A DNA stretch of 64,000 nucleotides. Source: Reyranellaceae bacterium. GTDB taxonomy: Bacteria; Pseudomonadota; Alphaproteobacteria; Reyranellales; Reyranellaceae. Under the pieces are notes generated by a model that had not been told where the DNA came from, ran no database searches, and saw only the letters and a list, made by a program, of their open reading frames with translations. The stretch is from assembly GCA_022844045.1 (NCBI GenBank), contig JALHMM010000005.1:1-64000 (forward strand). Reading direction: 5' to 3'. Both the position numbers and the translations under genes were made by a program. How positions within the stretch are numbered: position 1 is the first letter of the stretch; each line of letters starts with the position of its first letter. Of the stretch, positions 1 through 64,000 are shown in pieces.

Positions 1-44
1 TCTGGCGCTTCCCCGATGGCGGCCCCTATCTCGGCGCCACCTAG
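1..44 (+). CDS. C-terminal end of a gene cut by the left edge (tentative)
   Basis: Reading from base 3 the plus strand gives WRFPDGGPYLGAT followed by a TAG stop at 42-44. Codon choice looks coding and a convergent gene follows after a strong hairpin, which fits the tail of a plus-strand gene. Only 13 residues are visible, so no family can be named and the call rests on frame and context alone. Confidence 0.3.
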   Translation, partial: WRFPDGGPYLGAT

Positions 45-89
45 AGCCGCCGCGACGGTGCGGCCGTCGGGTAAGAGTTTCTCTTGCTG

Positions 90-153
90 GGGGCGCGCCA
101 CTCCAGTGGCGCGTCTTCCCTGCCGATGACGCGCCACTGGAGTGGCGCGCCCC
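90..153. repeat. 26-bp perfect inverted repeat with nested palindromes
   Basis: Bases 90-115 are the exact reverse complement of 128-153, with a 12-base loop. Each arm is itself a palindrome built on GCGCCACTCCAGTGGCGC, so the element is two palindromes in inverted order. It sits between convergent reading directions (left-edge tail and the VOC gene). It could act as a two-way terminator, although there is no T run, or be a member of a dispersed palindromic repeat family. Confidence 0.75.
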
Positions 154-165
154 GACCGCGTCGCC

Positions 166-543
166 TCAAACCGCCGAGCCGTAATACGCCTCGACCCGGT
201 AGCCATCTGGGTCGATGACGTAGGCCGCATAGTAGGTCGGGCTATAATCGGCGCGCAGGCCCGGCTTGCCATTGTCCTTGCCGCCGTTCTTCAGGCCGGC
301 GACGTGGAAGGCGTCGACCGCTCTGCGGTCGGGCGCGGTGAAGCAGAAATGCAGGCCTGAGCGCATGTCGGCCGGCACCGGCGCCTCGCTTGCGCTGATC
401 CAGAACACGACGCCCTCCTTGCCATAGCCCAGCGAGCCCTCGCTGGCGCTCAGGCATGTGTAGCCCAGCGGCTTCATCACCGAATCGTAGAACTTCCTGG
501 TGCGGGCGATGTCCTTCACCCCGATCGACACATGATCCAGCAT
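166..543 (-). CDS. VOC (glyoxalase/bleomycin-resistance) family protein
   Basis: The 125-residue product has the single-domain VOC pattern: LDHVSIGVKD at the start, a GLHFCF strand midway and DPDGYRVEAYY at the end. These place the usual His and Glu metal ligands on the expected strands. Family members include glyoxalases, extradiol dioxygenases and resistance proteins; the substrate here is unknown. AGGAGA lies just upstream of the ATG. The gene is divergent from a CGNR regulator gene, and a perfect palindrome lies 11 bases upstream of its start, so repression or activation by that regulator is likely (inference). Confidence 0.85.
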   Translation of the reverse strand: MLDHVSIGVKDIARTRKFYDSVMKPLGYTCLSASEGSLGYGKEGVVFWISASEAPVPADMRSGLHFCFTAPDRRAVDAFHVAGLKNGGKDNGKPGLRADYSPTYYAAYVIDPDGYRVEAYYGSAV

Positions 544-553
544 GGTTCTCTCC

Positions 554-571
554 TAACCGTCTTGACGGTTA
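554..571. promoter_or_regulatory. Operator-like palindrome 1, TAACCGTCTTGACGGTTA
   Basis: Eight-base arms TAACCGTC and GACGGTTA flank a TT centre. The site overlaps the leader of the VOC gene and shares the pattern AACCRTCTNGAYGGTT with a second palindrome 46 bp away, centre to centre. Two related palindromes in a divergent intergenic region next to a regulator gene suggest binding sites for that regulator. Confidence 0.7.
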
Positions 572-600
572 GGGTCGTATTTTACTGCGCCCGCCTTGTC

Positions 601-616
601 AACCATCTAGATGGTT
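601..616. promoter_or_regulatory. Operator-like palindrome 2, AACCATCTAGATGGTT
   Basis: A perfect 16-bp palindrome ending five bases before the GTG start of the CGNR gene. It differs from palindrome 1 by a symmetrical base change in each arm and in the centre. Its position on top of the expected promoter or leader of the regulator gene suggests autoregulation. Confidence 0.7.
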
Positions 617-621
617 AGTAT

Positions 622-1242
622 GTGGAGGACATGACCCACGCCCTCGTGCCGGCCGCCAAACCCGACCTCTGCCTGGAGTTCGTGAACACGCGGTATTGGC
701 GTGGCAGTGAGCCCGCCACCGAGACCCTGAACGCGCCTGAGGATCTGCTGGCCTGGTGCGAGGCTAACCGCGCGCATCTGCCGGCGACGGTGGCCATGGT
801 CGCCGAGCATTGGCGCGCCCATCCGCGCGACGCGGCGCGCGCCCTGCAGCAATCGGTCGAGATCCGCGAGGCGATCCACAACGCTTTCGCCCAGGTCGCA
901 GGCGGGCGTCAGCCAGACGCGACGGTGCTCGCGCCGCTCAACTACGCGCTGGCACAGGCGCCTGGCCGCACGGCGCTGCAGCCGAGCGCGCACGGCCTCG
1001 CGTGGACCTTGCCGCAGATGAAGAGCAGCGTGCCGGCGCTGCTGGCATCGGTGTTGTGGTCGGCCGGCGATCTGATGATGAGCGGCAAGCTCGATCGCGT
1101 GCGCCGCTGCGCCAACGACAAGTGCCGGTGGCTGTTCCTCGACGACAGCCGCGGCGGCACACGCCGCTGGTGCACCATGAGCAGCTGCGGCAACCGCGCC
1201 AAGGCGCATCGCCACTACGCGAAGAAGAAAGCCGAAGGCTGA
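622..1242 (+). CDS. CGNR zinc-finger transcriptional regulator with ABATE domain
   Basis: The 206-residue protein has an N-terminal ABATE-like helical region (LCLEFVNTRYWRGS) and a C-terminal CGNR zinc finger. The finger reads CANDKCRWLFLDDSRGG, then RRWCTMSSCGNRAKAHRHYAKKK, supplying four Cys and the CGNR signature. Such proteins are presumed ligand-responsive DNA-binding regulators. The track start is GTG 622; ATG 631 is possible, but its GGAGG sits only two bases away. The gene is divergent from the VOC gene with two palindromes between, and convergent with the toxin gene after eight bases. The target and ligand are inferred, not shown. Confidence 0.85.
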   Translation: MEDMTHALVPAAKPDLCLEFVNTRYWRGSEPATETLNAPEDLLAWCEANRAHLPATVAMVAEHWRAHPRDAARALQQSVEIREAIHNAFAQVAGGRQPDATVLAPLNYALAQAPGRTALQPSAHGLAWTLPQMKSSVPALLASVLWSAGDLMMSGKLDRVRRCANDKCRWLFLDDSRGGTRRWCTMSSCGNRAKAHRHYAKKKAEG

Positions 1243-1250
1243 TCGGCAGC

Positions 1251-1868
1251 TCAGACGATCCCGGTCGTCCAGCCGGGGAGCCGACGTGCCTTGAGCCGCC
1301 GCTTGCCGCGCTCGAACCGCGCCACGAACCGGTAAGGCTGATCCGCATCGCTGTTGTCCAGCAGCAGGGCGTGGTCGACGAAGGCGACGGCCTTCTTGAG
1401 GTTTGCCAGCACGCGTGGGAATCGCGCGCGGAGCCGATCATCGGGCACGTCATGCCCACCTTGCTCGACACGCTGTAGGACACGGGCGAGCGATAGCTCG
1501 GCGCTGTCCAGTCCGATGAAGACGAAGATGATCTCGTAGCCTTCGCGTTGCGCCTCGCGCAGCAGGCCGAGCTTCGCGCCCACCGGATCGGAGAACACCG
1601 TCTCCATGCAGAACGACTCGCCGCGCGCCATCAGCAGCCGTCGCTCCGCCTCGGCGATATCCGCCGCCTGGCGCGCCCGCGTCTCGGCATCGGCGATGTC
1701 GAGGTCTTGTGCGATCAGGTCGGCGTTAACCAGTGGCAGGCCGAGTCCGCGCAGATAGACGTCGTGAAAGGTCGACTTGCCAGCGCCGTTCGGACCGGCC
1801 AGCACCAGGATGAATCGGCCCTCGTCGGCCGCCGGCTGGCCCAGCCGGCGCAGGATCTCGTCGATCAC
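1251..1868 (-). CDS. Zeta-toxin-like P-loop kinase
   Basis: The 205-residue protein carries a Walker A loop AGPNGAGKST (residues 24-33), the zeta-type NADLIAQDL segment, a GESFCMETVFSD strand and the RVEQGGHDVP lid region found in proteobacterial zeta-toxin-family ATPases. Classical zeta toxins phosphorylate UDP-N-acetylglucosamine and poison wall synthesis; whether this protein has that activity is not shown. It starts with GTG and overlaps the antitoxin stop by four bases (GTGA), so the two are translationally coupled. It converges with the CGNR gene. Confidence 0.8.
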   Translation of the reverse strand: MIDEILRRLGQPAADEGRFILVLAGPNGAGKSTFHDVYLRGLGLPLVNADLIAQDLDIADAETRARQAADIAEAERRLLMARGESFCMETVFSDPVGAKLGLLREAQREGYEIIFVFIGLDSAELSLARVLQRVEQGGHDVPDDRLRARFPRVLANLKKAVAFVDHALLLDNSDADQPYRFVARFERGKRRLKARRLPGWTTGIV

Positions 1869-2287
1869 GCCGACCTGCGCGCGCGCTCCTTCACCACCGG
1901 CACGAAGACGCGGCCTTCGAGACGGCCCAGCGTGCGCTTGCCGTCAGGCTCGATCCGCACCAGCAGGCCGGGATGCTTCGGATCAATACCGTAGCGCGGT
2001 CCGCCAAGCGCGCGCAGATGCCGCTGTACGGCGTTGCGGTCATCCGATTGTGCGAGATCGCCCAACAGGCGGCCCACCGCCTCGCGCCTAGCCATCGCCG
2101 GCGTCGCGGCCGCGGCGCCGCCCAGTCGCTTGAGCGACGCGAGCGCGGCCTGCGGCACCAGTTTCTCGACCGCCCGGCCGATGGTCGCCCAGTGCTCGAT
2201 CTGCGCCGTCAACGAACGGTCGGCCGCCGCCGCCTCGCCGCGCGCGGCTTCGACCAATGTTCCCGAAAGCTTGACCGGCGTGCCCAT
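1865..2287 (-). CDS. ParD-like antitoxin
   Basis: The 140-residue protein begins VKLSGTLVEAARGEAAAADRS followed by QIEHWATIGRAVEKL, the pattern of the ParD-like antitoxin family whose N-terminus forms a short DNA-binding helix unit. The C-terminal half (GGPRYGIDPKHPGLLVRIEPDGK onward) is probably the toxin-binding part. It is first in the two-gene unit, as usual for antitoxins, and a palindrome lies 14 bases upstream of the ATG, consistent with autorepression. Pairing a ParD-like antitoxin with a zeta-like kinase rather than ParE or epsilon is uncommon in textbook systems. Confidence 0.75.
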   Translation of the reverse strand: MGTPVKLSGTLVEAARGEAAAADRSLTAQIEHWATIGRAVEKLVPQAALASLKRLGGAAAATPAMARREAVGRLLGDLAQSDDRNAVQRHLRALGGPRYGIDPKHPGLLVRIEPDGKRTLGRLEGRVFVPVVKERARRSA

Positions 2288-2300
2288 GTGGGATCACCCC

Positions 2301-2323
2301 TGAGGTAGCATTTTACTACCTCA
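2301..2323. promoter_or_regulatory. Operator-like palindrome upstream of the toxin-antitoxin pair
   Basis: Perfect 8-bp arms TGAGGTAG and CTACCTCA surround a 7-base AT-rich spacer. The site lies directly upstream of the antitoxin start in an otherwise GC-rich region, so it probably overlaps the promoter and binds the antitoxin or the complex. Confidence 0.7.
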
Positions 2324-2369
2324 AGATAGGCGCGCGCCCGTCGGCCGGCAAGGGCCAGCTCCGGGCACG

Positions 2370-2395
2370 AAAAAGGCCGGCGTCGCCGCCGGCCT
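2370..2395 (-). terminator. Rho-independent terminator of the SCP2 gene
   Basis: On the minus strand AGGCCGGC, a six-base loop and GCCGGCCT form a hairpin followed directly by a run of five T. It lies 28 bases beyond the SCP2 stop codon, the expected place for its intrinsic terminator. Confidence 0.8.
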
Positions 2396-2422
2396 GTACG
2401 CTGTTTCGACCCGGGTCGAGGT

Positions 2423-2719
2423 CTAGCGCAGGATGCTCTGCAGCTTCATGGCGACGCCCATGTCGCCCTCGATCTTCAGCTTGCCGGTCATGAACGCGGA
2501 CATGCCGTCGAGCTTGCCGCCGACCAGGTCGACGAGGTCGGACAGCGCCATCTTGATGGTGCAGTCGGCGGCGTTGTCGTCGTTGCTGACGGCGACCGGC
2601 GTGCTCTTGCCGTCGATGAAGATCGCGCCCTCCGGCGTGGCGAACTTCACCGTGTTGCCGAACGCGCTCTTGCTGCCGGCGCCGGCCTTCATTTTCTCGG
2701 TCAACTCCTGAAGGGTCAT
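2423..2719 (-). CDS. SCP2 sterol-binding domain protein
   Basis: The 98-residue product starts MTLQELTEKMKAG and has the SCP2 core: VKFATPEGAIFIDGK, then DDNAADCTIKMALSDLVDLVGGKLDGMSAFMTGKLKIEGDMG near the C-terminus. This fold binds fatty acyl or sterol ligands in a hydrophobic tunnel. The ATG at 2719 is chosen over the longer frame because GGGAG precedes it. It is divergent from the branched acyl-CoA degradation operon and shares a 22-bp palindrome with it, so co-regulation and a role in lipid or acyl-CoA handling are likely. Confidence 0.85.
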   Translation of the reverse strand: MTLQELTEKMKAGAGSKSAFGNTVKFATPEGAIFIDGKSTPVAVSNDDNAADCTIKMALSDLVDLVGGKLDGMSAFMTGKLKIEGDMGVAMKLQSILR

Positions 2720-2791
2720 CGCGATCTCCCGGTTCCCTGTCTCGACCGTGCCCGAGGTTTCGCGGGCCGGCAATGGTGGCCCGCAGAGTGA

Positions 2792-2813
2792 TTGACCTTT
2801 ACGTAAACGTCAA
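2792..2813. promoter_or_regulatory. 22-bp operator between SCP2 and the acyl-CoA operon
   Basis: Outer half-sites TTGAC and GTCAA flank a perfect inner palindrome TTTACGTAAA; only one symmetric pair is mismatched. TTTACG/CGTAAA-type sites resemble those reported for LiuR-like MerR-family and related regulators of branched-chain acyl-CoA breakdown. No regulator gene lies next to it, so the binding protein is inferred. Confidence 0.7.
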
Positions 2814-2896
2814 ATACCAAGACGACGCCGCGCGTGAACGTCGATTTACGCGTCAAGAGCCGCGCCGTAACGTCGGCGCCATCACGAGGAGACGCC

Positions 2897-3760
2897 ATGC
2901 GCTACCGGTCCGTGCTGCGCCCGGGTTTGTTCGAGGGCCAGACCATCGTCGTGACCGGCGGCGGCAGTGGACTGGGCCGGTGCGCGGCGCACGAGATCGC
3001 CGCTCTGGGCGCGCATGTGGTGATCACCGGGCGAAAGACCGAGAAGCTCGCCGCGGTGAAAGCGGAGATCGAGGAGGACGGCGGCTCCTGCGAGACGCAC
3101 GCCTTCGACATCCGCGAGGAACAGCCGGTCAAGGACGCGATCGCCGCCATCGTGGCGAAGAACGGCCGCATCGACGGCCTGTTCAACAACGCCGGCGGCC
3201 AGTTCCCGGCCGACGCCGAGGCGATCAGCCAGCGCGGCTTCGACGCGGTGGTGCGCAACAACCTCACCGGCGGTTTCCTCGTGTCGCGCGAGACCTACCT
3301 GCAATCGATGAAGAGCCACGGCGGCGCGATCGTCTTCATGGCGGCCGACATGCGCAACGGCATGCCCACCATGGCGCATTCCGGAGCGGCGCGCTCGGGC
3401 ACCGAGAACCTGGCGATGACCTTGGCCTTCGAGTGGGGCCACGCCGGCGTGCGCGTGAACACGGTGTCGCCGGGCTGGATCGCGTCCAGCGGCATGGACA
3501 CCTACGAGGGCGAGTTCAAGCGCAACATCCCGCTGCTGAAAAACCACGTGCCGGTGCGCCGCCTCGGTACCGAGAGCGAGGTCTCGGCCGCCGTGTGCTT
3601 CCTGCTGAGCGAGGCGGCGGCCTTCATCACTGGCCTGAACATCCGCATCGACGGCGGCGTGCCGCTGGGCACACGCAACATCCCCCTGCCCGATGGCCGC
3701 GGCACGACGGCCTTCAACGGCTTCCATCGCACCGTAATACCCAAGGTCCTCGGCGGTTAG
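2897..3760 (+). CDS. SDR family oxidoreductase, AtuB/DECR-like
   Basis: The 287-residue protein has the Rossmann signature VTGGGSGLGR, the NNAGG strand, and MAHSGAARSGTENL where classical SDRs carry YxxxK. The missing Tyr at that site fits the 2,4-dienoyl-CoA-reductase-like branch, which includes proteins of acyclic-terpene operons (AtuB). NAD(P)-dependent reduction or oxidation of an unsaturated or branched acyl or alcohol substrate is likely. The ATG at 2897 is chosen for the upstream GAGGAG. It opens a tightly spaced operon; the carboxylase beta gene starts three bases after its stop. Confidence 0.85.
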   Translation: MRYRSVLRPGLFEGQTIVVTGGGSGLGRCAAHEIAALGAHVVITGRKTEKLAAVKAEIEEDGGSCETHAFDIREEQPVKDAIAAIVAKNGRIDGLFNNAGGQFPADAEAISQRGFDAVVRNNLTGGFLVSRETYLQSMKSHGGAIVFMAADMRNGMPTMAHSGAARSGTENLAMTLAFEWGHAGVRVNTVSPGWIASSGMDTYEGEFKRNIPLLKNHVPVRRLGTESEVSAAVCFLLSEAAAFITGLNIRIDGGVPLGTRNIPLPDGRGTTAFNGFHRTVIPKVLGG

Positions 3761-3763
3761 CCC

Positions 3764-5380
3764 ATGCCCGTTATCGAGTCCCAGATCGATCCCCGCTCCG
3801 ACGAGTTCAAGCGCAACCGCGAGGGCATGCTCGTGGCCATCGAGGAGTTCCGCGCCGCCGAGAAGACCGTGCAGGCCGTGGCCGAGCGCGCGCGGGGACG
3901 CTTCAAGCAGCGCAAGCAATTGATGCCGCGCGAGCGCGTGGCGCTACTGCTCGACCGTGGCGCACCCTATCTCGAGCTGATGAGTCTCGCCGGCTATCGC
4001 ATGCACGACGACAAGGACGGCGCCGGTGCGGGCGGCGGTAACATCGTCGGCATCGGTTATGTCGAGGGCGTGCGCTGCGTGATCTCGGCCACCAACAGCG
4101 CAGTGAAGGGCGGCACCATCGCGCCGGCCGGGCAGCGCAAGGGCCAGCGCACGCAGCAGATCATCATGGAAAACAAGCTGCCGGTGATCAACCTCGTGGA
4201 GTCCGGCGGCGCCAACCTGCTCTATCAGTCCGAGATTTTCGTCCCTGGCGGCCGCGGCTTCGCCAACCAGGCCCGTATGTCGGCGATGGGCATCCCGCAG
4301 GTCACCGTGGTGCATGGCAGCTCGACCGCCGGCGGCGCCTACCTGCCCGGCCTCAGCGACTACGTCATCATGGTGCGCAACCAGGCCAAGGTGTTCCTCG
4401 CCGGCCCGCCGCTCTTGAAGGCCGCCACCGGCGAGATCGCCACCGACGAGGATCTCGGCGGTGCTGAGATGCACAGCACGATCTCCGGCGTGTCCGAATG
4501 GATGGCCGAGAACGACGCCGACGGCATCCGCCTGGCGCGCGAGGTCGTCCGCAAGTGGCACTGGAACGACAACATCCCTGATGCGCGCCCGCGCACGTTC
4601 CGCGAGCCGCTCTACGACATCGAGGAACTCTGCGGTGTCGTGCCGCCTGACTATCGCCAGCCCTACGACGTCCGGGAAGTGATCGCGAGAGTCGTCGACG
4701 GCTCGGACTTCCTCGAGTTCAAGGCGCTGTACGATCAGCAGACGATCTGTGGCTGGGCCGAGATCGAGGGCGAGCCGGTGGCGTTCATCGGCAACAACGG
4801 CCCGATCACGGTGAAGGGCGCGACCAAGGCGGCGCAGTTCATCCAGCTCTGCTGCCAGTCGGGCACGCCGATCGTCTACCTGCAGAACACCACCGGCTAC
4901 ATGGTGGGCACCGAGTCGGAGAAGGGCGGCATCGTCAAGCACGGCTCGAAGATGATCCAGGCCGTCGCCAACGCCTCCGTGCCGCAGATCACCATCGTCA
5001 TCGGCGGCAGCTTCGGCGCCGGCAATTACGGCATGTGCGGTCGCGCCTACGATCCGCGCTTCATCTTCGGCTGGCCGAACAGCAGAACCGCCGTGATGGG
5101 CGGTGAGCAGGCCGCCACGGTGATGAAGATCGTCACCGAGCAGAAGCACATCCGTGAGGGGACCGAGGTGCCGACGGCGCAGATCGAAAAGATGTTCAGG
5201 GGCATCGTCGATCAGTTCGATCGCGAATCGACAGCGCTGTTCTCGACGGCACACCTCTGGGACGACGGGCTGATCGATCCGCGCGATACGCGCCGGGTGC
5301 TCGCCTACGCGCTCTCCATCGCGCGCGAATCCATGGTGCGCAAGCTCAGGGCCACGACCTTCGGCGTCGCCCGGATGTAA
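3764..5380 (+). CDS. atuC: Acyl-CoA carboxylase beta subunit, geranyl-CoA carboxylase type
   Basis: The 538-residue carboxyltransferase has N- and C-terminal crotonase-fold halves. Visible motifs are ESGGANLLYQSEIF, GSSTAGGAYLPGLSDY and GPPLLKAATGE in the first, and GNNGPITVKGATKAAQFI, NTTGYMVGTESE and GGSFGAGNYGMCGRAYDPRF in the second. It transfers CO2 from biotin to a branched unsaturated acyl-CoA. Wording of the motifs and the gene order (SDR, beta, dehydrogenase, hydratase, alpha) fit geranyl-CoA carboxylase (AtuC); methylcrotonyl-CoA carboxylase (LiuB) is the main alternative. The biotinylated partner is the alpha subunit at the end of this operon. Confidence 0.85.
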   Translation: MPVIESQIDPRSDEFKRNREGMLVAIEEFRAAEKTVQAVAERARGRFKQRKQLMPRERVALLLDRGAPYLELMSLAGYRMHDDKDGAGAGGGNIVGIGYVEGVRCVISATNSAVKGGTIAPAGQRKGQRTQQIIMENKLPVINLVESGGANLLYQSEIFVPGGRGFANQARMSAMGIPQVTVVHGSSTAGGAYLPGLSDYVIMVRNQAKVFLAGPPLLKAATGEIATDEDLGGAEMHSTISGVSEWMAENDADGIRLAREVVRKWHWNDNIPDARPRTFREPLYDIEELCGVVPPDYRQPYDVREVIARVVDGSDFLEFKALYDQQTICGWAEIEGEPVAFIGNNGPITVKGATKAAQFIQLCCQSGTPIVYLQNTTGYMVGTESEKGGIVKHGSKMIQAVANASVPQITIVIGGSFGAGNYGMCGRAYDPRFIFGWPNSRTAVMGGEQAATVMKIVTEQKHIREGTEVPTAQIEKMFRGIVDQFDRESTALFSTAHLWDDGLIDPRDTRRVLAYALSIARESMVRKLRATTFGVARM

Positions 5381-5390
5381 GGACATCGAG

Positions 5391-6551
<1,161 letters not shown>

Positions 6552-6560
6552 GAGGCGGCG

Positions 6561-7721
<1,161 letters not shown>

Positions 7722-7732
7722 TGCGCGCCGCG

Positions 7733-7847
7733 CCCCATCCTCATGCTGAGGAGGTCGCGAAGCGGCCGTCTCGAAGCATGGGCAACGCACACCGAGCGGA
7801 TTACCCACCCTTCGAGACGCGCCCCTTGGGCGCTCCTCAGGGTGAGG
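7733..7847. repeat. Imperfect inverted-repeat element inside the operon
   Basis: CCTCATGCTGAGGAG on the left is mirrored by CTCCTCAGGGTGAGG on the right, with further pairing through CTTCGAGACG-type segments. The element occupies most of the 163-base gap between acyl-CoA dehydrogenase 2 and the hydratase. It looks like the dispersed CCTTCGAGAC/CTCCTCAGG repeats seen between genes of many alphaproteobacteria. As RNA it would fold into a long hairpin and may tune expression of the downstream half of the operon. Confidence 0.75.
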
Positions 7848-7884
7848 TCGGTTTGCTCTCCCCGCTTACCGAACGGAGTCCGTG

Positions 7885-8700
7885 ATGGCCGATTTTCGCG
7901 CGTCCTACGAGACGCTGATCCTGCGCCGCGATCGCATGCGCCTTTACGTCACGCTCAACCGGCCGGAGGTCAAGAACGCGCTCAACCCCACGCTATTGGC
8001 CGAGTTGCGCGAAGTTGTCGACATCCTCAAGGGCCGCGACGACATCAAGGCCGTGATCCTGCGCGGTGCCGGCGGCACGTTCTGCGCCGGCGCCGATCTG
8101 AAGAACATGGAATCGGCGATGGGCGACGCGCCCAAGGCGGGCGAGAAGGATCCCATCGCCACGGGCAATCGCCAGTACGGCACCTTCCTCGAAGCGCTCG
8201 GCAACCTGCCGCAGGCCGTGGTCGCCGCGGTCGAGGGCTACGCCATCGCTGGCGGCTTCGGTATCGTTTGCACATCGGACGTCGCGATCGTCACCGAGGA
8301 TGCCGGCTTCGCCATGAGCGAAACCGCCATCGGCATCGTGCCGGCACAGATCGCGCCCTTCGTCGCAGCCCGCATCGGCATCTCGCAGACCCGCCACCTC
8401 ACGCTGACCGCGGCGCGCTTCAAAGGCCCGGAGGCCGTGCGTCTCGGCATCGGCCACTATCTCGTGAAAGACAGCGCCGCGCTCGACGCCAAGCTCGAGG
8501 AAGTGCTCAAGCAGATCGACCGCTGCGCACCGCTGGCCAACGCGCTCACCAAGCAGATCGTCATGCGCGTGGGCACCGAGCCACTGTCGAAGACGCTCGA
8601 TTTCGCCTCGGATTGCTTCGCCAAGGCGCGGCGCAGCCCGGAAGCCGCCGAAGGCCTGCGCGCCTTCGCCGAGAAGCGTCCGGCGAAGTGGGCGCAGTAG
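7885..8700 (+). CDS. Enoyl-CoA hydratase/isomerase family protein, AtuE-like
   Basis: The 271-residue crotonase-fold protein has the oxyanion-hole strand GGTFCAGADLKNM and the second signature AVEGYAIAGGFGIVCTSDVAI followed by MSETAIGIVPAQ. It should hydrate the carboxylated glutaconyl-CoA-type product of the carboxylase (isohexenyl-glutaconyl-CoA hydratase in the atu pathway; methylglutaconyl-CoA hydratase in the liu pathway). ATG 7885 is taken because CGGAG lies seven bases before it; a GTG one codon upstream is possible. The cupin gene follows two bases after its stop. Confidence 0.85.
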   Translation: MADFRASYETLILRRDRMRLYVTLNRPEVKNALNPTLLAELREVVDILKGRDDIKAVILRGAGGTFCAGADLKNMESAMGDAPKAGEKDPIATGNRQYGTFLEALGNLPQAVVAAVEGYAIAGGFGIVCTSDVAIVTEDAGFAMSETAIGIVPAQIAPFVAARIGISQTRHLTLTAARFKGPEAVRLGIGHYLVKDSAALDAKLEEVLKQIDRCAPLANALTKQIVMRVGTEPLSKTLDFASDCFAKARRSPEAAEGLRAFAEKRPAKWAQ

Positions 8701-8702
8701 CC

Positions 8703-9172
8703 ATGCCGGCCTATCCGATCAGCGTGCGGGCCACCGACCTGCCGGAACGGGTCGGCACCGACTATCCACCGCCGTTCAACCAACCGTGCCTGAAGCGCAG
8801 TCGTCGCGCCCTGGGCGACGCCTTCGGGCTGAGCCAGTTCGGCGTCAACATGATGGAGCTGCCGCCAGGCACCTGGTCTTCGCAGCGCCACTGGCACGAG
8901 CGCGAGGACGAGTTCGTCTACGTGCTGGAGGGCGAGGTCGATCTCGTGACCGACGCCGGCTCGACCACGCTGTCGGCCGGCATGATCGCGGGCTTCCGCG
9001 CCGGCGAGCCCAACGGGCATCATCTGATCAACCGATCGGCCCACGTTGCGCGCATCCTCGAAGTGGGCACGCGCAGCAACGCCGAGACCGCGCACTATGC
9101 CGACATCGACATGCTGTACCGCGAGGTTGGCGTACCCGAAGGCTACTACCGAAGGGACGGCAGCCCCTACCG

Positions 9173-9176
<4 letters not shown>
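8703..9176 (+). CDS. Cupin-domain protein embedded in the carboxylase operon
   Basis: The 157-residue protein has a single cupin barrel: QRHWHEREDEFVYVLEGEVDLVTD carries the His-x-His-x(n)-Glu metal-binding motif 1, and AGFRAGEPNGHHLINRS supplies the second-motif histidine. It is squeezed between the hydratase and carboxylase alpha genes and overlaps the latter by four bases (ATGA), so it is translationally coupled. Cupins of this type bind small acids or metals. No role for one in atu or liu degradation is established to my knowledge. Confidence 0.8.
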
Positions 9177-11140
<1,964 letters not shown>

Positions 11141-12184
11141 ATGGGGCGAGCGCGACGTCTCCTATCCCTTGTCGTCGCCCTGCTCCTGTTCGTGCCGGGC
11201 GCCCGCGCCGCCGAGCCGACGCTCGACGAAATACGCGCCGGTGGTCAGCTCGCGCCGCGCTGCCTGACCCTCTACGAAACCTATCTATTGGGCAGCTACA
11301 ATCGCGCCTTCGCCATCGGCCCGCGTGGCGGGTGCGGTTATGCGACGGGCGCGCGCACATTGGGTGAGGCGCAGGAAAAGGCGAAATCGTTCTGCTCTCA
11401 GTCTGTGCCGCTCGCCTGCACCGTCATCGCTTTCAACGAAACCGCGCCCGACAAGCGTACCGCGACGCCGCCCGAGGCGGCGCCGCTGGTGCGCGATCCC
11501 AGCTTCCCCTTCCGTGGCCCCAAGGAGGCCGCCGGCGTGATCATCTGGGGCCATGGCCGAGCGGCGCTGGTCAACGGCGTGCGCGAGGACCGGCGCACGG
11601 CGCCCACCGCGCCCCTGATGCGCGCGCTGGCCTTTGCAGGCTGGGATCTCTTCCGTGCCGACCGTGCGCCGGAGAAGGACAACAACGTCGACGGCCTGGC
11701 GCTCACCCTGGAGGGCATCGAGCGCATGCGCGCCATGGGCTATCGGCGCGTCGTGCTCGCCGGGCAGTCCGCCGGCGGCTGGCTGGCGCTCACTGCCATG
11801 GGCAAGGTCGAGGGCCTGCACGCGGTGATCGCCTTGGCACCGGCATCGCACGGCAATCGCACCGTGCGCACCAGCCGGCGCGACCTGGCTCTGAATGACT
11901 TCGAGAGCCTGCTCGCGGCACGGCGCGATCCGGCGACGCGGGTGGTGGTCGCCCTGTTCACCGACGACGACTACGACCCCGATCCCGAAACCCGCGTTCG
12001 CCTGTTGCGCGCCGCCGCCAAGCAGCCCGGCATGCCGCTGCTGCTGATCGACCGGCCACAAGCCCTCAAGGGCCACTCGGCGGGCACGACGATCAGGATG
12101 GCGCGCGACTACGGCGCCTGCGTGCGCGACTTCGTGCGCGCCGAGGACACCACGAAGCCGGGTGTCAGAACCTGCCGGCAGTGA
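11141..12184 (+). CDS. Secreted alpha/beta hydrolase with DUF4189-like N-terminus
   Basis: The 347-residue protein starts with a signal peptide (LLSLVVALLLFVPGARA). Residues near 50-105 read YNRAFAIGPRGGCGYATGARTLGEAQEKA with paired Cys, resembling DUF4189-type domains. An alpha/beta-hydrolase-like domain follows, with nucleophile elbow GQSAGGW, an acid candidate in FTDDDYDPD and a His in LKGHSAG. The ATG directly follows the carboxylase stop, so it may be the last gene of that operon. Substrate unknown; probably periplasmic. Confidence 0.7.
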   Translation: MGRARRLLSLVVALLLFVPGARAAEPTLDEIRAGGQLAPRCLTLYETYLLGSYNRAFAIGPRGGCGYATGARTLGEAQEKAKSFCSQSVPLACTVIAFNETAPDKRTATPPEAAPLVRDPSFPFRGPKEAAGVIIWGHGRAALVNGVREDRRTAPTAPLMRALAFAGWDLFRADRAPEKDNNVDGLALTLEGIERMRAMGYRRVVLAGQSAGGWLALTAMGKVEGLHAVIALAPASHGNRTVRTSRRDLALNDFESLLAARRDPATRVVVALFTDDDYDPDPETRVRLLRAAAKQPGMPLLLIDRPQALKGHSAGTTIRMARDYGACVRDFVRAEDTTKPGVRTCRQ

Positions 12185-12221
12185 TAGCGTCCAGCCAACG
12201 ATCAATTGTTGGGGATGCTCC

Positions 12222-13241
12222 ATGAAGAGGAAGACGATTCTCGCCGCGCTGACGATGCTCGTGATGTCGGCCGCCGCGTCGGCGCAGGAGAAGGTGTCGA
12301 TCGCCGCCCTGCGCTTCGTGTCGTCGGCGCCGATCTTCATCGCCCAGGAGAGGGGCTACTTCAAGGAGGCCGGGCTGGAGGTCGAGTTCAAGTTCTTCCA
12401 GGCGGCGCAGCCGATCGCCGTCGCCGTGGCCGGTGGCGACGCCGATCTCGGCATCACCGGGCTGACCGGCGGCTTCTTCAATCTCGCCGGCAAGGGCGCG
12501 ATGAAGATCATCGCGGCGCAGTCGCGCGAGGAACCGGGCTTCGACTTCGTCGCCTATCTCGCCACCAACAAGGCGCACGCCCAGGGCTTCACCGACGCCG
12601 GCAAGTTCCCCGGCAGATCCATCGCCATCACCACCACCGGTTCGACCTTCCACTACATGCTGGGCATGCTGGCGGAGAAGCGCGGCTTCAAGCTCACCGA
12701 CGTGACGTTGCGGCCGCTGCAGTCGATCCCCAACATCACCGCCGCGCTCAAGGGTGAACAGGTCGACGGCGCGCTCCTGCCGGCCAACAACGCCTATACC
12801 GCCGAGAAGGAAGGCTTCGCCAGGATCATCGGCTGGGTCCACCAGGAGACGCCGTGGCAGCTCGGCGCGCTGTTCGCCGGCACGCCGGTGATCGAGAAGC
12901 GCCGCGCCGTGGTCGAGAAATTCGTCGCCGCCTACGTGAAAGCCTGCGACGACTACGCCGAGGCCTTCCTGCAGCGCGACGCGCAGGGCAAGCGTGTCTT
13001 CGGCGAGAAGGCGGACGCGCTGATCCCGATCATCCAGAAATACGTCGATCCCAAGCCGACGCCCGAACAGGTCAAGGCGAGCGCCTCGTTCATCGATCCC
13101 AAGGGCCGGCTGCTGGTCAAGAACCTGCACGACCAGCTCGCCTGGTATCAAGCGCAGGGCATGGTCGGGCGCGACGCCGACATGGGCAAGATGCTCGACC
13201 TGGGCTTCGTCAAGGAGCACCTTGATCCAGTGAAAAAATAG
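12222..13241 (+). CDS. ABC transporter substrate-binding protein, NMT1/SsuA-like
   Basis: The 339-residue protein has a Sec signal (MKRKTILAALTMLVMSAAASA) and the periplasmic binding fold of the NMT1/TauA/SsuA type: KVSIAALRFVSSAPIFIAQERGYFKEAGLEVEF, then GGDADLGITGLTGGFFNLA and KGEQVDGALLPANNAY. Family ligands are sulfonates, thiamine precursors, nitrate or aromatic acids; none can be picked here. No permease or ATPase gene is adjacent, so it is an orphan receptor in this window. The ATG at 12222 is chosen as the start of the signal peptide. Confidence 0.85.
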   Translation: MKRKTILAALTMLVMSAAASAQEKVSIAALRFVSSAPIFIAQERGYFKEAGLEVEFKFFQAAQPIAVAVAGGDADLGITGLTGGFFNLAGKGAMKIIAAQSREEPGFDFVAYLATNKAHAQGFTDAGKFPGRSIAITTTGSTFHYMLGMLAEKRGFKLTDVTLRPLQSIPNITAALKGEQVDGALLPANNAYTAEKEGFARIIGWVHQETPWQLGALFAGTPVIEKRRAVVEKFVAAYVKACDDYAEAFLQRDAQGKRVFGEKADALIPIIQKYVDPKPTPEQVKASASFIDPKGRLLVKNLHDQLAWYQAQGMVGRDADMGKMLDLGFVKEHLDPVKK

Positions 13242-13492
13242 CGCCACAGCCGCTGTCCCAGAGTGCCCTGGCGGCAGGCGCTACCGCCGGCATTCCCGCG
13301 GCTCCGGGGGGGGATTCCCTGGCCAGCGGCCTCCATTTTGGCTTGTTCTGGGTGGCCAACGATCTCTCCCCCCGAAGGATAAGGAAATGGAACGCCCTTT
13401 GCCCTTGCCCAATCCGGGGGGCGTTCCTCCTCGCGGCAACTCTGCGCGGCGCCGGCGCGTTATCTCAGTGTCGCCACCGTACGAGACCTTTC

Positions 13493-14083
13493 GTGAACCG
13501 CGTTCCCGGCCCCCGCACCGCGCATCTCTGCGTCGACATGCAGCGTATGTTCTGCGACGAGTCGCCGTGGCACATGCCCTGGATGGCCAAGGTGGTGCCG
13601 CAGGTGGCGGAATTGACGCGGCGTCATCCCGATCGCACGATCTTCACGCGCCTTATTCCGCCATCGTCGCCCAAGGATGTGCCGGGCGCTTGGCGCGCCT
13701 ATTACGAGCGCTGGGACGAGATGACGCTCGATCGTATCGACCGCGACCTCCTGGCGCTGGTCGAGCCGCTGCCGCGCTACGTGCCGCCCGCCCGCATCGT
13801 CAACAAGCGGTTCTATTCGGCGTTCCGGCAGACCTATCTGCGCCGCATTCTGGCCGAGGGACGCTACGACTCACTGGCGATTTCCGGCGGCGAGACCGAT
13901 GTCTGCGTTCTAGCGACCGTCATGTCGGCGATTGATCTTGGCTTCTTCGTATTCATCCCCCAGGACGCGATCTGCAGCAGCAACGACAGGTTCCACGACT
14001 CGCTGCGCGACCTCTACGACAATCGCTTTACCTCGCAGATCGAGGTGACGACCACCGAAACCGTGCTGACGACATGGGCGTGA
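13493..14083 (+). CDS. Isochorismatase-family cysteine hydrolase
   Basis: About 196 residues are convincing: PRTAHLCVDMQRMF carries the catalytic Asp, IVNKRFYSAF the Lys, and GGETDVCVLATVMSAIDLGF the nucleophile Cys. The family includes nicotinamidases, carbamoylases and isochorismatases. GTG 13493 is preferred; the longer frame from 13343 adds 50 residues rich in Arg and Cys that do not look like family sequence. The 250 bases before it hold no clear gene or signal. It converges with bufC, leaving ten bases between stops. Confidence 0.8.
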   Translation: MNRVPGPRTAHLCVDMQRMFCDESPWHMPWMAKVVPQVAELTRRHPDRTIFTRLIPPSSPKDVPGAWRAYYERWDEMTLDRIDRDLLALVEPLPRYVPPARIVNKRFYSAFRQTYLRRILAEGRYDSLAISGGETDVCVLATVMSAIDLGFFVFIPQDAICSSNDRFHDSLRDLYDNRFTSQIEVTTTETVLTTWA

Positions 14084-14093
14084 GCGTCGATAC

Positions 14094-14888
14094 TCAACCC
14101 CACGCCGCATCGTCGATCAATCCCGCATCGAGCCAGGCGCGCAGCAGGCCGGCGGCGCGCTCGGCGGCCGCTTCGGCGGAGTCCGCATAGCCCGACAGGA
14201 CGGCGCAGATCTCCGGGAAAGACGCACCGCCACGCGCCGCGTCGAGCGCGGCGGCCTCGTCGGGTGTGATCGACCGGAATTGCGCGTCGCTATCGGCGGC
14301 CGGGCGCCAGATCAGCCAGTCGACGGCGCCCTCTTCCGCCGGGACGTCGAGCTCACCGGGCGGCACCGCGTCGCGTCGCTGCGATGCCTGCGGCGCCTGG
14401 TAGGACAACGTCAGACGATGCAGCGCGGGCACGAAGGACAGGCGCAACGTCCCCCACGCCTCGGGCGGCGCGCCGGCGAGCTGTTCGAAGGTCAATGGCT
14501 CGGCGTCGGCCGCGTCGAACACCTCGCCCAGCGCCCATTCGAAGCGCGCCATGTCGGCGGCGGCCGGCGTGGTGGAGAACGGCGGCGTGACGGCGAGGAA
14601 GTCCGCCAGGTTGCGGCCGAACCAGCGCACCGAGGGATGCGTCGAGGGATGCGCGGCGATGTAAGCGCGCGCCATCATGTCGAATTCCTTGGGCCCGGCC
14701 ATCGCCAGCAGGCCGGGGAAATCCGTGGTCAGCGCTTCGATCAGGCGCAACGCATAGGCGTCGCGATAAACCTTGAGCAGCGTGTCGCGGTCGGCCTTCT
14801 CGGTGTCGAGAACGCGCGTGCGCAACGTATCCCCCGCGCCACGCATCCACGCCGAGAACTCGGCCTGCAGGGTGACCAGCGCGCTCAT
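14094..14888 (-). CDS. bufC: BufC/HvfC-type DUF2063 protein, partner of the MNIO enzyme
   Basis: The 264-residue protein begins with a DUF2063 N-terminal helical domain ([11 protein letters not shown], then [29 protein letters not shown] and [15 protein letters not shown]) and has a beta-rich C-terminal part. In bufferin and related RiPP clusters it binds the precursor and works with the MNIO protein to modify cysteines. The ATG at 14888 overlaps the bufB stop (ATGA), so the two are coupled. The longer track frame is rejected because it runs back through bufB in another frame. Confidence 0.88.
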
Positions 14889-15727
14889 GCCGCCTTCTCC
14901 GGCGTCATCAGCGCGGCCGCTCCGACGCGGCGCGCCCGGTCGAGCTCGGCCACGAGATCGGCATAGGGCGGGATGTCGTCGTCGCGCTCGATCATGGTCG
15001 GCACCGGGCCGAAGCGGCGCAGCGCCTCGCCGTACAGCGTCCATACGTCGTCAACCACCGGATGGTCGTGGGTGTCGATGATGTGCGTGCCCATGTGGCT
15101 GTGGCCGGCGAGATGGATCTGCTTCACCCGTGCCGGTGGGATCGCGGCCAGGTAGACACGCGGATCGAACTCGTGGTTGAAGGCCGAGACGTAGATGTTG
15201 TTGACGTCGAGCAGGATGTCGCAATCGGCGCGCTCGCTGAGCGCGGCGAGGAAGTCCCACTCGCTGAGCTGCGATTCGGCGTAGCGGACATAGCTCGAGA
15301 CGTTCTCCAGCAGGATGCGGCGCCCCAAGATGTCCTGCACGCGCCGCACGCGTCCGGCAACATGCGCCAGTGCCTCCTCGGTGTAGGGCAGCGGCAGCAG
15401 GTCGTGCAGGTTGATGCCGGCGTGGCCGGTGAAGCAGAGATGATCCGATACGACTCGCGGCTCGACGCGCGCGGCCAGCGCCTTGAGCTCGGCGAGATAG
15501 TCGAGATCCAGCGGATCGCTGGCGCCGATCGACAGCGACACGCCGTGCAGGGCCATCGGATAGTCGCGCCTGACGCGGTCGAGCCAGACCAGCGGCCTGC
15601 CGCCGGCGACCATGTAGTTCTCGCTGAGCGCCTCGAACCAGTCGACCTGGCCGGGCTGGTCGGCGATCTCCTGATAGTGCTGGTGGCGCAGCCCGAGGCC
15701 GAACTGCATATCGACGGCTTTCGTCAT
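14885..15727 (-). CDS. bufB: BufB/HvfB-type MNIO (DUF692) peptide-modifying oxidase
   Basis: The 280-residue TIM-barrel protein shows the multinuclear iron site of DUF692/MbnB enzymes: His61 (LHGVSLSIG), Asp95-His96 (SDHLCFTG), Glu141-Asn142 (LLENVSSY), Asp174 ([14 protein letters not shown]), His205, His209 and His211 ([11 protein letters not shown]), Asp218 and His220 (DTHDHPV) and Glu247 (MIERDDD). Such enzymes use iron and O2 to convert precursor cysteines to heterocycles or related products. It follows the Cys-rich precursor gene after 82 bases containing a hairpin and overlaps bufC. No strong ribosome site is seen; Met7 is an alternative start. Confidence 0.9.
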
Positions 15728-15754
15728 GAGGTCAGTGTAGCGCCAAGACGAGGC

Positions 15755-15781
15755 GGGCGCCGCCGGTCTCCCGGGGCGCCC
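15755..15781 (-). other. Hairpin between bufA and bufB
   Basis: GGGCGCC and GGCGCCC pair across a 13-base loop in the 82-base gap between precursor and enzyme genes. There is no T run, so it looks like a processing or attenuation hairpin that could keep the precursor in excess of the enzymes. Confidence 0.5.
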
Positions 15782-15809
15782 GTCCGTCTAAGGCGCGATG
15801 CGCGGGCGA

Positions 15810-16058
15810 TCAGCCGGCGATCTTGCCGCCCTTGCTGGTGCACTCGGCCTGGTCCTTGGCGGAAACCCAGCCCTGGCCCTTGCATGCGTTCATGCCCTTG
15901 CAGCTCGACGTCGCCGTCTTGCAAGCGCTGGTGCCCTTGCACGAGTTGATGCCGGTGCACTTCACGCCCGCCTGGGCGTGCGAGACGCTGGCGATCGTGC
16001 CGGCGGCGAACATGGCGGCGGCGGCGGCGGCGATCACGGTCGCGGTCTTGATGGTCAT
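15810..16058 (-). CDS. bufA: Bufferin-type Cys-rich peptide precursor (BufA family, likely BufA2-like)
   Basis: The 82-residue product has a Sec signal peptide (TATVIAAAAAAMFAAGTIASVSHAQA) and a mature region with six Cys (34, 40, 46, 53, 59, 73) in a repeating pattern INSCKGTSACKTATSSCKG then NACKGQGW. This matches periplasmic bufferin-type metallophore precursors that are modified by the MNIO pair encoded next to them and sequester copper. GGGAG lies before the ATG at 16058. It leads the bufABC set; no DoxX-type bufD or sigma/anti-sigma gene is adjacent. Metal specificity is inferred from the family. Confidence 0.88.
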   Translation of the reverse strand: MTIKTATVIAAAAAAMFAAGTIASVSHAQAGVKCTGINSCKGTSACKTATSSCKGMNACKGQGWVSAKDQAECTSKGGKIAG

Positions 16059-16240
16059 TGATGGAGCTCCCTCGGATGATAGATGCCGTGTCGGTTTCCC
16101 CGGCACGCGCAGCAGCATGGCGCCTATACCCGATCACTTGAAAGTAACAGCTTGGCGAGACGGCGACACGAGAGCGTGATGCTTGCCGACTGGGCCGAAC
16201 CACGCTTACGCGTCGGCGTGCCTGTCGGATGTCGAGAAAC

Positions 16241-16326
16241 TGGTCGGGGCTGCGGGACTCGAACCCGCACGGGCAAAGCCCAACGGATTTTAAGTCCGTT
16301 GCGTCTACCAATTCCGCCAAGCCCCG
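16241..16326 (-). tRNA. tRNA-Leu (anticodon TAA)
   Basis: The minus strand folds as a class II tRNA of 86 bases with encoded CCA. Acceptor CGGGGCT pairs with AGCCCCG, the D arm contains GAATTGGTAGA, and the anticodon stem-loop is CGGACTTAAAATCCG with anticodon TAA. It has a long variable arm, and the T loop is GTTCGAGTC. It lies just upstream of bufA on the same strand; no integrase or repeated tRNA end is visible nearby. Confidence 0.95.
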
Positions 16327-16501
16327 GCGCACCTTCGTAGCATACTGGCGAAATCTTGTGGCGGATCGCCGGCGCGATCCACGACGACCGGCGGCCCGCA
16401 AGCCTCTGCGACGCCTGTCTTTTCCGCGAGATGATCCGCTCGTCCGACGGCAGCCACCACGCCATGACTGCGCGCGTCAACGTGCCGTCAGGTTTCGAGG
16501 C

Positions 16502-17472
16502 TCAGCCTCTGAGGTGGCAGGACACCCAGTGCCCCGGCGTCGTCTGCTTCAGCTGCGGCACGTCCCTGGAGCAGCGCTCCTCGGCGATCGGACAGCGCGT
16601 GTGGAAGTGGCAGCCCGGCGGCGGACGGATCGGGTTGGGCACGTCGCCCTGCAGCACGATGCGCTTGCGCTTGGCCTTGGGGTCGGGGATCGGCACCGCC
16701 GAGAGCAGCGCTTCGGTGTAGGGGTGCTTGGGATTGGCGTAGAGATCCTTCGCCGTGGCGATCTCGACGACGCGGCCGAGATACATCACCGCGACGCGGT
16801 CGCTGATGTGCTCGACCACGCTCAGATCGTGGGCGATGAACAGGTAGGTGAGGCCGAACTTCTCCTGCAGGTCCTCGAGCAGGTTGATGACCTGCGCCTG
16901 CACCGACACGTCGAGCGCCGAGACCGGCTCGTCGCAGACGATCAGCTTGGGCTCGACGGCGAGCGCGCGGGCGATGCCGATGCGCTGGCGCTGGCCACCG
17001 GAGAACTCGTGCGGAAAGCGGTGCATGTATTCCGGGCGCAGGCCCACGGTCTCCAGCAGCCCGACGACGCGCTCCTCGATCTCCTTGTTGTTCTTCGCAA
17101 GGTTATGGATCTGCAGCGCCTCGCCGATGATGCCGCCCACCGTCAGACGCGGGTTGAGCGAGGCGTACGGGTCCTGGAAGATGATCTGCATGTCGCGGCG
17201 CAGCGCGCGCAACTGCTCGCCGCCCATCTTGCGCACATCCTTGCCCTGGAACCAGATCTCGCCCGACGTGGGCTCGATCAGGCGCAGGATGCAACGACCC
17301 GTCGTCGACTTGCCGCAGCCGGATTCGCCGACGACACCCAGGGTCTCGCCCGGCGCCACTTCCAGGCTGACGCCGTCGACGGCGTGGACGTGGTCGACGA
17401 TGCGCGAGAGGATACCGCCACGCACGGGGAAATGCTTCTTGAGGTCCGTGACCTTGAGCAGGGGCTCGGCGC

Positions 17473-17476
<4 letters not shown>
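16502..17476 (-). CDS. Peptide-type ABC transporter ATPase, DppF/OppF-like
   Basis: The 324-residue protein has Walker [11 protein letters not shown]-loop [13 protein letters not shown], signature [15 protein letters not shown], Walker [14 protein letters not shown] and the H-loop IAHDLSVV. It ends with the oligopeptide-ATPase C-terminal domain whose cysteines ([14 protein letters not shown]) suggest the iron-sulfur-type tail seen in some Opp/Dpp ATPases. It powers the importer with its partner ATPase. The ATG at 17476 overlaps the partner stop by four bases, and it is the last gene of the five-gene unit. Confidence 0.92.
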
Positions 17477-18518
<1,042 letters not shown>

Positions 18519-18522
<4 letters not shown>

Positions 18523-19466
18523 CCAATCACCCGACGCGGATCGAGGGCGTCGCGCAGGCCGTCGCCGATGAAGTTGATGGCGAGCACGGCGAGGAAGATC
18601 GCGGCCCCGGGGAACAGCGCCCAATGCGGGGCGATATCGAGATAGTCCTTGGCGTCGAACAGCACGCGGCCCCAGGTCGGGATATCGGGCGGGAAGCCCA
18701 GGCCGAGGAAGGAAAGCGTCGATTCGGCGAGGATGGCGGCGGCGACATCGATCGTGCCGGCGACGATCACCGGGCCCAGCGCGTTGGGCAGGATGTGGCG
18801 CACGATCAGGCGCGACCTCGACGCGCCAAGCGCGCGCGCGGCCTCGACGAACTCCTTCTCGCGCAGCGACAGGAACTGGGCGCGCACCAGCCGCGCCACG
18901 GGCATCCAGCGCAGCCCGCCGATGATCAGGATGATCAGCAGGAAGGTGCCGCCTTCGGCCCCCATGATGCCCTTCAGCTTGTCGCGGAACAGGTAGATCA
19001 CCAGCAGCAGCAGCGGCAGCTGCGGCAGCGAGAGGAACAGGTCGGTGAGCCACATCAGCGCGGCGTCGACCCGGCCGCTGGCCATGCCGGCGATGGCGCC
19101 GACCAGAACGCCGACCGACACGGCGACCACCATCGCCGCCAGGCCGACGGCGAGCGAGATACGGCCGCCATAGAGCAGACGCGCCAGCAGATCCTGGCCG
19201 AGATCGTCGGTGCCCAGGGGGTGCTTGAGCGAGGGCCCCTGCAGCTTGGCGGCGAAATCGATCTCGTTGATCGGCACCCGCCAGATCAGCGGGCCGAGCA
19301 GGATCGCCAGGATCATCGCCGCCAGCACGCCGAGGCTGACGACCGCCAGCCGGTGCCGTCGGAAGCGGCGCCAGGCGTCGGCGGCCGGCGAGAAGTGCGG
19401 CGCGGGTCGGGCGGCGGCCTGCGCCGGCGCCTCAGCGGAAAGCGATGCGGGGGTCGAGCCAGCCAT
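18519..19466 (-). CDS. Peptide-type ABC transporter permease, DppC/OppC-like
   Basis: The 315-residue membrane protein has an N-terminal cytosolic segment, a first membrane helix ([19 protein letters not shown]), the [21 protein letters not shown] motif typical of OppC-type permeases, and the EAA loop [21 protein letters not shown] that docks on the ATPase. The ATG at 19466 is chosen; the gene overlaps dppB by 35 bases. It forms the membrane channel together with the DppB-like protein. Confidence 0.92.
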
Positions 19467-20394
19467 AAAGGATATCTGCGATGAGGTTGAAGAGGATGAC
19501 CAGGCAGGCGAACACGAAGGTGACACCCATGACCACCGGGGTGTCGTTGGACAGCATGGCCGAGATCAGCAGCGAGCCGATGCCGGGTACGCGGAAAATC
19601 TGCTCGGTGACGATGGCGCCGCCGAAGACGATGGGCATCTGCAACGCCACCAGCGTGACCACGGGGATCAGCGCGTTGCGCACGACATGCTTGGTGATCA
19701 CCTTGCGCTCACCGATGCCCTTGGACCGGGCGGTGGTGACGTAATCGAGCTTGATCACGTCGAGCACGGCGGAACGCACGTATCGTACCAGCGACGCGCC
19801 CTGGAACAGCCCCAGCACCATGACCGGCATGATCGACTGCTTGATGTGCTCCCAGAGCCACGGCAGGCCCGATCCGGGGATGTCGGCGCGGTAGACGAAG
19901 GGCAGCCAGTCGAGCTGGATGCTGAACAGCAGGATCAGCAGCAGGCCGGTGAAGAAGGTCGGCAGCGAGAAGCCGATGAAGGCGACGGTGTTGGCGATCT
20001 GGTCGAAGACCGAATAGGGCTTGGTCGCCGCCAGCACGCCGATCGGGATGGCGATGACGATGGCGATAATCTGCGAGGAGCCGATCACGATCAGCGTGGT
20101 CGGCAGACGCTGCAGGATCAGCGTGTCGACATCCATGCGGCTGGTGAAGGAGAAGCCCCAGTCGCCTTGGAGCATCGCCCACAGCCAATGGAGATAACGC
20201 TGCCAGATCGGGTCATCGAGCCCGAACTTGGCGCGCAAGGCCTGGCGCACCTCGGGCGGGATCGCCGGATTGGTCGCCAGTTCCTCGAACGGATCGCCGG
20301 GCGCCATCGCCAGCACGCCGAACAGCACCACGCTGATGCCGAAGAGCGCCGGTATGGCGATCAGGAGGCGGCGGATCAGGTATTGCCTAGACAC
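19432..20394 (-). CDS. Peptide-type ABC transporter permease, DppB/OppB-like
   Basis: The 320-residue protein begins QYLIRRLLIAIPALFGISVVLF and shows the family features MAPGDPFEE, the periplasmic LGDxxI-type segment (FGLDDPIWQRYLHWLWAMLQGDWGFS) and the EAA-like loop TTARSKGIGERKVITKHVVRNALIP. Six membrane helices are evident by eye. It starts with GTG preceded by GGGGAGG. It lies 41 bases after the binding-protein gene, in the standard order. Confidence 0.92.
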   Translation of the reverse strand: MSRQYLIRRLLIAIPALFGISVVLFGVLAMAPGDPFEELATNPAIPPEVRQALRAKFGLDDPIWQRYLHWLWAMLQGDWGFSFTSRMDVDTLILQRLPTTLIVIGSSQIIAIVIAIPIGVLAATKPYSVFDQIANTVAFIGFSLPTFFTGLLLILLFSIQLDWLPFVYRADIPGSGLPWLWEHIKQSIMPVMVLGLFQGASLVRYVRSAVLDVIKLDYVTTARSKGIGERKVITKHVVRNALIPVVTLVALQMPIVFGGAIVTEQIFRVPGIGSLLISAMLSNDTPVVMGVTFVFACLVILFNLIADILYGWLDPRIAFR

Positions 20395-20435
20395 CGTCGC
20401 CTCCCCTCATGCGTGCGCGGATCACGTTGGCGATC

Positions 20436-22226
20436 TCACGCTTCCTTGTACCAATCGGACAGATCCCAGGTGTTGTTGTCCCAGCCGCTGATGACGCATT
20501 GCAGCTGGTTGCTGTGGCCGGCGACGCCCGGTCTGTAGACCACCGGGATAACCGCCTGATCCTTGACCGCCATGTCCTGGCAGGTGATCAGCATGCCGGC
20601 CCGCTTGATCGGATCGAGCTCGACCTGGGCCTGCTTGAAGATGTCGTCGTATTCCTTGCTCCGCCAGCGCGTGATGTTGCGGCCCTGCCACTTGTTCTCC
20701 TTGGTGGCGACCTCCCACGACGCGAACTGCAGCAGGAAGACCTCGGGGTCTGGCTGCGACATGGTCGTCGTGTACATCTGCAGATCGGTGAAGAACTTCG
20801 TGTAGGTGTCGGGGTTGGCGACATCCGAAGAGAAGAACACCGAGGCCGTGACCGCCTTGATCTCGATGTCGATGCCGGCCTTCTGGCAGGCCTGCTTGAC
20901 GATCGCCTGGGTCTTCTGGCGCGGCTGGTTGATCGAGGTCTGATAGACGAACTTCAGCTTCTTGCCGCCCTTCTCGCGGATGCCGTCGGCACCCTTCTTC
21001 CAGCCGGCCTTCTCGAGCAGGTCGCTGGCCTTCTCGATGCTGAACTCCATCGTGGTGTTCTTCGAGCGGTAGCGCTCGGGATTGTTGACGAAATTGCCCG
21101 TCGCCGGTCCCGTGCGGCCGTAGATATGCTTCTCGATCGAGGCGCGATCGACCAGCAACGCCAGGGCCTCGCGCACCGGCTTCTCGCTGAGGATCGGGTG
21201 CTTGCTCTTGATGCTGGAGCGTTCGCCATCGACCTCAGTCCACGGGTCGGTGGTGTTGACCTGGATGTGCTCGATATTGCCGGTCGGCGAGATATTGACC
21301 TTGCCCTTGCCGCCCTTCTCGAGGCGCTGGAGAATCTCGTCCTCGACTTGCAGGTTCCAGGCGAAGTCGTACTCGCCGGTCTGCAGCACAGCGCGCGCCG
21401 CCGACACAGCGTCGCCGCCGCCCTTGAGCTCGATGGCGTCGAAGTACGGCTTGTTGGGCTGGTGGTAGTTCGGATTGATCACGCCGGAGACCGAGTCGCC
21501 CGGCTTGAAGTCCTTGAACATGTACGGGCCGGTGCCGACCGGCTTGAGGTTGGTCGGGGCGTCACGCGACTTGGCGCCGATGAACTCCCCGAACAGGTGC
21601 TTGGGGATGATCATGCCGCGCGTGCCGACGAAGGCGTCGGCCCAGAACGGCGTCGGCTTGCTGAAGATCACCTTGACGGTGAAGTCGTCGACCTTCTCGA
21701 CCTTGATCTCGTTGTAGGTGCCGCTGGTGACCGCGGCCGTCGCCGGATCGCTGGCGTACTGCCAGTTGAAGACCACGTCGTCGGCGGTGAATGGCTTGCC
21801 ATCGTGCCACTTCACGTCGCGCTTCAGCTTCCAGGTCACCGATTTGCCGTCGGCCGCCAGTCCGCCGTTCTCGCGGCTGGGAATCTCCGCCGCCAGCTTG
21901 GGCTTGAGATTGCCTTCCGGGTCCCACGCCGCGAGCGGCTCGTAGAAGATGCGCGAGCCGTCCTGATCCTTGGTCCCGACGGCAAAATGCGGATTGAGCA
22001 AGGTCGGGCCCTGCCACCACAGCACTTTCAAGGTACCGCCGCCGCCACGCTTGGTCGGCTTGTAGGCGGCGCGCGTCTGCGCCATGGCCACGCCACCCAT
22101 CGCCAGCAGCTGCGTCGCCAGCGGCGCGGTGAGTCCCAGCGCCGCCATCCGGCGGACGAACGTTCGACGCGACATCGAGCCGGTCTTGACCCTGTCGATC
22201 AAGCCACGCAGGTCCCGCTCTCCCAT
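20436..22226 (-). CDS. Peptide-type ABC transporter substrate-binding protein (SBP_bac_5), Tat-exported
   Basis: The 596-residue protein has a twin-arginine signal (SRRTFVRRMAALGLTAPLATQLL). Family-5 binding protein features follow: GTLKVLWWQGPTLLNPHFAVG, VTWKLKRDVKWHDGKPFTADDVVFNWQY, TGPYMFKDFKPGD and KPVREALALLVDRASIEKHIYG. Ligands of the family are oligopeptides, nickel or opines. Start ATG 22226 is preferred for its AGGAG; ATGs at 22250 and 22262 are possible. It heads the importer operon. The Tat route suggests folding or cofactor binding before export, a variation on the usual Sec signal. Confidence 0.9.
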   Translation of the reverse strand: MGERDLRGLIDRVKTGSMSRRTFVRRMAALGLTAPLATQLLAMGGVAMAQTRAAYKPTKRGGGGTLKVLWWQGPTLLNPHFAVGTKDQDGSRIFYEPLAAWDPEGNLKPKLAAEIPSRENGGLAADGKSVTWKLKRDVKWHDGKPFTADDVVFNWQYASDPATAAVTSGTYNEIKVEKVDDFTVKVIFSKPTPFWADAFVGTRGMIIPKHLFGEFIGAKSRDAPTNLKPVGTGPYMFKDFKPGDSVSGVINPNYHQPNKPYFDAIELKGGGDAVSAARAVLQTGEYDFAWNLQVEDEILQRLEKGGKGKVNISPTGNIEHIQVNTTDPWTEVDGERSSIKSKHPILSEKPVREALALLVDRASIEKHIYGRTGPATGNFVNNPERYRSKNTTMEFSIEKASDLLEKAGWKKGADGIREKGGKKLKFVYQTSINQPRQKTQAIVKQACQKAGIDIEIKAVTASVFFSSDVANPDTYTKFFTDLQMYTTTMSQPDPEVFLLQFASWEVATKENKWQGRNITRWRSKEYDDIFKQAQVELDPIKRAGMLITCQDMAVKDQAVIPVVYRPGVAGHSNQLQCVISGWDNNTWDLSDWYKEA

Positions 22227-22282
22227 GACCGAAGTCTCCTGTTCGCTCATTGCAAGGTGCATTCTGCCTTGCTTGTAGGCAA

Positions 22283-22297
22283 TTACGTTAAATGTAA
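22283..22297. promoter_or_regulatory. Palindrome upstream of the peptide importer operon
   Basis: TTACGTTAAATGTAA is a 15-base inverted repeat with TTAC/GTAA ends, 57 bases upstream of the chosen binding-protein start, in a locally AT-rich stretch. A second TTAC box follows shortly beyond. It may be an operator for the importer; no regulator gene adjoins it. Confidence 0.4.
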
Positions 22298-22502
22298 GCG
22301 GCGCAATAAGCGTGCGACCGTTACATTGGCTGGCGTTACGTCCTGTCTGCCGGCAAGACGCGTGCCAACACTGATCACAACAGGTCGGCGCGTCGCGGTC
22401 AACGCGTGATCGTCAGCTTTCCATCAAATGCAGGACTTCATCGGTCAATTTTCCTGCCATGATCGGCCCAAGTAATACGTCGACCATGAGGAAACGCTCG
22501 CG

Positions 22503-23735
22503 ATGGCCGCCTTCGATTTCACGCCGTTTCTCGCCCCCGACCTGCCGCCGCCGGCGGCCAAGTACAACGGGTTTCCCCGCTTCAACTTCGTCGGCGGCCA
22601 CAACGATCCGGCACAGATCCCGGTCGACGCCCTGACGGCGGCGGCCAATGCCGTGCTTCGGCGCGAGGGCCGCACGCTCGCGACCTACGGCATGGAGAGC
22701 GGCCCGCTGGGGTACCGGCCGCTGCGCGAGTTCCTGTCGGCCAAGATGAAGCGCCACGCCGGCATCACCTGCTCGCCCGACGACATCCTGGTCACCAACG
22801 GCTCACTCCAGGGCCTCGACCTGGTCAACGGCATCCTGCTGGCGCCCGGCGACACGGTGCTGATCGAGCGCGACACCTACGGCGGCGCGCTCACGCGCCT
22901 GAACCGGCTGAAGGTCAAGACCGTCGGCGTGCCGCTCGACAAGGAGGGCCTGATCCCCGAGGCGCTCGACCAGGCGCTGACCGACCTCGCCGCCAAGGGC
23001 GTGAAGCCGAAATACATCTACACCATCCCCACGGTGCAGAACCCGACCGGCGCGATCATGAGCGAGGCGCGGCGCGCGGCGATCCTGAAGATCGCCGAGG
23101 CGCAAGGCGTGCCGATCTTCGAGGACGAGTGCTACTCCGACCTGGTGTGGGCGGGCGCACGGCCGCCAGCGTTCTACGCCATGACGAAAACCGACAACGT
23201 CATCCATATCGGCTCGTTCTCCAAGTCGATCGCGCCCGCCTTCCGCATCGGCTACATCGTCGCGCGTCCCGACCTGCTGTCGCGCATGCAGGCGCTGAAG
23301 ACCGACGGCGGCTCGGGCGCGCTCGACCAGATGGTGCTGGCCGAGTTCTGCCAGGGCCACTTCCACGACCACGTGCCCAAGCTGTCCAAGGCGCTGCGCG
23401 GCAAGCTCGAGACCTTGATGGAGTCGCTGTCGGAGCGCTTCGGCACGGCGGCGGAATTTGACGATCCGCCGGGCGGCATCTTCCTGTGGATCAAGCTGCC
23501 CGATGTCGTCGACACGGTGAAGCTCGGTCAGGTCGCGCTGGCCGAGGGCGTGGCGCTCAATCCCGGCCCCGAGTGGTCGACCGACAAGGCGCGCGCGAAG
23601 TGCCGCCTGCGCCTGTGCTTCGCCAACCCCGACCACGACACGATCCGCGCCGGCGTCGCCAAGCTGGCGGAGATCTGCCAGCGCGAGTTCGGCGTGCCGC
23701 TGCGCAGCGCCAACATCGAGGCGGCCAGGAACTGA
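22503..23735 (+). CDS. PLP-dependent aminotransferase, class I/II (2-aminoadipate/MocR-like fold)
   Basis: The 410-residue fold-type I enzyme has the cofactor lysine in HIGSFSKSIAPAFRIGYI, the substrate and PLP contacts TIPTVQNPTGAIMS and FEDECYSDL, and SGPLGYRPLREFLSAKM near the N-terminus, a hallmark of the group containing 2-aminoadipate and aromatic aminotransferases. It would transfer an amino group between an amino acid and a 2-oxo acid; the substrate is not evident. The 240 bases upstream contain only the palindrome of the divergent importer. It may be co-regulated with that importer. Confidence 0.88.
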   Translation: MAAFDFTPFLAPDLPPPAAKYNGFPRFNFVGGHNDPAQIPVDALTAAANAVLRREGRTLATYGMESGPLGYRPLREFLSAKMKRHAGITCSPDDILVTNGSLQGLDLVNGILLAPGDTVLIERDTYGGALTRLNRLKVKTVGVPLDKEGLIPEALDQALTDLAAKGVKPKYIYTIPTVQNPTGAIMSEARRAAILKIAEAQGVPIFEDECYSDLVWAGARPPAFYAMTKTDNVIHIGSFSKSIAPAFRIGYIVARPDLLSRMQALKTDGGSGALDQMVLAEFCQGHFHDHVPKLSKALRGKLETLMESLSERFGTAAEFDDPPGGIFLWIKLPDVVDTVKLGQVALAEGVALNPGPEWSTDKARAKCRLRLCFANPDHDTIRAGVAKLAEICQREFGVPLRSANIEAARN

Positions 23736-23760
23736 CCGGCTGTCGATGCTTTTTTGGTCT

Positions 23761-23886
23761 TACCTTCCCCCGGAGGGGGAAGGTGCCCGAAGGGCGGATG
23801 GGGGATGTCAAAGACGAACGTAGGAGTCCGTCTTCAACATCCCCCTTCCGTCGCTGCGCGCCACCTTGCCCCTCCGGGGGAAGGTA
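23761..23886. repeat. Inverted-repeat element, family B copy 1
   Basis: TACCTTCCCCCGGAGGGGGA opens the element and CCCCTCCGGGGGAAGGTA closes it, with inner arms GGCGGATGGGGGATGT and CATCCCCCTTCC. It lies just after the aminotransferase stop. Its reverse complement matches the element at 37.6 kb closely. The transcript would form a long GC-rich hairpin and may act as a terminator or stabiliser. Confidence 0.85.
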
Positions 23887-24044
23887 AATCAGAAGTCCCT
23901 GTCTGATATCTCCGCCGTAGCGGCGGGCAAAAGCCCTGAGCCACAAGCATCGGAGGCTCTGATTCGCCGCCCGTAGCTGCGGAAATAGGAGGTGGCGAAG
24001 TTTTTCGGTACACCTGCTCTAATCTTTCTGACTGGAGCCTCCGC

Positions 24045-24725
24045 ATGTCCCGCGACCGCACTCTCCCCACTGACTTCTGGACTTGGGAGGCCGTCATCGA
24101 CTGCTCGATGACGGCGCGCCTGCTGTTTCTCGGCCTGTGGACCTTCGCCGACGATCATGGCGTACAGCCGCTGCGGCCGCGCACCATCCGCATGCAGGTG
24201 TTTCCCGGTGACGCGATCGATGAGAACGCGGTGCGCGCGCTGATCGAGGAACTCGTGGCGCGCGGGCTGGTGCGCATCTTCACGGTCGAGGGACAGGACT
24301 ACTTGTCGGTGATCCACTGGGAGCAGATTCAGCGAGTCAGTCGCCGCGCGCGGCACCGCTATCCGGCGGACCCCGCCAAACCCGTGCCGGTCGAGCCCGT
24401 GGCGCCGTCGCCATCGTCACCCGCCGCACCACGCGCGACCGAAGCCATCGGGGTGCCGTCGTATTGGCGCAAGGCGATCAGGCGGCGCCTGCGCAAGGTC
24501 TGGCCGGGTGGGCCGCCGGCCGACACTGACCCCTGGATCGCGCAATGGCTGATCGAAGGCCACGACCTGCAGCGCGACGTGCTGCCGGCGATCGACGCGG
24601 TTTGCCAAGCCGCCGCCGATGGCGCCCCGCCATCTGGATTGCACGCCGTCGCGGCTCACCTCGAGTCCCATTCCCTCGCCGGGAACACGAACGGGGATGC
24701 CAAGGCCGAACGCCTCCGTCACTGA
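24045..24725 (+). CDS. Phage-replication-like N-terminal domain protein (orphan)
   Basis: The 226-residue protein begins RTLPTDFWTWEAVIDCSMTARLLFLGLWTFADDHG and continues ELVARGLVRIFTVEGQDYLSVIHWEQIQRVS, a pattern typical of the winged-helix N-terminal domain of phage replication organiser or DnaD-like proteins. A Pro/Ala-rich linker (residues 112-135) and a basic helical C-terminal part (YWRKAIRRRLRKVWPGG) follow. No phage, helicase or integrase genes surround it, so it is an isolated gene, perhaps a relic. GGAG lies eight bases before the ATG. It converges with the next gene after seven bases. Confidence 0.6.
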   Translation: MSRDRTLPTDFWTWEAVIDCSMTARLLFLGLWTFADDHGVQPLRPRTIRMQVFPGDAIDENAVRALIEELVARGLVRIFTVEGQDYLSVIHWEQIQRVSRRARHRYPADPAKPVPVEPVAPSPSSPAAPRATEAIGVPSYWRKAIRRRLRKVWPGGPPADTDPWIAQWLIEGHDLQRDVLPAIDAVCQAAADGAPPSGLHAVAAHLESHSLAGNTNGDAKAERLRH

Positions 24726-24732
24726 CGTAGCG

Positions 24733-25539
24733 CTATCGCCCCCGCCGTTCGAGGAATTCACGCAACACCCGGGCGCAGTGCGGGCCGTGCGAATGGGCCA
24801 GCCCGTGGCGCGCGCCGGCGATCACTTGCAACGCGCTGCCCGGCACAGCGCGCAGCCGCTCGACCTGCTGCTCGACCGTGACGAACGGGCTGTCGTCGGG
24901 TGCCAGGATCAGCATCGGCAGGCGGATCGACGGCAGCGCCGCGGTCAGGTCGGCGCCGACCAGCATGTCGACCAGGTCGGCGCAAGCATGCGGCGCCGAC
25001 TTGCGTTGTACGTCGTGGAACCAGCGCCACATCGGCTCCGACACGCCGCCGGGATGAAAGCGCAGCGGCATCAGCGTTTCCGACCACGTCTCCATGCCCA
25101 GCCGCTCGACGTCGTCCCGCAAAGCCTTCGACCGCTGGATCGCGCCGCCACGATGCGCGGCCGAAACGGTGGTGATGCTCGCCAACCGGTTCGCGTGGTG
25201 CGCCGCCATGTGGATACCCACCGTGCCACCGGTCGACTCGCCGACGAAATGCACGCGCTCGACGCCCACCGCCTTCATGACGTCGAGCACGTCCCGGGCG
25301 ATCAGCTCGATCGTCCACGGCGCGCCCTTGGCCGGCACAAAGGACCGGCCGAAGCCGCGCAAATCGGTGCGCACGATGCGATAGCGATCGGCCAGCGCCG
25401 GCAACCACGTGACCCAGATGTCGGAGTCGATCGCCAGGCCGTTGAGGAAGAGGATCGTCTCCTTCGGCGCCACCCAGGGCGGGACGATGTCGCAGACATC
25501 GTAGTAGAGGTCGCCTTCCGGCCGCTTCAGCATGCTCAT
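24733..25539 (-). CDS. Alpha/beta hydrolase
   Basis: The 268-residue protein has the full hydrolase triad: nucleophile Ser in HFVGESTGGTVG, Asp in LILAPDDSPF and His in AGARHGLAHSHG, with the oxyanion strand ILFLNGLAIDS and the DLRGFGRS loop. It resembles 3-oxoadipate enol-lactonase and esterase-type hydrolases; substrate unknown. It overlaps the aldo/keto reductase stop by four bases, so both are made from one transcript. No signal peptide, so cytoplasmic. Confidence 0.85.
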   Translation of the reverse strand: MSMLKRPEGDLYYDVCDIVPPWVAPKETILFLNGLAIDSDIWVTWLPALADRYRIVRTDLRGFGRSFVPAKGAPWTIELIARDVLDVMKAVGVERVHFVGESTGGTVGIHMAAHHANRLASITTVSAAHRGGAIQRSKALRDDVERLGMETWSETLMPLRFHPGGVSEPMWRWFHDVQRKSAPHACADLVDMLVGADLTAALPSIRLPMLILAPDDSPFVTVEQQVERLRAVPGSALQVIAGARHGLAHSHGPHCARVLREFLERRGR

Positions 25540-26363
25540 GCGATCGCCTCGATCATGCGCTTGATCAGCGCCGCGTCGGGCAGCGCGCCGCTACCGCCAA
25601 GCGCGTTGTCGCGCATATGCCCCGGGTTCGCCGTGCCGGGGATGGCGCAGGTCACCGCCGGATGCGCGAGCACGAATTTCAGCAGGATCTGCGACCAGCT
25701 CGTGCAGCCGATCGACGCCGCCCAGTCGGGCAGCGCGCGGCCCTGCAGGCGGCGCGCCAGGCCGCCGCCGCCCAACGGCCGGTTGACCAGCACGGCGATG
25801 CCGAGCTCCGCGGCGAGCGGCAGCAGCCGACGCTCGGCGGCGCGGTCATCGAGCGCGTAATCGAGTTGCACGAAATCCGGCGTCGCCGCGCGCATCACCG
25901 CCTCGAGGTCGTCGTGCGCCGAGGGCGTGTAATGCGTGATGCCGAGATAGCGCACGCGTCCCTCGGCCTTCCAGGCCCGCAGCGTCTCCAGATGGGTACG
26001 CCAGTCCACGAGGTTGTGAACCTGGATCAGATCGATGGTGGGACCACTCTTCATCAGCGTCATCGACCGGCGCATCTCGTCGATCCCGGCCTCGCGGCCG
26101 CGCGTCCAGACCTTGGTGGCGATGAAAGCCTTGGGCCGCCAGCCCCGCGCCGCCAGAAGGTCGCCGGTCACGGCCTCGGCGCGGCCGTACATCGGCGACG
26201 AATCGACCACCGAGCCGCCGGCCTCGAACAGCGCCTCCAGAACCTGGCCCAGCGGGGCCCGCGAGGCCGCGTCAGCGCCAACATCGAAGCCGCGCCAGGT
26301 GCCCAGGCCGATCACCGGCAGGGCCTCGCCGGTCGAGGGGATAGGTCGTGTCAGCATGGTCAT
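25536..26363 (-). CDS. Aldo/keto reductase
   Basis: The 275-residue TIM-barrel protein has the catalytic tetrad: Asp and Tyr in VVDSSPMYGRAE, Lys in AFIATKVW and His in LIQVHNLVDW. A C-terminal NADPH-binding segment CAIPGTANPGHMRDN is also present. It should reduce an aldehyde or ketone with NADPH. The ATG ACC ATG start at 26363 is chosen and longer frames are rejected, because upstream sequence belongs to the divergent promoter. A 15-bp palindrome lies ten bases upstream of its start, so the TetR gene next door probably controls it. Confidence 0.88.
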   Translation of the reverse strand: MTMLTRPIPSTGEALPVIGLGTWRGFDVGADAASRAPLGQVLEALFEAGGSVVDSSPMYGRAEAVTGDLLAARGWRPKAFIATKVWTRGREAGIDEMRRSMTLMKSGPTIDLIQVHNLVDWRTHLETLRAWKAEGRVRYLGITHYTPSAHDDLEAVMRAATPDFVQLDYALDDRAAERRLLPLAAELGIAVLVNRPLGGGGLARRLQGRALPDWAASIGCTSWSQILLKFVLAHPAVTCAIPGTANPGHMRDNALGGSGALPDAALIKRMIEAIA

Positions 26364-26372
26364 GCTCTCTGT

Positions 26373-26387
26373 GTAACATAGTGTTAC
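26373..26387. promoter_or_regulatory. TetR-type operator candidate, GTAACA-TAG-TGTTAC
   Basis: A perfect 6-bp inverted repeat with a 3-base centre sits in the divergent region between the aldo/keto reductase and the TetR gene. Position and symmetry fit a TetR-family operator acting on both directions. Confidence 0.65.
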
Positions 26388-26471
26388 GCAAGGCCCCCGC
26401 CTCGTGCTTGCCAACGAAACCGGCGCGTAGCAAACAGAACTGGGGAGTTCTGGTTTTTGCTTGGGACGACG

Positions 26472-27125
26472 ATGGCGACAGGGTCCGAGGAACGTTGGCG
26501 CGGCTTGCGCCGGCGCCGGTTGATCGACGCCGCGGCCCGCGTGTTCGCCGCGCGTGGCTTCGAGGCGGCGTCGATGGACGACATCGCGCGCGAGGCCGGC
26601 GCCGGCAAGCCCACGCTGTACCGCTACTTCGCCGGCAAGGACGCGCTGTTCGAGGCGGTGTTCATCGATGCGCTCGATACGCTGGAGGCTCGCCTCGATG
26701 TCGCCGAAGCGACCACCAGCGGCCATGCCGAGACGCTGCTAGCGATGCTCAGGCCCGTTGCCGCCATGTTCCGCGAGCACGTGGCCTCGCTGCGCGCGTT
26801 GAGCGATGCCGCCAGCGGCGCCGACCGCACGCGTCGGCGCATCCTGCGTCAGCGCCGCGGCCACATCGAAGTGCGGATCGCCGACGTGTTGGCACGCGCC
26901 CATGCCGCCGGCGCGCTGCGCATCGCCGATCCGAAACTCGCGGCGCGGCTGATCATCGGCATGGTGTGGAGTGGCACGACCGGCGCCGACTACGACGACG
27001 AGGACGTGGCGCGCGCCGTCACCGCCTTGTTCCTCGAGACCGACAAGGCCGGTCTGCGCCCACGACCGGTCGTCCGCATACCATCAGTCAACGACGCCGC
27101 CGGCGCTCGGGGAGCCGCCAGATGA
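26472..27125 (+). CDS. TetR/AcrR family transcriptional regulator
   Basis: The 217-residue protein has the N-terminal TetR helix-turn-helix: RRRLIDAAARVFAARGFEAASMDDIAREAGAGKPTLYRYFAGKDALFEAVF. A helical ligand-binding C-terminal domain follows, ending before residue 217. It leads a TetR-MFP-RND operon, so it probably represses the pump until an exported compound binds. ATG 26472 is used; the track starts at a TTG five codons upstream. The next gene overlaps its stop (ATGA). Confidence 0.88.
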   Translation: MATGSEERWRGLRRRRLIDAAARVFAARGFEAASMDDIAREAGAGKPTLYRYFAGKDALFEAVFIDALDTLEARLDVAEATTSGHAETLLAMLRPVAAMFREHVASLRALSDAASGADRTRRRILRQRRGHIEVRIADVLARAHAAGALRIADPKLAARLIIGMVWSGTTGADYDDEDVARAVTALFLETDKAGLRPRPVVRIPSVNDAAGARGAAR

Positions 27126-28351
27126 ACCGCGCCGTCGTCATGACTTTCTCGGCCGTGGCGGTCCTCGCCGCCGGCGCAGGCGTCTGGTTCTTCAAGCCGG
27201 GCTGGATCGGCATGGCGCCGGGCCAGACCGCTCAAGGCAAAGCCGCCCAGGGCCAGGCCGCGGGTGGCGCTCCTGGCGGCGCCCAGCCGCGCGGCGGTCA
27301 GGCCGTTGCGGTCGAAGTCGCTCCCGTGGTGCGCAAGGCCATGCCGCAACTGATCGACGCCGTCGGCACGGTCCAGCCGATCGCCTCGATCGCCATCAAG
27401 GCCCGCCTCGACAGCCAGGTGATACAGGTTCATGTCGCCGAGGGCGCGCGTGTCACGGAGGGTGACCTGCTGTTCACCCTCGACTCGCGCCAGCTGCGCG
27501 CCCAGCGCGAGCAGATCACGGCGCAGATCGCCAAGGACATGGCGCAGATCGAGCAGGCCCGTCGCGACCTCGTGCGCGCCGAGGACCTGTCCGGCAAGGG
27601 TGTCACCAGCACGGTCCAGCGCGACACGGCGGCGACGGCGCTGAAGGCGTTCGAGGCGCAGCTCGCCTTCGACCGCGCGGCGCTGTCCAGCGTCGAGGCG
27701 CAGCTCACCTACACGGAGATCCGCGCGCCGGTGAGCGGCCGCATCGGCTCGATCGCCGCCAAGCCGGGCGCGGTCGTGCGCATGGCCGACACCCAGAGCC
27801 TCGCCGTCGTCAACCAGATGGATCCGATCTACATCGCCTTCTCGGTGCCGGCCCCGGCGCTCGTCGAGGTGCGCGCCGTGCTCGAGCGCGGTCCGGTCCG
27901 GGTCGAGGCCGGCTCGGGCGCCAACATGTCGGTGGGCGAGATCGCCTTCATCGAGAACACCATGGATCTCGCCACCGGCACGGTGACCGCCAAGGCGCGC
28001 ATGACCAACGCCGCCGAGCGGCTGTGGCCCGGCGCCTTCGTGCCGGCGCGCATCGTGCTCGGCATCGACGCCAACGCCGTGACCATGCCGGCCTCGGCGC
28101 TGCAGATCGGCCAGGCTGGGCCGTTCGTCTATGTCGTACGCGAAGGGCGCGCCGTGGTCGTGCCGATCAAGGTCGCGCGCACCATCGGCGAGGAAGTCGT
28201 TGTCGCCTCCGGCCTGAACGGCGGCGAGCAGGTCGTCACCAGCGGCCAGCTGCGTCTCGCCGACGGCGTGCCGGTGTCGATCAGCGCGCCGCGCCCACCG
28301 GGCGGCGGCAAGCCCACCGCCGGCAAGCCGCCGGCCGAGGCGAAGAATTGA
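27122..28351 (+). CDS. RND efflux periplasmic adaptor subunit (MFP)
   Basis: The 409-residue protein has an N-terminal membrane anchor (VVMTFSAVAVLAAGAGVWFF), a Gly/Ala/Gln-rich linker, the lipoyl-like half AIKARLDSQVIQVHVAEGARV, a coiled-coil hairpin (residues about 115-185) and the second lipoyl half LTYTEIRAPVSGRIGSIAAKPGA. A beta-barrel part follows with PGAFVPARIVLG. It links the inner-membrane RND pump to an outer-membrane channel; no channel gene is present here. Its stop is followed by a 145-base repeat element before the pump gene. Confidence 0.9.
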   Translation: MNRAVVMTFSAVAVLAAGAGVWFFKPGWIGMAPGQTAQGKAAQGQAAGGAPGGAQPRGGQAVAVEVAPVVRKAMPQLIDAVGTVQPIASIAIKARLDSQVIQVHVAEGARVTEGDLLFTLDSRQLRAQREQITAQIAKDMAQIEQARRDLVRAEDLSGKGVTSTVQRDTAATALKAFEAQLAFDRAALSSVEAQLTYTEIRAPVSGRIGSIAAKPGAVVRMADTQSLAVVNQMDPIYIAFSVPAPALVEVRAVLERGPVRVEAGSGANMSVGEIAFIENTMDLATGTVTAKARMTNAAERLWPGAFVPARIVLGIDANAVTMPASALQIGQAGPFVYVVREGRAVVVPIKVARTIGEEVVVASGLNGGEQVVTSGQLRLADGVPVSISAPRPPGGGKPTAGKPPAEAKN

Positions 28352-28360
28352 GTGGAGTAA

Positions 28361-28505
28361 TACCTTCCCCCGCTGGCGGGGGAAGGTGGCGCGAAGCGCC
28401 GGATGGGGGTGGCTGGTGCGACGGCTCCAGCCGCTGTGACTGGCCGCTATGCCGGCACCCCCATCCGCCCTTCGGGCACCTTCCCCCGCAAAGCGGGGGA
28501 AGGTA
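28361..28505. repeat. Inverted-repeat element, family A copy 1
   Basis: The element runs from TACCTTCCCCCGCTGGCGGG to GCAAAGCGGGGGAAGGTA with inner arms GGATGGGGGTGGCTGG and GGCACCCCCATCC. Its first 63 bases are identical to the reverse complement of the right end of the 63.0-kb element, and most of the remainder matches, so these are two copies of one element. It separates the adaptor and pump genes and may lower or time pump expression. Confidence 0.9.
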
Positions 28506-28527
28506 GGGAAGTCAGGGAGACGACGAC

Positions 28528-31500
28528 ATGATCTCGCATGTCTGCATCCGACGGCCGGTGATGACCATCCTGATGATGGTCTCCTTCCTCGCCGCCGGCA
28601 TGTTCGGCTACGGCCAGCTTCCCGTGGCCGCCATTCCGCGCGTCGACTTCCCGACCATCCAGGTCCAGGCGACGCTGCCCGGTGCCAGCCCCGAGACCAT
28701 GGCCTCCTCGGTCGCCGGTATCCTCGAGCGGCAGTTCTCGACCATCGCCGGTGTGACGACGATGACGTCGGTGTCGACCGTCGACAACACCTCGATCACC
28801 CTGCAGTTCGACCTCGACCGCAACATCGACGGCGCCGCGCTCGACGTGCAGACGGCCATCGGCTCCGCCCTGCGGCGGTTGCCGGCGGACATGACGACGC
28901 CACCCAGCTTCCGCAAGGTCAACCCCGCCGACTTCGCCATCGTCTTCCTGGCGCTGCGCTCGCCCAACGCGCGGCTCTCCGACATCGACGCCTTCGCCCA
29001 GTCGAGCATCCTGCCGCGCATCTCCACCCTGCCCGGCGTCGCCCAGGTGCTGGTGTTCGGCAGCCAGAAATACGCCGTGCGCGTGCGCGCCGACCTCGAT
29101 CAGCTCGCCGCGCGCGGGCTCAGCCTGTCCGACCTGCAGGCGGCGCTGGCCACCGCCAACTCCAACCGGCCGCTGGGCACCGTGCCGCAGGGCGGCCGCA
29201 ACGCCATCCTCGACGCCACCGGCCCGGTGTCGCGCGCCGCGCAGTACATGCCGATCATCGTGGCCTGGCAGAACGGCGCGCCGGTGCGCATCGCCGACGT
29301 CGCCACCGCCATCGACAGCGTCGAGAATACCCGCGTCGCCAGCTGGCTCGATGGCGAGCGCGCCATCGTGCTGGGCATCTATCGCCAGCCCGACGCCAAC
29401 ACCGTCGAGGTCGTCGACCGCGTGCGCGCCATGCTGCCGCTGATCCAGGCCGAGCTGCCGCGCGATATCGAGGTCAGGGTGCTCAACGATCGCTCGCGCT
29501 CGATCCGCGACTCGATTCACGACGTGCAGGAGACGCTGGCGATCGCCGTCGTGCTGGTCGTGATCGTGATCTATTTCTTCCTGCGCAGCTTCCGCGCCAC
29601 GCTGATCCCCGCTTTGGCGCTGCCGATCTCGCTGATCGGCACCTTCGGCGGCATGCATCTGCTGGGCTATTCGATCAACAACATCTCGCTGCTGGCGCTG
29701 ACCTTGGCGGTCGGCTTCGTCGTCGACGACGCCATCGTCATGCTCGAGAACATCATGCGCCACATCGAGGAGGGCATGGATCCCAAGGAGGCCGCCTTCG
29801 TCGGCTCGAAGGAAGTCGGCTTCACCATCGTGTCGATGACCATCTCGCTGGTCGCGGTGTTCATCCCGGTGCTGTTCATGGGCGGCGTGGTCGGCCGCAT
29901 GTTCGCCGAGTTCGGCATGGTGATCTCGATGGCCATCCTGATCTCCGGCGTCGTCTCGCTCACGCTCACGCCGATGCTGTGCGCGCGCATGCTCAAGCCG
30001 ATCGACCACCAGGCGCGCCCGCCATTGCCGCTGCGGCTGTTCGAGGCCGGCTTCAATGGGTTGACCCGCGTCTACGGCCACGCCGTGCGCTGGACGATAT
30101 CGCATTCCAAGCTGATGCTAACCGCGATCCTGGGCACGTTCGTGCTGACGGTCGTGCTCTTCCAGACCATCCCCAAGGGCTTCTTCCCGCAGGAGGATAT
30201 CGGCCTGCTGACCGCCTCGACCGTCGGCCCCGACGACGCCTCCTTCGCCGCCATGGTCGAGCGGCAGGCGCGGCTGGCCGAGATCGTCAAAGCCGATCCC
30301 GACGTGGTCTCGGTGATGTCGACGGTGGGCGGCGGCAACGCCGCCGCCACGCAGAACTCCGGCCGCCTGTTCATCACCTTGCGCGACAAGCCGGCGCGCA
30401 AAGCCGGCGCCGGCGAGGTCATCACCCGCCTGCGCCGCACGACTTCGCAGGTTCCCGGCATCTCGGTCTTCTACCAGCCGGTGCAGTCGATCATCCTCGG
30501 CACGACGCAGTCGCGCGCGCTCTACCAGTTCACCATGCAGTCGCCCGACCTCGCGGCGCTGCAGACCTGGGCGCCCCGGATCGAGGGCCGCATGCGGTCG
30601 ATCCCGGGCATCGTCGACGTCAACTCCGACCTCCAGATGCGCGCGCGCGCCGCCGTCATCGACATCGACCGCGACGCCGCGTCACGGCTCAACCTCACGG
30701 TCGACCAGATCCGCAACGTCGTCTACTCGGCCTTCGGCACGCGGCAGATCTCGACCATCTACACCTCGCAGGACACCTATCAGGTGATCCTCGAGGCCGA
30801 TCCGAAATACGCCGACACCTCGGAGATGCTGCGACGGCTGACCGTGCGCACGCCCTCGGGCGGCGTGGTGCCGCTCGACACCGTGGCAAACCTGTCGGAA
30901 AGGCCCACGGCGCTCACCGTGTCGCATCTGGCGCAGCTGCCCTCGGTCACCGTCTCGTTCAACCTGTTGCCGGGCAACTCGCTCGGCAACGCGGTGGCGG
31001 CCGTGCAGGCGGCGGCGCGCGAGATCGGCATGCCGGCGACCATCACCACCAGCTTCCAGGGCAGCGCCCAGGTCTTCCAGCAGGCCGTGGCCAACCAGGG
31101 CCTGCTGCTCTTCGCCGCCGTGCTGGTGATCTACATCGTGCTGGGCGTGCTCTATGAGAGCTTCATCCACCCGCTGACCATCCTCTCGGGCCTGCCCTCG
31201 GCCGGCATCGGCGCGCTGATCACGCTGCAGCTGGCCGGCATGGACCTCTCGGTGATCGCCATGATCGGCGTGGTGATGCTGATCGGCATCGTCAAGAAGA
31301 ACGCCATCATGATGGTCGACTTCGCCATCGAGCGCCGCGCCCAGGGCGTCGAGGCGAAGGAGGCGATGATCGAGGCCGCCGTGCTGCGCTTTCGGCCGAT
31401 CATGATGACCACGCTCTGCGCCATCCTGGGCGCGCTGCCCATCGCCATGGCGCTGGGCGCCGGCGCCGAGCTGCGCCAGCCGTTGGGCGTCGCGGTGGTC

Positions 31501-31644
31501 GGCGGCCTGGTGGTGTCGCAGCTGCTGACGCTCTTCATCACGCCCACGGTCTACCTGGCCTTCGAAGACCTCGGCGCCTGGTTCCGCAGCCGCCGTGCCA
31601 AGCCGGGCGCCGCCGAGCCGCCGGTGCGCCACGCCGCGGAGTAG
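28528..31644 (+). CDS. RND efflux pump inner-membrane transporter (HAE1/MdtBC-like)
   Basis: The 1038-residue protein has the RND layout: helix 1 near residues 9-30, a large porter domain starting [22 protein letters not shown], helices 2-6 with the proton-relay [16 protein letters not shown] in helix 4, then a second repeat with periplasmic domain and helices 8-12 ending [29 protein letters not shown]. It exchanges protons for drugs or solvents. GGGAG precedes the ATG. It works with the adaptor upstream and probably a TolC-like channel encoded elsewhere. Confidence 0.93.
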
Positions 31645-31722
31645 TCCCCATCCCGCTTCGCGCGACGCCCGCGAATGCGATAGCTTTGCGCCGTGCGTAA
31701 CGGTCAGGCGGGGACAGTCAGA

Positions 31723-32580
31723 ATGAGTGACGGGCAAGAGCGTCCGGTGGCGCTGGTCAGTGGCGCCACACGCGGGCTAGGGCTGGGCATCGCCAAGGCC
31801 CTGGGCGAGGCTGGCTGCATCGTGCACGTCACCGGGCGCAGCAGAGAGGGCGCCACGACCGAAGACCTGCCCGGCTCGGTCGAGGCGGCGGCGGCGGCGG
31901 TCAGTGCCGCAGGCGCGGCCGCCGGCGGCGGCGGCGGCCATAGCAAACCATGCGATCATCGCGACGAGGCGCAGGTCGAGGCCCTGATGGCCTCGATCGC
32001 GCGCGAGCATGGCCGCATCGACATCCTCGTCAACAATGCCTGGGGCGGCTACGAACAGCATCCTGGCGCCGCCTTCGCGGCCCCGTTCCTCCGCCAATCA
32101 TCCGACAATTGGGTCAGGATGTTCGACGGCGGGCTGAAAGCGACCTTCCTGACCACGCGCCACGCGCTGCCGCTGATGACCGGGCCGAAGACCGCCGATC
32201 GTCCCAGGCTGATCGTCAACACCGTGGCCTGGGCCTTCGACGAGTATCTCGGCAACCTCTACTACGATGTCGCCAAGGCGGCCTCGATCCGCATGGTCTA
32301 CGGCCTGGCGCGCGAGCTGGCCGGCGCCGAGGTCGCCTGCGTGGCGCTGGCGCCCGGCTTCGTGCGCACCGAGCGCGTCGCGCACGCGCTGGCCGACGAT
32401 CCGGAAACCTTGGCCAAGCTCGAGTCGCCCGACTATGCCGGTCGCGCCGTGGTGGCATTGGCGGCCGATCCCGATGTGATGGAACGCAGCGGCCGCCTGT
32501 TCACCGTCGGCGACCTCGCCCGCGACTACGCTTTCACCGACACCGACGGCCGGCAACCACCACCCTTCCGGTTGGAGTAA
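31723..32580 (+). CDS. SDR family oxidoreductase
   Basis: The 285-residue protein has the cofactor motif VSGATRGLGLGIAKAL, NNAWGGYEQ and an active-site YYDVAKAASIRM (YxxxK). A low-complexity Ala/Gly stretch (AAAAAVSAAGAAAGGGGGH) is inserted after the second strand, which is unusual for the fold and sits in a loop. The substrate is unknown. ATG 31723 is chosen; the GTG ten codons upstream in the track has no better ribosome site. It stands alone between the RND pump and the Bug receptor. Confidence 0.82.
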   Translation: MSDGQERPVALVSGATRGLGLGIAKALGEAGCIVHVTGRSREGATTEDLPGSVEAAAAAVSAAGAAAGGGGGHSKPCDHRDEAQVEALMASIAREHGRIDILVNNAWGGYEQHPGAAFAAPFLRQSSDNWVRMFDGGLKATFLTTRHALPLMTGPKTADRPRLIVNTVAWAFDEYLGNLYYDVAKAASIRMVYGLARELAGAEVACVALAPGFVRTERVAHALADDPETLAKLESPDYAGRAVVALAADPDVMERSGRLFTVGDLARDYAFTDTDGRQPPPFRLE

Positions 32581-32593
32581 CGAGGGCCTTGCC

Positions 32594-32617
32594 TTACCTT
32601 CCCCCGGAGGGGAAAGG
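32594..32617. repeat. Half-copy of the TACCTTCCCCCGGAGG repeat
   Basis: Only the outer arm of the family B element is visible (TTACCTTCCCCCGGAGG followed by GGAAAGG). It sits between the SDR stop and the Bug receptor start. It looks like a decayed or truncated element, and could still form a small hairpin upstream of the receptor gene. Confidence 0.55.
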
Positions 32618-32641
32618 AAAAAACAAGCAGGGGGAAACGTC

Positions 32642-33616
32642 ATGAGCCGAATCAACCGCCGCGCCCTTCTCGCCTCGACCGCCGCACTGCTCGCCGCGCC
32701 CTCGATCGCCCGCGCGCAGGCTTGGCCGAGCGGCCAAGTGCGCATCGTCGTCGGCTTCCCGCCGGGTGGCGCCGCCGACATCGTGGCCCGCCTCGCCGCG
32801 ACGCGGCTGACCGAGACCTGGAAGGTCCAGGTCGTGGTCGACAACAAGCCGGGCGCCGGCGGCAACCTCGCCGGTCTCGAGGTCTCGCGTACGCCGCCCG
32901 ACGGCGCCAATTTCCTCATCACCTCGAGCTCGGCGGCGGTGAGCAAGCTGCTCTACAAGACCATGGCCTACGATCCGTTCATCGACCTCGCGCCGGTGAC
33001 GATGGCGGTCTCGATCCCCAACGTGATGGTCGTTCCGGCCGCCTCGCCCGACAAGTCGATCGCCGACTTCATCGCCCGCGCCAAGGCCAACCCGGGCAAG
33101 CTGAACTTCGGTTCGGCCGGGATCGGCTCGTCGATCCATCTCTCGGGCGAGCTGTTCAAGCACCTCGCCAAGATCGACATCACCCATGTGCCCTATCGTG
33201 GCGCGGCGCCGGCCATGAACGACTTGATCGGCGGTCGCCTCGACGTGATCTTCGACACCATCACCGTCTCGACGCCGCATCTGCGCGCCGGCACGACGCG
33301 GGCGCTCGGCGTCACCTCGGCCACGCCGATTCCGACCCTGCCGGACGCGCCGCCGATCGGCACGGTGGTCCCGGGCTATGTCGCGCTGTCGTGGTTCGCC
33401 TTCTACGCCGCGGCCAAGACGCCCGATCCCATCCTCGCCAAGGCGGCGCAGGACATCGAGGCGGCTTTGCGCCACGAAACGGTGATCACCAAGCTCACCG
33501 AGCTGGGCGCCACCGTGGTCGGCGGCGCCCCCCAGACCTTGGCCGCCGCGATGGTCGCCGAGGAAAAGCTCTGGGCGCCGGTCATCGAAGCCGCCGGGAT
33601 CAAGCATTCACAGTAG
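32642..33616 (+). CDS. Bug family tripartite tricarboxylate-type substrate-binding protein
   Basis: The 324-residue protein has a Tat-like or Sec signal (NRRALLASTAALLAAPSIARA) and the Bug receptor pattern: VRIVVGFPPGGAADIVARL, VVDNKPGAGGNLAGLEV, the GKLNFGSAGIGSSIHLSGELF segment and VPYRGAAPAMNDLIGGRLDVIFD. Bug proteins bind carboxylates or related small molecules; most are orphans, as here, with no TctA/TctB genes. GGGGGAAA lies upstream. A 2-hydroxyacid dehydrogenase gene follows 11 bases later, so the ligand may be a hydroxy or oxo acid (inference). Confidence 0.9.
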   Translation: MSRINRRALLASTAALLAAPSIARAQAWPSGQVRIVVGFPPGGAADIVARLAATRLTETWKVQVVVDNKPGAGGNLAGLEVSRTPPDGANFLITSSSAAVSKLLYKTMAYDPFIDLAPVTMAVSIPNVMVVPAASPDKSIADFIARAKANPGKLNFGSAGIGSSIHLSGELFKHLAKIDITHVPYRGAAPAMNDLIGGRLDVIFDTITVSTPHLRAGTTRALGVTSATPIPTLPDAPPIGTVVPGYVALSWFAFYAAAKTPDPILAKAAQDIEAALRHETVITKLTELGATVVGGAPQTLAAAMVAEEKLWAPVIEAAGIKHSQ

Positions 33617-33627
33617 GGGAAACGCTC

Positions 33628-34659
33628 ATGGCCAAGTTCAAGATCGTCACACAGGCGCTGGCCGCGCCGGTGGACCATTCCTACGAGATGGAGGCGCTCG
33701 CCTCGATCGGCGCGGAGATCGTCGAGGTCTCCGCCAGCAGCGAGAACGCCTTCATCGCCGCCGCGCATGACGCCGACGCGATCTACGCCAAGAGCCGGCT
33801 GACCAAGCAGGTGATCGACTCGCTGGAGCGCTGCAAGGTGATCTCGCTGGGCAGCGTCGGCGTCGACTCCGTCGACGTCGCCGCGGCGACGGCCCGGAAC
33901 ATCCCGGTCACCAACGTGCCCGATACCTTCATCGAGGAAGTCGCCGACCACACCATGACCATGATGCTGGCCACCTGGCGCCGGCTGGTGGTGCAGGACC
34001 GCCTGGCGCGCGACGGCAACTGGTCGAAGGGTCGGCCGATGCTCTACGAGTTCCCGCGCCTGATGGGCCAGACCTTGGGCTTCATCGCCTTCGGCCACGT
34101 CGCGCGCGCGGTCGCCACGCGCGCGCGGGCCTTCGGCTTCCGCATGCTGGCCTATGATCCCTATGTCGAGGAGCTGGTGATGAGCCAGTACGGCGTCGAG
34201 CCGTGCAGCTACGACGAGGTGCTGGCGCAGTCCGACATCGTCTCGATGCACGCGCCGTCGACCACCGACGCGCGCAAGATGTTCGGCGAGAAGCAGTTCC
34301 GCGCCATGAAGAAGACGGCGCTGTTCATCAACACCGGCCGCGGCGCCACCGTCGACGAGGCGGCGATGATCCGCGCCCTGCAGGAGGGCTGGATCGCCGG
34401 CGCCGGTCTCGACGTGCTGGAGGTCGAGCCACCGAAGCTCGACAACCCGATCCTCAAGATGGACAACGTGATCGTCACCGCGCACGTCGCCTCGGCCTCC
34501 TCGCGCTTCGATCCGGCGCGCCGCCGCCGCGTCGGCCACGAGCTCGCCTCCGTGCTCTCCGGCCGCTGGCCGCGCGCCTGCGTCAACCCCTCGGTGCTGG
34601 AGAAGAGCGGCCTGATCCGCTGGCAGCCCTATTCGATGGAGCGCGGCCCGGGCAACTGA
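33628..34659 (+). CDS. D-isomer-specific 2-hydroxyacid dehydrogenase family protein
   Basis: The 343-residue protein has the family pattern: GSVGVDSVDVAAATARNIPVTNVPD, the nucleotide-binding region QTLGFIAFGHVARAVA, and the catalytic Arg (FINTGRGATVDEAAM), Glu (LDVLEVEPPKLDNP) and His (NVIVTAHVASAS). It would interconvert a 2-hydroxy acid and 2-oxo acid with NAD(P). The nucleotide loop lacks the second canonical Gly of GxGxxG (GFIAFGHVAR), a tolerated variant. It is co-transcribed with the Bug receptor. Confidence 0.87.
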   Translation: MAKFKIVTQALAAPVDHSYEMEALASIGAEIVEVSASSENAFIAAAHDADAIYAKSRLTKQVIDSLERCKVISLGSVGVDSVDVAAATARNIPVTNVPDTFIEEVADHTMTMMLATWRRLVVQDRLARDGNWSKGRPMLYEFPRLMGQTLGFIAFGHVARAVATRARAFGFRMLAYDPYVEELVMSQYGVEPCSYDEVLAQSDIVSMHAPSTTDARKMFGEKQFRAMKKTALFINTGRGATVDEAAMIRALQEGWIAGAGLDVLEVEPPKLDNPILKMDNVIVTAHVASASSRFDPARRRRVGHELASVLSGRWPRACVNPSVLEKSGLIRWQPYSMERGPGN

Positions 34660-34667
34660 CCTCGCCG

Positions 34668-34768
34668 TCGTCCTGAGCGGCAGCGAAGGAACTCGCGGTA
34701 GAGCGAGCGGCCACAGCGTTGTTGCGTGGCCGCACTACCGCTGGATCCTTCGCTTCGCTCAGGATGAC
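34668..34768. repeat. Long inverted repeat, CCTGAGCG type
   Basis: GTCCTGAGCGGCAGCGAAGGA on the left is mirrored by TCCTTCGCTTCGCTCAGGAT on the right, and the inner arms CTCGCGGTAG and CGGCCACAGCG pair with CGTGGCCG and CTACCG. It lies between convergent genes, so it may serve as a terminator for both. It is a different family from the CCTTCCCCC elements. Confidence 0.8.
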
Positions 34769-34779
34769 ATCGATGTCGA

Positions 34780-35751
34780 CTAATCGATCACCGCATCGGC
34801 GCGGGCGAGGATCAGCGACGGGATGGTGATTCCCAGACGCCGCGCCGTCTTCATGTTGAGCACAAGCTCGAAATGCGTGGGCTGGACGATCGGCAGATCG
34901 CCGGCCCGCGCGCCTTTGAGGATACGGTCGACATAGGCGGCCGCCTGTCGGTTCATCGCGGCGAAGCTCGGCCCGTGCGAGATCAATCCGCCCTCCTCCG
35001 GGTACTCGCGACGGAAGTACAGCGCCACGAACGGTCGCCGTTCGATGGCGGCGAGCAACGCGGCCCGGTCGCCTCGTTGCTCACTGTAGCCACCGGGCGC
35101 ACAGATCAGCGCCTCGATGTTCTGCGCCGCCGCCTGCGCCAACGATGCGTCGAATTCGCTCGGATTCTGCGTATCGATGAAGGCGATGCTGACGCCCAGG
35201 CGTTGCGAGGCCTCCTGCATCTGCCTGAAGAAAATGGGCTCGGGCGGCAGGCGGCTGTTGGCCATGAAGCCGATGCGTCGCGCCTTGGGCACCAGCTCGG
35301 TCATCAGCTGGACCTGCTTGGCCGCGAACTCGGTGCCCAGGAACGAGTTGCCCGTCACGTTGCCACCCGGGCGCGCCAGGCTCTGCGCCAGCCCGCTGCC
35401 CACGGCATCGCCGCTCGACAGCACGACAATCGGCACCGTCGAGGTCACCCCTTTTGCCGCCAGCGCCGATGACGTCGTCGACGCCACGATGATCTCGACA
35501 TCGGCCTGCACCAGTTCGGTCGCCAGGGCCGGCAGTCGATCGAACCGTCCTTCGGCGAAACGCCGAGTGAACCTCGCCGTTTGCCCGTCGACATAGCCAA
35601 GCTTCGTCAGTTCGCCTTCGATCGGCTGGCGCACGCCAAGATCGGATTGCGGAAACAGGAAGCCTATTCGCCGCTGGGCGGCCGGCTGCGCTATGGCGGC
35701 GACTGACGCCGACGCCAGCAATGGTGCGAATAGCAGCGTCCGACGCTTCAT
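34780..35751 (-). CDS. ABC-type substrate-binding protein (ABC_sub_bind, TrpX-like), orphan
   Basis: The 323-residue protein has a signal peptide (RRTLLFAPLLASASVAAIA) and the family pattern RRIGFLFPQSDLGVRQPIEGELTKLGYVDGQ, VQADVEIIVASTTSSALAAKGVTSTVPIVVLSSGDAVGSGLAQSLARPGGNVTG. These receptors are related to tryptophan- and branched-amino-acid-type binding proteins, but many have unknown ligands. No transporter genes lie beside it. It is downstream of the enolase-superfamily gene with a short 23-base gap, suggesting co-transcription. Confidence 0.85.
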   Translation of the reverse strand: MKRRTLLFAPLLASASVAAIAQPAAQRRIGFLFPQSDLGVRQPIEGELTKLGYVDGQTARFTRRFAEGRFDRLPALATELVQADVEIIVASTTSSALAAKGVTSTVPIVVLSSGDAVGSGLAQSLARPGGNVTGNSFLGTEFAAKQVQLMTELVPKARRIGFMANSRLPPEPIFFRQMQEASQRLGVSIAFIDTQNPSEFDASLAQAAAQNIEALICAPGGYSEQRGDRAALLAAIERRPFVALYFRREYPEEGGLISHGPSFAAMNRQAAAYVDRILKGARAGDLPIVQPTHFELVLNMKTARRLGITIPSLILARADAVID

Positions 35752-35774
35752 TCTCGCCCCCGCCCACAAACGCC

Positions 35775-36911
35775 TCAACAGACGCGGTAGCGCTCGATCT
35801 GCCCTCGATCAAGCGTGACGCCGAGCCCCGGCCCGTCGGGCAGGATCAGGTGGCCGGCGTCGAGCTTGATCGGGCTCGCCAGCAGGTCGGTGCGCAGCGC
35901 GTTGGCACTCATGTCGTACTCGATCAAGGTCGGGTACGGGATGTTGTCGGTGTGCGGCGAAGACGGCAGCGAGGCCACGAAATGGCAGGCGGCCGTCAGG
36001 CCCAGCGCGCCGCCCCAGACATGCGGTGAGACCCTGAGGTTGCTCGACTGCGCCAGGAAGGCGACGCGCTTGGCCTCGGTCAGGCCGCCTACGGTGGGAA
36101 TCGCCGGCTGCACAATGTCGAGGCAGCGCCCGTCGATCAGCTGCTTGAAATCGCGCACCGCATAATGCGCCTCGCCAGCGGCGATCGGCATCGGCGCCCG
36201 CGCGCGCAGCTCGGCGTAACCGCGCAGGTCCGAGGGCGGCAGCGGCTCCTCGACCCAGTGGATGTTGAAGGGCTCAATGGCGCGCATCGATTCCAGCGCC
36301 AGGTCGACGGTGTAGTTGCCGTTGATGTCGACGATTAGCAGGATGTCGTCGCCCAGCGCCGCGCGCGTTTGCTTGACGCGCGCCACGTCGTCCTTGGCGC
36401 CGCGGCCGATCTTGATCTTGATGCCGATATAGGGATGCGCCTTGACCTCGGCCAGCATGTGCTCGAGCTGGCGGTCGACGTCGCGGGAGAAGAAGCCGGT
36501 CGAGGCATAGACCGGCAGGCGCGTCGAGCGGCAGCCGCCGATCAGGTCGCAGACCCGCGTGTTGGTGGCGCGGCCGATGGCGTCGAACAGCGCCACGTTG
36601 ATGCCGGCGAGGCAGGCGGTGAGCTGGTTCTGCACGCCCAGGTGATACAGGCGGTTGCGGAGCTCGGCCTCGATATGATCGAAGTCGTAGACGCTCTTGC
36701 CGGCGAAGAACGGTTCGACCATGCGGAAGTATTCGCGACTGACGAAGGGATTGCCGAACACCTCGCCGATGCCGGTGGCGCCGTCGCTGGTCTCGATCTC
36801 GATGATACCGCCGGGTCGGCGGTGGCCCATGCCGCGCGCCATGCCGAAGGCCTTCTCTGGCGGCAGCACGTGCTCGAGGCCGATGAAGCTCAGCTTGGCG
36901 ATGGTCGGCAT
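35775..36911 (-). CDS. Mandelate racemase/muconate lactonizing enzyme family (enolase superfamily)
   Basis: The 378-residue protein has an N-terminal capping domain and a barrel with KIKIGRG (KxK base), metal ligands in LIVDINGNYT, HWVEEPLPP and PIAAGEAHY, and a C-terminal SPHVWGG His. These are the hallmarks of acid-sugar dehydratases and related racemases. A proton is abstracted next to a carboxylate and stabilised by Mg. The exact sugar acid is not predictable. It is two bases from upp, so part of the same transcript although functionally distinct. Confidence 0.88.
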   Translation of the reverse strand: MPTIAKLSFIGLEHVLPPEKAFGMARGMGHRRPGGIIEIETSDGATGIGEVFGNPFVSREYFRMVEPFFAGKSVYDFDHIEAELRNRLYHLGVQNQLTACLAGINVALFDAIGRATNTRVCDLIGGCRSTRLPVYASTGFFSRDVDRQLEHMLAEVKAHPYIGIKIKIGRGAKDDVARVKQTRAALGDDILLIVDINGNYTVDLALESMRAIEPFNIHWVEEPLPPSDLRGYAELRARAPMPIAAGEAHYAVRDFKQLIDGRCLDIVQPAIPTVGGLTEAKRVAFLAQSSNLRVSPHVWGGALGLTAACHFVASLPSSPHTDNIPYPTLIEYDMSANALRTDLLASPIKLDAGHLILPDGPGLGVTLDRGQIERYRVC

Positions 36912-36913
36912 GG

Positions 36914-37552
36914 CTACTTGGTCCCGAACAGCCGGTCGCCGGCGTCACCCAGGCCCGGCATGATGTAGGCGTGGTCGTTGAGCTCGCGGTCGATCGCCGC
37001 GACGATCAGCGGCACGTCGGGATGCGCCTCGACGAAGGCCTTCACGCCCTCGGGCGCGGCCAGCACGCAGAGCATCTTGATCCAGCGCGCGCCGGCGCCC
37101 TTGAGCAGATCGACTGCGGCGATGGCGGAGTTGGCGGTCGCCAGCATCGGATCGCAGACCAGCACCAGCCGTTCGCCCAACGCCTCGGGCATCTTGAAAT
37201 AGTACTCGACGGCGGCCTTGGTCTCGGGATCGCGGTACAGGCCGATGTGGCCAACGCGCGCGCCAGGCACGAGATCGAGGATGCCGTCGGCGAGACCCAG
37301 GCCGGCGCGCAGGATGGGCACCACCACCAGCTTCTTGCCGTCGATGAACGGCGCGTCCATCGCCTCCAGCGGCGTGTCGATGCGCTGCGTCGCGATCGGC
37401 AGGTCGCGCGTCACCTCGTAGCCCAGCAACAGCGCGATCTCGCGCAGCAGGCGGCGGAAGTTCGTCGTCGAGGTCTCCTTGTTGCGCATGATGCTGAGCT
37501 TGTGCCGCACCAGCGGATGGTCGACGACGGTGACGCTGCTGTTGTTGGCCAT
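36914..37552 (-). CDS. upp: Uracil phosphoribosyltransferase
   Basis: The 212-residue protein matches Upp along its length: [54 protein letters not shown], the PRPP loop [14 protein letters not shown] and the uracil-contact C-terminus [15 protein letters not shown]. It makes UMP from uracil and PRPP. Here it lies in the same minus-strand group as URC4 and URC1 homologs, which fits the URC route where uracil is first converted to a nucleotide before ring breakdown, and not only salvage. Confidence 0.95.
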
Positions 37553-37573
37553 GAAGCTCCCCGACTATGACTT

Positions 37574-37701
37574 TACCTTCCTCCGGAGGGGGAAGGTGGC
37601 GCGCGAAGCGCGACGGATGGGGGATGTTTCAACGACATCGACATCCGTCTTCGACATCCCCCTTCCGCCCTTCGGGCACCTTCCCCCTCCGGGGGAAGGT
37701 A
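37574..37701. repeat. Inverted-repeat element, family B copy 2
   Basis: It runs from TACCTTCCTCCGGAGGGGGA to CCCTCCGGGGGAAGGTA with inner arms CGGATGGGGGATGT and GACATCCCCCTTCCG. It is nearly the reverse complement of the element at 23.8 kb. It separates the URC4 gene from upp inside a minus-strand gene group and could act as an internal attenuator. Confidence 0.85.
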
Positions 37702-37710
37702 GACCAATCC

Positions 37711-38955
37711 TCAGAATACCGTGCCGTCGCTGTCGATGGCGATGGGCGGCGCGCCGCCGGGTCGCCGCTCGGCCGCGAGCCGGCGACCCGCAAGCCACGT
37801 GCCGCCCTCCAGCACCTTGACCAGCGGCAAGGTCTCGGCGTCGAGCCCGAGATGCAAGCGTACATGCGCGCCGATGCGGTCGAGCAGCGCCACGGTGAGC
37901 GCGCGCCACTCGACGATCACCGCGTCGCCCGGCGCCCAGGCGCGCTCGAGGACCTCGCGGCGCTTCACCCGCAGCGCGCCGCTGTCGATCAGCAAACCGC
38001 CGTTGCGATACTCCGGCAGGCCGGTCAGCGCGTCGAGGTCGACGACGCGGATGCCCGCCTCCTCGAGCGGCTCGACCAGCGAATAGGCCAGCCACTGCGA
38101 GAGCTTGTGGAACGGCACCAGCCCGTCGGAGCGGTCCTTGGCGCGCGCGGCGGGATGTTTCCAGACGTCGCCCAGCGCCACACCCTCGATATCGAGCCGC
38201 GACGGCCAGATCGGCGAGAAGGCGTCGAGCAATGTCGCAAAAATCAGGGCCGCTGGCAGCACGCCGTCCTTGGCCTGGGCGGCGAGATGATCGAACAGGT
38301 TGCCGAGCCGCGCGTCGGCGCCGAACAGGTCGGGTCGCGCAGCGACGACCCCGCCCACCGCGGCAATCAGTTCGGCGCGGCCGGCGAGACCGACCAGCGG
38401 ATTGTGCGGGAAGACCTGGAACGCCATCGCCAGCGCCGGTGCGCCGAAGCGCTTCAGCGCGGCGGCGTCGGCGCGCAGCGGCTTGGCCGGATCGTTCGAG
38501 AAGCCGCCGCGGCGATAGAGGTCGAAGCTGGCGACCGCGAGCCCTTCCGATCGCGCGTAGCGCTCGCCGCTGTCGGGTTCGCGATAACCCCAGTCCGGCC
38601 CGGCGCCGGCGTCGAGCAGCACCGAGGTGATGGCCAGCTCGACGCGGATGCGCGCGCGCTCGGCGGCGTCGACCTTCAACGTCTTCGCCAGCGCCGCCCA
38701 GCGATCGCGGCCGCCGACCTCGAAGTGCCGCCAGCGCGCATGGAACGGCACGCGACGCGGATCGGGGAAGCGCTCGTGGATCACCGCCAGGGTCAGGCGG
38801 ACGGCGGTCTCCAGTCCGTTGGGGTTGATCGAAAAATGCGGCGACTGGCCGTCCTCGACGTGGCGCAGCACCATCTCGGCGCGCTCGCGGATCGTCGCCG
38901 GCGTGCGCAGGCGGGCGATCGCCGACGCCGCCAGCGGCGAGATGTCCTGATTCAC
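37711..38955 (-). CDS. URC4/Urg3 family protein (DUF1688), uracil catabolism
   Basis: The 414-residue protein matches the DUF1688 family: LAASAIARLRTPATIRERAEMVL, FSINPNGLETAVRLTLAVI, RWRHFEVGGRDRW, LLDAGAGPDWGYREPDSGERYARSEGLAVASFDL, PLVGLAGRAELI, HKLSQWLAYSLVEPLEEAGI and EWRALTVALLDRIG. Yeast URC4 is required for the URC uracil-degradation route, but its chemical step is not settled. It starts with GTG and overlaps the URC1-like stop (GTGA), so both are co-translated. Confidence 0.9.
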   Translation of the reverse strand: MNQDISPLAASAIARLRTPATIRERAEMVLRHVEDGQSPHFSINPNGLETAVRLTLAVIHERFPDPRRVPFHARWRHFEVGGRDRWAALAKTLKVDAAERARIRVELAITSVLLDAGAGPDWGYREPDSGERYARSEGLAVASFDLYRRGGFSNDPAKPLRADAAALKRFGAPALAMAFQVFPHNPLVGLAGRAELIAAVGGVVAARPDLFGADARLGNLFDHLAAQAKDGVLPAALIFATLLDAFSPIWPSRLDIEGVALGDVWKHPAARAKDRSDGLVPFHKLSQWLAYSLVEPLEEAGIRVVDLDALTGLPEYRNGGLLIDSGALRVKRREVLERAWAPGDAVIVEWRALTVALLDRIGAHVRLHLGLDAETLPLVKVLEGGTWLAGRRLAAERRPGGAPPIAIDSDGTVF

Positions 38956-40226
38956 TCCGCCAGTCCCCTGCCCTTCGGCTTGGCGAGCTCGGCCTCGTCG
39001 GGCTTGGCGACGCTGAAATAGCCGGCGGCCTTCTTGGCATCCATCTCGACCTGCGCGTCGGGTGGGATCAGCTCAGGCGGGATCTCGACCTGCTCGCCGA
39101 TCTCGATGCCCATCTCGCGCAGCGCGCCGGACTTCATGTTGCTCATCGAGGCGAACCGGTCGATGCGCGTGATGCCCAGCCAGTGGAAGACGTCGGGCAT
39201 CAGCTGCTGGAAGCGCATGTCCTGCACGCCGGCGACGCATTCGGTGCGCGCGAAATACTGGGCCGCGCTGTCGCCACCGACCTGCCGCTTGCGCGCATTG
39301 TAGACCAGGAACTTGGTGACCTCGCCCAGCGCGCGGCCTTCCTTGCGATTGTAGACGACGAGGCCGACACCGCCCTGCTGTGCCTGCTCGACGCAGAGTT
39401 CCATGCCGTGCGCGAGGTAGGGCCGGCAGGTACAGATGTCCGAGCCGAAGACGTCGGAGCCGTTGCACTCGTCGTGGACGCGACAGGCGATCTTGGTGTC
39501 CGGCCGACCGAGCTTGGTGACGTCGCCGAAGAAGTACAGGGTCATGCCGCCGATCGGCGGCAGGAAGACCTTGATGTCGGAGCGCGTCACCAGCTCGGGA
39601 TACATCCCGCCGGTCTGCTCGAAGAGCGCGCGGCGCAGATCGGTCTCGGCGATGCCGAAGCGCTGGGCGACGCCGGGCAGCCACCACACCGGCTCGATCG
39701 CCGCCTTGGTGACACGCACGTCGCCCGAGGCGAGCAGCACCTCGCCGTCGGGCTTCAGACGACCGGCTTCGATGGCGTCCTTGATCTCGGGCATGCCGAC
39801 ATGCGCCTTGGTGACGGCGATGGTCGGGCGGATGTCGAGGCCTTCAGCCAGGCGATCGGCGAAGACCTCGGCGACGAGATGACCCCACGGATCGAACGAG
39901 ACGATCTTCGCCGGATCGCCCCATTGCGGGAACGGGCCGATCGGCACGGCTGGCGCGGTGTTGGTGAGGTCGGCGCGGTGGTTGGGATCGAGCGTATGCG
40001 CGGCGATCGCCAGCGCGCGGTAGATGCCGTAGGCGCCGGAATGCACGCCGATGGCGTTGCGGCGGCCGGGATGGGTGAGCGTGGCGATCACCGGCCCGCG
40101 CTCGGCCGCGGTCGCGGCGCCCCATTTCAGCGGCACGGGCTGAGCCGAGCCCGCCTGCGGATGCGAGGTCAGGCGGATATGGCGGCGGCTACCGGGCGCT
40201 TTGGGGGGCGTATCTGACAATGACAT
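38952..40226 (-). CDS. GTP cyclohydrolase II-like URC1 family protein, uracil catabolism
   Basis: The 424-residue protein carries the GTP cyclohydrolase II core with zinc cysteines in CRVHDECNGSDVFGSDICTCRPYLAHGME and the GGVGLVVYNRKEGRALGEVTKFLVYNAR segment. A long N-terminal domain (LTSHPQAGSAQPVPLKWGAATAAERGPVIATL) sets URC1 proteins apart from RibA. In the URC route it is thought to open the uracil-nucleotide ring. Neighbours URC4 and upp support uracil catabolism over riboflavin synthesis. ATG 40226 is chosen. Confidence 0.88.
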   Translation of the reverse strand: MSLSDTPPKAPGSRRHIRLTSHPQAGSAQPVPLKWGAATAAERGPVIATLTHPGRRNAIGVHSGAYGIYRALAIAAHTLDPNHRADLTNTAPAVPIGPFPQWGDPAKIVSFDPWGHLVAEVFADRLAEGLDIRPTIAVTKAHVGMPEIKDAIEAGRLKPDGEVLLASGDVRVTKAAIEPVWWLPGVAQRFGIAETDLRRALFEQTGGMYPELVTRSDIKVFLPPIGGMTLYFFGDVTKLGRPDTKIACRVHDECNGSDVFGSDICTCRPYLAHGMELCVEQAQQGGVGLVVYNRKEGRALGEVTKFLVYNARKRQVGGDSAAQYFARTECVAGVQDMRFQQLMPDVFHWLGITRIDRFASMSNMKSGALREMGIEIGEQVEIPPELIPPDAQVEMDAKKAAGYFSVAKPDEAELAKPKGRGLAE

Positions 40227-40351
40227 TCTTGGCTTTCCGTACCGGCTCGGGCCGGGAAAGCGGCGGAGCATAGCACCCTGTGGATAAACTTTGAAGGCGC
40301 CGGCGTGACGGTGCCGTGACTCGACATTGATGGGGACCGCCGGCGGTCTCG

Positions 40352-41065
40352 TCACCCGCGCTTCAGGCCGGCATGGAACAGGCGCAAGAGGTCGGTGACG
40401 TCGTAGACTGGCAGGCCGAGATCGCGTCGCAGCGCCGGCGCATAGGGCGGCAGGTTGGTGCATTCCAGCACAACGGCGCCGACATCGGGGTGACGGGCCA
40501 CCAAGCGGCGGCCGGCCAGCAGCGTCTCGCGCTCGACCTCGTCGCGATCCAGCTCGGTGCCGTTGGCGAGGAAGGTGCGGGCGAACGAGCCGTTGGGCGG
40601 CATGCCCTCGACCGGCGTGTCGCGCGAGGCGTCGACGGCGGCGAGATGCGCGGCGGTAAGGTTCTCGCGGCTGGCGGTGATCACGCCCACGCGGCGGCCA
40701 CCCGGCAGGGTACGCGCGATCATCGGCACCAGCATCAGCGCCGAGGTCGCCACTGGCACCGGCGAGACCATCGACAGCGCCTGCTGGAACAGCGCCAAGA
40801 ATCCGCAGCTGGTCGAGATGCCGATCGCGCCCTTCTCGGCCAGCGCCTTGGCGTTGGCCGCCAGCACCGTGCGGATGCGCGGCCGATCCGGCGACGCGGC
40901 GACGGCGTCGCTGGGTCCGAGGCCTTCGAGCTTCTGGTAGATCACCGGAAACGGAAACGTCTCGGGATTGCCGATATCGCCGACGATCCGCGGGAAGCGC
41001 GTGTCGAGCATCAGGATGCCCAATGGGCGATCGGCTGCCAATGCGGCCCCCTTCGTTACACACAT
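40352..41065 (-). CDS. Aspartate/glutamate racemase-like protein
   Basis: About 237 residues show the Asp/Glu/hydantoin racemase fold: GILMLDTRFPRIVGDIGNPETFPFPVIYQKLEG, the first catalytic-Cys region AIGISTSCGFLALFQQALS, and the second in DVGAVVLECTNLPPYAPAL. Two cysteines are placed as in two-base racemases. The start is uncertain: ATG 41065 fits family length, whereas the track frame reaches 41293, and an AAGGGGG site precedes a TTG at 41038. It lies 125 bases upstream of the URC1-like gene and may share its transcript. Confidence 0.75.
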   Translation of the reverse strand: MCVTKGAALAADRPLGILMLDTRFPRIVGDIGNPETFPFPVIYQKLEGLGPSDAVAASPDRPRIRTVLAANAKALAEKGAIGISTSCGFLALFQQALSMVSPVPVATSALMLVPMIARTLPGGRRVGVITASRENLTAAHLAAVDASRDTPVEGMPPNGSFARTFLANGTELDRDEVERETLLAGRRLVARHPDVGAVVLECTNLPPYAPALRRDLGLPVYDVTDLLRLFHAGLKRG

Positions 41066-41210
41066 CTGTCGCGCCGCGCTGGCGAAACGCGTTGGGCGCA
41101 AAGGGTCGTCCAACTGCGGCGAAGTTAAGGCATCTTGCCCGCCGCGCGCTGCAAGGTATTTCGTGTACGCTAGAAAGTCAGGCGCCGCCATCCGCGCGCG
41201 CGGTCGACGT

Positions 41211-42152
41211 TCAGAGCGCCGTGATGGCTGCGCGCAGGTGCGCCTCGCACGTCGCGAGCGCGACCAGGCTGTTGGCCATGGCGGCCGTGTCATCCCGCAT
41301 GAAATGGCTGTGGCAATCGCCGAACAGCTCAGCCTGCCGCCCCTTCAGCGCGGCGATGCCCGGCGCGAAGGCCGCGAAGAACGCCTGGAAGTGCAGCGCG
41401 CGCTTGGCGCCCAGCGGCAGCGCGAAGAAACGGAGGTGCCCCGCCTGGGCCTCGCTCAGAGCGCGGTCTCGCATCAGCCGCGCGACGTCACGAATCGCCC
41501 GCTCGCCTTCGATCCAGCCACGCTCGGCCGCAACCACCTCACTCTGCCGGTACAGATCCTGGAACCAGGCGACGGCCTCCTGACGAATGCAGTCGGTGGA
41601 AGGCGTCCGCACGCGCCGTGGCGCGCACCACGCGCGAAATGCGCCGCGCCGATAGGCGATGCTGGATGCCCGCCACGACTCGGCGAACAGAGCGCGCGAC
41701 AGCGAGGCGCCGGCAAAGCCGGCCGGGTCGTGGACCCGTACATTCATCGCGTCGATCGCGCTGACGAGGACGTAGTGGTCGACGCCACCACCTCTGGGGC
41801 GAGCCGGGTTGTAGTGCAGCAGGCTCATATCGAGCGGGCCGGCGGCCACCGGACCCGACGACAGGCGTGCGGTCAGCCAGTCGAAGGGCGGCGCGCCGCC
41901 ATCGTCCTGCGCGCGCTCCTCGAAGGCGAAGCCGAGAATCTCCAGGGCGCGCGAGATTCCGCGATCCGGTAGGCCGGCCGGGCCGCTGAAGAAAGGCAGG
42001 CCGCCCTCCGGGATGCAGGCGCCGAGGCCCACACCCGATAGGACCTCGATCTCCGCCGGCTGGGTCGGAAAGCCGCTGGCGCCCAGCAACATCGCGGCCG
42101 AGTTGGCGTAGCAGTACCAGTAGCTATCGAAGAACGGGATGTGTCTGTCCAT
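41211..42152 (-). CDS. BtrH N-terminal domain-like (papain-fold-like) protein
   Basis: The 313-residue protein begins HIPFFDSYWYCYANSAAMLLGASG, with a Cys at a helix start, and has GGGVDHYVLVSAIDAMNVRVHDPAGF midway, giving a Cys/His/Asp arrangement like C39 or BtrH-type acyltransferase and protease folds. The GVGLGACIPEGGLPF loop resembles the Gly-rich segment of BtrH_N proteins. The C-terminal half is helical, as in the DUF4872-type partner domain. BtrH-like proteins transfer acyl groups from carrier proteins, but no carrier is near. Function unassigned. Confidence 0.55.
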   Translation of the reverse strand: MDRHIPFFDSYWYCYANSAAMLLGASGFPTQPAEIEVLSGVGLGACIPEGGLPFFSGPAGLPDRGISRALEILGFAFEERAQDDGGAPPFDWLTARLSSGPVAAGPLDMSLLHYNPARPRGGGVDHYVLVSAIDAMNVRVHDPAGFAGASLSRALFAESWRASSIAYRRGAFRAWCAPRRVRTPSTDCIRQEAVAWFQDLYRQSEVVAAERGWIEGERAIRDVARLMRDRALSEAQAGHLRFFALPLGAKRALHFQAFFAAFAPGIAALKGRQAELFGDCHSHFMRDDTAAMANSLVALATCEAHLRAAITAL

Positions 42153-42203
42153 GCCCTGAGACTAACGGCACCGAAACAGCCGCGCTTGATCGCGCTTGCG
42201 CCG

Positions 42204-43589
42204 TCAGCCCATCGGCCACGGCCGTTGCGTCGGGCGATGGCATTCGTACCAGCGCGAGAGCCGCAGCACGCCGATGTCGTCGAAGCGCTTGCCGACGATC
42301 TGCAGGCCGATGGGCAAGTCATCGGCGGTGTACCCGGCGTTGATCGACGAGGCCGGCTGCTCGCCCATGTTCCACGGCACGGTGAAGCCGATGTGCTCCA
42401 GCGGCCGCGATGAGTCGTTGGTCGGGCACGGCAGCTCGGCGGCATAGGCCGGGATCGGCGCCGTGGGCGAGAGGATGTAGTCGACCGGCTGCGTCGCCGC
42501 CGTCGCCAGCCGGCGCATCTCCATCAGGCAGCCCAGCCCGCGGATGACATCGACCGACGACAGGCCGACCGCCTTGCGCGCCCAGGCGCCGATGAACGGC
42601 AGGATCGTGGCGCGCTTCTCGGGCGTGAGCTTGACGATGTCGGCCCAGGATCGCGCGCGCCAGAAATTGTCGAGGCCGTCGAAGATCTCTCGGGAGATGA
42701 AGCCCCGCATCGGCACGATGGTGGCGCCGGCGCTCTCGAACAGCCGCGCCGCCGCCTCGATGGCCGCCTTGACCGCAGGCTCGACCGGCAGGCCGAAGCC
42801 GGCATCAAGCTGCAGGCCGAGCTTTAGCCCCTTGCGGTCGCGGTCGAGATCCATCCAGGCGATATCGGCGGGCGGCAGGCTCATGTGGTCGCGCGCGTCG
42901 GGCCGCGACAGCACGCTCATCAGCAACGCCGAGTCACCGACTGTGCGCGTCATCGGACCGACGACGCGACCGAGATAGGGCGGGTCGACCGGCACGCGGC
43001 CGAGGCTGGGCTTGAGGGTGAAGATACCGTTCCAGCTCGCCGGCAGACGCACGGAGCCGCCGATATCGGTGCCCAGATGCAGCGGGCCATAGCCGGCCGC
43101 CGCCGCGGCGCCCGCGCCGGCGCTCGAGCCGCCGGGGTTCTTCGCCAGGTTCCAGGGATTGCGCGTCAGGGGATGAAAGCTGGAGAGGCCCGAGGACAGC
43201 ATGCCGTAATCGGGCATGGTGGTCTTGCCGAGGATCACCGCGCCAGCCTCGCGCACCCGCGCCGCCGGTGGCGCGTCTTCGGTGGCCGGCGTCAGATCGC
43301 TCGCCGCCGTGCCCAGCGGCACCGGCACGCCTTTGGTGGCGATGTTCTCCTTGATGGTGATCGGCACGCCGTCGAGCGCGCCTTGCGGCGTGCCCGCCTT
43401 CCAGCGCGCCTCAGCGGCCCGCGCCTGCGCCCGCGCGCCGTCGGGATCGAAGGCGTACATGGCCTTGAGCGCCGGTTCCCGGGCCTCGATGCGTGCGATC
43501 ACCGCGTCGGTGACCTCTACGGGCGACAACGTTCGGGCCTTATAGGCGTCGAGCAGCACGAGGGCGGTCAGATCAGGTAGTGCGGTCAT
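42204..43589 (-). CDS. Amidase signature family amidase
   Basis: The 461-residue protein has the Ser-cisSer-Lys triad: Lys in GVPITIKENIATKG, cis-Ser in NPGGSSAGAGAAAAAG and nucleophile Ser in HLGTDIGGSVRLPASWNG. It hydrolyses amide bonds; family members include glutamyl-tRNA amidotransferase A, allophanate hydrolase and aryl amidases. The glycine-serine stretch has GSSAGAG where many members have GSSGGSA. Location near the URC set makes a role in N-containing breakdown products conceivable, but this is inference. Confidence 0.88.
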   Translation of the reverse strand: MTALPDLTALVLLDAYKARTLSPVEVTDAVIARIEAREPALKAMYAFDPDGARAQARAAEARWKAGTPQGALDGVPITIKENIATKGVPVPLGTAASDLTPATEDAPPAARVREAGAVILGKTTMPDYGMLSSGLSSFHPLTRNPWNLAKNPGGSSAGAGAAAAAGYGPLHLGTDIGGSVRLPASWNGIFTLKPSLGRVPVDPPYLGRVVGPMTRTVGDSALLMSVLSRPDARDHMSLPPADIAWMDLDRDRKGLKLGLQLDAGFGLPVEPAVKAAIEAAARLFESAGATIVPMRGFISREIFDGLDNFWRARSWADIVKLTPEKRATILPFIGAWARKAVGLSSVDVIRGLGCLMEMRRLATAATQPVDYILSPTAPIPAYAAELPCPTNDSSRPLEHIGFTVPWNMGEQPASSINAGYTADDLPIGLQIVGKRFDDIGVLRLSRWYECHRPTQRPWPMG

Positions 43590-43598
43590 CGCGCCATC

Positions 43599-45083
43599 CT
43601 AGGGCACGCGCAGGAACACCGCATAGGGATAGGTGCGCCAGCCGACGAGATCGGTGTGACGCACGCCGATGGGCCGATCGGTCGGTCCGACCCAGCGGTC
43701 GAAGCGATAGCGCGGCGCGAGCTCGTCGCGATAGGCGTCGACGAGGAAGCTGGGCAACACGACGGCGGCATAGCGACCATCGAGCACGGCCTGGTCGCTG
43801 GCCGCGAGGATCTCGGCGTACCAGCGCTCACCCCGGAGATAGCTGAGATCGTTGGTGGCGAAGGACTCCGCACCCGTCACCGCATCGACCCAGTAGCCAT
43901 CGCCTGGCAGGAACAACGGCCGCGGCAGCGCGCGCAGCTCACCGCGAATGGCCGCGACATCGGCGGCGCCGGTCGCTGGCGGCAGGAAGGCGCGCGGGTC
44001 ATAGGCCAGCAAGGCGAGCTGCGCCATCATCAGCGCCGGCACGTGGACATGACCCAGCCTGCTACGCGACACGGCGGCCAGGCGCGGCGCCAGACGATGA
44101 GCGGCGACCGCCAAGGCGAGCGACACGCCCGCCATCGCCGCGATCAACGCGTTGACGTGCCCGCCCTGGTGCAGGCGGCCAAGCCACGACGACGCCAGCA
44201 GGGCCGCGACGAGGAAAACAACCAGCGCCTCCTGCGACGACGCACGCTCGGTAGCGCGTCTTGGCCACAGCACGACCGCCGCCACGACGAGCAAGGCCGG
44301 CCACACCGGCCGCAGATCCGACAGCGGAAAGCCGCCCAGCGCCGACCAACGCCACGGCACGGCCAGTGGAATGCGGATGACATAGGTGGCGAACCATCCA
44401 TCGGTCGACAGGGTCAGCCAGGCTCCCAGTCCGAGGCCCACGGCCGCGGTCACCCCGACCAGCGGCAGAAGCAGGTCGCGGCGATAGAGCATGGTCCAGA
44501 TGCCGGCGGCCACGACGACGATCAGCATGTTCTGCTTGGTGAAGACGGTCGCCACCAGCAACAGCCCGGCGATACCGGCGCCGCGCCAACTGGCCATGCG
44601 CGACAACGCGATGGCGGCCGCCAGCGCCAGCGCCGTCGCCGGGCCGTCGACCAAGCCGACGATGGCGCGCCCCTGTGCGATGGCGAATGTCGCGGCGTAG
44701 AGGCCGGCAGCCAGCACGCCGTGCCGCCAATCGCCGGTGAGCCGACGCGCGAGATCGAACAGGCAGGCCATCGCGCCGACCAGCGCCAGCGCCGAGACGA
44801 TGCGCGCCGCCGTCAGGTCGAGGCCGACGACGCCACCGACCGCCGCTGTCGCCCACCAGAATCCCGGCGCATAGAGCAGCGGCGTGAACAGCACATCCGG
44901 AGGGCCATAGACCGGCGCCCCCTGATGCCAGCGCCGCGCGTGGTCGAGCAGCGCCGCCTCGAAGCCGTGCAGCTCCGCGCCATAGGGCAACTGCCGAACT
45001 ACGATCCACGCCAGCATGGCGATGGCCAGCAGCGGCAGGGCGACGAACGCCACGCCCTCGAGCCAGCGGCGCCAGATCGGCAT
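43599..45083 (-). CDS. Polytopic membrane protein, GT39/ArnT-like glycosyltransferase family
   Basis: The 494-residue protein has about ten hydrophobic helices, beginning VAFVALPLLAIAMLAWIVV. A periplasmic loop after helix 1 contains GAELHGFEAALLDHARRWHQGAPVYG, where GT-C enzymes bear acidic residues, and the C-terminal part is soluble. The layout resembles lipid-linked mannosyl- or aminoarabinosyl-transferases (DUF2029/GT39-like), but a catalytic Asp/Glu pair is not certain. It is ten bases from the amidase gene and followed upstream by a repeat element. Confidence 0.65.
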   Translation of the reverse strand: MPIWRRWLEGVAFVALPLLAIAMLAWIVVRQLPYGAELHGFEAALLDHARRWHQGAPVYGPPDVLFTPLLYAPGFWWATAAVGGVVGLDLTAARIVSALALVGAMACLFDLARRLTGDWRHGVLAAGLYAATFAIAQGRAIVGLVDGPATALALAAAIALSRMASWRGAGIAGLLLVATVFTKQNMLIVVVAAGIWTMLYRRDLLLPLVGVTAAVGLGLGAWLTLSTDGWFATYVIRIPLAVPWRWSALGGFPLSDLRPVWPALLVVAAVVLWPRRATERASSQEALVVFLVAALLASSWLGRLHQGGHVNALIAAMAGVSLALAVAAHRLAPRLAAVSRSRLGHVHVPALMMAQLALLAYDPRAFLPPATGAADVAAIRGELRALPRPLFLPGDGYWVDAVTGAESFATNDLSYLRGERWYAEILAASDQAVLDGRYAAVVLPSFLVDAYRDELAPRYRFDRWVGPTDRPIGVRHTDLVGWRTYPYAVFLRVP

Positions 45084-45099
45084 GCGCTATGTCGTTTCG

Positions 45100-45272
45100 C
45101 CTTCTCCCCGCGAAGGCGGAGAGAAGGTGCCCGAAGGGCGGATGAGGGGCTTCGCGCCGCCTCGATAACCACCGCTGAAGTCGTTGCGCGAAAGCCCCTC
45201 ATCCGCCTCGCTGTCGCTGGGCACGCTTTCCCTCGGGGCCGTCCGCGGCCCCTGACCTTCGCGGGGAGAAGG
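45100..45272. repeat. Inverted-repeat element, family C (CCTTCTCCCCGCGAAG)
   Basis: CCTTCTCCCCGCGAAGGCGG on the left mirrors CTTCGCGGGGAGAAGG on the right, with inner arms GGGCGGATGAGGGGCTTCGC and GCGAAAGCCCCTCATCCGCC. It is built like families A and B but with a different sequence. It fills the 190-base gap between the membrane protein and the CinA-like gene. Confidence 0.85.
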
Positions 45273-45274
45273 AC

Positions 45275-46030
45275 TCATTGCACGAACTCCTCGGCCTCGC
45301 CGCCCATCTCCAGCAGGAAGGCCTGCAACTCGCCCGAGGCGCTGGCCAGCCGCGCATCGTCGGTGCCGCGCAGCACGAGCTGCACGCTGGGCCGGCCGTT
45401 GCGGAAGCCGGGATAGGAGCCGATGTCGATATCGTCGTAGCGCCGCTGCAGCGCGCCCAGCTTTTCGGCGATCAGGCCCTCGGGCTGGTTGGTGCGCACG
45501 GTGCGGCTGAGCATCGGCTTGCCGCCGACAAGGCGATGCCTCATGGCGTCGAACATACCCTCGACGATGCGCGGAATGCCGGCGAAGGTGAACACGTTCT
45601 CCATCTGGAAGCCGGGCGCCACCGACACCGGATTGTCGACCAGCACGCCGCCGTGCGGCACCCGCGCCATGCGCCGGCGCGCCGCGGTGAACAGCGCCGC
45701 ATCGCCATAGTAGCGGGTCATGCGATCGATCGCCTCTGGGTGCTCGGAGATGCCGACGCCGAAGGCCTTGGCGATGCAGTCGGCGGTGATGTCGTCGTGC
45801 GTCGGCCCGATGCCGCCCGTCGTGAAGACATAGTCGAACTTGCGGCGCACCTCGTTGACGGTCTCGACGATGCGCTCCTCGATATCGGGGATCACCCGGC
45901 ACTCCATGACCCGCACGCCCAGCTTGCCCAGCTCGGTGGCGAGAAAGGCGATGTTGGCGTCCTTGGTGCGGCCCGACAGGATCTCGTTGCCGATGACCAG
46001 AATGCAGGCGGTGACGATCTTCTCGGACAT
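45275..46030 (-). CDS. CinA-like molybdopterin-binding domain protein
   Basis: The 251-residue protein matches the MoaB/Mog-type N-terminal domain of CinA: TACILVIGNEILSGRTKDANIAFLATELGKLG, FDYVFTTGGIGPTHDDITADCIAKAFG and a conserved C-terminal part. It lacks the CinA nicotinamide-nucleotide deamidase domain, as many alphaproteobacterial versions do. COG1058-type proteins are annotated as ADP-ribose pyrophosphatase or competence/damage-inducible, with unclear function. It is divergent from map with about 148 bases between. Confidence 0.85.
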   Translation of the reverse strand: MSEKIVTACILVIGNEILSGRTKDANIAFLATELGKLGVRVMECRVIPDIEERIVETVNEVRRKFDYVFTTGGIGPTHDDITADCIAKAFGVGISEHPEAIDRMTRYYGDAALFTAARRRMARVPHGGVLVDNPVSVAPGFQMENVFTFAGIPRIVEGMFDAMRHRLVGGKPMLSRTVRTNQPEGLIAEKLGALQRRYDDIDIGSYPGFRNGRPSVQLVLRGTDDARLASASGELQAFLLEMGGEAEEFVQ

Positions 46031-46178
46031 CGGGGACTCGGGGGCTCTTGCGGGGGCTCATGCGGACGGCCGGCCCACCATAGCCAAGGCGGGCGCGCAG
46101 GGCAGCCCCCACCCCTTGCCTGCCGCAGGCGGCGGTGCCAAATAGGACCGCATGATGTTCCGGATGGAGAAAGCGGCG

Positions 46179-46982
46179 ATGGACGATTACTGGCGGCAGG
46201 ACGAGCGCCAGATCAAGATCCATGCGCCCGAGGATTTCGAGGGCATGCGCAAGGCCGGCAGGCTCGCCGCCGAGACGCTGGACATGCTCGTGCCGCTGGT
46301 CGTGGCAGGGGTCACCACCGAACATCTCGACAAGGTCTGCCACGATTTCATCGTCGGCCACGGCGCCGTGCCCGCGCCGCTGGGCTATCGCGGCTTTCCC
46401 AAGTCGATTTGCACTTCGATCAACCACGTCGTCTGCCACGGCATTCCGGGCGACCGGGTACTGGTCGACGGTGACGTCCTGAACATCGACGTCACGGTGA
46501 TTCTCGATGGCTGGTACGGCGACACCAGCCGCATGTTCTATGTCGGCGAGCCCAAGCTGCTGGCGCGCCGGCTGAGCGACACCACGCATGAGGCGATGAT
46601 GCGTGGCATCGCCGCCGTTAAGCCCGGTGCGCGGTTGGGCGACATCGGCCATGCCATCCAGACATTCGCCGAGGCCAGCCGCTTCTCCGTGGTGCGCGAT
46701 TTCTGCGGCCATGGCCTGGGCCGCATCTTCCACGACGCGCCCAACATCCTGCACTACGGCGTCGCCGGCACCGGCCCGGTGCTGAAGCCCGGCATGTTCT
46801 TCACCGTCGAGCCGATGATCAACGCCGGCCGCTATGAGGTGAAGATCCTGGGCGACGGCTGGACGGCGGTGACCAAGGACCGCTCGCTCTCGGCGCAGTT
46901 CGAGCATTCCTGCGGCGTCACCGAGACCGGAGTCGAGATCTTCACGCTGTCACCCAAGGGCCTGCACAAGCCACCCTACTGA
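46179..46982 (+). CDS. map: Type I methionine aminopeptidase
   Basis: The 267-residue protein has the pita-bread fold and all metal ligands: HGIPGDRVLVDGDVLNIDVTVILDGWYGDTSRMF (two Asp), FCGHGLGRIFHDAP (His), MFFTVEPMIN (Glu) and AQFEHSCGVTETGVEIFT (Glu). It removes N-terminal Met from nascent proteins. ATG 46179 is preferred because GGAGA lies eight bases before it; ATGs at 46152, 46155 and 46164 are in frame. The gene converges with a Bug receptor gene. Confidence 0.93.
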   Translation: MDDYWRQDERQIKIHAPEDFEGMRKAGRLAAETLDMLVPLVVAGVTTEHLDKVCHDFIVGHGAVPAPLGYRGFPKSICTSINHVVCHGIPGDRVLVDGDVLNIDVTVILDGWYGDTSRMFYVGEPKLLARRLSDTTHEAMMRGIAAVKPGARLGDIGHAIQTFAEASRFSVVRDFCGHGLGRIFHDAPNILHYGVAGTGPVLKPGMFFTVEPMINAGRYEVKILGDGWTAVTKDRSLSAQFEHSCGVTETGVEIFTLSPKGLHKPPY

Positions 46983-46992
46983 GCGCCGCGAC

Positions 46993-47946
46993 TCAATCGA
47001 GCTGGATCCCAAGCGGCGGCAATACCTTCTTATAGCGCTCGATCTCGCTCACGACATACGCGTGGAATTCCGCCGGCGGCGTGCCGACAAGCTCGCCGCC
47101 GGTGTCGCGCAGGTAGGTCTCGAATACCTTCTCGCGAGCGGCCTTCATGATGCTCTGGTGGAGCTGCTCGGTGGTGGCCACCGGCAGGCCCGCCGGTCCC
47201 CAGAAGCCCGACCAGCCCGGAATATGGGCGTCGATGCCGTACTCGCCGAAGGTCGGCGAGTCGGGCTGGAGTGGCATGCGCGTGGCGCTCGAAATGCCGA
47301 GCATGCGCAGCCTGCCGGCCTGCAAGTAGGGCATCACCAGCGACGGCGAGACGAAGAACGAGTCGATCGTGCCGGCCAGCGCGTCGTTGATCGGCGTCGC
47401 CTTGTACGGGACATGGACGAGCTGGATCTTCGCGCTACGGCAGAACAGCTCGCCCACGACATGGGTCGTGTTGCCGATGCCCGAGGAGCCATAGGTGATC
47501 TTGCCGGGCTCGGCGCGCGCCGCGGCGAGGAACTGATCCATGGTCTTGAAGCGCGAGTCGCCGGATACCATCAGGCCGAAGCCTTGCGAGCGCGACAGCA
47601 GCGTGATCGCCGTGAAGTCCGCCACCGGATCGTAGGGCAGCTTGCGCATCAGCACCGCGTTGGTGGTGTGTCCGCCCGTCGTGTAGAGCACCGTCGAGCC
47701 GTCGGGCTTGGCGCGCGCTACCTCCTGCGTGCCGATCGACGTGCCGCCGCCCGGCTTGTTGTCGACCATGACGGTGCGGCCTGTCGCGATCCGGAACGCC
47801 TCGGCGAAGACGCGCATGGTGTTGTCGGTGCCCGAGCCCGCGCCGAACGGCACAACGATACGCAACCTGCTGTCCTGCGCGCGAAGGGGCGCGGATGCCA
47901 AACCGGCGACAGCGCCCACGATGGCGGCACGTCTCAATATGCGCAT
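46993..47946 (-). CDS. Bug family tripartite tricarboxylate-type substrate-binding protein
   Basis: The 317-residue protein has a signal peptide (RAAIVGAVAGLASAPLRA) and the Bug pattern: LRIVVPFGAGSGTDNTMRVFAEAF, MVDNKPGGGTSIGTQEVARAKPDGSTVLY, GKITYGSSGIGNTTHVVGELF and VHVPYKATPINDALAGTIDSFF. It is an orphan receptor with no permease nearby. It is one of two Bug proteins in the window. Together with the hypothetical gene at 48.1 kb it sits between map and radC, which are often adjacent in alphaproteobacteria. Confidence 0.9.
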   Translation of the reverse strand: MRILRRAAIVGAVAGLASAPLRAQDSRLRIVVPFGAGSGTDNTMRVFAEAFRIATGRTVMVDNKPGGGTSIGTQEVARAKPDGSTVLYTTGGHTTNAVLMRKLPYDPVADFTAITLLSRSQGFGLMVSGDSRFKTMDQFLAAARAEPGKITYGSSGIGNTTHVVGELFCRSAKIQLVHVPYKATPINDALAGTIDSFFVSPSLVMPYLQAGRLRMLGISSATRMPLQPDSPTFGEYGIDAHIPGWSGFWGPAGLPVATTEQLHQSIMKAAREKVFETYLRDTGGELVGTPPAEFHAYVVSEIERYKKVLPPLGIQLD

Positions 47947-48087
47947 GGCCTGGCCCCCGCTCCGCGATCGCGTAAGCGCTCAAAGGCTTCCATAGGCATA
48001 TCTGCCGGTCAACGGCGGGCTCAGTCTCCTCGACAGGCCCTGACCCAGCCAGTAGCTGACCAAGGTATCGTTACCCAATTGTCTGAA

Positions 48088-48576
48088 TCAGAGTGGCGGA
48101 TGATTCATCGCGTAGGCCACGACCTGCATCAGCATCTGACGATGCGAATCGGTAACCGGGTGTTGCGCGTCCGTGCCCGGCCAAGCGTGGTAATGGCCGT
48201 TGGCTAGGCCGGGGGCCAGGATGCTACCGGAGGCAGGAAGCCCGACGACCGGCCAGTGGTCGAAATCGTACCAGGCTCGGCCCTTGAATCCTGCCGGGAA
48301 GGGCAAGTACACGCCGAATGTCGCGACGTGACCATAGTCGAGGTCGGTCGCCACGCCGCCATTTGGCACCACGCTGGATCCGGACTGTGCGTAGCTGTGC
48401 ATCGTCGGATATGCGTTGTCCTTGGGCGGGAACCAGAACACCAGGGTCCTGTTGTTGTCGAGTGTCGCTTTCGGCAAGTGCGATTTGCGTAGCACCGGCG
48501 GATAGACGCCATGCTGAAACTTGAAGTCCCTCCCGCAGAAGAACTGGGCGTCGGAGAGGTCGTAGTCGTGCGCCAT
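48088..48576 (-). CDS. Hypothetical protein, AT-richer than its neighbours
   Basis: The 162-residue protein (MAHDYDLSDAQFFCGRDFKFQHGVYPPVL onward) is not recognised. It is rich in His, Tyr, Pro and Gly, with FWFPPKDNAYPTMHSYAQSGSS, PAGFKGRAWYDFDHWP and HYHAWPGTDAQHP, and has no signal peptide or membrane helix. The base composition is clearly less GC-rich than flanking genes and the upstream region is AT-rich, suggesting recent transfer. ATG 48576 follows GGGGGGAG. Its repeated His/Trp/Asp motifs could be a metal or sugar-binding surface, but this is a guess. Confidence 0.6.
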   Translation of the reverse strand: MAHDYDLSDAQFFCGRDFKFQHGVYPPVLRKSHLPKATLDNNRTLVFWFPPKDNAYPTMHSYAQSGSSVVPNGGVATDLDYGHVATFGVYLPFPAGFKGRAWYDFDHWPVVGLPASGSILAPGLANGHYHAWPGTDAQHPVTDSHRQMLMQVVAYAMNHPPL

Positions 48577-48731
48577 AGCGCTCCCCCCATCAATCGATCC
48601 GATATGTGTACTATACAAGAAATACAATCCTCAATTGCCCGGTGAATGCGACACGATCGCCACAGGAGCCGCCCTTTTCTCGCCGCATAGGTGCATAAAC
48701 TCGTCAGCGCAATCTGGGAGGGGGACCCGGT

Positions 48732-49736
48732 ATGGCGCAGAAGCGGAGGGCAGCAACGGCCGTGCAGGAGATGGACGAGGCGCCTGCGCTGCCCTCACCT
48801 GCCACCGTAACCGCCGACCACGCCCTGCTCGCCCTGATCGCCGCCGGCTTGAACTTGCGGCAGGGCAAGACCCGCGACGGCGCCGAGGTCTGGCGCATCG
48901 GCGGCAACACGCTGGCGCATCGCGAGGCCTTGCGCGAGGCCGGCGGCACCTGGAACCGGCTCGAGCAGGTCTGGGAGTTCGCCGGCGACGATCCGACCGC
49001 CGCGGTCGCCCGCGCGCTGGCGGCGAAGCCAGCTTCCCTCGGCCACAACTCGAAGGACGCCGCAGAGCGGCCGCACTACCACGGCCATCGCCAGCGCGTG
49101 CGCGATCGCGCGCTCGGCTCGGGACTCGACGGCTTCCAGGATTACGAGCTGCTCGAATTGCTGCTGTTCTACGGCATCGAGCGCATCGACACCAAGCCGA
49201 TCGCCAAGAAGCTGCTGGAGCGCTTCGGCACCTTGGGCGACGTCTTCGCCGCCGACGCCGAGCTGCTCAAGGAATTCGACATCGACCAGCGCACCCTCGT
49301 CCTGCTGCGAGCGCTGCGCGAGAGCGGCGCGCGGCTGGCGCGACGCGAGGTGGTCGACCGACCGGTGATCGCCTCCTGGCAGAAGCTGATCGACTACTGC
49401 CACGCCGCGCTGGCGCACGAGAAGACCGAGCGCTTCAACATCCTCTTCCTCGATCGCAAGAACGTGCTGATCGCCGACGAGACACAGCAGAGGGGCACGG
49501 TCGATCACACGCCGGTCTATCCGCGCGAGGTCGCCAAGCGCGCCCTGCAGCTCGACGCCTCGGCGATCATCATGGTGCACAACCACCCCTCCGGTGATCC
49601 GACACCGTCACGGGCCGATATCGAGATGACGAAAGAGGTGAAGACGGCGCTCAAGGCGGTCGGCATCGAGCTGCACGACCACCTGGTGATCGGGCGTAAG
49701 GCCAACGCCAGCTTCAGGAGCCTGGGGCTGCTCTAG
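48732..49736 (+). CDS. radC: RadC-family JAB/JAMM domain protein with N-terminal extension
   Basis: The 334-residue protein has the RadC core: HGHRQRVRDRALGSGLDGFQDYELLELLLFYGI (helix-hairpin-helix-like), LDRKNVLIADETQQRGTVDHTPVYPREVAKRALQLDASAI and the JAMM motif VHNHPSGDPTPSRAD. Despite the name, a repair role is doubtful; JAMM proteins are metallopeptidase-like. A 110-residue N-terminal region has a module LLALIAAGLNLRQGKTRDGAEVWRIGG resembling a small DNA- or peptide-binding fold and is longer than in most RadC proteins. Confidence 0.88.
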   Translation: MAQKRRAATAVQEMDEAPALPSPATVTADHALLALIAAGLNLRQGKTRDGAEVWRIGGNTLAHREALREAGGTWNRLEQVWEFAGDDPTAAVARALAAKPASLGHNSKDAAERPHYHGHRQRVRDRALGSGLDGFQDYELLELLLFYGIERIDTKPIAKKLLERFGTLGDVFAADAELLKEFDIDQRTLVLLRALRESGARLARREVVDRPVIASWQKLIDYCHAALAHEKTERFNILFLDRKNVLIADETQQRGTVDHTPVYPREVAKRALQLDASAIIMVHNHPSGDPTPSRADIEMTKEVKTALKAVGIELHDHLVIGRKANASFRSLGLL

Positions 49737-49792
49737 ACATCCAATTCTTGAAAATGATTGCCAAGGCGGGCGTGCGTGACCACATTTCACGC

Positions 49793-50587
49793 ATGCCCAA
49801 GTTCCTTCGCATCGGAGTCCACCAGTCGAACGTGTCTGGATACACGTCGAAGGCATGGTGTATTCGCCGGGTTGGCCCGACGGTTTTCCTGAAGTGGGGC
49901 GCTGTCGAGGTTCGCGGCGTGGGCGATGGACGAAAGGTCTACTGGACCATTCCACCGCGCGAGAAAACGGTTCGTTGCGGCGCGGCGCAGGCTGCCAAGG
50001 ACTATGTAAGTAGCGCGATCGCACGGCGGCGCAGCCACCGCTATGAACCGCTGACTGGAAGCATCGCCATCAAGCGCCGATCGATCAATCGTGGTGCCGA
50101 CCTCGAACAGGTGCTGGCCACGATCCTGGTTGTCGACATTGTCCGGTCCACGGAAAAAGCCGCGCGGCTCGGCGATGCGCGCTGGACTCAGGTGATGAAG
50201 CACTACTACGCCGCCGCCCGCAAAGAGCTGAAGACATGGCGCGGCAAGGAAGTCGTGACGACGGGGGACGGACTGCTCGCGACATTCGAGGCGCCGGCGG
50301 CGGCGATCCCGTGCGCGACCGCGATCCGCGCGGCTGTGCGCACGCTCGGGCTGGAGATCAGGGTGGGGCTCCACGTTGGCGAATACGAGGCGGGCGGATC
50401 CGATGTGATCGGCCTCGCCTTCCACATCGGCGCACGGGTCGCCGCGAAAGCGCGCGCTGGCGAAGTTCTGGTCTCACGCCCGGTCAAGGACCTGATGTCA
50501 GAGTCTGAGTTCCTGTTCAAGGATCGCGGCGTTCACCAGCTCAAAGGCATGCCGAAGCGGTGGCGCCTTTACCGAGTCGATTCGTAG
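49793..50587 (+). CDS. Class III adenylate/guanylate cyclase with WGR-like N-terminal domain
   Basis: The 264-residue protein has two parts. Residues 15-85 read SKAWCIRRVGPTVFLKWGAVEVRG then KVYWTIPPREKTV and AAQAAKDYVSSAI to SHRYEPL, a pattern like the WGR domain (WG pair, Gly, C-terminal helix, GY-like end). Residues 105-260 form a class III cyclase: ATILVVDIVRSTEKAARLGD (metal Asp115), TTGDGLLATFEAPAAA (metal Asp159), GLAFHIGARVAAKARAGEVLVS. It likely makes cAMP or cGMP. ATG 49793 is used; the track start is TTG 49748. No membrane helix, so cytoplasmic. Confidence 0.78.
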   Translation: MPKFLRIGVHQSNVSGYTSKAWCIRRVGPTVFLKWGAVEVRGVGDGRKVYWTIPPREKTVRCGAAQAAKDYVSSAIARRRSHRYEPLTGSIAIKRRSINRGADLEQVLATILVVDIVRSTEKAARLGDARWTQVMKHYYAAARKELKTWRGKEVVTTGDGLLATFEAPAAAIPCATAIRAAVRTLGLEIRVGLHVGEYEAGGSDVIGLAFHIGARVAAKARAGEVLVSRPVKDLMSESEFLFKDRGVHQLKGMPKRWRLYRVDS

Positions 50588-50603
50588 ACGGCCAACGCTG
50601 CTC

Positions 50604-52517
50604 TCAGCCTGCTGGCATCATGAAACGATCGAAGAACGCGGCGAGTTGCTCGTGGGCATCGAGCGGCAGGACCTGCGCGACGTACTGGTCCGGCCGCACG
50701 ATGACCAGGCATCCCGCCGCCCGGTCGATACCGCGCATCGTGAAGATGTCGTGACCGGACTTTAGATCCGGGCAGAACATTTTCTCGTAGTCGCGCAGCC
50801 CGTACTTGCCCTTTCGCGGCAGCAACAGGGACGGCATGGCCTCGAGCGCCAGGTCGCGGTGCGCTTGCTGGAAGACGGCGCGGACATCGATCACCGAGTC
50901 GATATCCGCGTCCTTCGGGGTGTATTTCCGGATCGGAGACTCGGGCGCTTCGGACAAGAACTCACACAAGGCGCGCAGCGCGGAGTTGGCGGCGGCGGGA
51001 TCCTCGGCACGGTCGAAGGCGAAGAGCCGAAAGCGGCCATCCGCCTTGATGACGTGGCCGAGATGGAGCGGCTTGGCATCGCCCAGGCGGATCACCGGCG
51101 CCGACGGGAAGCGCATGCCGATCACGAATCCCTGGGCGAGGTGCTGGTGGTTCGCCTCGCCGGTGAGAAGCGACGGCCGATAGCGCGTCGCGGTGCCCGC
51201 GGTGTAGCGGCCATGGCGCACGAAGTAGTCTTGAGTCTTCGCGGGATCGAGCGCTCCGCCGTGCCGAGCCGCCGAGGCGAAGAGCGCCGCCCATTCGCGG
51301 TCGAAGTCGATCAGCTCTTTGGCGACCGTCTGACGCTCCGCAGAGTAGGTCCGCAGGAGATGCGGCGTCGCGCGCTTGCGCAGCACGGCGGCGAGCTTCC
51401 AGCCGAGATTGAAGGTGTCCTGCATGGAGACGTTCATGCCCTGGCCGGCTTTCGGGCTGTGCGTATGACAGGCATCGCCGGCGATGAACACGCGCGGCAG
51501 ACGCGTCCCCGCCTCCACTTCCGGCACGTCGTCGAAGCTGTCGGCGAGCCGCTGGCCGATCTCGTAGACCGACCACCAGGGGATCTCCTTCACCTCCAAC
51601 GTATAAGGCTTCAGCACACGCCGCGCCTTGGCGATCACGTCGTCAACCGTGCTGCCGCGATTCGCGACCCGCTCACCTACCTCGAGCGACGTGAGCTCGA
51701 CGTAGATTCGCACCAGGTAGCCGCCCTCGCGCGGGATGACGAGGACACTGCCGTCGGCGGCGGACTGGATCAGCGACTTGAATCGGATATCGGGAAAGTC
51801 GGTCACGGCCAACACATCCATCACGCCCCAGGCGTGATTGGCGGAGTCGCCGCGCAGCTCCTGGCCGATCGCCTTGCGCACCGCGCTGCGCGCGCCGTCG
51901 CAGCCCACGACGTAGCGCGCCTTGACGGTCTCGATTTGCCCTTCGTGCGACGGATCAAGCCGCTCGAGGCGCACGGTCACGGCGTCGCCCGCCGGCTCGA
52001 TGCTCAGATCGAGCATGCGCCGCGCGTAGTAGGGCTCGAGCTTGGCCGGCGACCGCCGCATGACATCGAGGAAGAAGTCGTGCACGCGCGCCTGGTTCAG
52101 CACGACATGCGGAAACTCCGAGAGCCCGTCCTCGACATCCTGCACCCTGCCGCTGCGCACGATGGTCTCGAGTTTCGCCGGATCGGGCTTCCAGAACGTC
52201 GTCTCGCTGATCCAGCACGCCTCCTCCATGACGCGGTCGGCGAAATTGTAGGCGTGAAACATCTCCATCGTGCGGCAGGCGATGCCGTCGGCCTGGCCGA
52301 GCAGCAACCGCCCGGGCTTCTGTTCGACAATGCAGGTCTTGATGTCGGCAAAGGCCGAGAGCTGGGCGGCGAGGTTGAGGCCCGCAGGACCACAGCCGAC
52401 GATCAGGACATCGACTTCTTGCGGAACGGGCCCGGACTCGCCTGATGGACCGACGCGCGCCGCCGGATCGGCGATCCTGGGGTCGCCCGGCTCGAAGCCA
52501 TTGAGATGGAACTGCAT
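50604..52517 (-). CDS. FAD-dependent aromatic monooxygenase, phenol 2-monooxygenase-like
   Basis: The 637-residue flavoprotein has the dinucleotide motif VDVLIVGCGPAGLNLAAQLSA, the DG motif VVGCDGARSAVRKAIG and the GD motif FIAGDACHTHSPKAGQGMNVSMQDTFNLGWKL. A C-terminal thioredoxin-like region (HPxGHVIK-type RLGDAKPLHLGHVIKADGRF) ends the protein. The full-length layout matches phenol hydroxylase/PHBH-type enzymes with a dimerising C-terminal domain. Aromatic hydroxylation with NADPH and O2 is expected; substrate unknown. ATG 52517 has AGGAAC upstream. It is divergent from a dienelactone hydrolase, a common neighbour in aromatic degradation. Confidence 0.87.
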   Translation of the reverse strand: MQFHLNGFEPGDPRIADPAARVGPSGESGPVPQEVDVLIVGCGPAGLNLAAQLSAFADIKTCIVEQKPGRLLLGQADGIACRTMEMFHAYNFADRVMEEACWISETTFWKPDPAKLETIVRSGRVQDVEDGLSEFPHVVLNQARVHDFFLDVMRRSPAKLEPYYARRMLDLSIEPAGDAVTVRLERLDPSHEGQIETVKARYVVGCDGARSAVRKAIGQELRGDSANHAWGVMDVLAVTDFPDIRFKSLIQSAADGSVLVIPREGGYLVRIYVELTSLEVGERVANRGSTVDDVIAKARRVLKPYTLEVKEIPWWSVYEIGQRLADSFDDVPEVEAGTRLPRVFIAGDACHTHSPKAGQGMNVSMQDTFNLGWKLAAVLRKRATPHLLRTYSAERQTVAKELIDFDREWAALFASAARHGGALDPAKTQDYFVRHGRYTAGTATRYRPSLLTGEANHQHLAQGFVIGMRFPSAPVIRLGDAKPLHLGHVIKADGRFRLFAFDRAEDPAAANSALRALCEFLSEAPESPIRKYTPKDADIDSVIDVRAVFQQAHRDLALEAMPSLLLPRKGKYGLRDYEKMFCPDLKSGHDIFTMRGIDRAAGCLVIVRPDQYVAQVLPLDAHEQLAAFFDRFMMPAG

Positions 52518-52641
52518 CGATGTCCGTTCCTGAAGGCTGCCGCGTCGCTTTTGGCACCTGACGGGCCGCACGCGCAATTGTTGCGCGCGCCGCGGGTTCC
52601 GTCGAATACTGCCGGCGCCGCGCTCCTGGGAGGATCAAGCG

Positions 52642-53400
52642 ATGTCATTCTACCGAGGCATGACCTGCGAGAACGTGACCATCAACGGCGACAAGGGAAC
52701 GCCGATCACCGCCTACGTCGCCAAGCCCGAGGGCAAGGGACCCTTCCCCGGCGTCGTGCTGATCCACCACCTGCCGGGCTGGAGCGAACTCTATATCGAG
52801 ACGACGCGCCGCTTCGCCCATCACGGCTATCTCGCGATCTGCGCCAACCTCTACCAGCGCGAGGGCGGCGGCAGCGACGGCAACCCCGATGACGTCGCCG
52901 CCAAGGTGCGCGCCGACGGCGGCATCGCCGATTCGCAGATGGTCGGCGACACCGCGGCCGCCGTGCAGTGGATGCGCGCGCAGTCCAGCAATAACGGCAA
53001 GGTCGGTCTGTTCGGCTCCTGCTCCGGCGGCCGGCACGCTGTCATCTATGCCTGCCAGAAGAAGGACGTCGACGCCTGCGTCGATCTGTGGGGCGGCCGC
53101 GTGGTGATGCCCAAGGAGTCGCTCAACGCCAAGACGCCGACCGCGCCGATCGACATGACCAAGGACCTGTCCTGCCCGCTGCTCGGCCTGTTCGGCAACG
53201 ACGACCGCGCACCCAGCCCCGAGGAGGTCAACCAGCACGAGGCCGAGCTCAAGCGGCTGGGCAAGAACCACGAGTTCCATCGCTACGACGGCGCCGGCCA
53301 CGGCTTCTTCTACTGGCACCGCCCGCTCTATCGGCCGGAGCAGGCGGCAGACGGCTGGAGCAAGGTATTCGCCTTCTTCGGCAAGCACCTTGCGAAGTAG
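52642..53400 (+). CDS. Dienelactone hydrolase family protein
   Basis: The 252-residue alpha/beta hydrolase has the Cys nucleophile elbow GLFGSCSGGRHAVI, an acid in GLFGNDDRAPSPEEVNQHE and the His in YDGAGHGFFYWHRP. Dienelactone hydrolases open the lactone from ring-cleaved chlorocatechols, though many relatives act on other esters. GGGAGG lies before the ATG. It is divergent from the aromatic monooxygenase, supporting an aromatic-degradation role. Confidence 0.88.
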   Translation: MSFYRGMTCENVTINGDKGTPITAYVAKPEGKGPFPGVVLIHHLPGWSELYIETTRRFAHHGYLAICANLYQREGGGSDGNPDDVAAKVRADGGIADSQMVGDTAAAVQWMRAQSSNNGKVGLFGSCSGGRHAVIYACQKKDVDACVDLWGGRVVMPKESLNAKTPTAPIDMTKDLSCPLLGLFGNDDRAPSPEEVNQHEAELKRLGKNHEFHRYDGAGHGFFYWHRPLYRPEQAADGWSKVFAFFGKHLAK

Positions 53401-53410
53401 GCGGCGCGCC

Positions 53411-53716
53411 ATGTGCACCTCGATCATCGAGATCGCGCCGGCAGAGGGCATGGCCAAGCGCGGCGACGAATGGTTCCCGCTCACCCAAAGCGTGGTCGCC
53501 TACGACCACGCCCGCCACGCGCCGCTGGGCGACGTCATCACGCTGGACTTCTTCAACACCAGCCTCGACGCCGGCGCGCGCGCGGCCGTCGAGCTGACCC
53601 TGGAGAGCGCCAAGGAACTGCGCGCGGCGCTCGACCGCGCGATCGCCGCCGCCGAGTACGAGGAGGCGGAAGTCAGGGGCAAGGGCGCCGCGCCGCGACT
53701 GGTGCGGGTGGCGTAG
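53411..53716 (+). CDS. DUF6295 family small protein
   Basis: The 101-residue protein starts MCTSIIEIAPAEGMAKRGDEWFPLTQSVVAYDHARHAPLGDVITLDFFN and continues with VELTLESAKELRAALDRAIAAAE. This resembles the DUF6295 family (MCT start, HAxxHA pattern), whose function is not known. It lies ten bases after the hydrolase gene, so probably co-transcribed. ATG 53411 is chosen over the track start. Confidence 0.7.
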   Translation: MCTSIIEIAPAEGMAKRGDEWFPLTQSVVAYDHARHAPLGDVITLDFFNTSLDAGARAAVELTLESAKELRAALDRAIAAAEYEEAEVRGKGAAPRLVRVA

Positions 53717-53719
53717 AGA

Positions 53720-54487
53720 TCAAATCGTCCTGAATCCGCCATCGGCCATGATGATGCTGCCGGTGACATAGGCCGACATGTCCGAGGCGAGGAACACCGC
53801 CGGTCCGGCGATGTCCTCGGGCTTGCCGGCGCGGTTCAGCGGCGTGTGGCGCATGACCATGGCCACCATGTCGGGGTTCTTGGCGCGTGCCTCGGCGTTG
53901 ATTCGCGTTTCGATCAGCCCGGGCCCGATGGCGTTGACGCGTACGCCGTCCTTGCCGAGCTCGGCCGCGAGCGCGCGGGTGAAGCCCAGCACGCCGTGCT
54001 TGGAGGTCGTGTAGGCCGCTGAGTTCGGCCAGCTGACATGCACGAAGGACTGGATCGAGCCGATGTTGACGATACGCCCCTTCGTCACGCGCAGCTGGTC
54101 GAGGAAAGCGTGCGTGACGTTGAACACGCCGTCGAGGTTGATCGACAGGATGTCGTCCCAGTCTTTGGTCACGGCCGCCGCGTCGCCGGTGATCGGGTTG
54201 CGCCGGTTGATGCCGGCGTTGTTGACCAGGATTGAGACTTTGCCGCTTTTGGCGATCTCCGCGGCGGCGGCTTTGCATGCCGCGCGGTCGGTCACGTCGA
54301 GCGTCATCGCCGATGCTTTGCCGCCGGCTGATGTCACGAGATCGACGGTCTCCTTCGCGCCGGCGGGATTGGCATCGAGCACGATCACCCGCGCGCCTTC
54401 ACGGGCGTAGGCCTGGCAGATGCCCTGCCCGATACCCGAGCCGCCGCCGGTAACGGCCGCGATATGTCCCTCCAGAAGTCCCGCCAC
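53720..54487 (-). CDS. SDR family oxidoreductase, classical type
   Basis: The 255-residue enzyme has IAAVTGGGSGIGQGICQAYA, VSILVNNAGINRRNP, the Ser-Tyr-Lys site in GSIQSFVHVSWPNSAAYTTSKHGVLGFTRALAAELG and ends with MADGGF. It resembles gluconate or 3-oxoacyl-type dehydrogenases. The start is GTG 54487 with GGGAGGA before it, preferred over the track start. Its stop is three bases from the DUF6295 stop (convergent). Substrate unknown. Confidence 0.87.
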   Translation of the reverse strand: MAGLLEGHIAAVTGGGSGIGQGICQAYAREGARVIVLDANPAGAKETVDLVTSAGGKASAMTLDVTDRAACKAAAAEIAKSGKVSILVNNAGINRRNPITGDAAAVTKDWDDILSINLDGVFNVTHAFLDQLRVTKGRIVNIGSIQSFVHVSWPNSAAYTTSKHGVLGFTRALAAELGKDGVRVNAIGPGLIETRINAEARAKNPDMVAMVMRHTPLNRAGKPEDIAGPAVFLASDMSAYVTGSIIMADGGFRTI

Positions 54488-54561
54488 GTTTTCCTCCCTG
54501 AACTGATGCGGTCGCGACGCTAAGTCGTACACCTATAGCTCGGCAAGGCGCCGTGCATCGC

Positions 54562-55164
54562 CTAGCGGGGCGGCGTCAGTGCACCATAGAGGGTGACTTT
54601 GTCAGGGCGGCCGCCGATCACCAGCGTCCAGGCGGTGAAATCGGTGGCCTCGGTGCAGCCGCGGCCACGGCCGTGCAGGATCAACGATACCGTTCGGCTC
54701 TTCTCGACAAAGGGTTGAAACACGCCGGTGGCCGTGGCGTTCCCGGTCAATTGCCATTCCTTGTACAGGAGCGGGCCGAGGCCTTCGTCCTTCCCGTCGC
54801 GCGGATCGACCTCGAAGATCGAAATGGTTTGCGGGAGCGCGAGCGACAGCGAGGTCACACGACCCGACTGGCCACGGAAGGACAACACGATCCGCGAGCC
54901 GGTCCGCTCGACCGCGACCCGCAACGTCGTATCGAGATCTTGCAGGCCGGCGGGGAGGTCGGCGACGCTGGAGGCGAGAGATGCTTCGCCGGCGAAGGTC
55001 ATCCGTTCGAACTCGCTCAGCCGAAAGCCGCTGAAGTTCTCAACCCCGACATAGCGCATGGCCCGGTCTGAGCAGCAGGCGCAAGCAAGCGCGGCGCCGC
55101 TCACCAACCAGACTGTCACGAGCACCGACGCCATGCCGGCGAGGTAACGAACACATGCCGCCAT
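54562..55164 (-). CDS. Secreted hypothetical protein
   Basis: The 200-residue protein has a signal peptide (VRYLAGMASVLVTVWLVSGAALACACC) ending in a Cys cluster CACCSD. The mature part includes VENFSGFRLSEFERMTFAGEAS, LDTTLRVAVERTGSRIVLSFRGQSGRVTSLSLALP and GRGCTEATDFTAWTLVIGGRPDKVTLYGALTPP. It is mostly beta-strand-like and probably periplasmic. The family is not recognised. Two Cys at the mature N-terminus could bind metal or form a disulfide. ATG 55164 is used; Met at 55134 is an alternative. Confidence 0.6.
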   Translation of the reverse strand: MAACVRYLAGMASVLVTVWLVSGAALACACCSDRAMRYVGVENFSGFRLSEFERMTFAGEASLASSVADLPAGLQDLDTTLRVAVERTGSRIVLSFRGQSGRVTSLSLALPQTISIFEVDPRDGKDEGLGPLLYKEWQLTGNATATGVFQPFVEKSRTVSLILHGRGRGCTEATDFTAWTLVIGGRPDKVTLYGALTPPR

Positions 55165-55344
55165 CGTACTACTCCGCTGCCGTCCTTGGCCGGAAAGACG
55201 TTGACGCCTTTCCGGCACCCTCACAAGGCAGCGCACGACGTTCGAACGTCACCACGGCCTGAACCGGCTGAACCGCACCCAGTATGCCGCCGGCTGGCGT
55301 CGCCGGCCTCCTACACGGTACAAGCAGACAAAAGGGAGGGCGCG

Positions 55345-55692
55345 ATGATCGGATCGGATTGGGTCCTTGTCGTCACCGTCGACGTCGATGCCGATATCGA
55401 GGCCGACTGGAACGTCTGGTACGACACGGTGCACGCGCCTGACGCGCTGGCCTGCCCCGGCGTGCGCAATTGCACGCGGCTGGTCGACGAGCGGCCGGCG
55501 CGGGTGCGCGGCATGGACGCGCGGCCCGGCGACAACGGCCGCGCCTACATCACGATCTACGAGATCGACGGCCCGCACGTGCTGGAGACGAAGGAATTCC
55601 AGGCGATGCGCGGCTGGGCGCATTTCGCCGACAAGGTCCGCTCGACCACACGCTGCTATCGCAGCCACCGCAGGGATTTCACCCGCCGATGA
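55345..55692 (+). CDS. Small EthD/dimeric alpha-beta-barrel-like protein
   Basis: The 115-residue protein (WVLVVTVDVDADIEADWNVWYDTVHAPDALACPGVRNCTRLVDE, then AYITIYEIDGPHVLETKEFQAMRGW) has the ferredoxin-like pattern of EthD or monooxygenase-type dimers and DUF4286-like proteins. GGGAGG precedes the ATG. It overlaps the start of the MetE-like pseudogene (ATGA), so the two were co-translated. Function unknown. Confidence 0.7.
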   Translation: MIGSDWVLVVTVDVDADIEADWNVWYDTVHAPDALACPGVRNCTRLVDERPARVRGMDARPGDNGRAYITIYEIDGPHVLETKEFQAMRGWAHFADKVRSTTRCYRSHRRDFTRR

Positions 55693-56795
55693 CCCGTCCC
55701 GCGTTCCGCGCCGACCATGTCGGTTCCCTGCTGCGTCCCGCGCGCCTGGCCGAGGCGCGCCAGCAATGGAAGCGCGGCGAGATCACCGCCGAGGCGCTGC
55801 GCACCATCGAGGACGAACCGGTGCGCGAGGTGGTCGCGCTGCAGGAGAGCGTCGGCCTGCAGAGCATCACCGACGGCGAGTTCCGCCGCGACTAATGGCA
55901 CCTCGACTTCATGTGGGGCTTCGACGGCGTCGAGCCCAGTGAGGAGGAGTTCGTCGTGCCGTTCTCCGGCGGGAAGGACTTCATCGCGCCGGCGGCGCGC
56001 GCGACGGGCAAGGTGCGCTACCCCGCCAATGGCATCATGCGCGAGCATTTCCGCTTCCTGAAGTCGGCGACGACGCGCACGGCGAAGTTCACCATGCCGG
56101 CGCCCACCATGTTCCGTCACCGCTCCGGCACCAAGGTGATCAACGAGCAGGTCTATGCCGACGCCGATGCCTTCTGGACCGATCTCGGCAAGGCCTATAA
56201 CGCGGCCATCCTCGACTTCGCCGCGATGGGCAGCCGCTACATCCAGATGGACGACGTCAATTCCTGCGTGCTCTGCGATTCCGACATGCGCGCGCGCATC
56301 AAGCAGCAAGGCGACGATCCCGACCGCGTGCTCGGCCGCTATATCGGCGCGCTCAACGCCGCCGCCGCCGGCCGGCCCGCCGACATGGTGGTGACGACAC
56401 ATATGTGTCGCGGCAATTTCCGCAGCGAGTACGTCGCCAAGGGCGGCTATGAGGCTATCGCCGAGCGGCTATTGTCGCAGACGGCGGTCGACGGATTTTT
56501 CATGGAGTACGACGACGAGCGTTCCGGCGACTTCGCGCCATTGCGCTTCCTGCCCAAGGGCAAGATGGCGGTGCTCGGGATCGTCACGTCAAAGCGCCCG
56601 CAGCTGGAGAGCAAGGACGCGCTGAAGCGGCGCATCGACGAAGCGGCAAAGTACGCGCCGATCGAGCAGCTCTGCCTCAGCCCGCAATGCGGCTTCTCCA
56701 GCACGCATCACGGCAACAACCTCACGATCGACGAGCAGAAGCGCAAGCTGGCGCATATCGTCGAGGTCGCGCACGAGGTCTGGGGTAGCGCCTGA
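55689..56795 (+). pseudogene. MetE C-terminal-domain-like protein, interrupted by an in-frame TAA
   Basis: The frame from ATG 55689 encodes RPAFRADHVGSLLRPARLAEARQQ and runs to FRRD, then a TAA at 55893-55895, and continues in the same frame as WHLDFMWGFDGVEPSE to a normal stop at 56795. Full length would be about 368 residues. The family has an aromatic residue here, so one base change from TAC or TAT explains it. The C-terminal part keeps CLSPQCGFSS (Zn-Cys), and MCRGN. It resembles cobalamin-independent methionine synthase-like enzymes. Could be a real broken gene or a sequencing error. Confidence 0.75.
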
Positions 56796-56805
56796 GACGC
56801 TGCGC

Positions 56806-56970
56806 CTAGTCCAGCGCTACCGCGATCAGCACGAGCACGACGGCCACCACCACGCCGCCGACGATGGTCTGCCAGCCCTGTACCGCCCGGCTGCCGCGCA
56901 GGTACATCGCCAGCACGGCGCCCAGCACGAGCAGCGATCCGATCAGGGCGAAGAGTTGGTTCTGGCTCAT
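56806..56970 (-). CDS. Small two-helix membrane protein
   Basis: The 54-residue protein (MSQNQLFALIGSLLVLGAVLAMYLRGSRAVQGWQTIVGG and VVVAVVLVLIAVALD) has two hydrophobic helices separated by a short Arg-containing loop. ATG 56970 overlaps the stop of the MetE-like gene at 56967 (ATGA), so it is translated after that gene. No family is recognised. Confidence 0.6.
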   Translation of the reverse strand: MSQNQLFALIGSLLVLGAVLAMYLRGSRAVQGWQTIVGGVVVAVVLVLIAVALD

Positions 56971-57995
56971 AGCTTCGCGCGCACGCGCCGCGCGCCCTCC
57001 GTCATCGCCGCCATCTTGCCATAGGCGGTGGCGCGCGGCAGGTACTTCAGGCCGCAATCGGGCGCGGCGATCAGACGCTCCGGCGCGATGTGCTGGAGCG
57101 CCGCGGTCAGCCGCTTCTCGATCAGCTCCGGCGTCTCGATGGCGGGATCGCCCAGATTCAGCACGCCCACCATCACGCTCTTGCCCGGTAGATCCTTCAG
57201 CACGGCGAGGTCAAGATCGGGCTCGGCCGCCTCGATCGAGACCTGCGCCGCCTTCGTGCCGTTGAGCTCGCGCAGAAAGGCGTATTCCGTGGCCTTGGTC
57301 TTCACGACATAGGCGTAGCCCATGCAGAGATGGATCGCGGTAGGCCCCTCAACGCCGTGCAGGGCGCGGTCGATGGCCTCGAGCGCGAAGCCGCGCGCCT
57401 TCTCGGCGTTGGGCGAGAGATAGGGCTCGTCGATCTGCAGCACATCGATACCGGCGGCCTTGAGGTCCTTGAGCTCGGCGTTGACCGCGTCGGCATAGGC
57501 GAGCGCCAGCTTCCGGTCGTCGCCGTAGTGCTCGTCCTTTGCCAGCATGGTCATGGTGAAGGGGCCCGGCACCGTGATCTTGGTGGCGCGATCGGTATTC
57601 GCGCGCAGGAAGCGCGCGGCCTCGACCTCGACCGGCTCGCGGCGGCGGATCGGGCCGGTGACACGCGGCACCTCGGTCGGCTTGCCGGTACGGCCCGGCA
57701 CGATGCCCGGCCTGTCGAGGTCGATGCCCTCGAGCGCGTTGGCGAAGTGGTTGAAGTAGCTCTCGCGTCGCACCTCGCCGTCGGTGACGATATCGAGCCC
57801 GGCGCGCTCCTGATCGCGGATCGCCAGCAGCACGGCATCGTCCTGCGCCGGACCGCGCAGGTCGGGCGGCTGACGCCAGACGCTCTCCATGCGCGTGCGC
57901 GGTGGACCGTGCGAGAGCAGCTCGGCCTTGTCGACCAGCCAGTCCGGCTGCGGATAGCTGCCGACCAGGGTCGTGGGAATCAACGGCAACGCCAT
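56967..57995 (-). CDS. Cobalamin-independent methionine synthase (MetE C-terminal) family protein
   Basis: The 342-residue protein has the UROD/MetE-like barrel: TTLVGSYPQPDWLVDK, IVTDGEVRRESYFNHFANALEG, ITVPGPFTMTMLAKDEHYGD, VLQIDEPYLSP, the Zn site HLCMGYAY and APDCGLKYLPRATAYGKMAAM. His and Cys zinc ligands are kept. Stand-alone MetE-C proteins act in methyl transfer with varied donors. It starts at ATG 57995 and is divergent from the globin gene. A paralog with a stop codon lies 1.1 kb away on the other strand. Confidence 0.88.
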   Translation of the reverse strand: MALPLIPTTLVGSYPQPDWLVDKAELLSHGPPRTRMESVWRQPPDLRGPAQDDAVLLAIRDQERAGLDIVTDGEVRRESYFNHFANALEGIDLDRPGIVPGRTGKPTEVPRVTGPIRRREPVEVEAARFLRANTDRATKITVPGPFTMTMLAKDEHYGDDRKLALAYADAVNAELKDLKAAGIDVLQIDEPYLSPNAEKARGFALEAIDRALHGVEGPTAIHLCMGYAYVVKTKATEYAFLRELNGTKAAQVSIEAAEPDLDLAVLKDLPGKSVMVGVLNLGDPAIETPELIEKRLTAALQHIAPERLIAAPDCGLKYLPRATAYGKMAAMTEGARRVRAKL

Positions 57996-58056
57996 GCGCT
58001 CACTCTTTCCTTGATCGTCGGCACACTCTATAGATTTGGCCTCGATATTGCAGGGG

Positions 58057-58075
58057 ATATCGGGAACATATCGGG
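58057..58075. promoter_or_regulatory. Direct repeats ATATCGGG in the divergent promoter region
   Basis: ATATCGGG occurs at 58057-58064 and 58068-58075, one DNA turn apart, in the 87 bases between the MetE-like and globin genes. The stretch around it is AT-richer (TATAGATT) and likely holds promoters. A regulator binding both repeats on one face is possible. Confidence 0.35.
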
Positions 58076-58082
58076 GGGCCGC

Positions 58083-58490
58083 ATGACGCCTGAACAGGTC
58101 GCGTTGGTTCGGTCGAGCTTCGCCAAGGTGGTGCCAATCAAGGAGACGGCGGCCGACCTTTTCTACACTAGGCTGTTCGAGCTCGATCCGTCGCTGAAGC
58201 CGCTCTTCAAGGGCGACATGAAGGAGCAAGGTCTCAAGCTGATGACCATGATCGGCACCGCGGTGGGCGGCCTCGATCGTCTCGACAGCATCGTCCCCGC
58301 GGTGCAGGCGCTCGGCCGACGTCATGCCGACTATGGCGTGCAGGACAAGCATTACGACACCGTCGCCAGCGCGCTGCTGTGGACGCTGGAGCAAGGCCTC
58401 GGCGCGGCCTTCACGCCCGACGTGAAGTCGGCCTGGACCAGCGCCTACGGCGTCCTTGCCGGCACGATGAAAGACGCCGCCGCGGCCTAG
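58083..58490 (+). CDS. Single-domain globin (flavohemoglobin-like)
   Basis: The 135-residue protein matches the globin fold of bacterial haemoglobins: VALVRSSFAKVVPIKETAADLFYTRLFELDPSLKPLFKGD with Tyr28 (B10) and Phe42 (CD1), and proximal His81 in LGRRHADYGV. It ends before any reductase domain, so it is a single-domain haemoglobin, likely for O2 or NO binding. The GGGGGG before the ATG serves as the ribosome site. The monoamine-oxidase-like gene follows. Confidence 0.88.
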   Translation: MTPEQVALVRSSFAKVVPIKETAADLFYTRLFELDPSLKPLFKGDMKEQGLKLMTMIGTAVGGLDRLDSIVPAVQALGRRHADYGVQDKHYDTVASALLWTLEQGLGAAFTPDVKSAWTSAYGVLAGTMKDAAAA

Positions 58491-58545
58491 GCTTGTCGCG
58501 CGCCGTTCTCCGCCCCTAGCATGGACGATCATTGGGGGGCGGATC

Positions 58546-60117
58546 ATGACAGGCGAACTTTCGCGCCGAGGCCTCGTGCGGCTGGTCGGCCGTGCTGGCG
58601 GCGCCATCGCCGTGCGCAACACGTTGGGCGCCATGGGCTTGCTGGCGCCGGTGACCGCCTGCTCGGACGTGCGGTTGGCGCAGGGTTCCGGCAGCGGCGT
58701 GCGCGTCGTGATCCTCGGCGCCGGCATCGCCGGCATGACGGCGGCGCACGAGCTGACCAAGGCCGGTTATGACTGCCGCATCCTCGAAGCGCGTTCGCGG
58801 GCCGGCGGTCGGGTGTGGACGCTGCGCGCCGGCGATCGCCTCGACGAGGTCGGCTTCAGCCAGCGCGTCGACTGGCAGGCTGATCGCGACACCTTCTTCA
58901 ACGCCGGCGCCGCGCGTCTACCGCATCATCACCAGGGCATACTCGGCTATTGCCGCGAATTCGGCGTGGCGCTGGAGCCCTTCGTCAACGACAACCGCGG
59001 CGGGCTGATCCACAACGACGCGGCCTTCGGTGGTCGCCCGCAGTCGCGCCGCCGGATCCAAGCCGACATGCGCGGCGCCATCGCCGCGCTGGCCGCGCGC
59101 AGCCTACCGCCGGGCGCCTCGGCGATGCGCCGCCTGCTGCGCGGTTTTGGCGATCTCGACGCGGCGATGCGCTATGTCGGCTCGTCGCGCGCCGGTTTCG
59201 AGCGCGCGCCGGGCGCCGGCGATCAGTCGTCGGTCTTGCTCAAGCCGCTGCCGATCGAAGAGATCGCGCGCCTGCTGGCCGACGACAATACCGAGACCGG
59301 TATCCACTTCCCCGATGGCTGGGAACAGGCGCCGACGATGATGCAGCCGGTCGGCGGCATGGACCGCATCGTCGACGGCTTCGTGCGCTCGGTCGGCCGC
59401 ATGATCAGCTACGACAGCGAGGTCGTGCGCATCGCGCGCGGCGGCGGTCGCGCGCAGGTCGCGGTGCGCGACCGGCGCGGCGGCACGGTCAGCGCTATCG
59501 AGGCCGACCACGTCATCTGCACCATCCCGCTCACGGTGCTGAAAGGCATCGACAGCGACTTCGGCGATCCGGTGCGCCGCGCGATCGCCGCCGGCGCCGG
59601 CACCTACATCCCCGCCGTCAAAGTCGCCTACGAGGCCGACCGCCGCTGGTGGGAGCTTGACCATCGCATCTATGGCGGCATCAGCTGGACCAGCCGCGAG
59701 ATCACGCAGATCTGGTACCCGTCGAGCGCTTTCCACGCCCGCACCGGCGCGATCGTCGGCGCCTATATCTGGGACCACAAGGCCGGCTCGAAATACTCGG
59801 CGATGACGCCGGCGCAACGCGTCGCCGCGGCGGCGGCCGATGCCGAAGCGGTCCATCCCGGCTTCTCCAAGATGGTCGGCAAGGGGCTGACCGTGGCCTG
59901 GGCCAACGTGCCCTTCTCCATGGGTGGCTGGGCGGAATGGGACGACGACAAGGCGGCGCGCCGGGATCACTACCCGGTATTGGTCGCTGGCGAAGGTCCT
60001 GTGCAATTTTCTGGCGAGCACATGAGCCACATCAACGGCTGGCAGGAAGGCTCGGTGCGATCCGCCCAGATCGCCGTGCGGCGGATCGCCGAGGCGGTGC
60101 GTACCAGGCGGGCCTGA
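58546..60117 (+). CDS. Flavin monoamine oxidase family protein, Tat-exported
   Basis: The 523-residue protein begins with a twin-arginine-like signal (ELSRRGLVRLVGRAGGAIAV) and the FAD motif VRVVILGAGIAGMTAAHELTKAGYDCRILEARSRAGGRV. It also has PVGGMDRIVDGFVRSVG, HVICTIPLTVLKGI and a C-terminal VAGEGPVQFSGEHMSHINGWQEGSVRSAQIAVRRI. It would oxidise an amine, with O2 or a quinone as acceptor, in the periplasm. The Cys that carries FAD in mammalian MAO is not apparent. It probably shares a transcript with the globin. Confidence 0.87.
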   Translation: MTGELSRRGLVRLVGRAGGAIAVRNTLGAMGLLAPVTACSDVRLAQGSGSGVRVVILGAGIAGMTAAHELTKAGYDCRILEARSRAGGRVWTLRAGDRLDEVGFSQRVDWQADRDTFFNAGAARLPHHHQGILGYCREFGVALEPFVNDNRGGLIHNDAAFGGRPQSRRRIQADMRGAIAALAARSLPPGASAMRRLLRGFGDLDAAMRYVGSSRAGFERAPGAGDQSSVLLKPLPIEEIARLLADDNTETGIHFPDGWEQAPTMMQPVGGMDRIVDGFVRSVGRMISYDSEVVRIARGGGRAQVAVRDRRGGTVSAIEADHVICTIPLTVLKGIDSDFGDPVRRAIAAGAGTYIPAVKVAYEADRRWWELDHRIYGGISWTSREITQIWYPSSAFHARTGAIVGAYIWDHKAGSKYSAMTPAQRVAAAAADAEAVHPGFSKMVGKGLTVAWANVPFSMGGWAEWDDDKAARRDHYPVLVAGEGPVQFSGEHMSHINGWQEGSVRSAQIAVRRIAEAVRTRRA

Positions 60118-60188
60118 GGGCTTTTGACAAGCGACCGGCGGGGCGCCTAGGCTCCTTGCCACACGGTAGCTCTCCAATGGAGGAACCC

Positions 60189-60611
60189 ATGGCCGCCAGT
60201 CTGCTCGAGCACTACAACATCTTCTGCAAAGACCTCGGCGCGACCGTCAAGTTCTACGAGAAATACGTCGGCCTGCGCGATGGTGATCGCCCGCCCTTCG
60301 CGTTCCCCGGCGCCTGGCTCTATGCCGGCGAGCAGGCGGTGGTGCACATCGTCTCCGAGAGCGGTCGCAAGGACCACGGCAGCGGCGCCATCGACCACAT
60401 CGCCTTCCGCTGCCACGGGCTGAAGGACACGCTCGCCTTGCTGAAGAAGGACAAGGTCGCCCACGAGCTGCGCCAGGTGCCGGCCCGGCCGCTGCAGCAG
60501 GTCTTCATCCGCGATCCCGACGGCGTGATGATCGAGATGAACTTCTGGGACGAGCCGGTCGTCGCCAAGCCGCGCAAGGAAGGCGTGATGCACGCCTCCG
60601 ATGCGATTTAG
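60189..60611 (+). CDS. VOC (glyoxalase) family protein
   Basis: The 140-residue protein has one VOC domain: LEHYNIFCKDLGATVKFYEKYVGLRDGD, GAIDHIAFRCHGL and QQVFIRDPDGVMIEMNFWDE, giving His and Glu metal ligands. ATG 60189 is selected, with GGAGG ahead; an ATG at 60177 is also in frame. It lies 71 bases after the flavoprotein gene. The substrate is unknown. Confidence 0.85.
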   Translation: MAASLLEHYNIFCKDLGATVKFYEKYVGLRDGDRPPFAFPGAWLYAGEQAVVHIVSESGRKDHGSGAIDHIAFRCHGLKDTLALLKKDKVAHELRQVPARPLQQVFIRDPDGVMIEMNFWDEPVVAKPRKEGVMHASDAI

Positions 60612-60620
60612 ACACGTTCC

Positions 60621-60684
60621 ATCATCCCGAGCGCAGCGAGGGATCCAGGACGGGCCGAGATTCCTCGCTGTGCTCGGAATGACA
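60621..60684. repeat. Short inverted repeat ATCCCGAGCGCAGCGAGG
   Basis: CATCCCGAGCGCAGCGAGGGAT and TTCCTCGCTGTGCTCGGAATGA form an imperfect hairpin between the convergent VOC and DUF3237 genes. It resembles the small dispersed repeats with ATCCCGAGCG/CTCGGGAT ends and may act as a two-way terminator. Confidence 0.7.
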
Positions 60685-60688
60685 GAGT

Positions 60689-61156
60689 TTAGAGAATCTG
60701 AAAGACCTCGTAGATCGGCCCGGTCGCCTCGCGGCGACCGACGCCGACCGCGATGATGCGGTTGAGGAACGAGTACTTCTCCGACGACGTCTCGAAGCGC
60801 GGCGCGATGCGGAAATAGTACTCCGAGGGATCGACCTTCTCTCCCTTGGCCAGGCGGTCGAGCACCCATTGCGGGCCGTGCCGCAGGCCCTTGTAGCTCA
60901 TGTAGATCCCATGGCCGTCATGGGTCTTGAGCGTCAGCCGCACGTCGAGTTCCCACACGCCGTCGCTGCGCACGGTGATCCAATCGCCGGCGGGCGTCGG
61001 CAGCACGGTACCCTTGAGCTCGTCACCCTCGAAGGTGCCGCCGGCGACCGTGGCGATCCGGCGATGGCCGTAGGGCGTGACACCCATGTCTTCCATGGCG
61101 CCCACGGCCAGCTTGATGGTGAAGAGATGGGCGCTGTTGAGCGTCGGTTCGGACAT
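60689..61156 (-). CDS. DUF3237 family protein
   Basis: The 155-residue protein has the DUF3237 pattern: LFTIKLAVGA, GHRRIATVAGGTFEGDELKGTVLPTPAGDWITVRSDGVWELDVRLTLKTHDGHGIYMSYKG, then YYFRIAPRFETSSEKYSFLNRIIAVGVGRR. It forms a small beta barrel in the family. Function is unknown; relatives often sit in catabolic operons. It precedes the rhodanese gene by 14 bases on the same strand order. Confidence 0.87.
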   Translation of the reverse strand: MSEPTLNSAHLFTIKLAVGAMEDMGVTPYGHRRIATVAGGTFEGDELKGTVLPTPAGDWITVRSDGVWELDVRLTLKTHDGHGIYMSYKGLRHGPQWVLDRLAKGEKVDPSEYYFRIAPRFETSSEKYSFLNRIIAVGVGRREATGPIYEVFQIL

Positions 61157-61170
61157 TGTCGGTTTCTTTC

Positions 61171-61596
61171 CTAGCTCTTCGATCCACCGGCGGGCTTGGG
61201 CTCGACGGTCTCGACCGGCGCGCCGGCCTTCTTCCAGGCGCCGAAGCCGCCCTCGATATGCGCCACGGGCGTAAGCCCCATATCCTGCGCCGTCTTGGCG
61301 GCCAGCGCCGAGCGTACGCCGCCGGCGCAGAACAGGACGAACTTGTCGCCATTGGCGAAAAACGGCTTGTGATACGGGCTGGCCGGATCGATCCAGAACT
61401 CCAGCATGCCGCGGGTTACGTTGATCGCGCCCGGCATGCCACCGTCGCGCCAGATCTCCCGAGGATCACGGAGGTCGATGAAGGTCACACCCTTCTGGCC
61501 GTGCAGCGCCTTCGCCTGCTCGACAGTCAACGTCTCGACCTCCTTCATCGATTCGTCGAACATCTGCTTCACGCTGCGTTTGATCTCCAACGGCAT
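61171..61596 (-). CDS. Rhodanese-like domain protein
   Basis: The 141-residue protein has one rhodanese domain: TLTVEQAKALHGQKGVTFIDLRDPREIWRDGGMPGAINVTRGMLEFWIDP and the active-site loop FVLFCAGGVRSALAAKTA (Cys plus loop CAGGVR). It probably moves sulfur or acts as a sulfur carrier. It has no signal peptide. It lies ten bases from the class III aminotransferase, likely one transcript. Confidence 0.88.
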   Translation of the reverse strand: MPLEIKRSVKQMFDESMKEVETLTVEQAKALHGQKGVTFIDLRDPREIWRDGGMPGAINVTRGMLEFWIDPASPYHKPFFANGDKFVLFCAGGVRSALAAKTAQDMGLTPVAHIEGGFGAWKKAGAPVETVEPKPAGGSKS

Positions 61597-61606
61597 TCGT
61601 CTCTCC

Positions 61607-62917
61607 TTACGCCACGGCCTGGTCGATGGCCCGCTCCAGCACGGCGCACATCGTCTCGATCTCGTCGTCGCCTGAAATGAACGGCGGGCCCAGCATCAGC
61701 AGGTCGGTGACACCGATGCCGCCGGGATAGACCCACACGTTGTTGTCCAACGCGTACTTCATCGCCTTGTTGGTCACGCTACCGGGCGCCGCGAAAGGCT
61801 CCAGCGTCTCGCGATCCTTCACGACCTCGACGCCCCACAGCATGCCGCGGCCGCGCACATCGGCGACATTGGGATGCTGCTTCAGCCGCTGCAGGCGCCG
61901 GTCGAGCTTCTCGCCCGTGGCCCTGGCCTTCGCCAGCATGTCCTCGTCGCTCATGATCCTGAGCACCTCGTCGGCGGCGGCGCAGGCCGCCGGATGGGCG
62001 CTGTAGGTGTAGAACATGGGCGCGTCACCGATGCGCGCCAGCGGCTCGGCGACGCGGTCCGAGGCGAACAGGCCGCCGATCGGCGCGTAGCCGCCGCTCA
62101 TCCCCTTGGCCGAGACCATGACATCAACCTCGATGCCCTCGGCCTCGTGCGCGAAACGCGGGCCGGTGCGGCCAAAGCCCGAGATCACCTCGTCGGCGAT
62201 CAGCACGATGTCATGGCGATCGCAGATCTCACGCAGGCGCTTCCAGTAGCCCTGGGGCGGTACCAGCGCGCCGCCGCTGCTGCCCACGACAGGCTCGGCG
62301 ATGATGCCGGCGATAGTGTCGACCCCCTCGCGCTGGACGATGGCCTCGATCTCATCGACGCAGGCTACGTCGCAGGTCGGGTAGGTCTTGCCCAGCGGGC
62401 AGCGCAGGCAGTAGTGCGCCGGCGCCTTGGGCGTCTCGCGCGCCATGCCCTTGATCGCCGCGCGCCTGGCCGTGTGGCCGCCGATCTCCAGGGTCGCCAC
62501 GGTCGCGCCGTGATACGAGAAGCTGCGGCCGATCACTTTCCAGCGCGAGCTGTTGCCCTTCGCCACGTGATACTGCCGCGCCAGCTTCACCGCCGCCTCG
62601 ACCGCTTCCGACCCGCCGCTGGCGAGGAAGACGCGCGTCAGGTTCTTGGGCAGCCAGTCGCGCTTGAGCCGCTCGACCAGTCGGGCGCGCTCCGGCGTCA
62701 CGAACGGCGGAATCGCATAGGCCAGCGCCGACGACGCCTTGGCCATCGCCGCGCCCGGCTCGGGCCGGCCATGGCCGATATTGACCAGCATCGCGCCGCC
62801 GCCAGCATCGAGGATACGCCGGCCATCCGACGTGATCAGATGACAGCCCTCGGCGCCGACAATCTCCAGCGCCATCGGCCAGGGCGTGAACGGCCAGGCG
62901 GGTTTGGTGTCAGGCAT
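61607..62917 (-). CDS. Class III aminotransferase (aspartate aminotransferase family protein)
   Basis: The 436-residue PLP enzyme shows GCHLITSDGRRILDAGGGAMLVNIGHGRP, the SGGSEAVEAAVKLARQYH loop, VIGRSFSYHGAT, ADEVISGFGRTGPRFAHE and the cofactor Lys in VMVSAKGMSGGYAPIGG. It would transfer the terminal amino group of an omega-amino acid or diamine to an oxo acid. A cluster of Cys (HYCLRCPLGKTYPTCDVACVDEIE) after the SYHGAT segment marks a subgroup. It lies beside a succinate-semialdehyde dehydrogenase, consistent with GABA or similar breakdown. Confidence 0.9.
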   Translation of the reverse strand: MPDTKPAWPFTPWPMALEIVGAEGCHLITSDGRRILDAGGGAMLVNIGHGRPEPGAAMAKASSALAYAIPPFVTPERARLVERLKRDWLPKNLTRVFLASGGSEAVEAAVKLARQYHVAKGNSSRWKVIGRSFSYHGATVATLEIGGHTARRAAIKGMARETPKAPAHYCLRCPLGKTYPTCDVACVDEIEAIVQREGVDTIAGIIAEPVVGSSGGALVPPQGYWKRLREICDRHDIVLIADEVISGFGRTGPRFAHEAEGIEVDVMVSAKGMSGGYAPIGGLFASDRVAEPLARIGDAPMFYTYSAHPAACAAADEVLRIMSDEDMLAKARATGEKLDRRLQRLKQHPNVADVRGRGMLWGVEVVKDRETLEPFAAPGSVTNKAMKYALDNNVWVYPGGIGVTDLLMLGPPFISGDDEIETMCAVLERAIDQAVA

Positions 62918-62930
62918 GGCGGAGCCTCCT

Positions 62931-63074
62931 ACCTTCCCCCGCTCTGCGGGGGAAGGTGCCCGACGGGCGGATGGGGGTGCCGGTATAGCGGTCAGTCACG
63001 ACGATGGGAGTCGTCGCACCAGCCACCCCCATCCGGCGCTTCGCGCCACCTTCCCCCGCCAGCGGGGGAAGGTA
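62931..63074. repeat. Inverted-repeat element, family A copy 2
   Basis: The element goes from ACCTTCCCCCGCTCTGCGGG to CCCCGCCAGCGGGGGAAGGT with inner arms GGGCGGATGGGGGTGCCGG and ACCCCCATCCGG. Read on the minus strand it matches the 28.4-kb element almost base for base, differing mainly in a central stretch. It separates the aminotransferase and dehydrogenase genes. Confidence 0.9.
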
Positions 63075-63088
63075 GTCGGGGGTAGCCA

Positions 63089-64000
63089 TCACATGCCACC
63101 AATGCAGAGGTACTTCGACTCCAGGTACTCGTCGATGCCGTACTTCGAGCCTTCGCGGCCCAGGCCCGACTCCTTGACGCCGCCGAACGGGCCGACCTCG
63201 TTGGAGATGATGCCGGTGTTGATGCCGATCATGCCGCTCTCGATCGCCTCGGCGACGCGCCAGACGCGGCCGATGTCGCGGCTGTAGAAGTACGCGGCGA
63301 GGCCGAACTCGGTGGCATTGGCGAGACGCACCGCGTCGGCTTCGGTTTCGAACTTCACCAGCGGCGCCACCGGCCCGAAGGTCTCCTCGCGCATGATCAG
63401 CATCGACTCCGTGACGTTGGTCATCAGGGTCGGCTCGAAGAACGTACCGCCATTGCCGTGGCGATGGCCGCCGACCACGACCTTGGCGCCTTTGCCCAGC
63501 GCGTCGGCGACATGCTGCTCGACCTTGGCGACGGCGGCATCGTCGATCAGCGGGCCCTGGTTGACGCCAGCCTCCAGCCCGTCGCCGACCTTGAGCTTGC
63601 GCACCGCCACGGCGAGCTTCTCGGCGAAGGCGTCGTAGACGCCCGCCTGGACGAAGAAGCGGTTGGCGCAGACGCAGGTCTGTCCTGTGTTGCGGTACTT
63701 CGACAGGATCGCGCCCTCGACCGCGGCGTCGAGATCGGCGTCGTCGAAGACGATGAACGGCGCGTTGCCGCCCAGCTCGAGCGAGATCTTCTTCACCGTG
63801 CCGGCGCAGGCCGCCATCAGCTTCTTGCCGATCTCGGTCGAGCCGGTGAAGGTCAGCTTGCGCACCGTCGGGTTCGACGTCATCTCGTTGCCGATCTCGC
63901 CGGCGTCGCCGGTGACCACCGACAGCAGCCCCGCCGGCACGCCGGCGCGCTCCGCCAGCACCGCCATGGCCAGCGCCGAGAACGGCGTCAGCTTGGCCGG
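63089..64000 (-). CDS. gabD: NAD(P)-dependent succinate-semialdehyde dehydrogenase, 5' part missing
   Basis: The visible C-terminal part covers PAKLTPFSALA through the stop at 63089, 303 residues. It has the nucleotide loop FTGSTEIGKKL, catalytic Glu in ISLELGGNAPF, catalytic Cys in GQTCVCANRFF and the C-terminal EVGPFGGVKESGLGREGSKYGIDEYLESKYLC typical of GabD. It oxidises succinate semialdehyde to succinate. The N-terminus lies beyond the right edge. The upstream aminotransferase would supply the aldehyde from an omega-amino acid such as GABA. Confidence 0.9.
   Translation of the reverse strand, partial: PAKLTPFSALAMAVLAERAGVPAGLLSVVTGDAGEIGNEMTSNPTVRKLTFTGSTEIGKKLMAACAGTVKKISLELGGNAPFIVFDDADLDAAVEGAILSKYRNTGQTCVCANRFFVQAGVYDAFAEKLAVAVRKLKVGDGLEAGVNQGPLIDDAAVAKVEQHVADALGKGAKVVVGGHRHGNGGTFFEPTLMTNVTESMLIMREETFGPVAPLVKFETEADAVRLANATEFGLAAYFYSRDIGRVWRVAEAIESGMIGINTGIISNEVGPFGGVKESGLGREGSKYGIDEYLESKYLCIGGM

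Follow-up and report, generated by a model that had tools for sequence, protein, structure and literature searches.

Class III nucleotide cyclases with highly varied input domains are already known, and control by N-terminal domains is common among them. In Rv1900c (a.k.a. LipJ) of M. tuberculosis, an α/β-hydrolase precedes the adenylyl cyclase domain (PDB 1ybt, 1ybu), and the class III fold is also found in PycC of the Pycsar system. WGR domains, on the other hand, are found in MolR/YehI-type proteins together with DUF4132 (PDB 2ra8), and in PARPs. The WGR domain of PARP2 grips the 5'-phosphate of a DNA break via Trp151, Lys130, Lys183, and Tyr201 (PMC8190142). Loss of the WGR tryptophan much reduces or abolishes the DNA-dependent activity of PARP1-3, and the WGR arginine of PARP1 (R591) bridges DNA binding and catalysis, its loss abolishing activation without lowering the affinity for DNA (PMC4081085). 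No description of a class III cyclase fused to a WGR-type domain was found in the literature searched.

Such a fusion is probably encoded in a stretch of 64,000 nucleotides (the window) of contig JALHMM010000005.1 of a soil bacterium of the Reyranellaceae (GCA_022844045.1). The open reading frame to which a preliminary description had assigned it proved to be a real gene with orthologues (Table 1). It runs from an ATG to a TAG codon and encodes 264 amino acids plus the stop. All 15 homologues compared share the start codon, and the codons upstream of it show no conservation. In pairwise comparisons, the dN/dS ratios are similarly low in the N-terminal and the cyclase parts; judged by this measure, the reading frame is genuine and purifying selection acts on both halves of the fusion protein. 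Columns 91-108, which include the linker, are the least conserved stretch among 86 distinct homologues.

Table 1. Features of the cyclase locus, with positions in the window.
Feature	Position	Strand	Basis
Gene of the WGR-like/class III cyclase fusion	49793..50587	+	ORF, orthologues, dN/dS 0.12-0.31
Probable WGR-like N-terminal domain, residues 1-90 (W35-G36-A37)	49793..50062	+	AlphaFold, BFVD fold match, profile tests
Basic variable linker, residues 91-102	50063..50098	+	columns 91-108 least conserved
Catalytic domain (residues 103-262), predicted class III cyclase akin to LipJ/Rv1900c	50099..50578	+	PF00211, PDB 1ybt, invariant residues
radC, upstream neighbour, not counted in the system	48732..49736	+	Pfam RadC 1.5e-43
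Promoter-like conserved 29-nt element (TTGCCA-N17-CACATT)	49758..49786	+	TTGC core in 77/81 upstream regions

The C-terminal half is, as had been described, a class III cyclase with both metal-binding Asp residues. The catalytic domain matches Guanylate_cyc (PF00211) over the cut-off, at 1.6e-7, and its best solved relative is the homologous domain of Rv1900c/LipJ (PDB 1ybt; E 8.5e-42, residues 103-259). The metal ligands D115 and D159, the transition-state Arg R215, R190, and H211 are invariant in all 86 distinct homologues. According to our own mapping of residues onto the canonical cyclases, the catalytic Asn position is presumably taken by His211, the same non-canonical residue as in Rv1900c, the substrate-specifying Lys position by Val155, and the second specifying position by Asp or Glu204 (D204 in the present protein). 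Rv1900c also lacks the Lys, but has an Asn instead of the Val. Due to Val155 and Asp/Glu204 at the specifying positions, ATP is the likely substrate and GTP a less likely one. The assignment of residues 103-262 to the LipJ/Rv1900c group of class III cyclases, from which cyclase activity is predicted, is fully supported by these sequence comparisons.

Unlike Rv1900c/LipJ, however, the protein has no hydrolase domain but carries the WGR-like domain in its place. Consistently, it falls outside the LipJ equivalog family (NF058673): lacking the N-terminal hydrolase, it matches only model positions 286-448 and scores 193.5 bits, as against the >800 required for the whole protein. It does not appear to belong to a Pycsar system either. 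Apart from the common fold, only weak, general cyclase matches were obtained with PADLOC (best E 5e-5), no adjacent effector was seen, and, unlike PycC, the present cyclase has its closest relatives among LipJ-type enzymes.

The fusion has a patchy distribution. Fifteen full-length copies, including the present one, were found in 61 related genomes searched, the other copies being 77-86% identical; in the order, 24 of 76 genomes contain it, and across the class only five of 385 matched, two of them weakly and probably by chance. The family of Bradyrhizobium yielded 26 strong matches in 300 genomes. When the GTDB genomes were searched with a profile of the N-terminal domain only, 148 encoding stretches were obtained as candidate loci, 80 of which were retrieved, the majority from Bradyrhizobium or Reyranella. 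A cyclase domain follows the N-terminal domain in 78 of these; of the other two, one encodes a truncated product (L113, 113 aa) and one, likewise with a truncated product, lies at a contig end (L129, 142 aa). Neither was included when the full-length sequences were aligned. In the genomes searched, the N-terminal domain was not found in any other architecture, and plasmids, phages, and viral contigs contained no relatives of it. Weak N-terminal matches in other genomes were mostly short or frame-broken, and one that was read (in G188) was a chance match. A plasmid match that seemingly covered residues 29-260, and thus extended into the N-terminal half (H1), turned out to be a hydrolase-cyclase whose BLAST alignment had been extended spuriously. 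A plasmid of Nitrosomonas (L184:5212-8492) carries a LipJ-type hydrolase-cyclase gene near the genes for a universal stress protein and a JAB-domain protein.

In a maximum-likelihood tree, the WGR-type cyclases form a single clade (100/100) nested among LipJ-like proteins, and all five relatives scanned around this clade contain an α/β-hydrolase (Abhydrolase) domain. Because of this nesting, it appears that the α/β-hydrolase was swapped for a new N-terminal domain. The simplest history would be one such exchange, after which the fusion spread between Reyranella and Bradyrhizobium. By the evidence of the tree and the surveys, the fusion is shared by many species of these genera and has a single origin, and it joins an input domain that is new for class III cyclases to a cyclase of this known kind.

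The nature of this input domain is less evident. The preliminary description had recognized a WGR-like N terminus from a WG pair, a Gly-rich turn, an aromatic strand, and a terminal helix, and all of these elements reappeared in the alignment and the AlphaFold model (turn at 42-46, strand at 48-51, helix at 65-81). The model of the N-terminal domain, built on 62 homologues, is confident (mean pLDDT 84) and contains strands at 3-6, 19-27, 30-41, 48-51, and 56-61, the helix, and a short last strand, an order which we take to be that of the WGR fold with an inserted hairpin of ~13 residues. A full-length model from 15 sequences was poor (pLDDT 46) and was used as a hint only. In a Foldseek search of viral models (BFVD), the N-terminal model matched a protein of Agrobacterium phage Atu_ph07 named "WGR domain-containing protein" (prob 0.96, TMq 0.51, rmsd 3.4, 88 columns). 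It also matched the DNA ligase of a pithovirus (prob 0.97, TMq 0.64). In contrast, no WGR chain was among the top 50 matches in the PDB, all of which were weak, with nothing below E 0.27.

Profile comparisons gave a similarly divided picture. Residues 1-87 have no Pfam or NCBIfam match and no significant PHROG match; the WGR model PF05406 (cut-off 22 bits) does not match the protein even at E 10, and has no match anywhere in the genome. The signature motif is altered: W35-G36 is invariant, but the Arg is replaced by Ala, giving WGA in 86 of 86 distinct homologues. When aligned with MolR-type WGR domains by hhalign, residues 14-86 span the whole WGR domain with W35-G36 on its WG/YG pair, albeit at a probability of 25%, and of only 6% with a mixed WGR set. 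The MolR score was exceeded by one of 400 column-shuffled controls, and the median of 10.2 bits that a MolR-type profile reached on the family was equaled by none of 4,141 real protein windows from neighbouring proteins and by one of 4,000 shuffles, although the p-values from these controls are optimistic, as the MolR subset was picked after the resemblance had been noticed and the homologues are not independent. A broader WGR profile gave no signal on the family. In the end-to-end profile alignment with the MolR/YehI type, the SK-W spacing and the position of the WG are retained, whereas the domain differs in having WGA instead of W/YGR, an inserted hairpin, and no DUF4132 partner, and in scoring under every family cut-off. 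Thus, the domain is probably WGR-like, which we consider about two-thirds likely; this is graded as probable rather than established because the family models and the PDB fold search lend no support.

The silence of the family models and of the broad profile, together with the mixed PDB matches, which include PH domains, CapZ, and FABP, would also fit another small β-sheet-plus-helix fold, e.g., a PH-like or lipid/ligand-binding domain, that senses a small molecule, a lipid, or a protein and in which the WG pair is convergent. We consider this somewhat unlikely, since most such PDB matches have a large rmsd (often ~10 Å) and a low probability, whereas a WGR domain in register is indicated by the MolR-type profile as well as by the search of viral models. 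Moreover, residues 1-102 have a pI of 11.3 and a charge of +15.7, and such a strong positive charge fits a polyanionic ligand.

For a WGR-like domain, the comparison with PARP2 and PARP3 becomes relevant, where a nucleic-acid-binding domain of this kind is likewise joined to a signalling enzyme. In a profile alignment, Trp151, Lys130, and Lys183 of PARP2 correspond to W35, K20, and R79, whereas Tyr201 has no such counterpart; the placing of the two lysines partly relies on the PARP2 sequence as we assume it to be. K20, W35, and R79 are all invariant among the 86 homologues. The basic character of the domain and the conservation of positions that hold the 5'-phosphate in PARP2 are consistent with nucleic-acid sensing. 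Unlike in PARP2 and PARP3, the output domain is a cyclase, the regulatory helical domain is absent, and the WGR arginine is missing. As the latter is Ala in every homologue, any coupling must take another route.

The reading that we favor, and that we judge as a whole to be evenly poised between right and wrong, is that of a stand-alone, soluble cyclase of the Rv1900c/LipJ type in which a divergent WGR-like domain of strongly basic character has taken the place of the hydrolase and which is switched by nucleic acid. Two protomers would make up the catalytic dimer, and each WGR-like domain would bind nucleic acid via K20, W35, R79, and the basic helix, the ligand most likely being a 5'-phosphorylated end or a nick. 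Binding would shift the geometry of the dimer and thereby turn the synthesis of cAMP, or possibly cGMP, on or off, and the nucleic-acid signal would thus reach the cell's cyclic-nucleotide receptors, CRP-like ones among them. Receptors for the product do exist, as the genome encodes 14 cNMP-binding domains. Putative control of the cyclase activity by nucleic acid is plausible; that DNA breaks or the ends of RNA exert allosteric control over a bacterial second-messenger enzyme via a PARP-like WGR domain is a putative mechanism that we consider unlikely.

Alternatively, the WGR-like domain might bind nucleic acid but merely tether or localize a constitutively active cyclase whose activity remains unchanged. 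The Ala at the position of the coupling Arg of PARP1 and the variable, probably flexible linker would agree with such a role, but N-terminal control is common in this enzyme class, and conservation of the N-terminal domain equals that of the catalytic domain; we regard a mere tether as improbable.

The gene had also been described as adjoining radC, which is true here, where radC ends 56 nt before the ATG of the cyclase gene. In all, the 3' end of radC lies upstream in eight of 13 Reyranella loci, but radC is absent beside every Bradyrhizobium locus, where the neighbours vary. A joint function of the cyclase with RadC in DNA repair, for which this adjacency speaks, is very improbable, as neighbours differ throughout Bradyrhizobium and a promoter-like element specific to the cyclase gene stands between the two genes. 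This 29-nt element, TTGCCAAnGCnGGaaTGnnnGACTACGCT, has a conserved core, TTGC, which is present in 77 of 81 distinct upstream regions although the neighbouring genes are mostly unrelated. Since the element looks like a promoter whose two boxes are 17 nt apart, the cyclase gene is probably its own transcription unit, although a stock sigma-70 scan does not call the element. An operon with radC was rejected on the same grounds and because the link to radC is not general. The distance from the element to the ATG is 35 nt here, 37 nt in one other locus (L088), and most often ~70 nt elsewhere; a promoter at 35 nt would give a nearly leaderless message. The spacer is conserved too, which suggests binding of a regulator or autoregulation, both putative. 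A regulon sharing the element is not supported, as it occurs in a single copy in this genome within three mismatches. Of the genes around the cyclase gene, two were tested, namely radC and one for a flavin monooxygenase. The radC product itself has ~110 extra N-terminal residues (48732-49060) without a Pfam match before UPF0758_N and JAB, and beside radC lies an ORF of 179 aa (48091-48627, minus strand), also without a Pfam match.

If nucleic acid controls the cyclase, the fusion would constitute a direct biochemical link between nucleic-acid damage or invasion and cyclic-nucleotide signalling, and many Bradyrhizobium and Reyranella species would possess a switch from nucleic-acid damage to cAMP. 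As the protein is small and soluble, and should purify easily, and as it occurs in many Bradyrhizobium strains, such control is directly testable. The present genome (G000) contains 31 class III cyclase matches besides its 14 cNMP-binding domains and, thus, a rich cyclic-nucleotide network.
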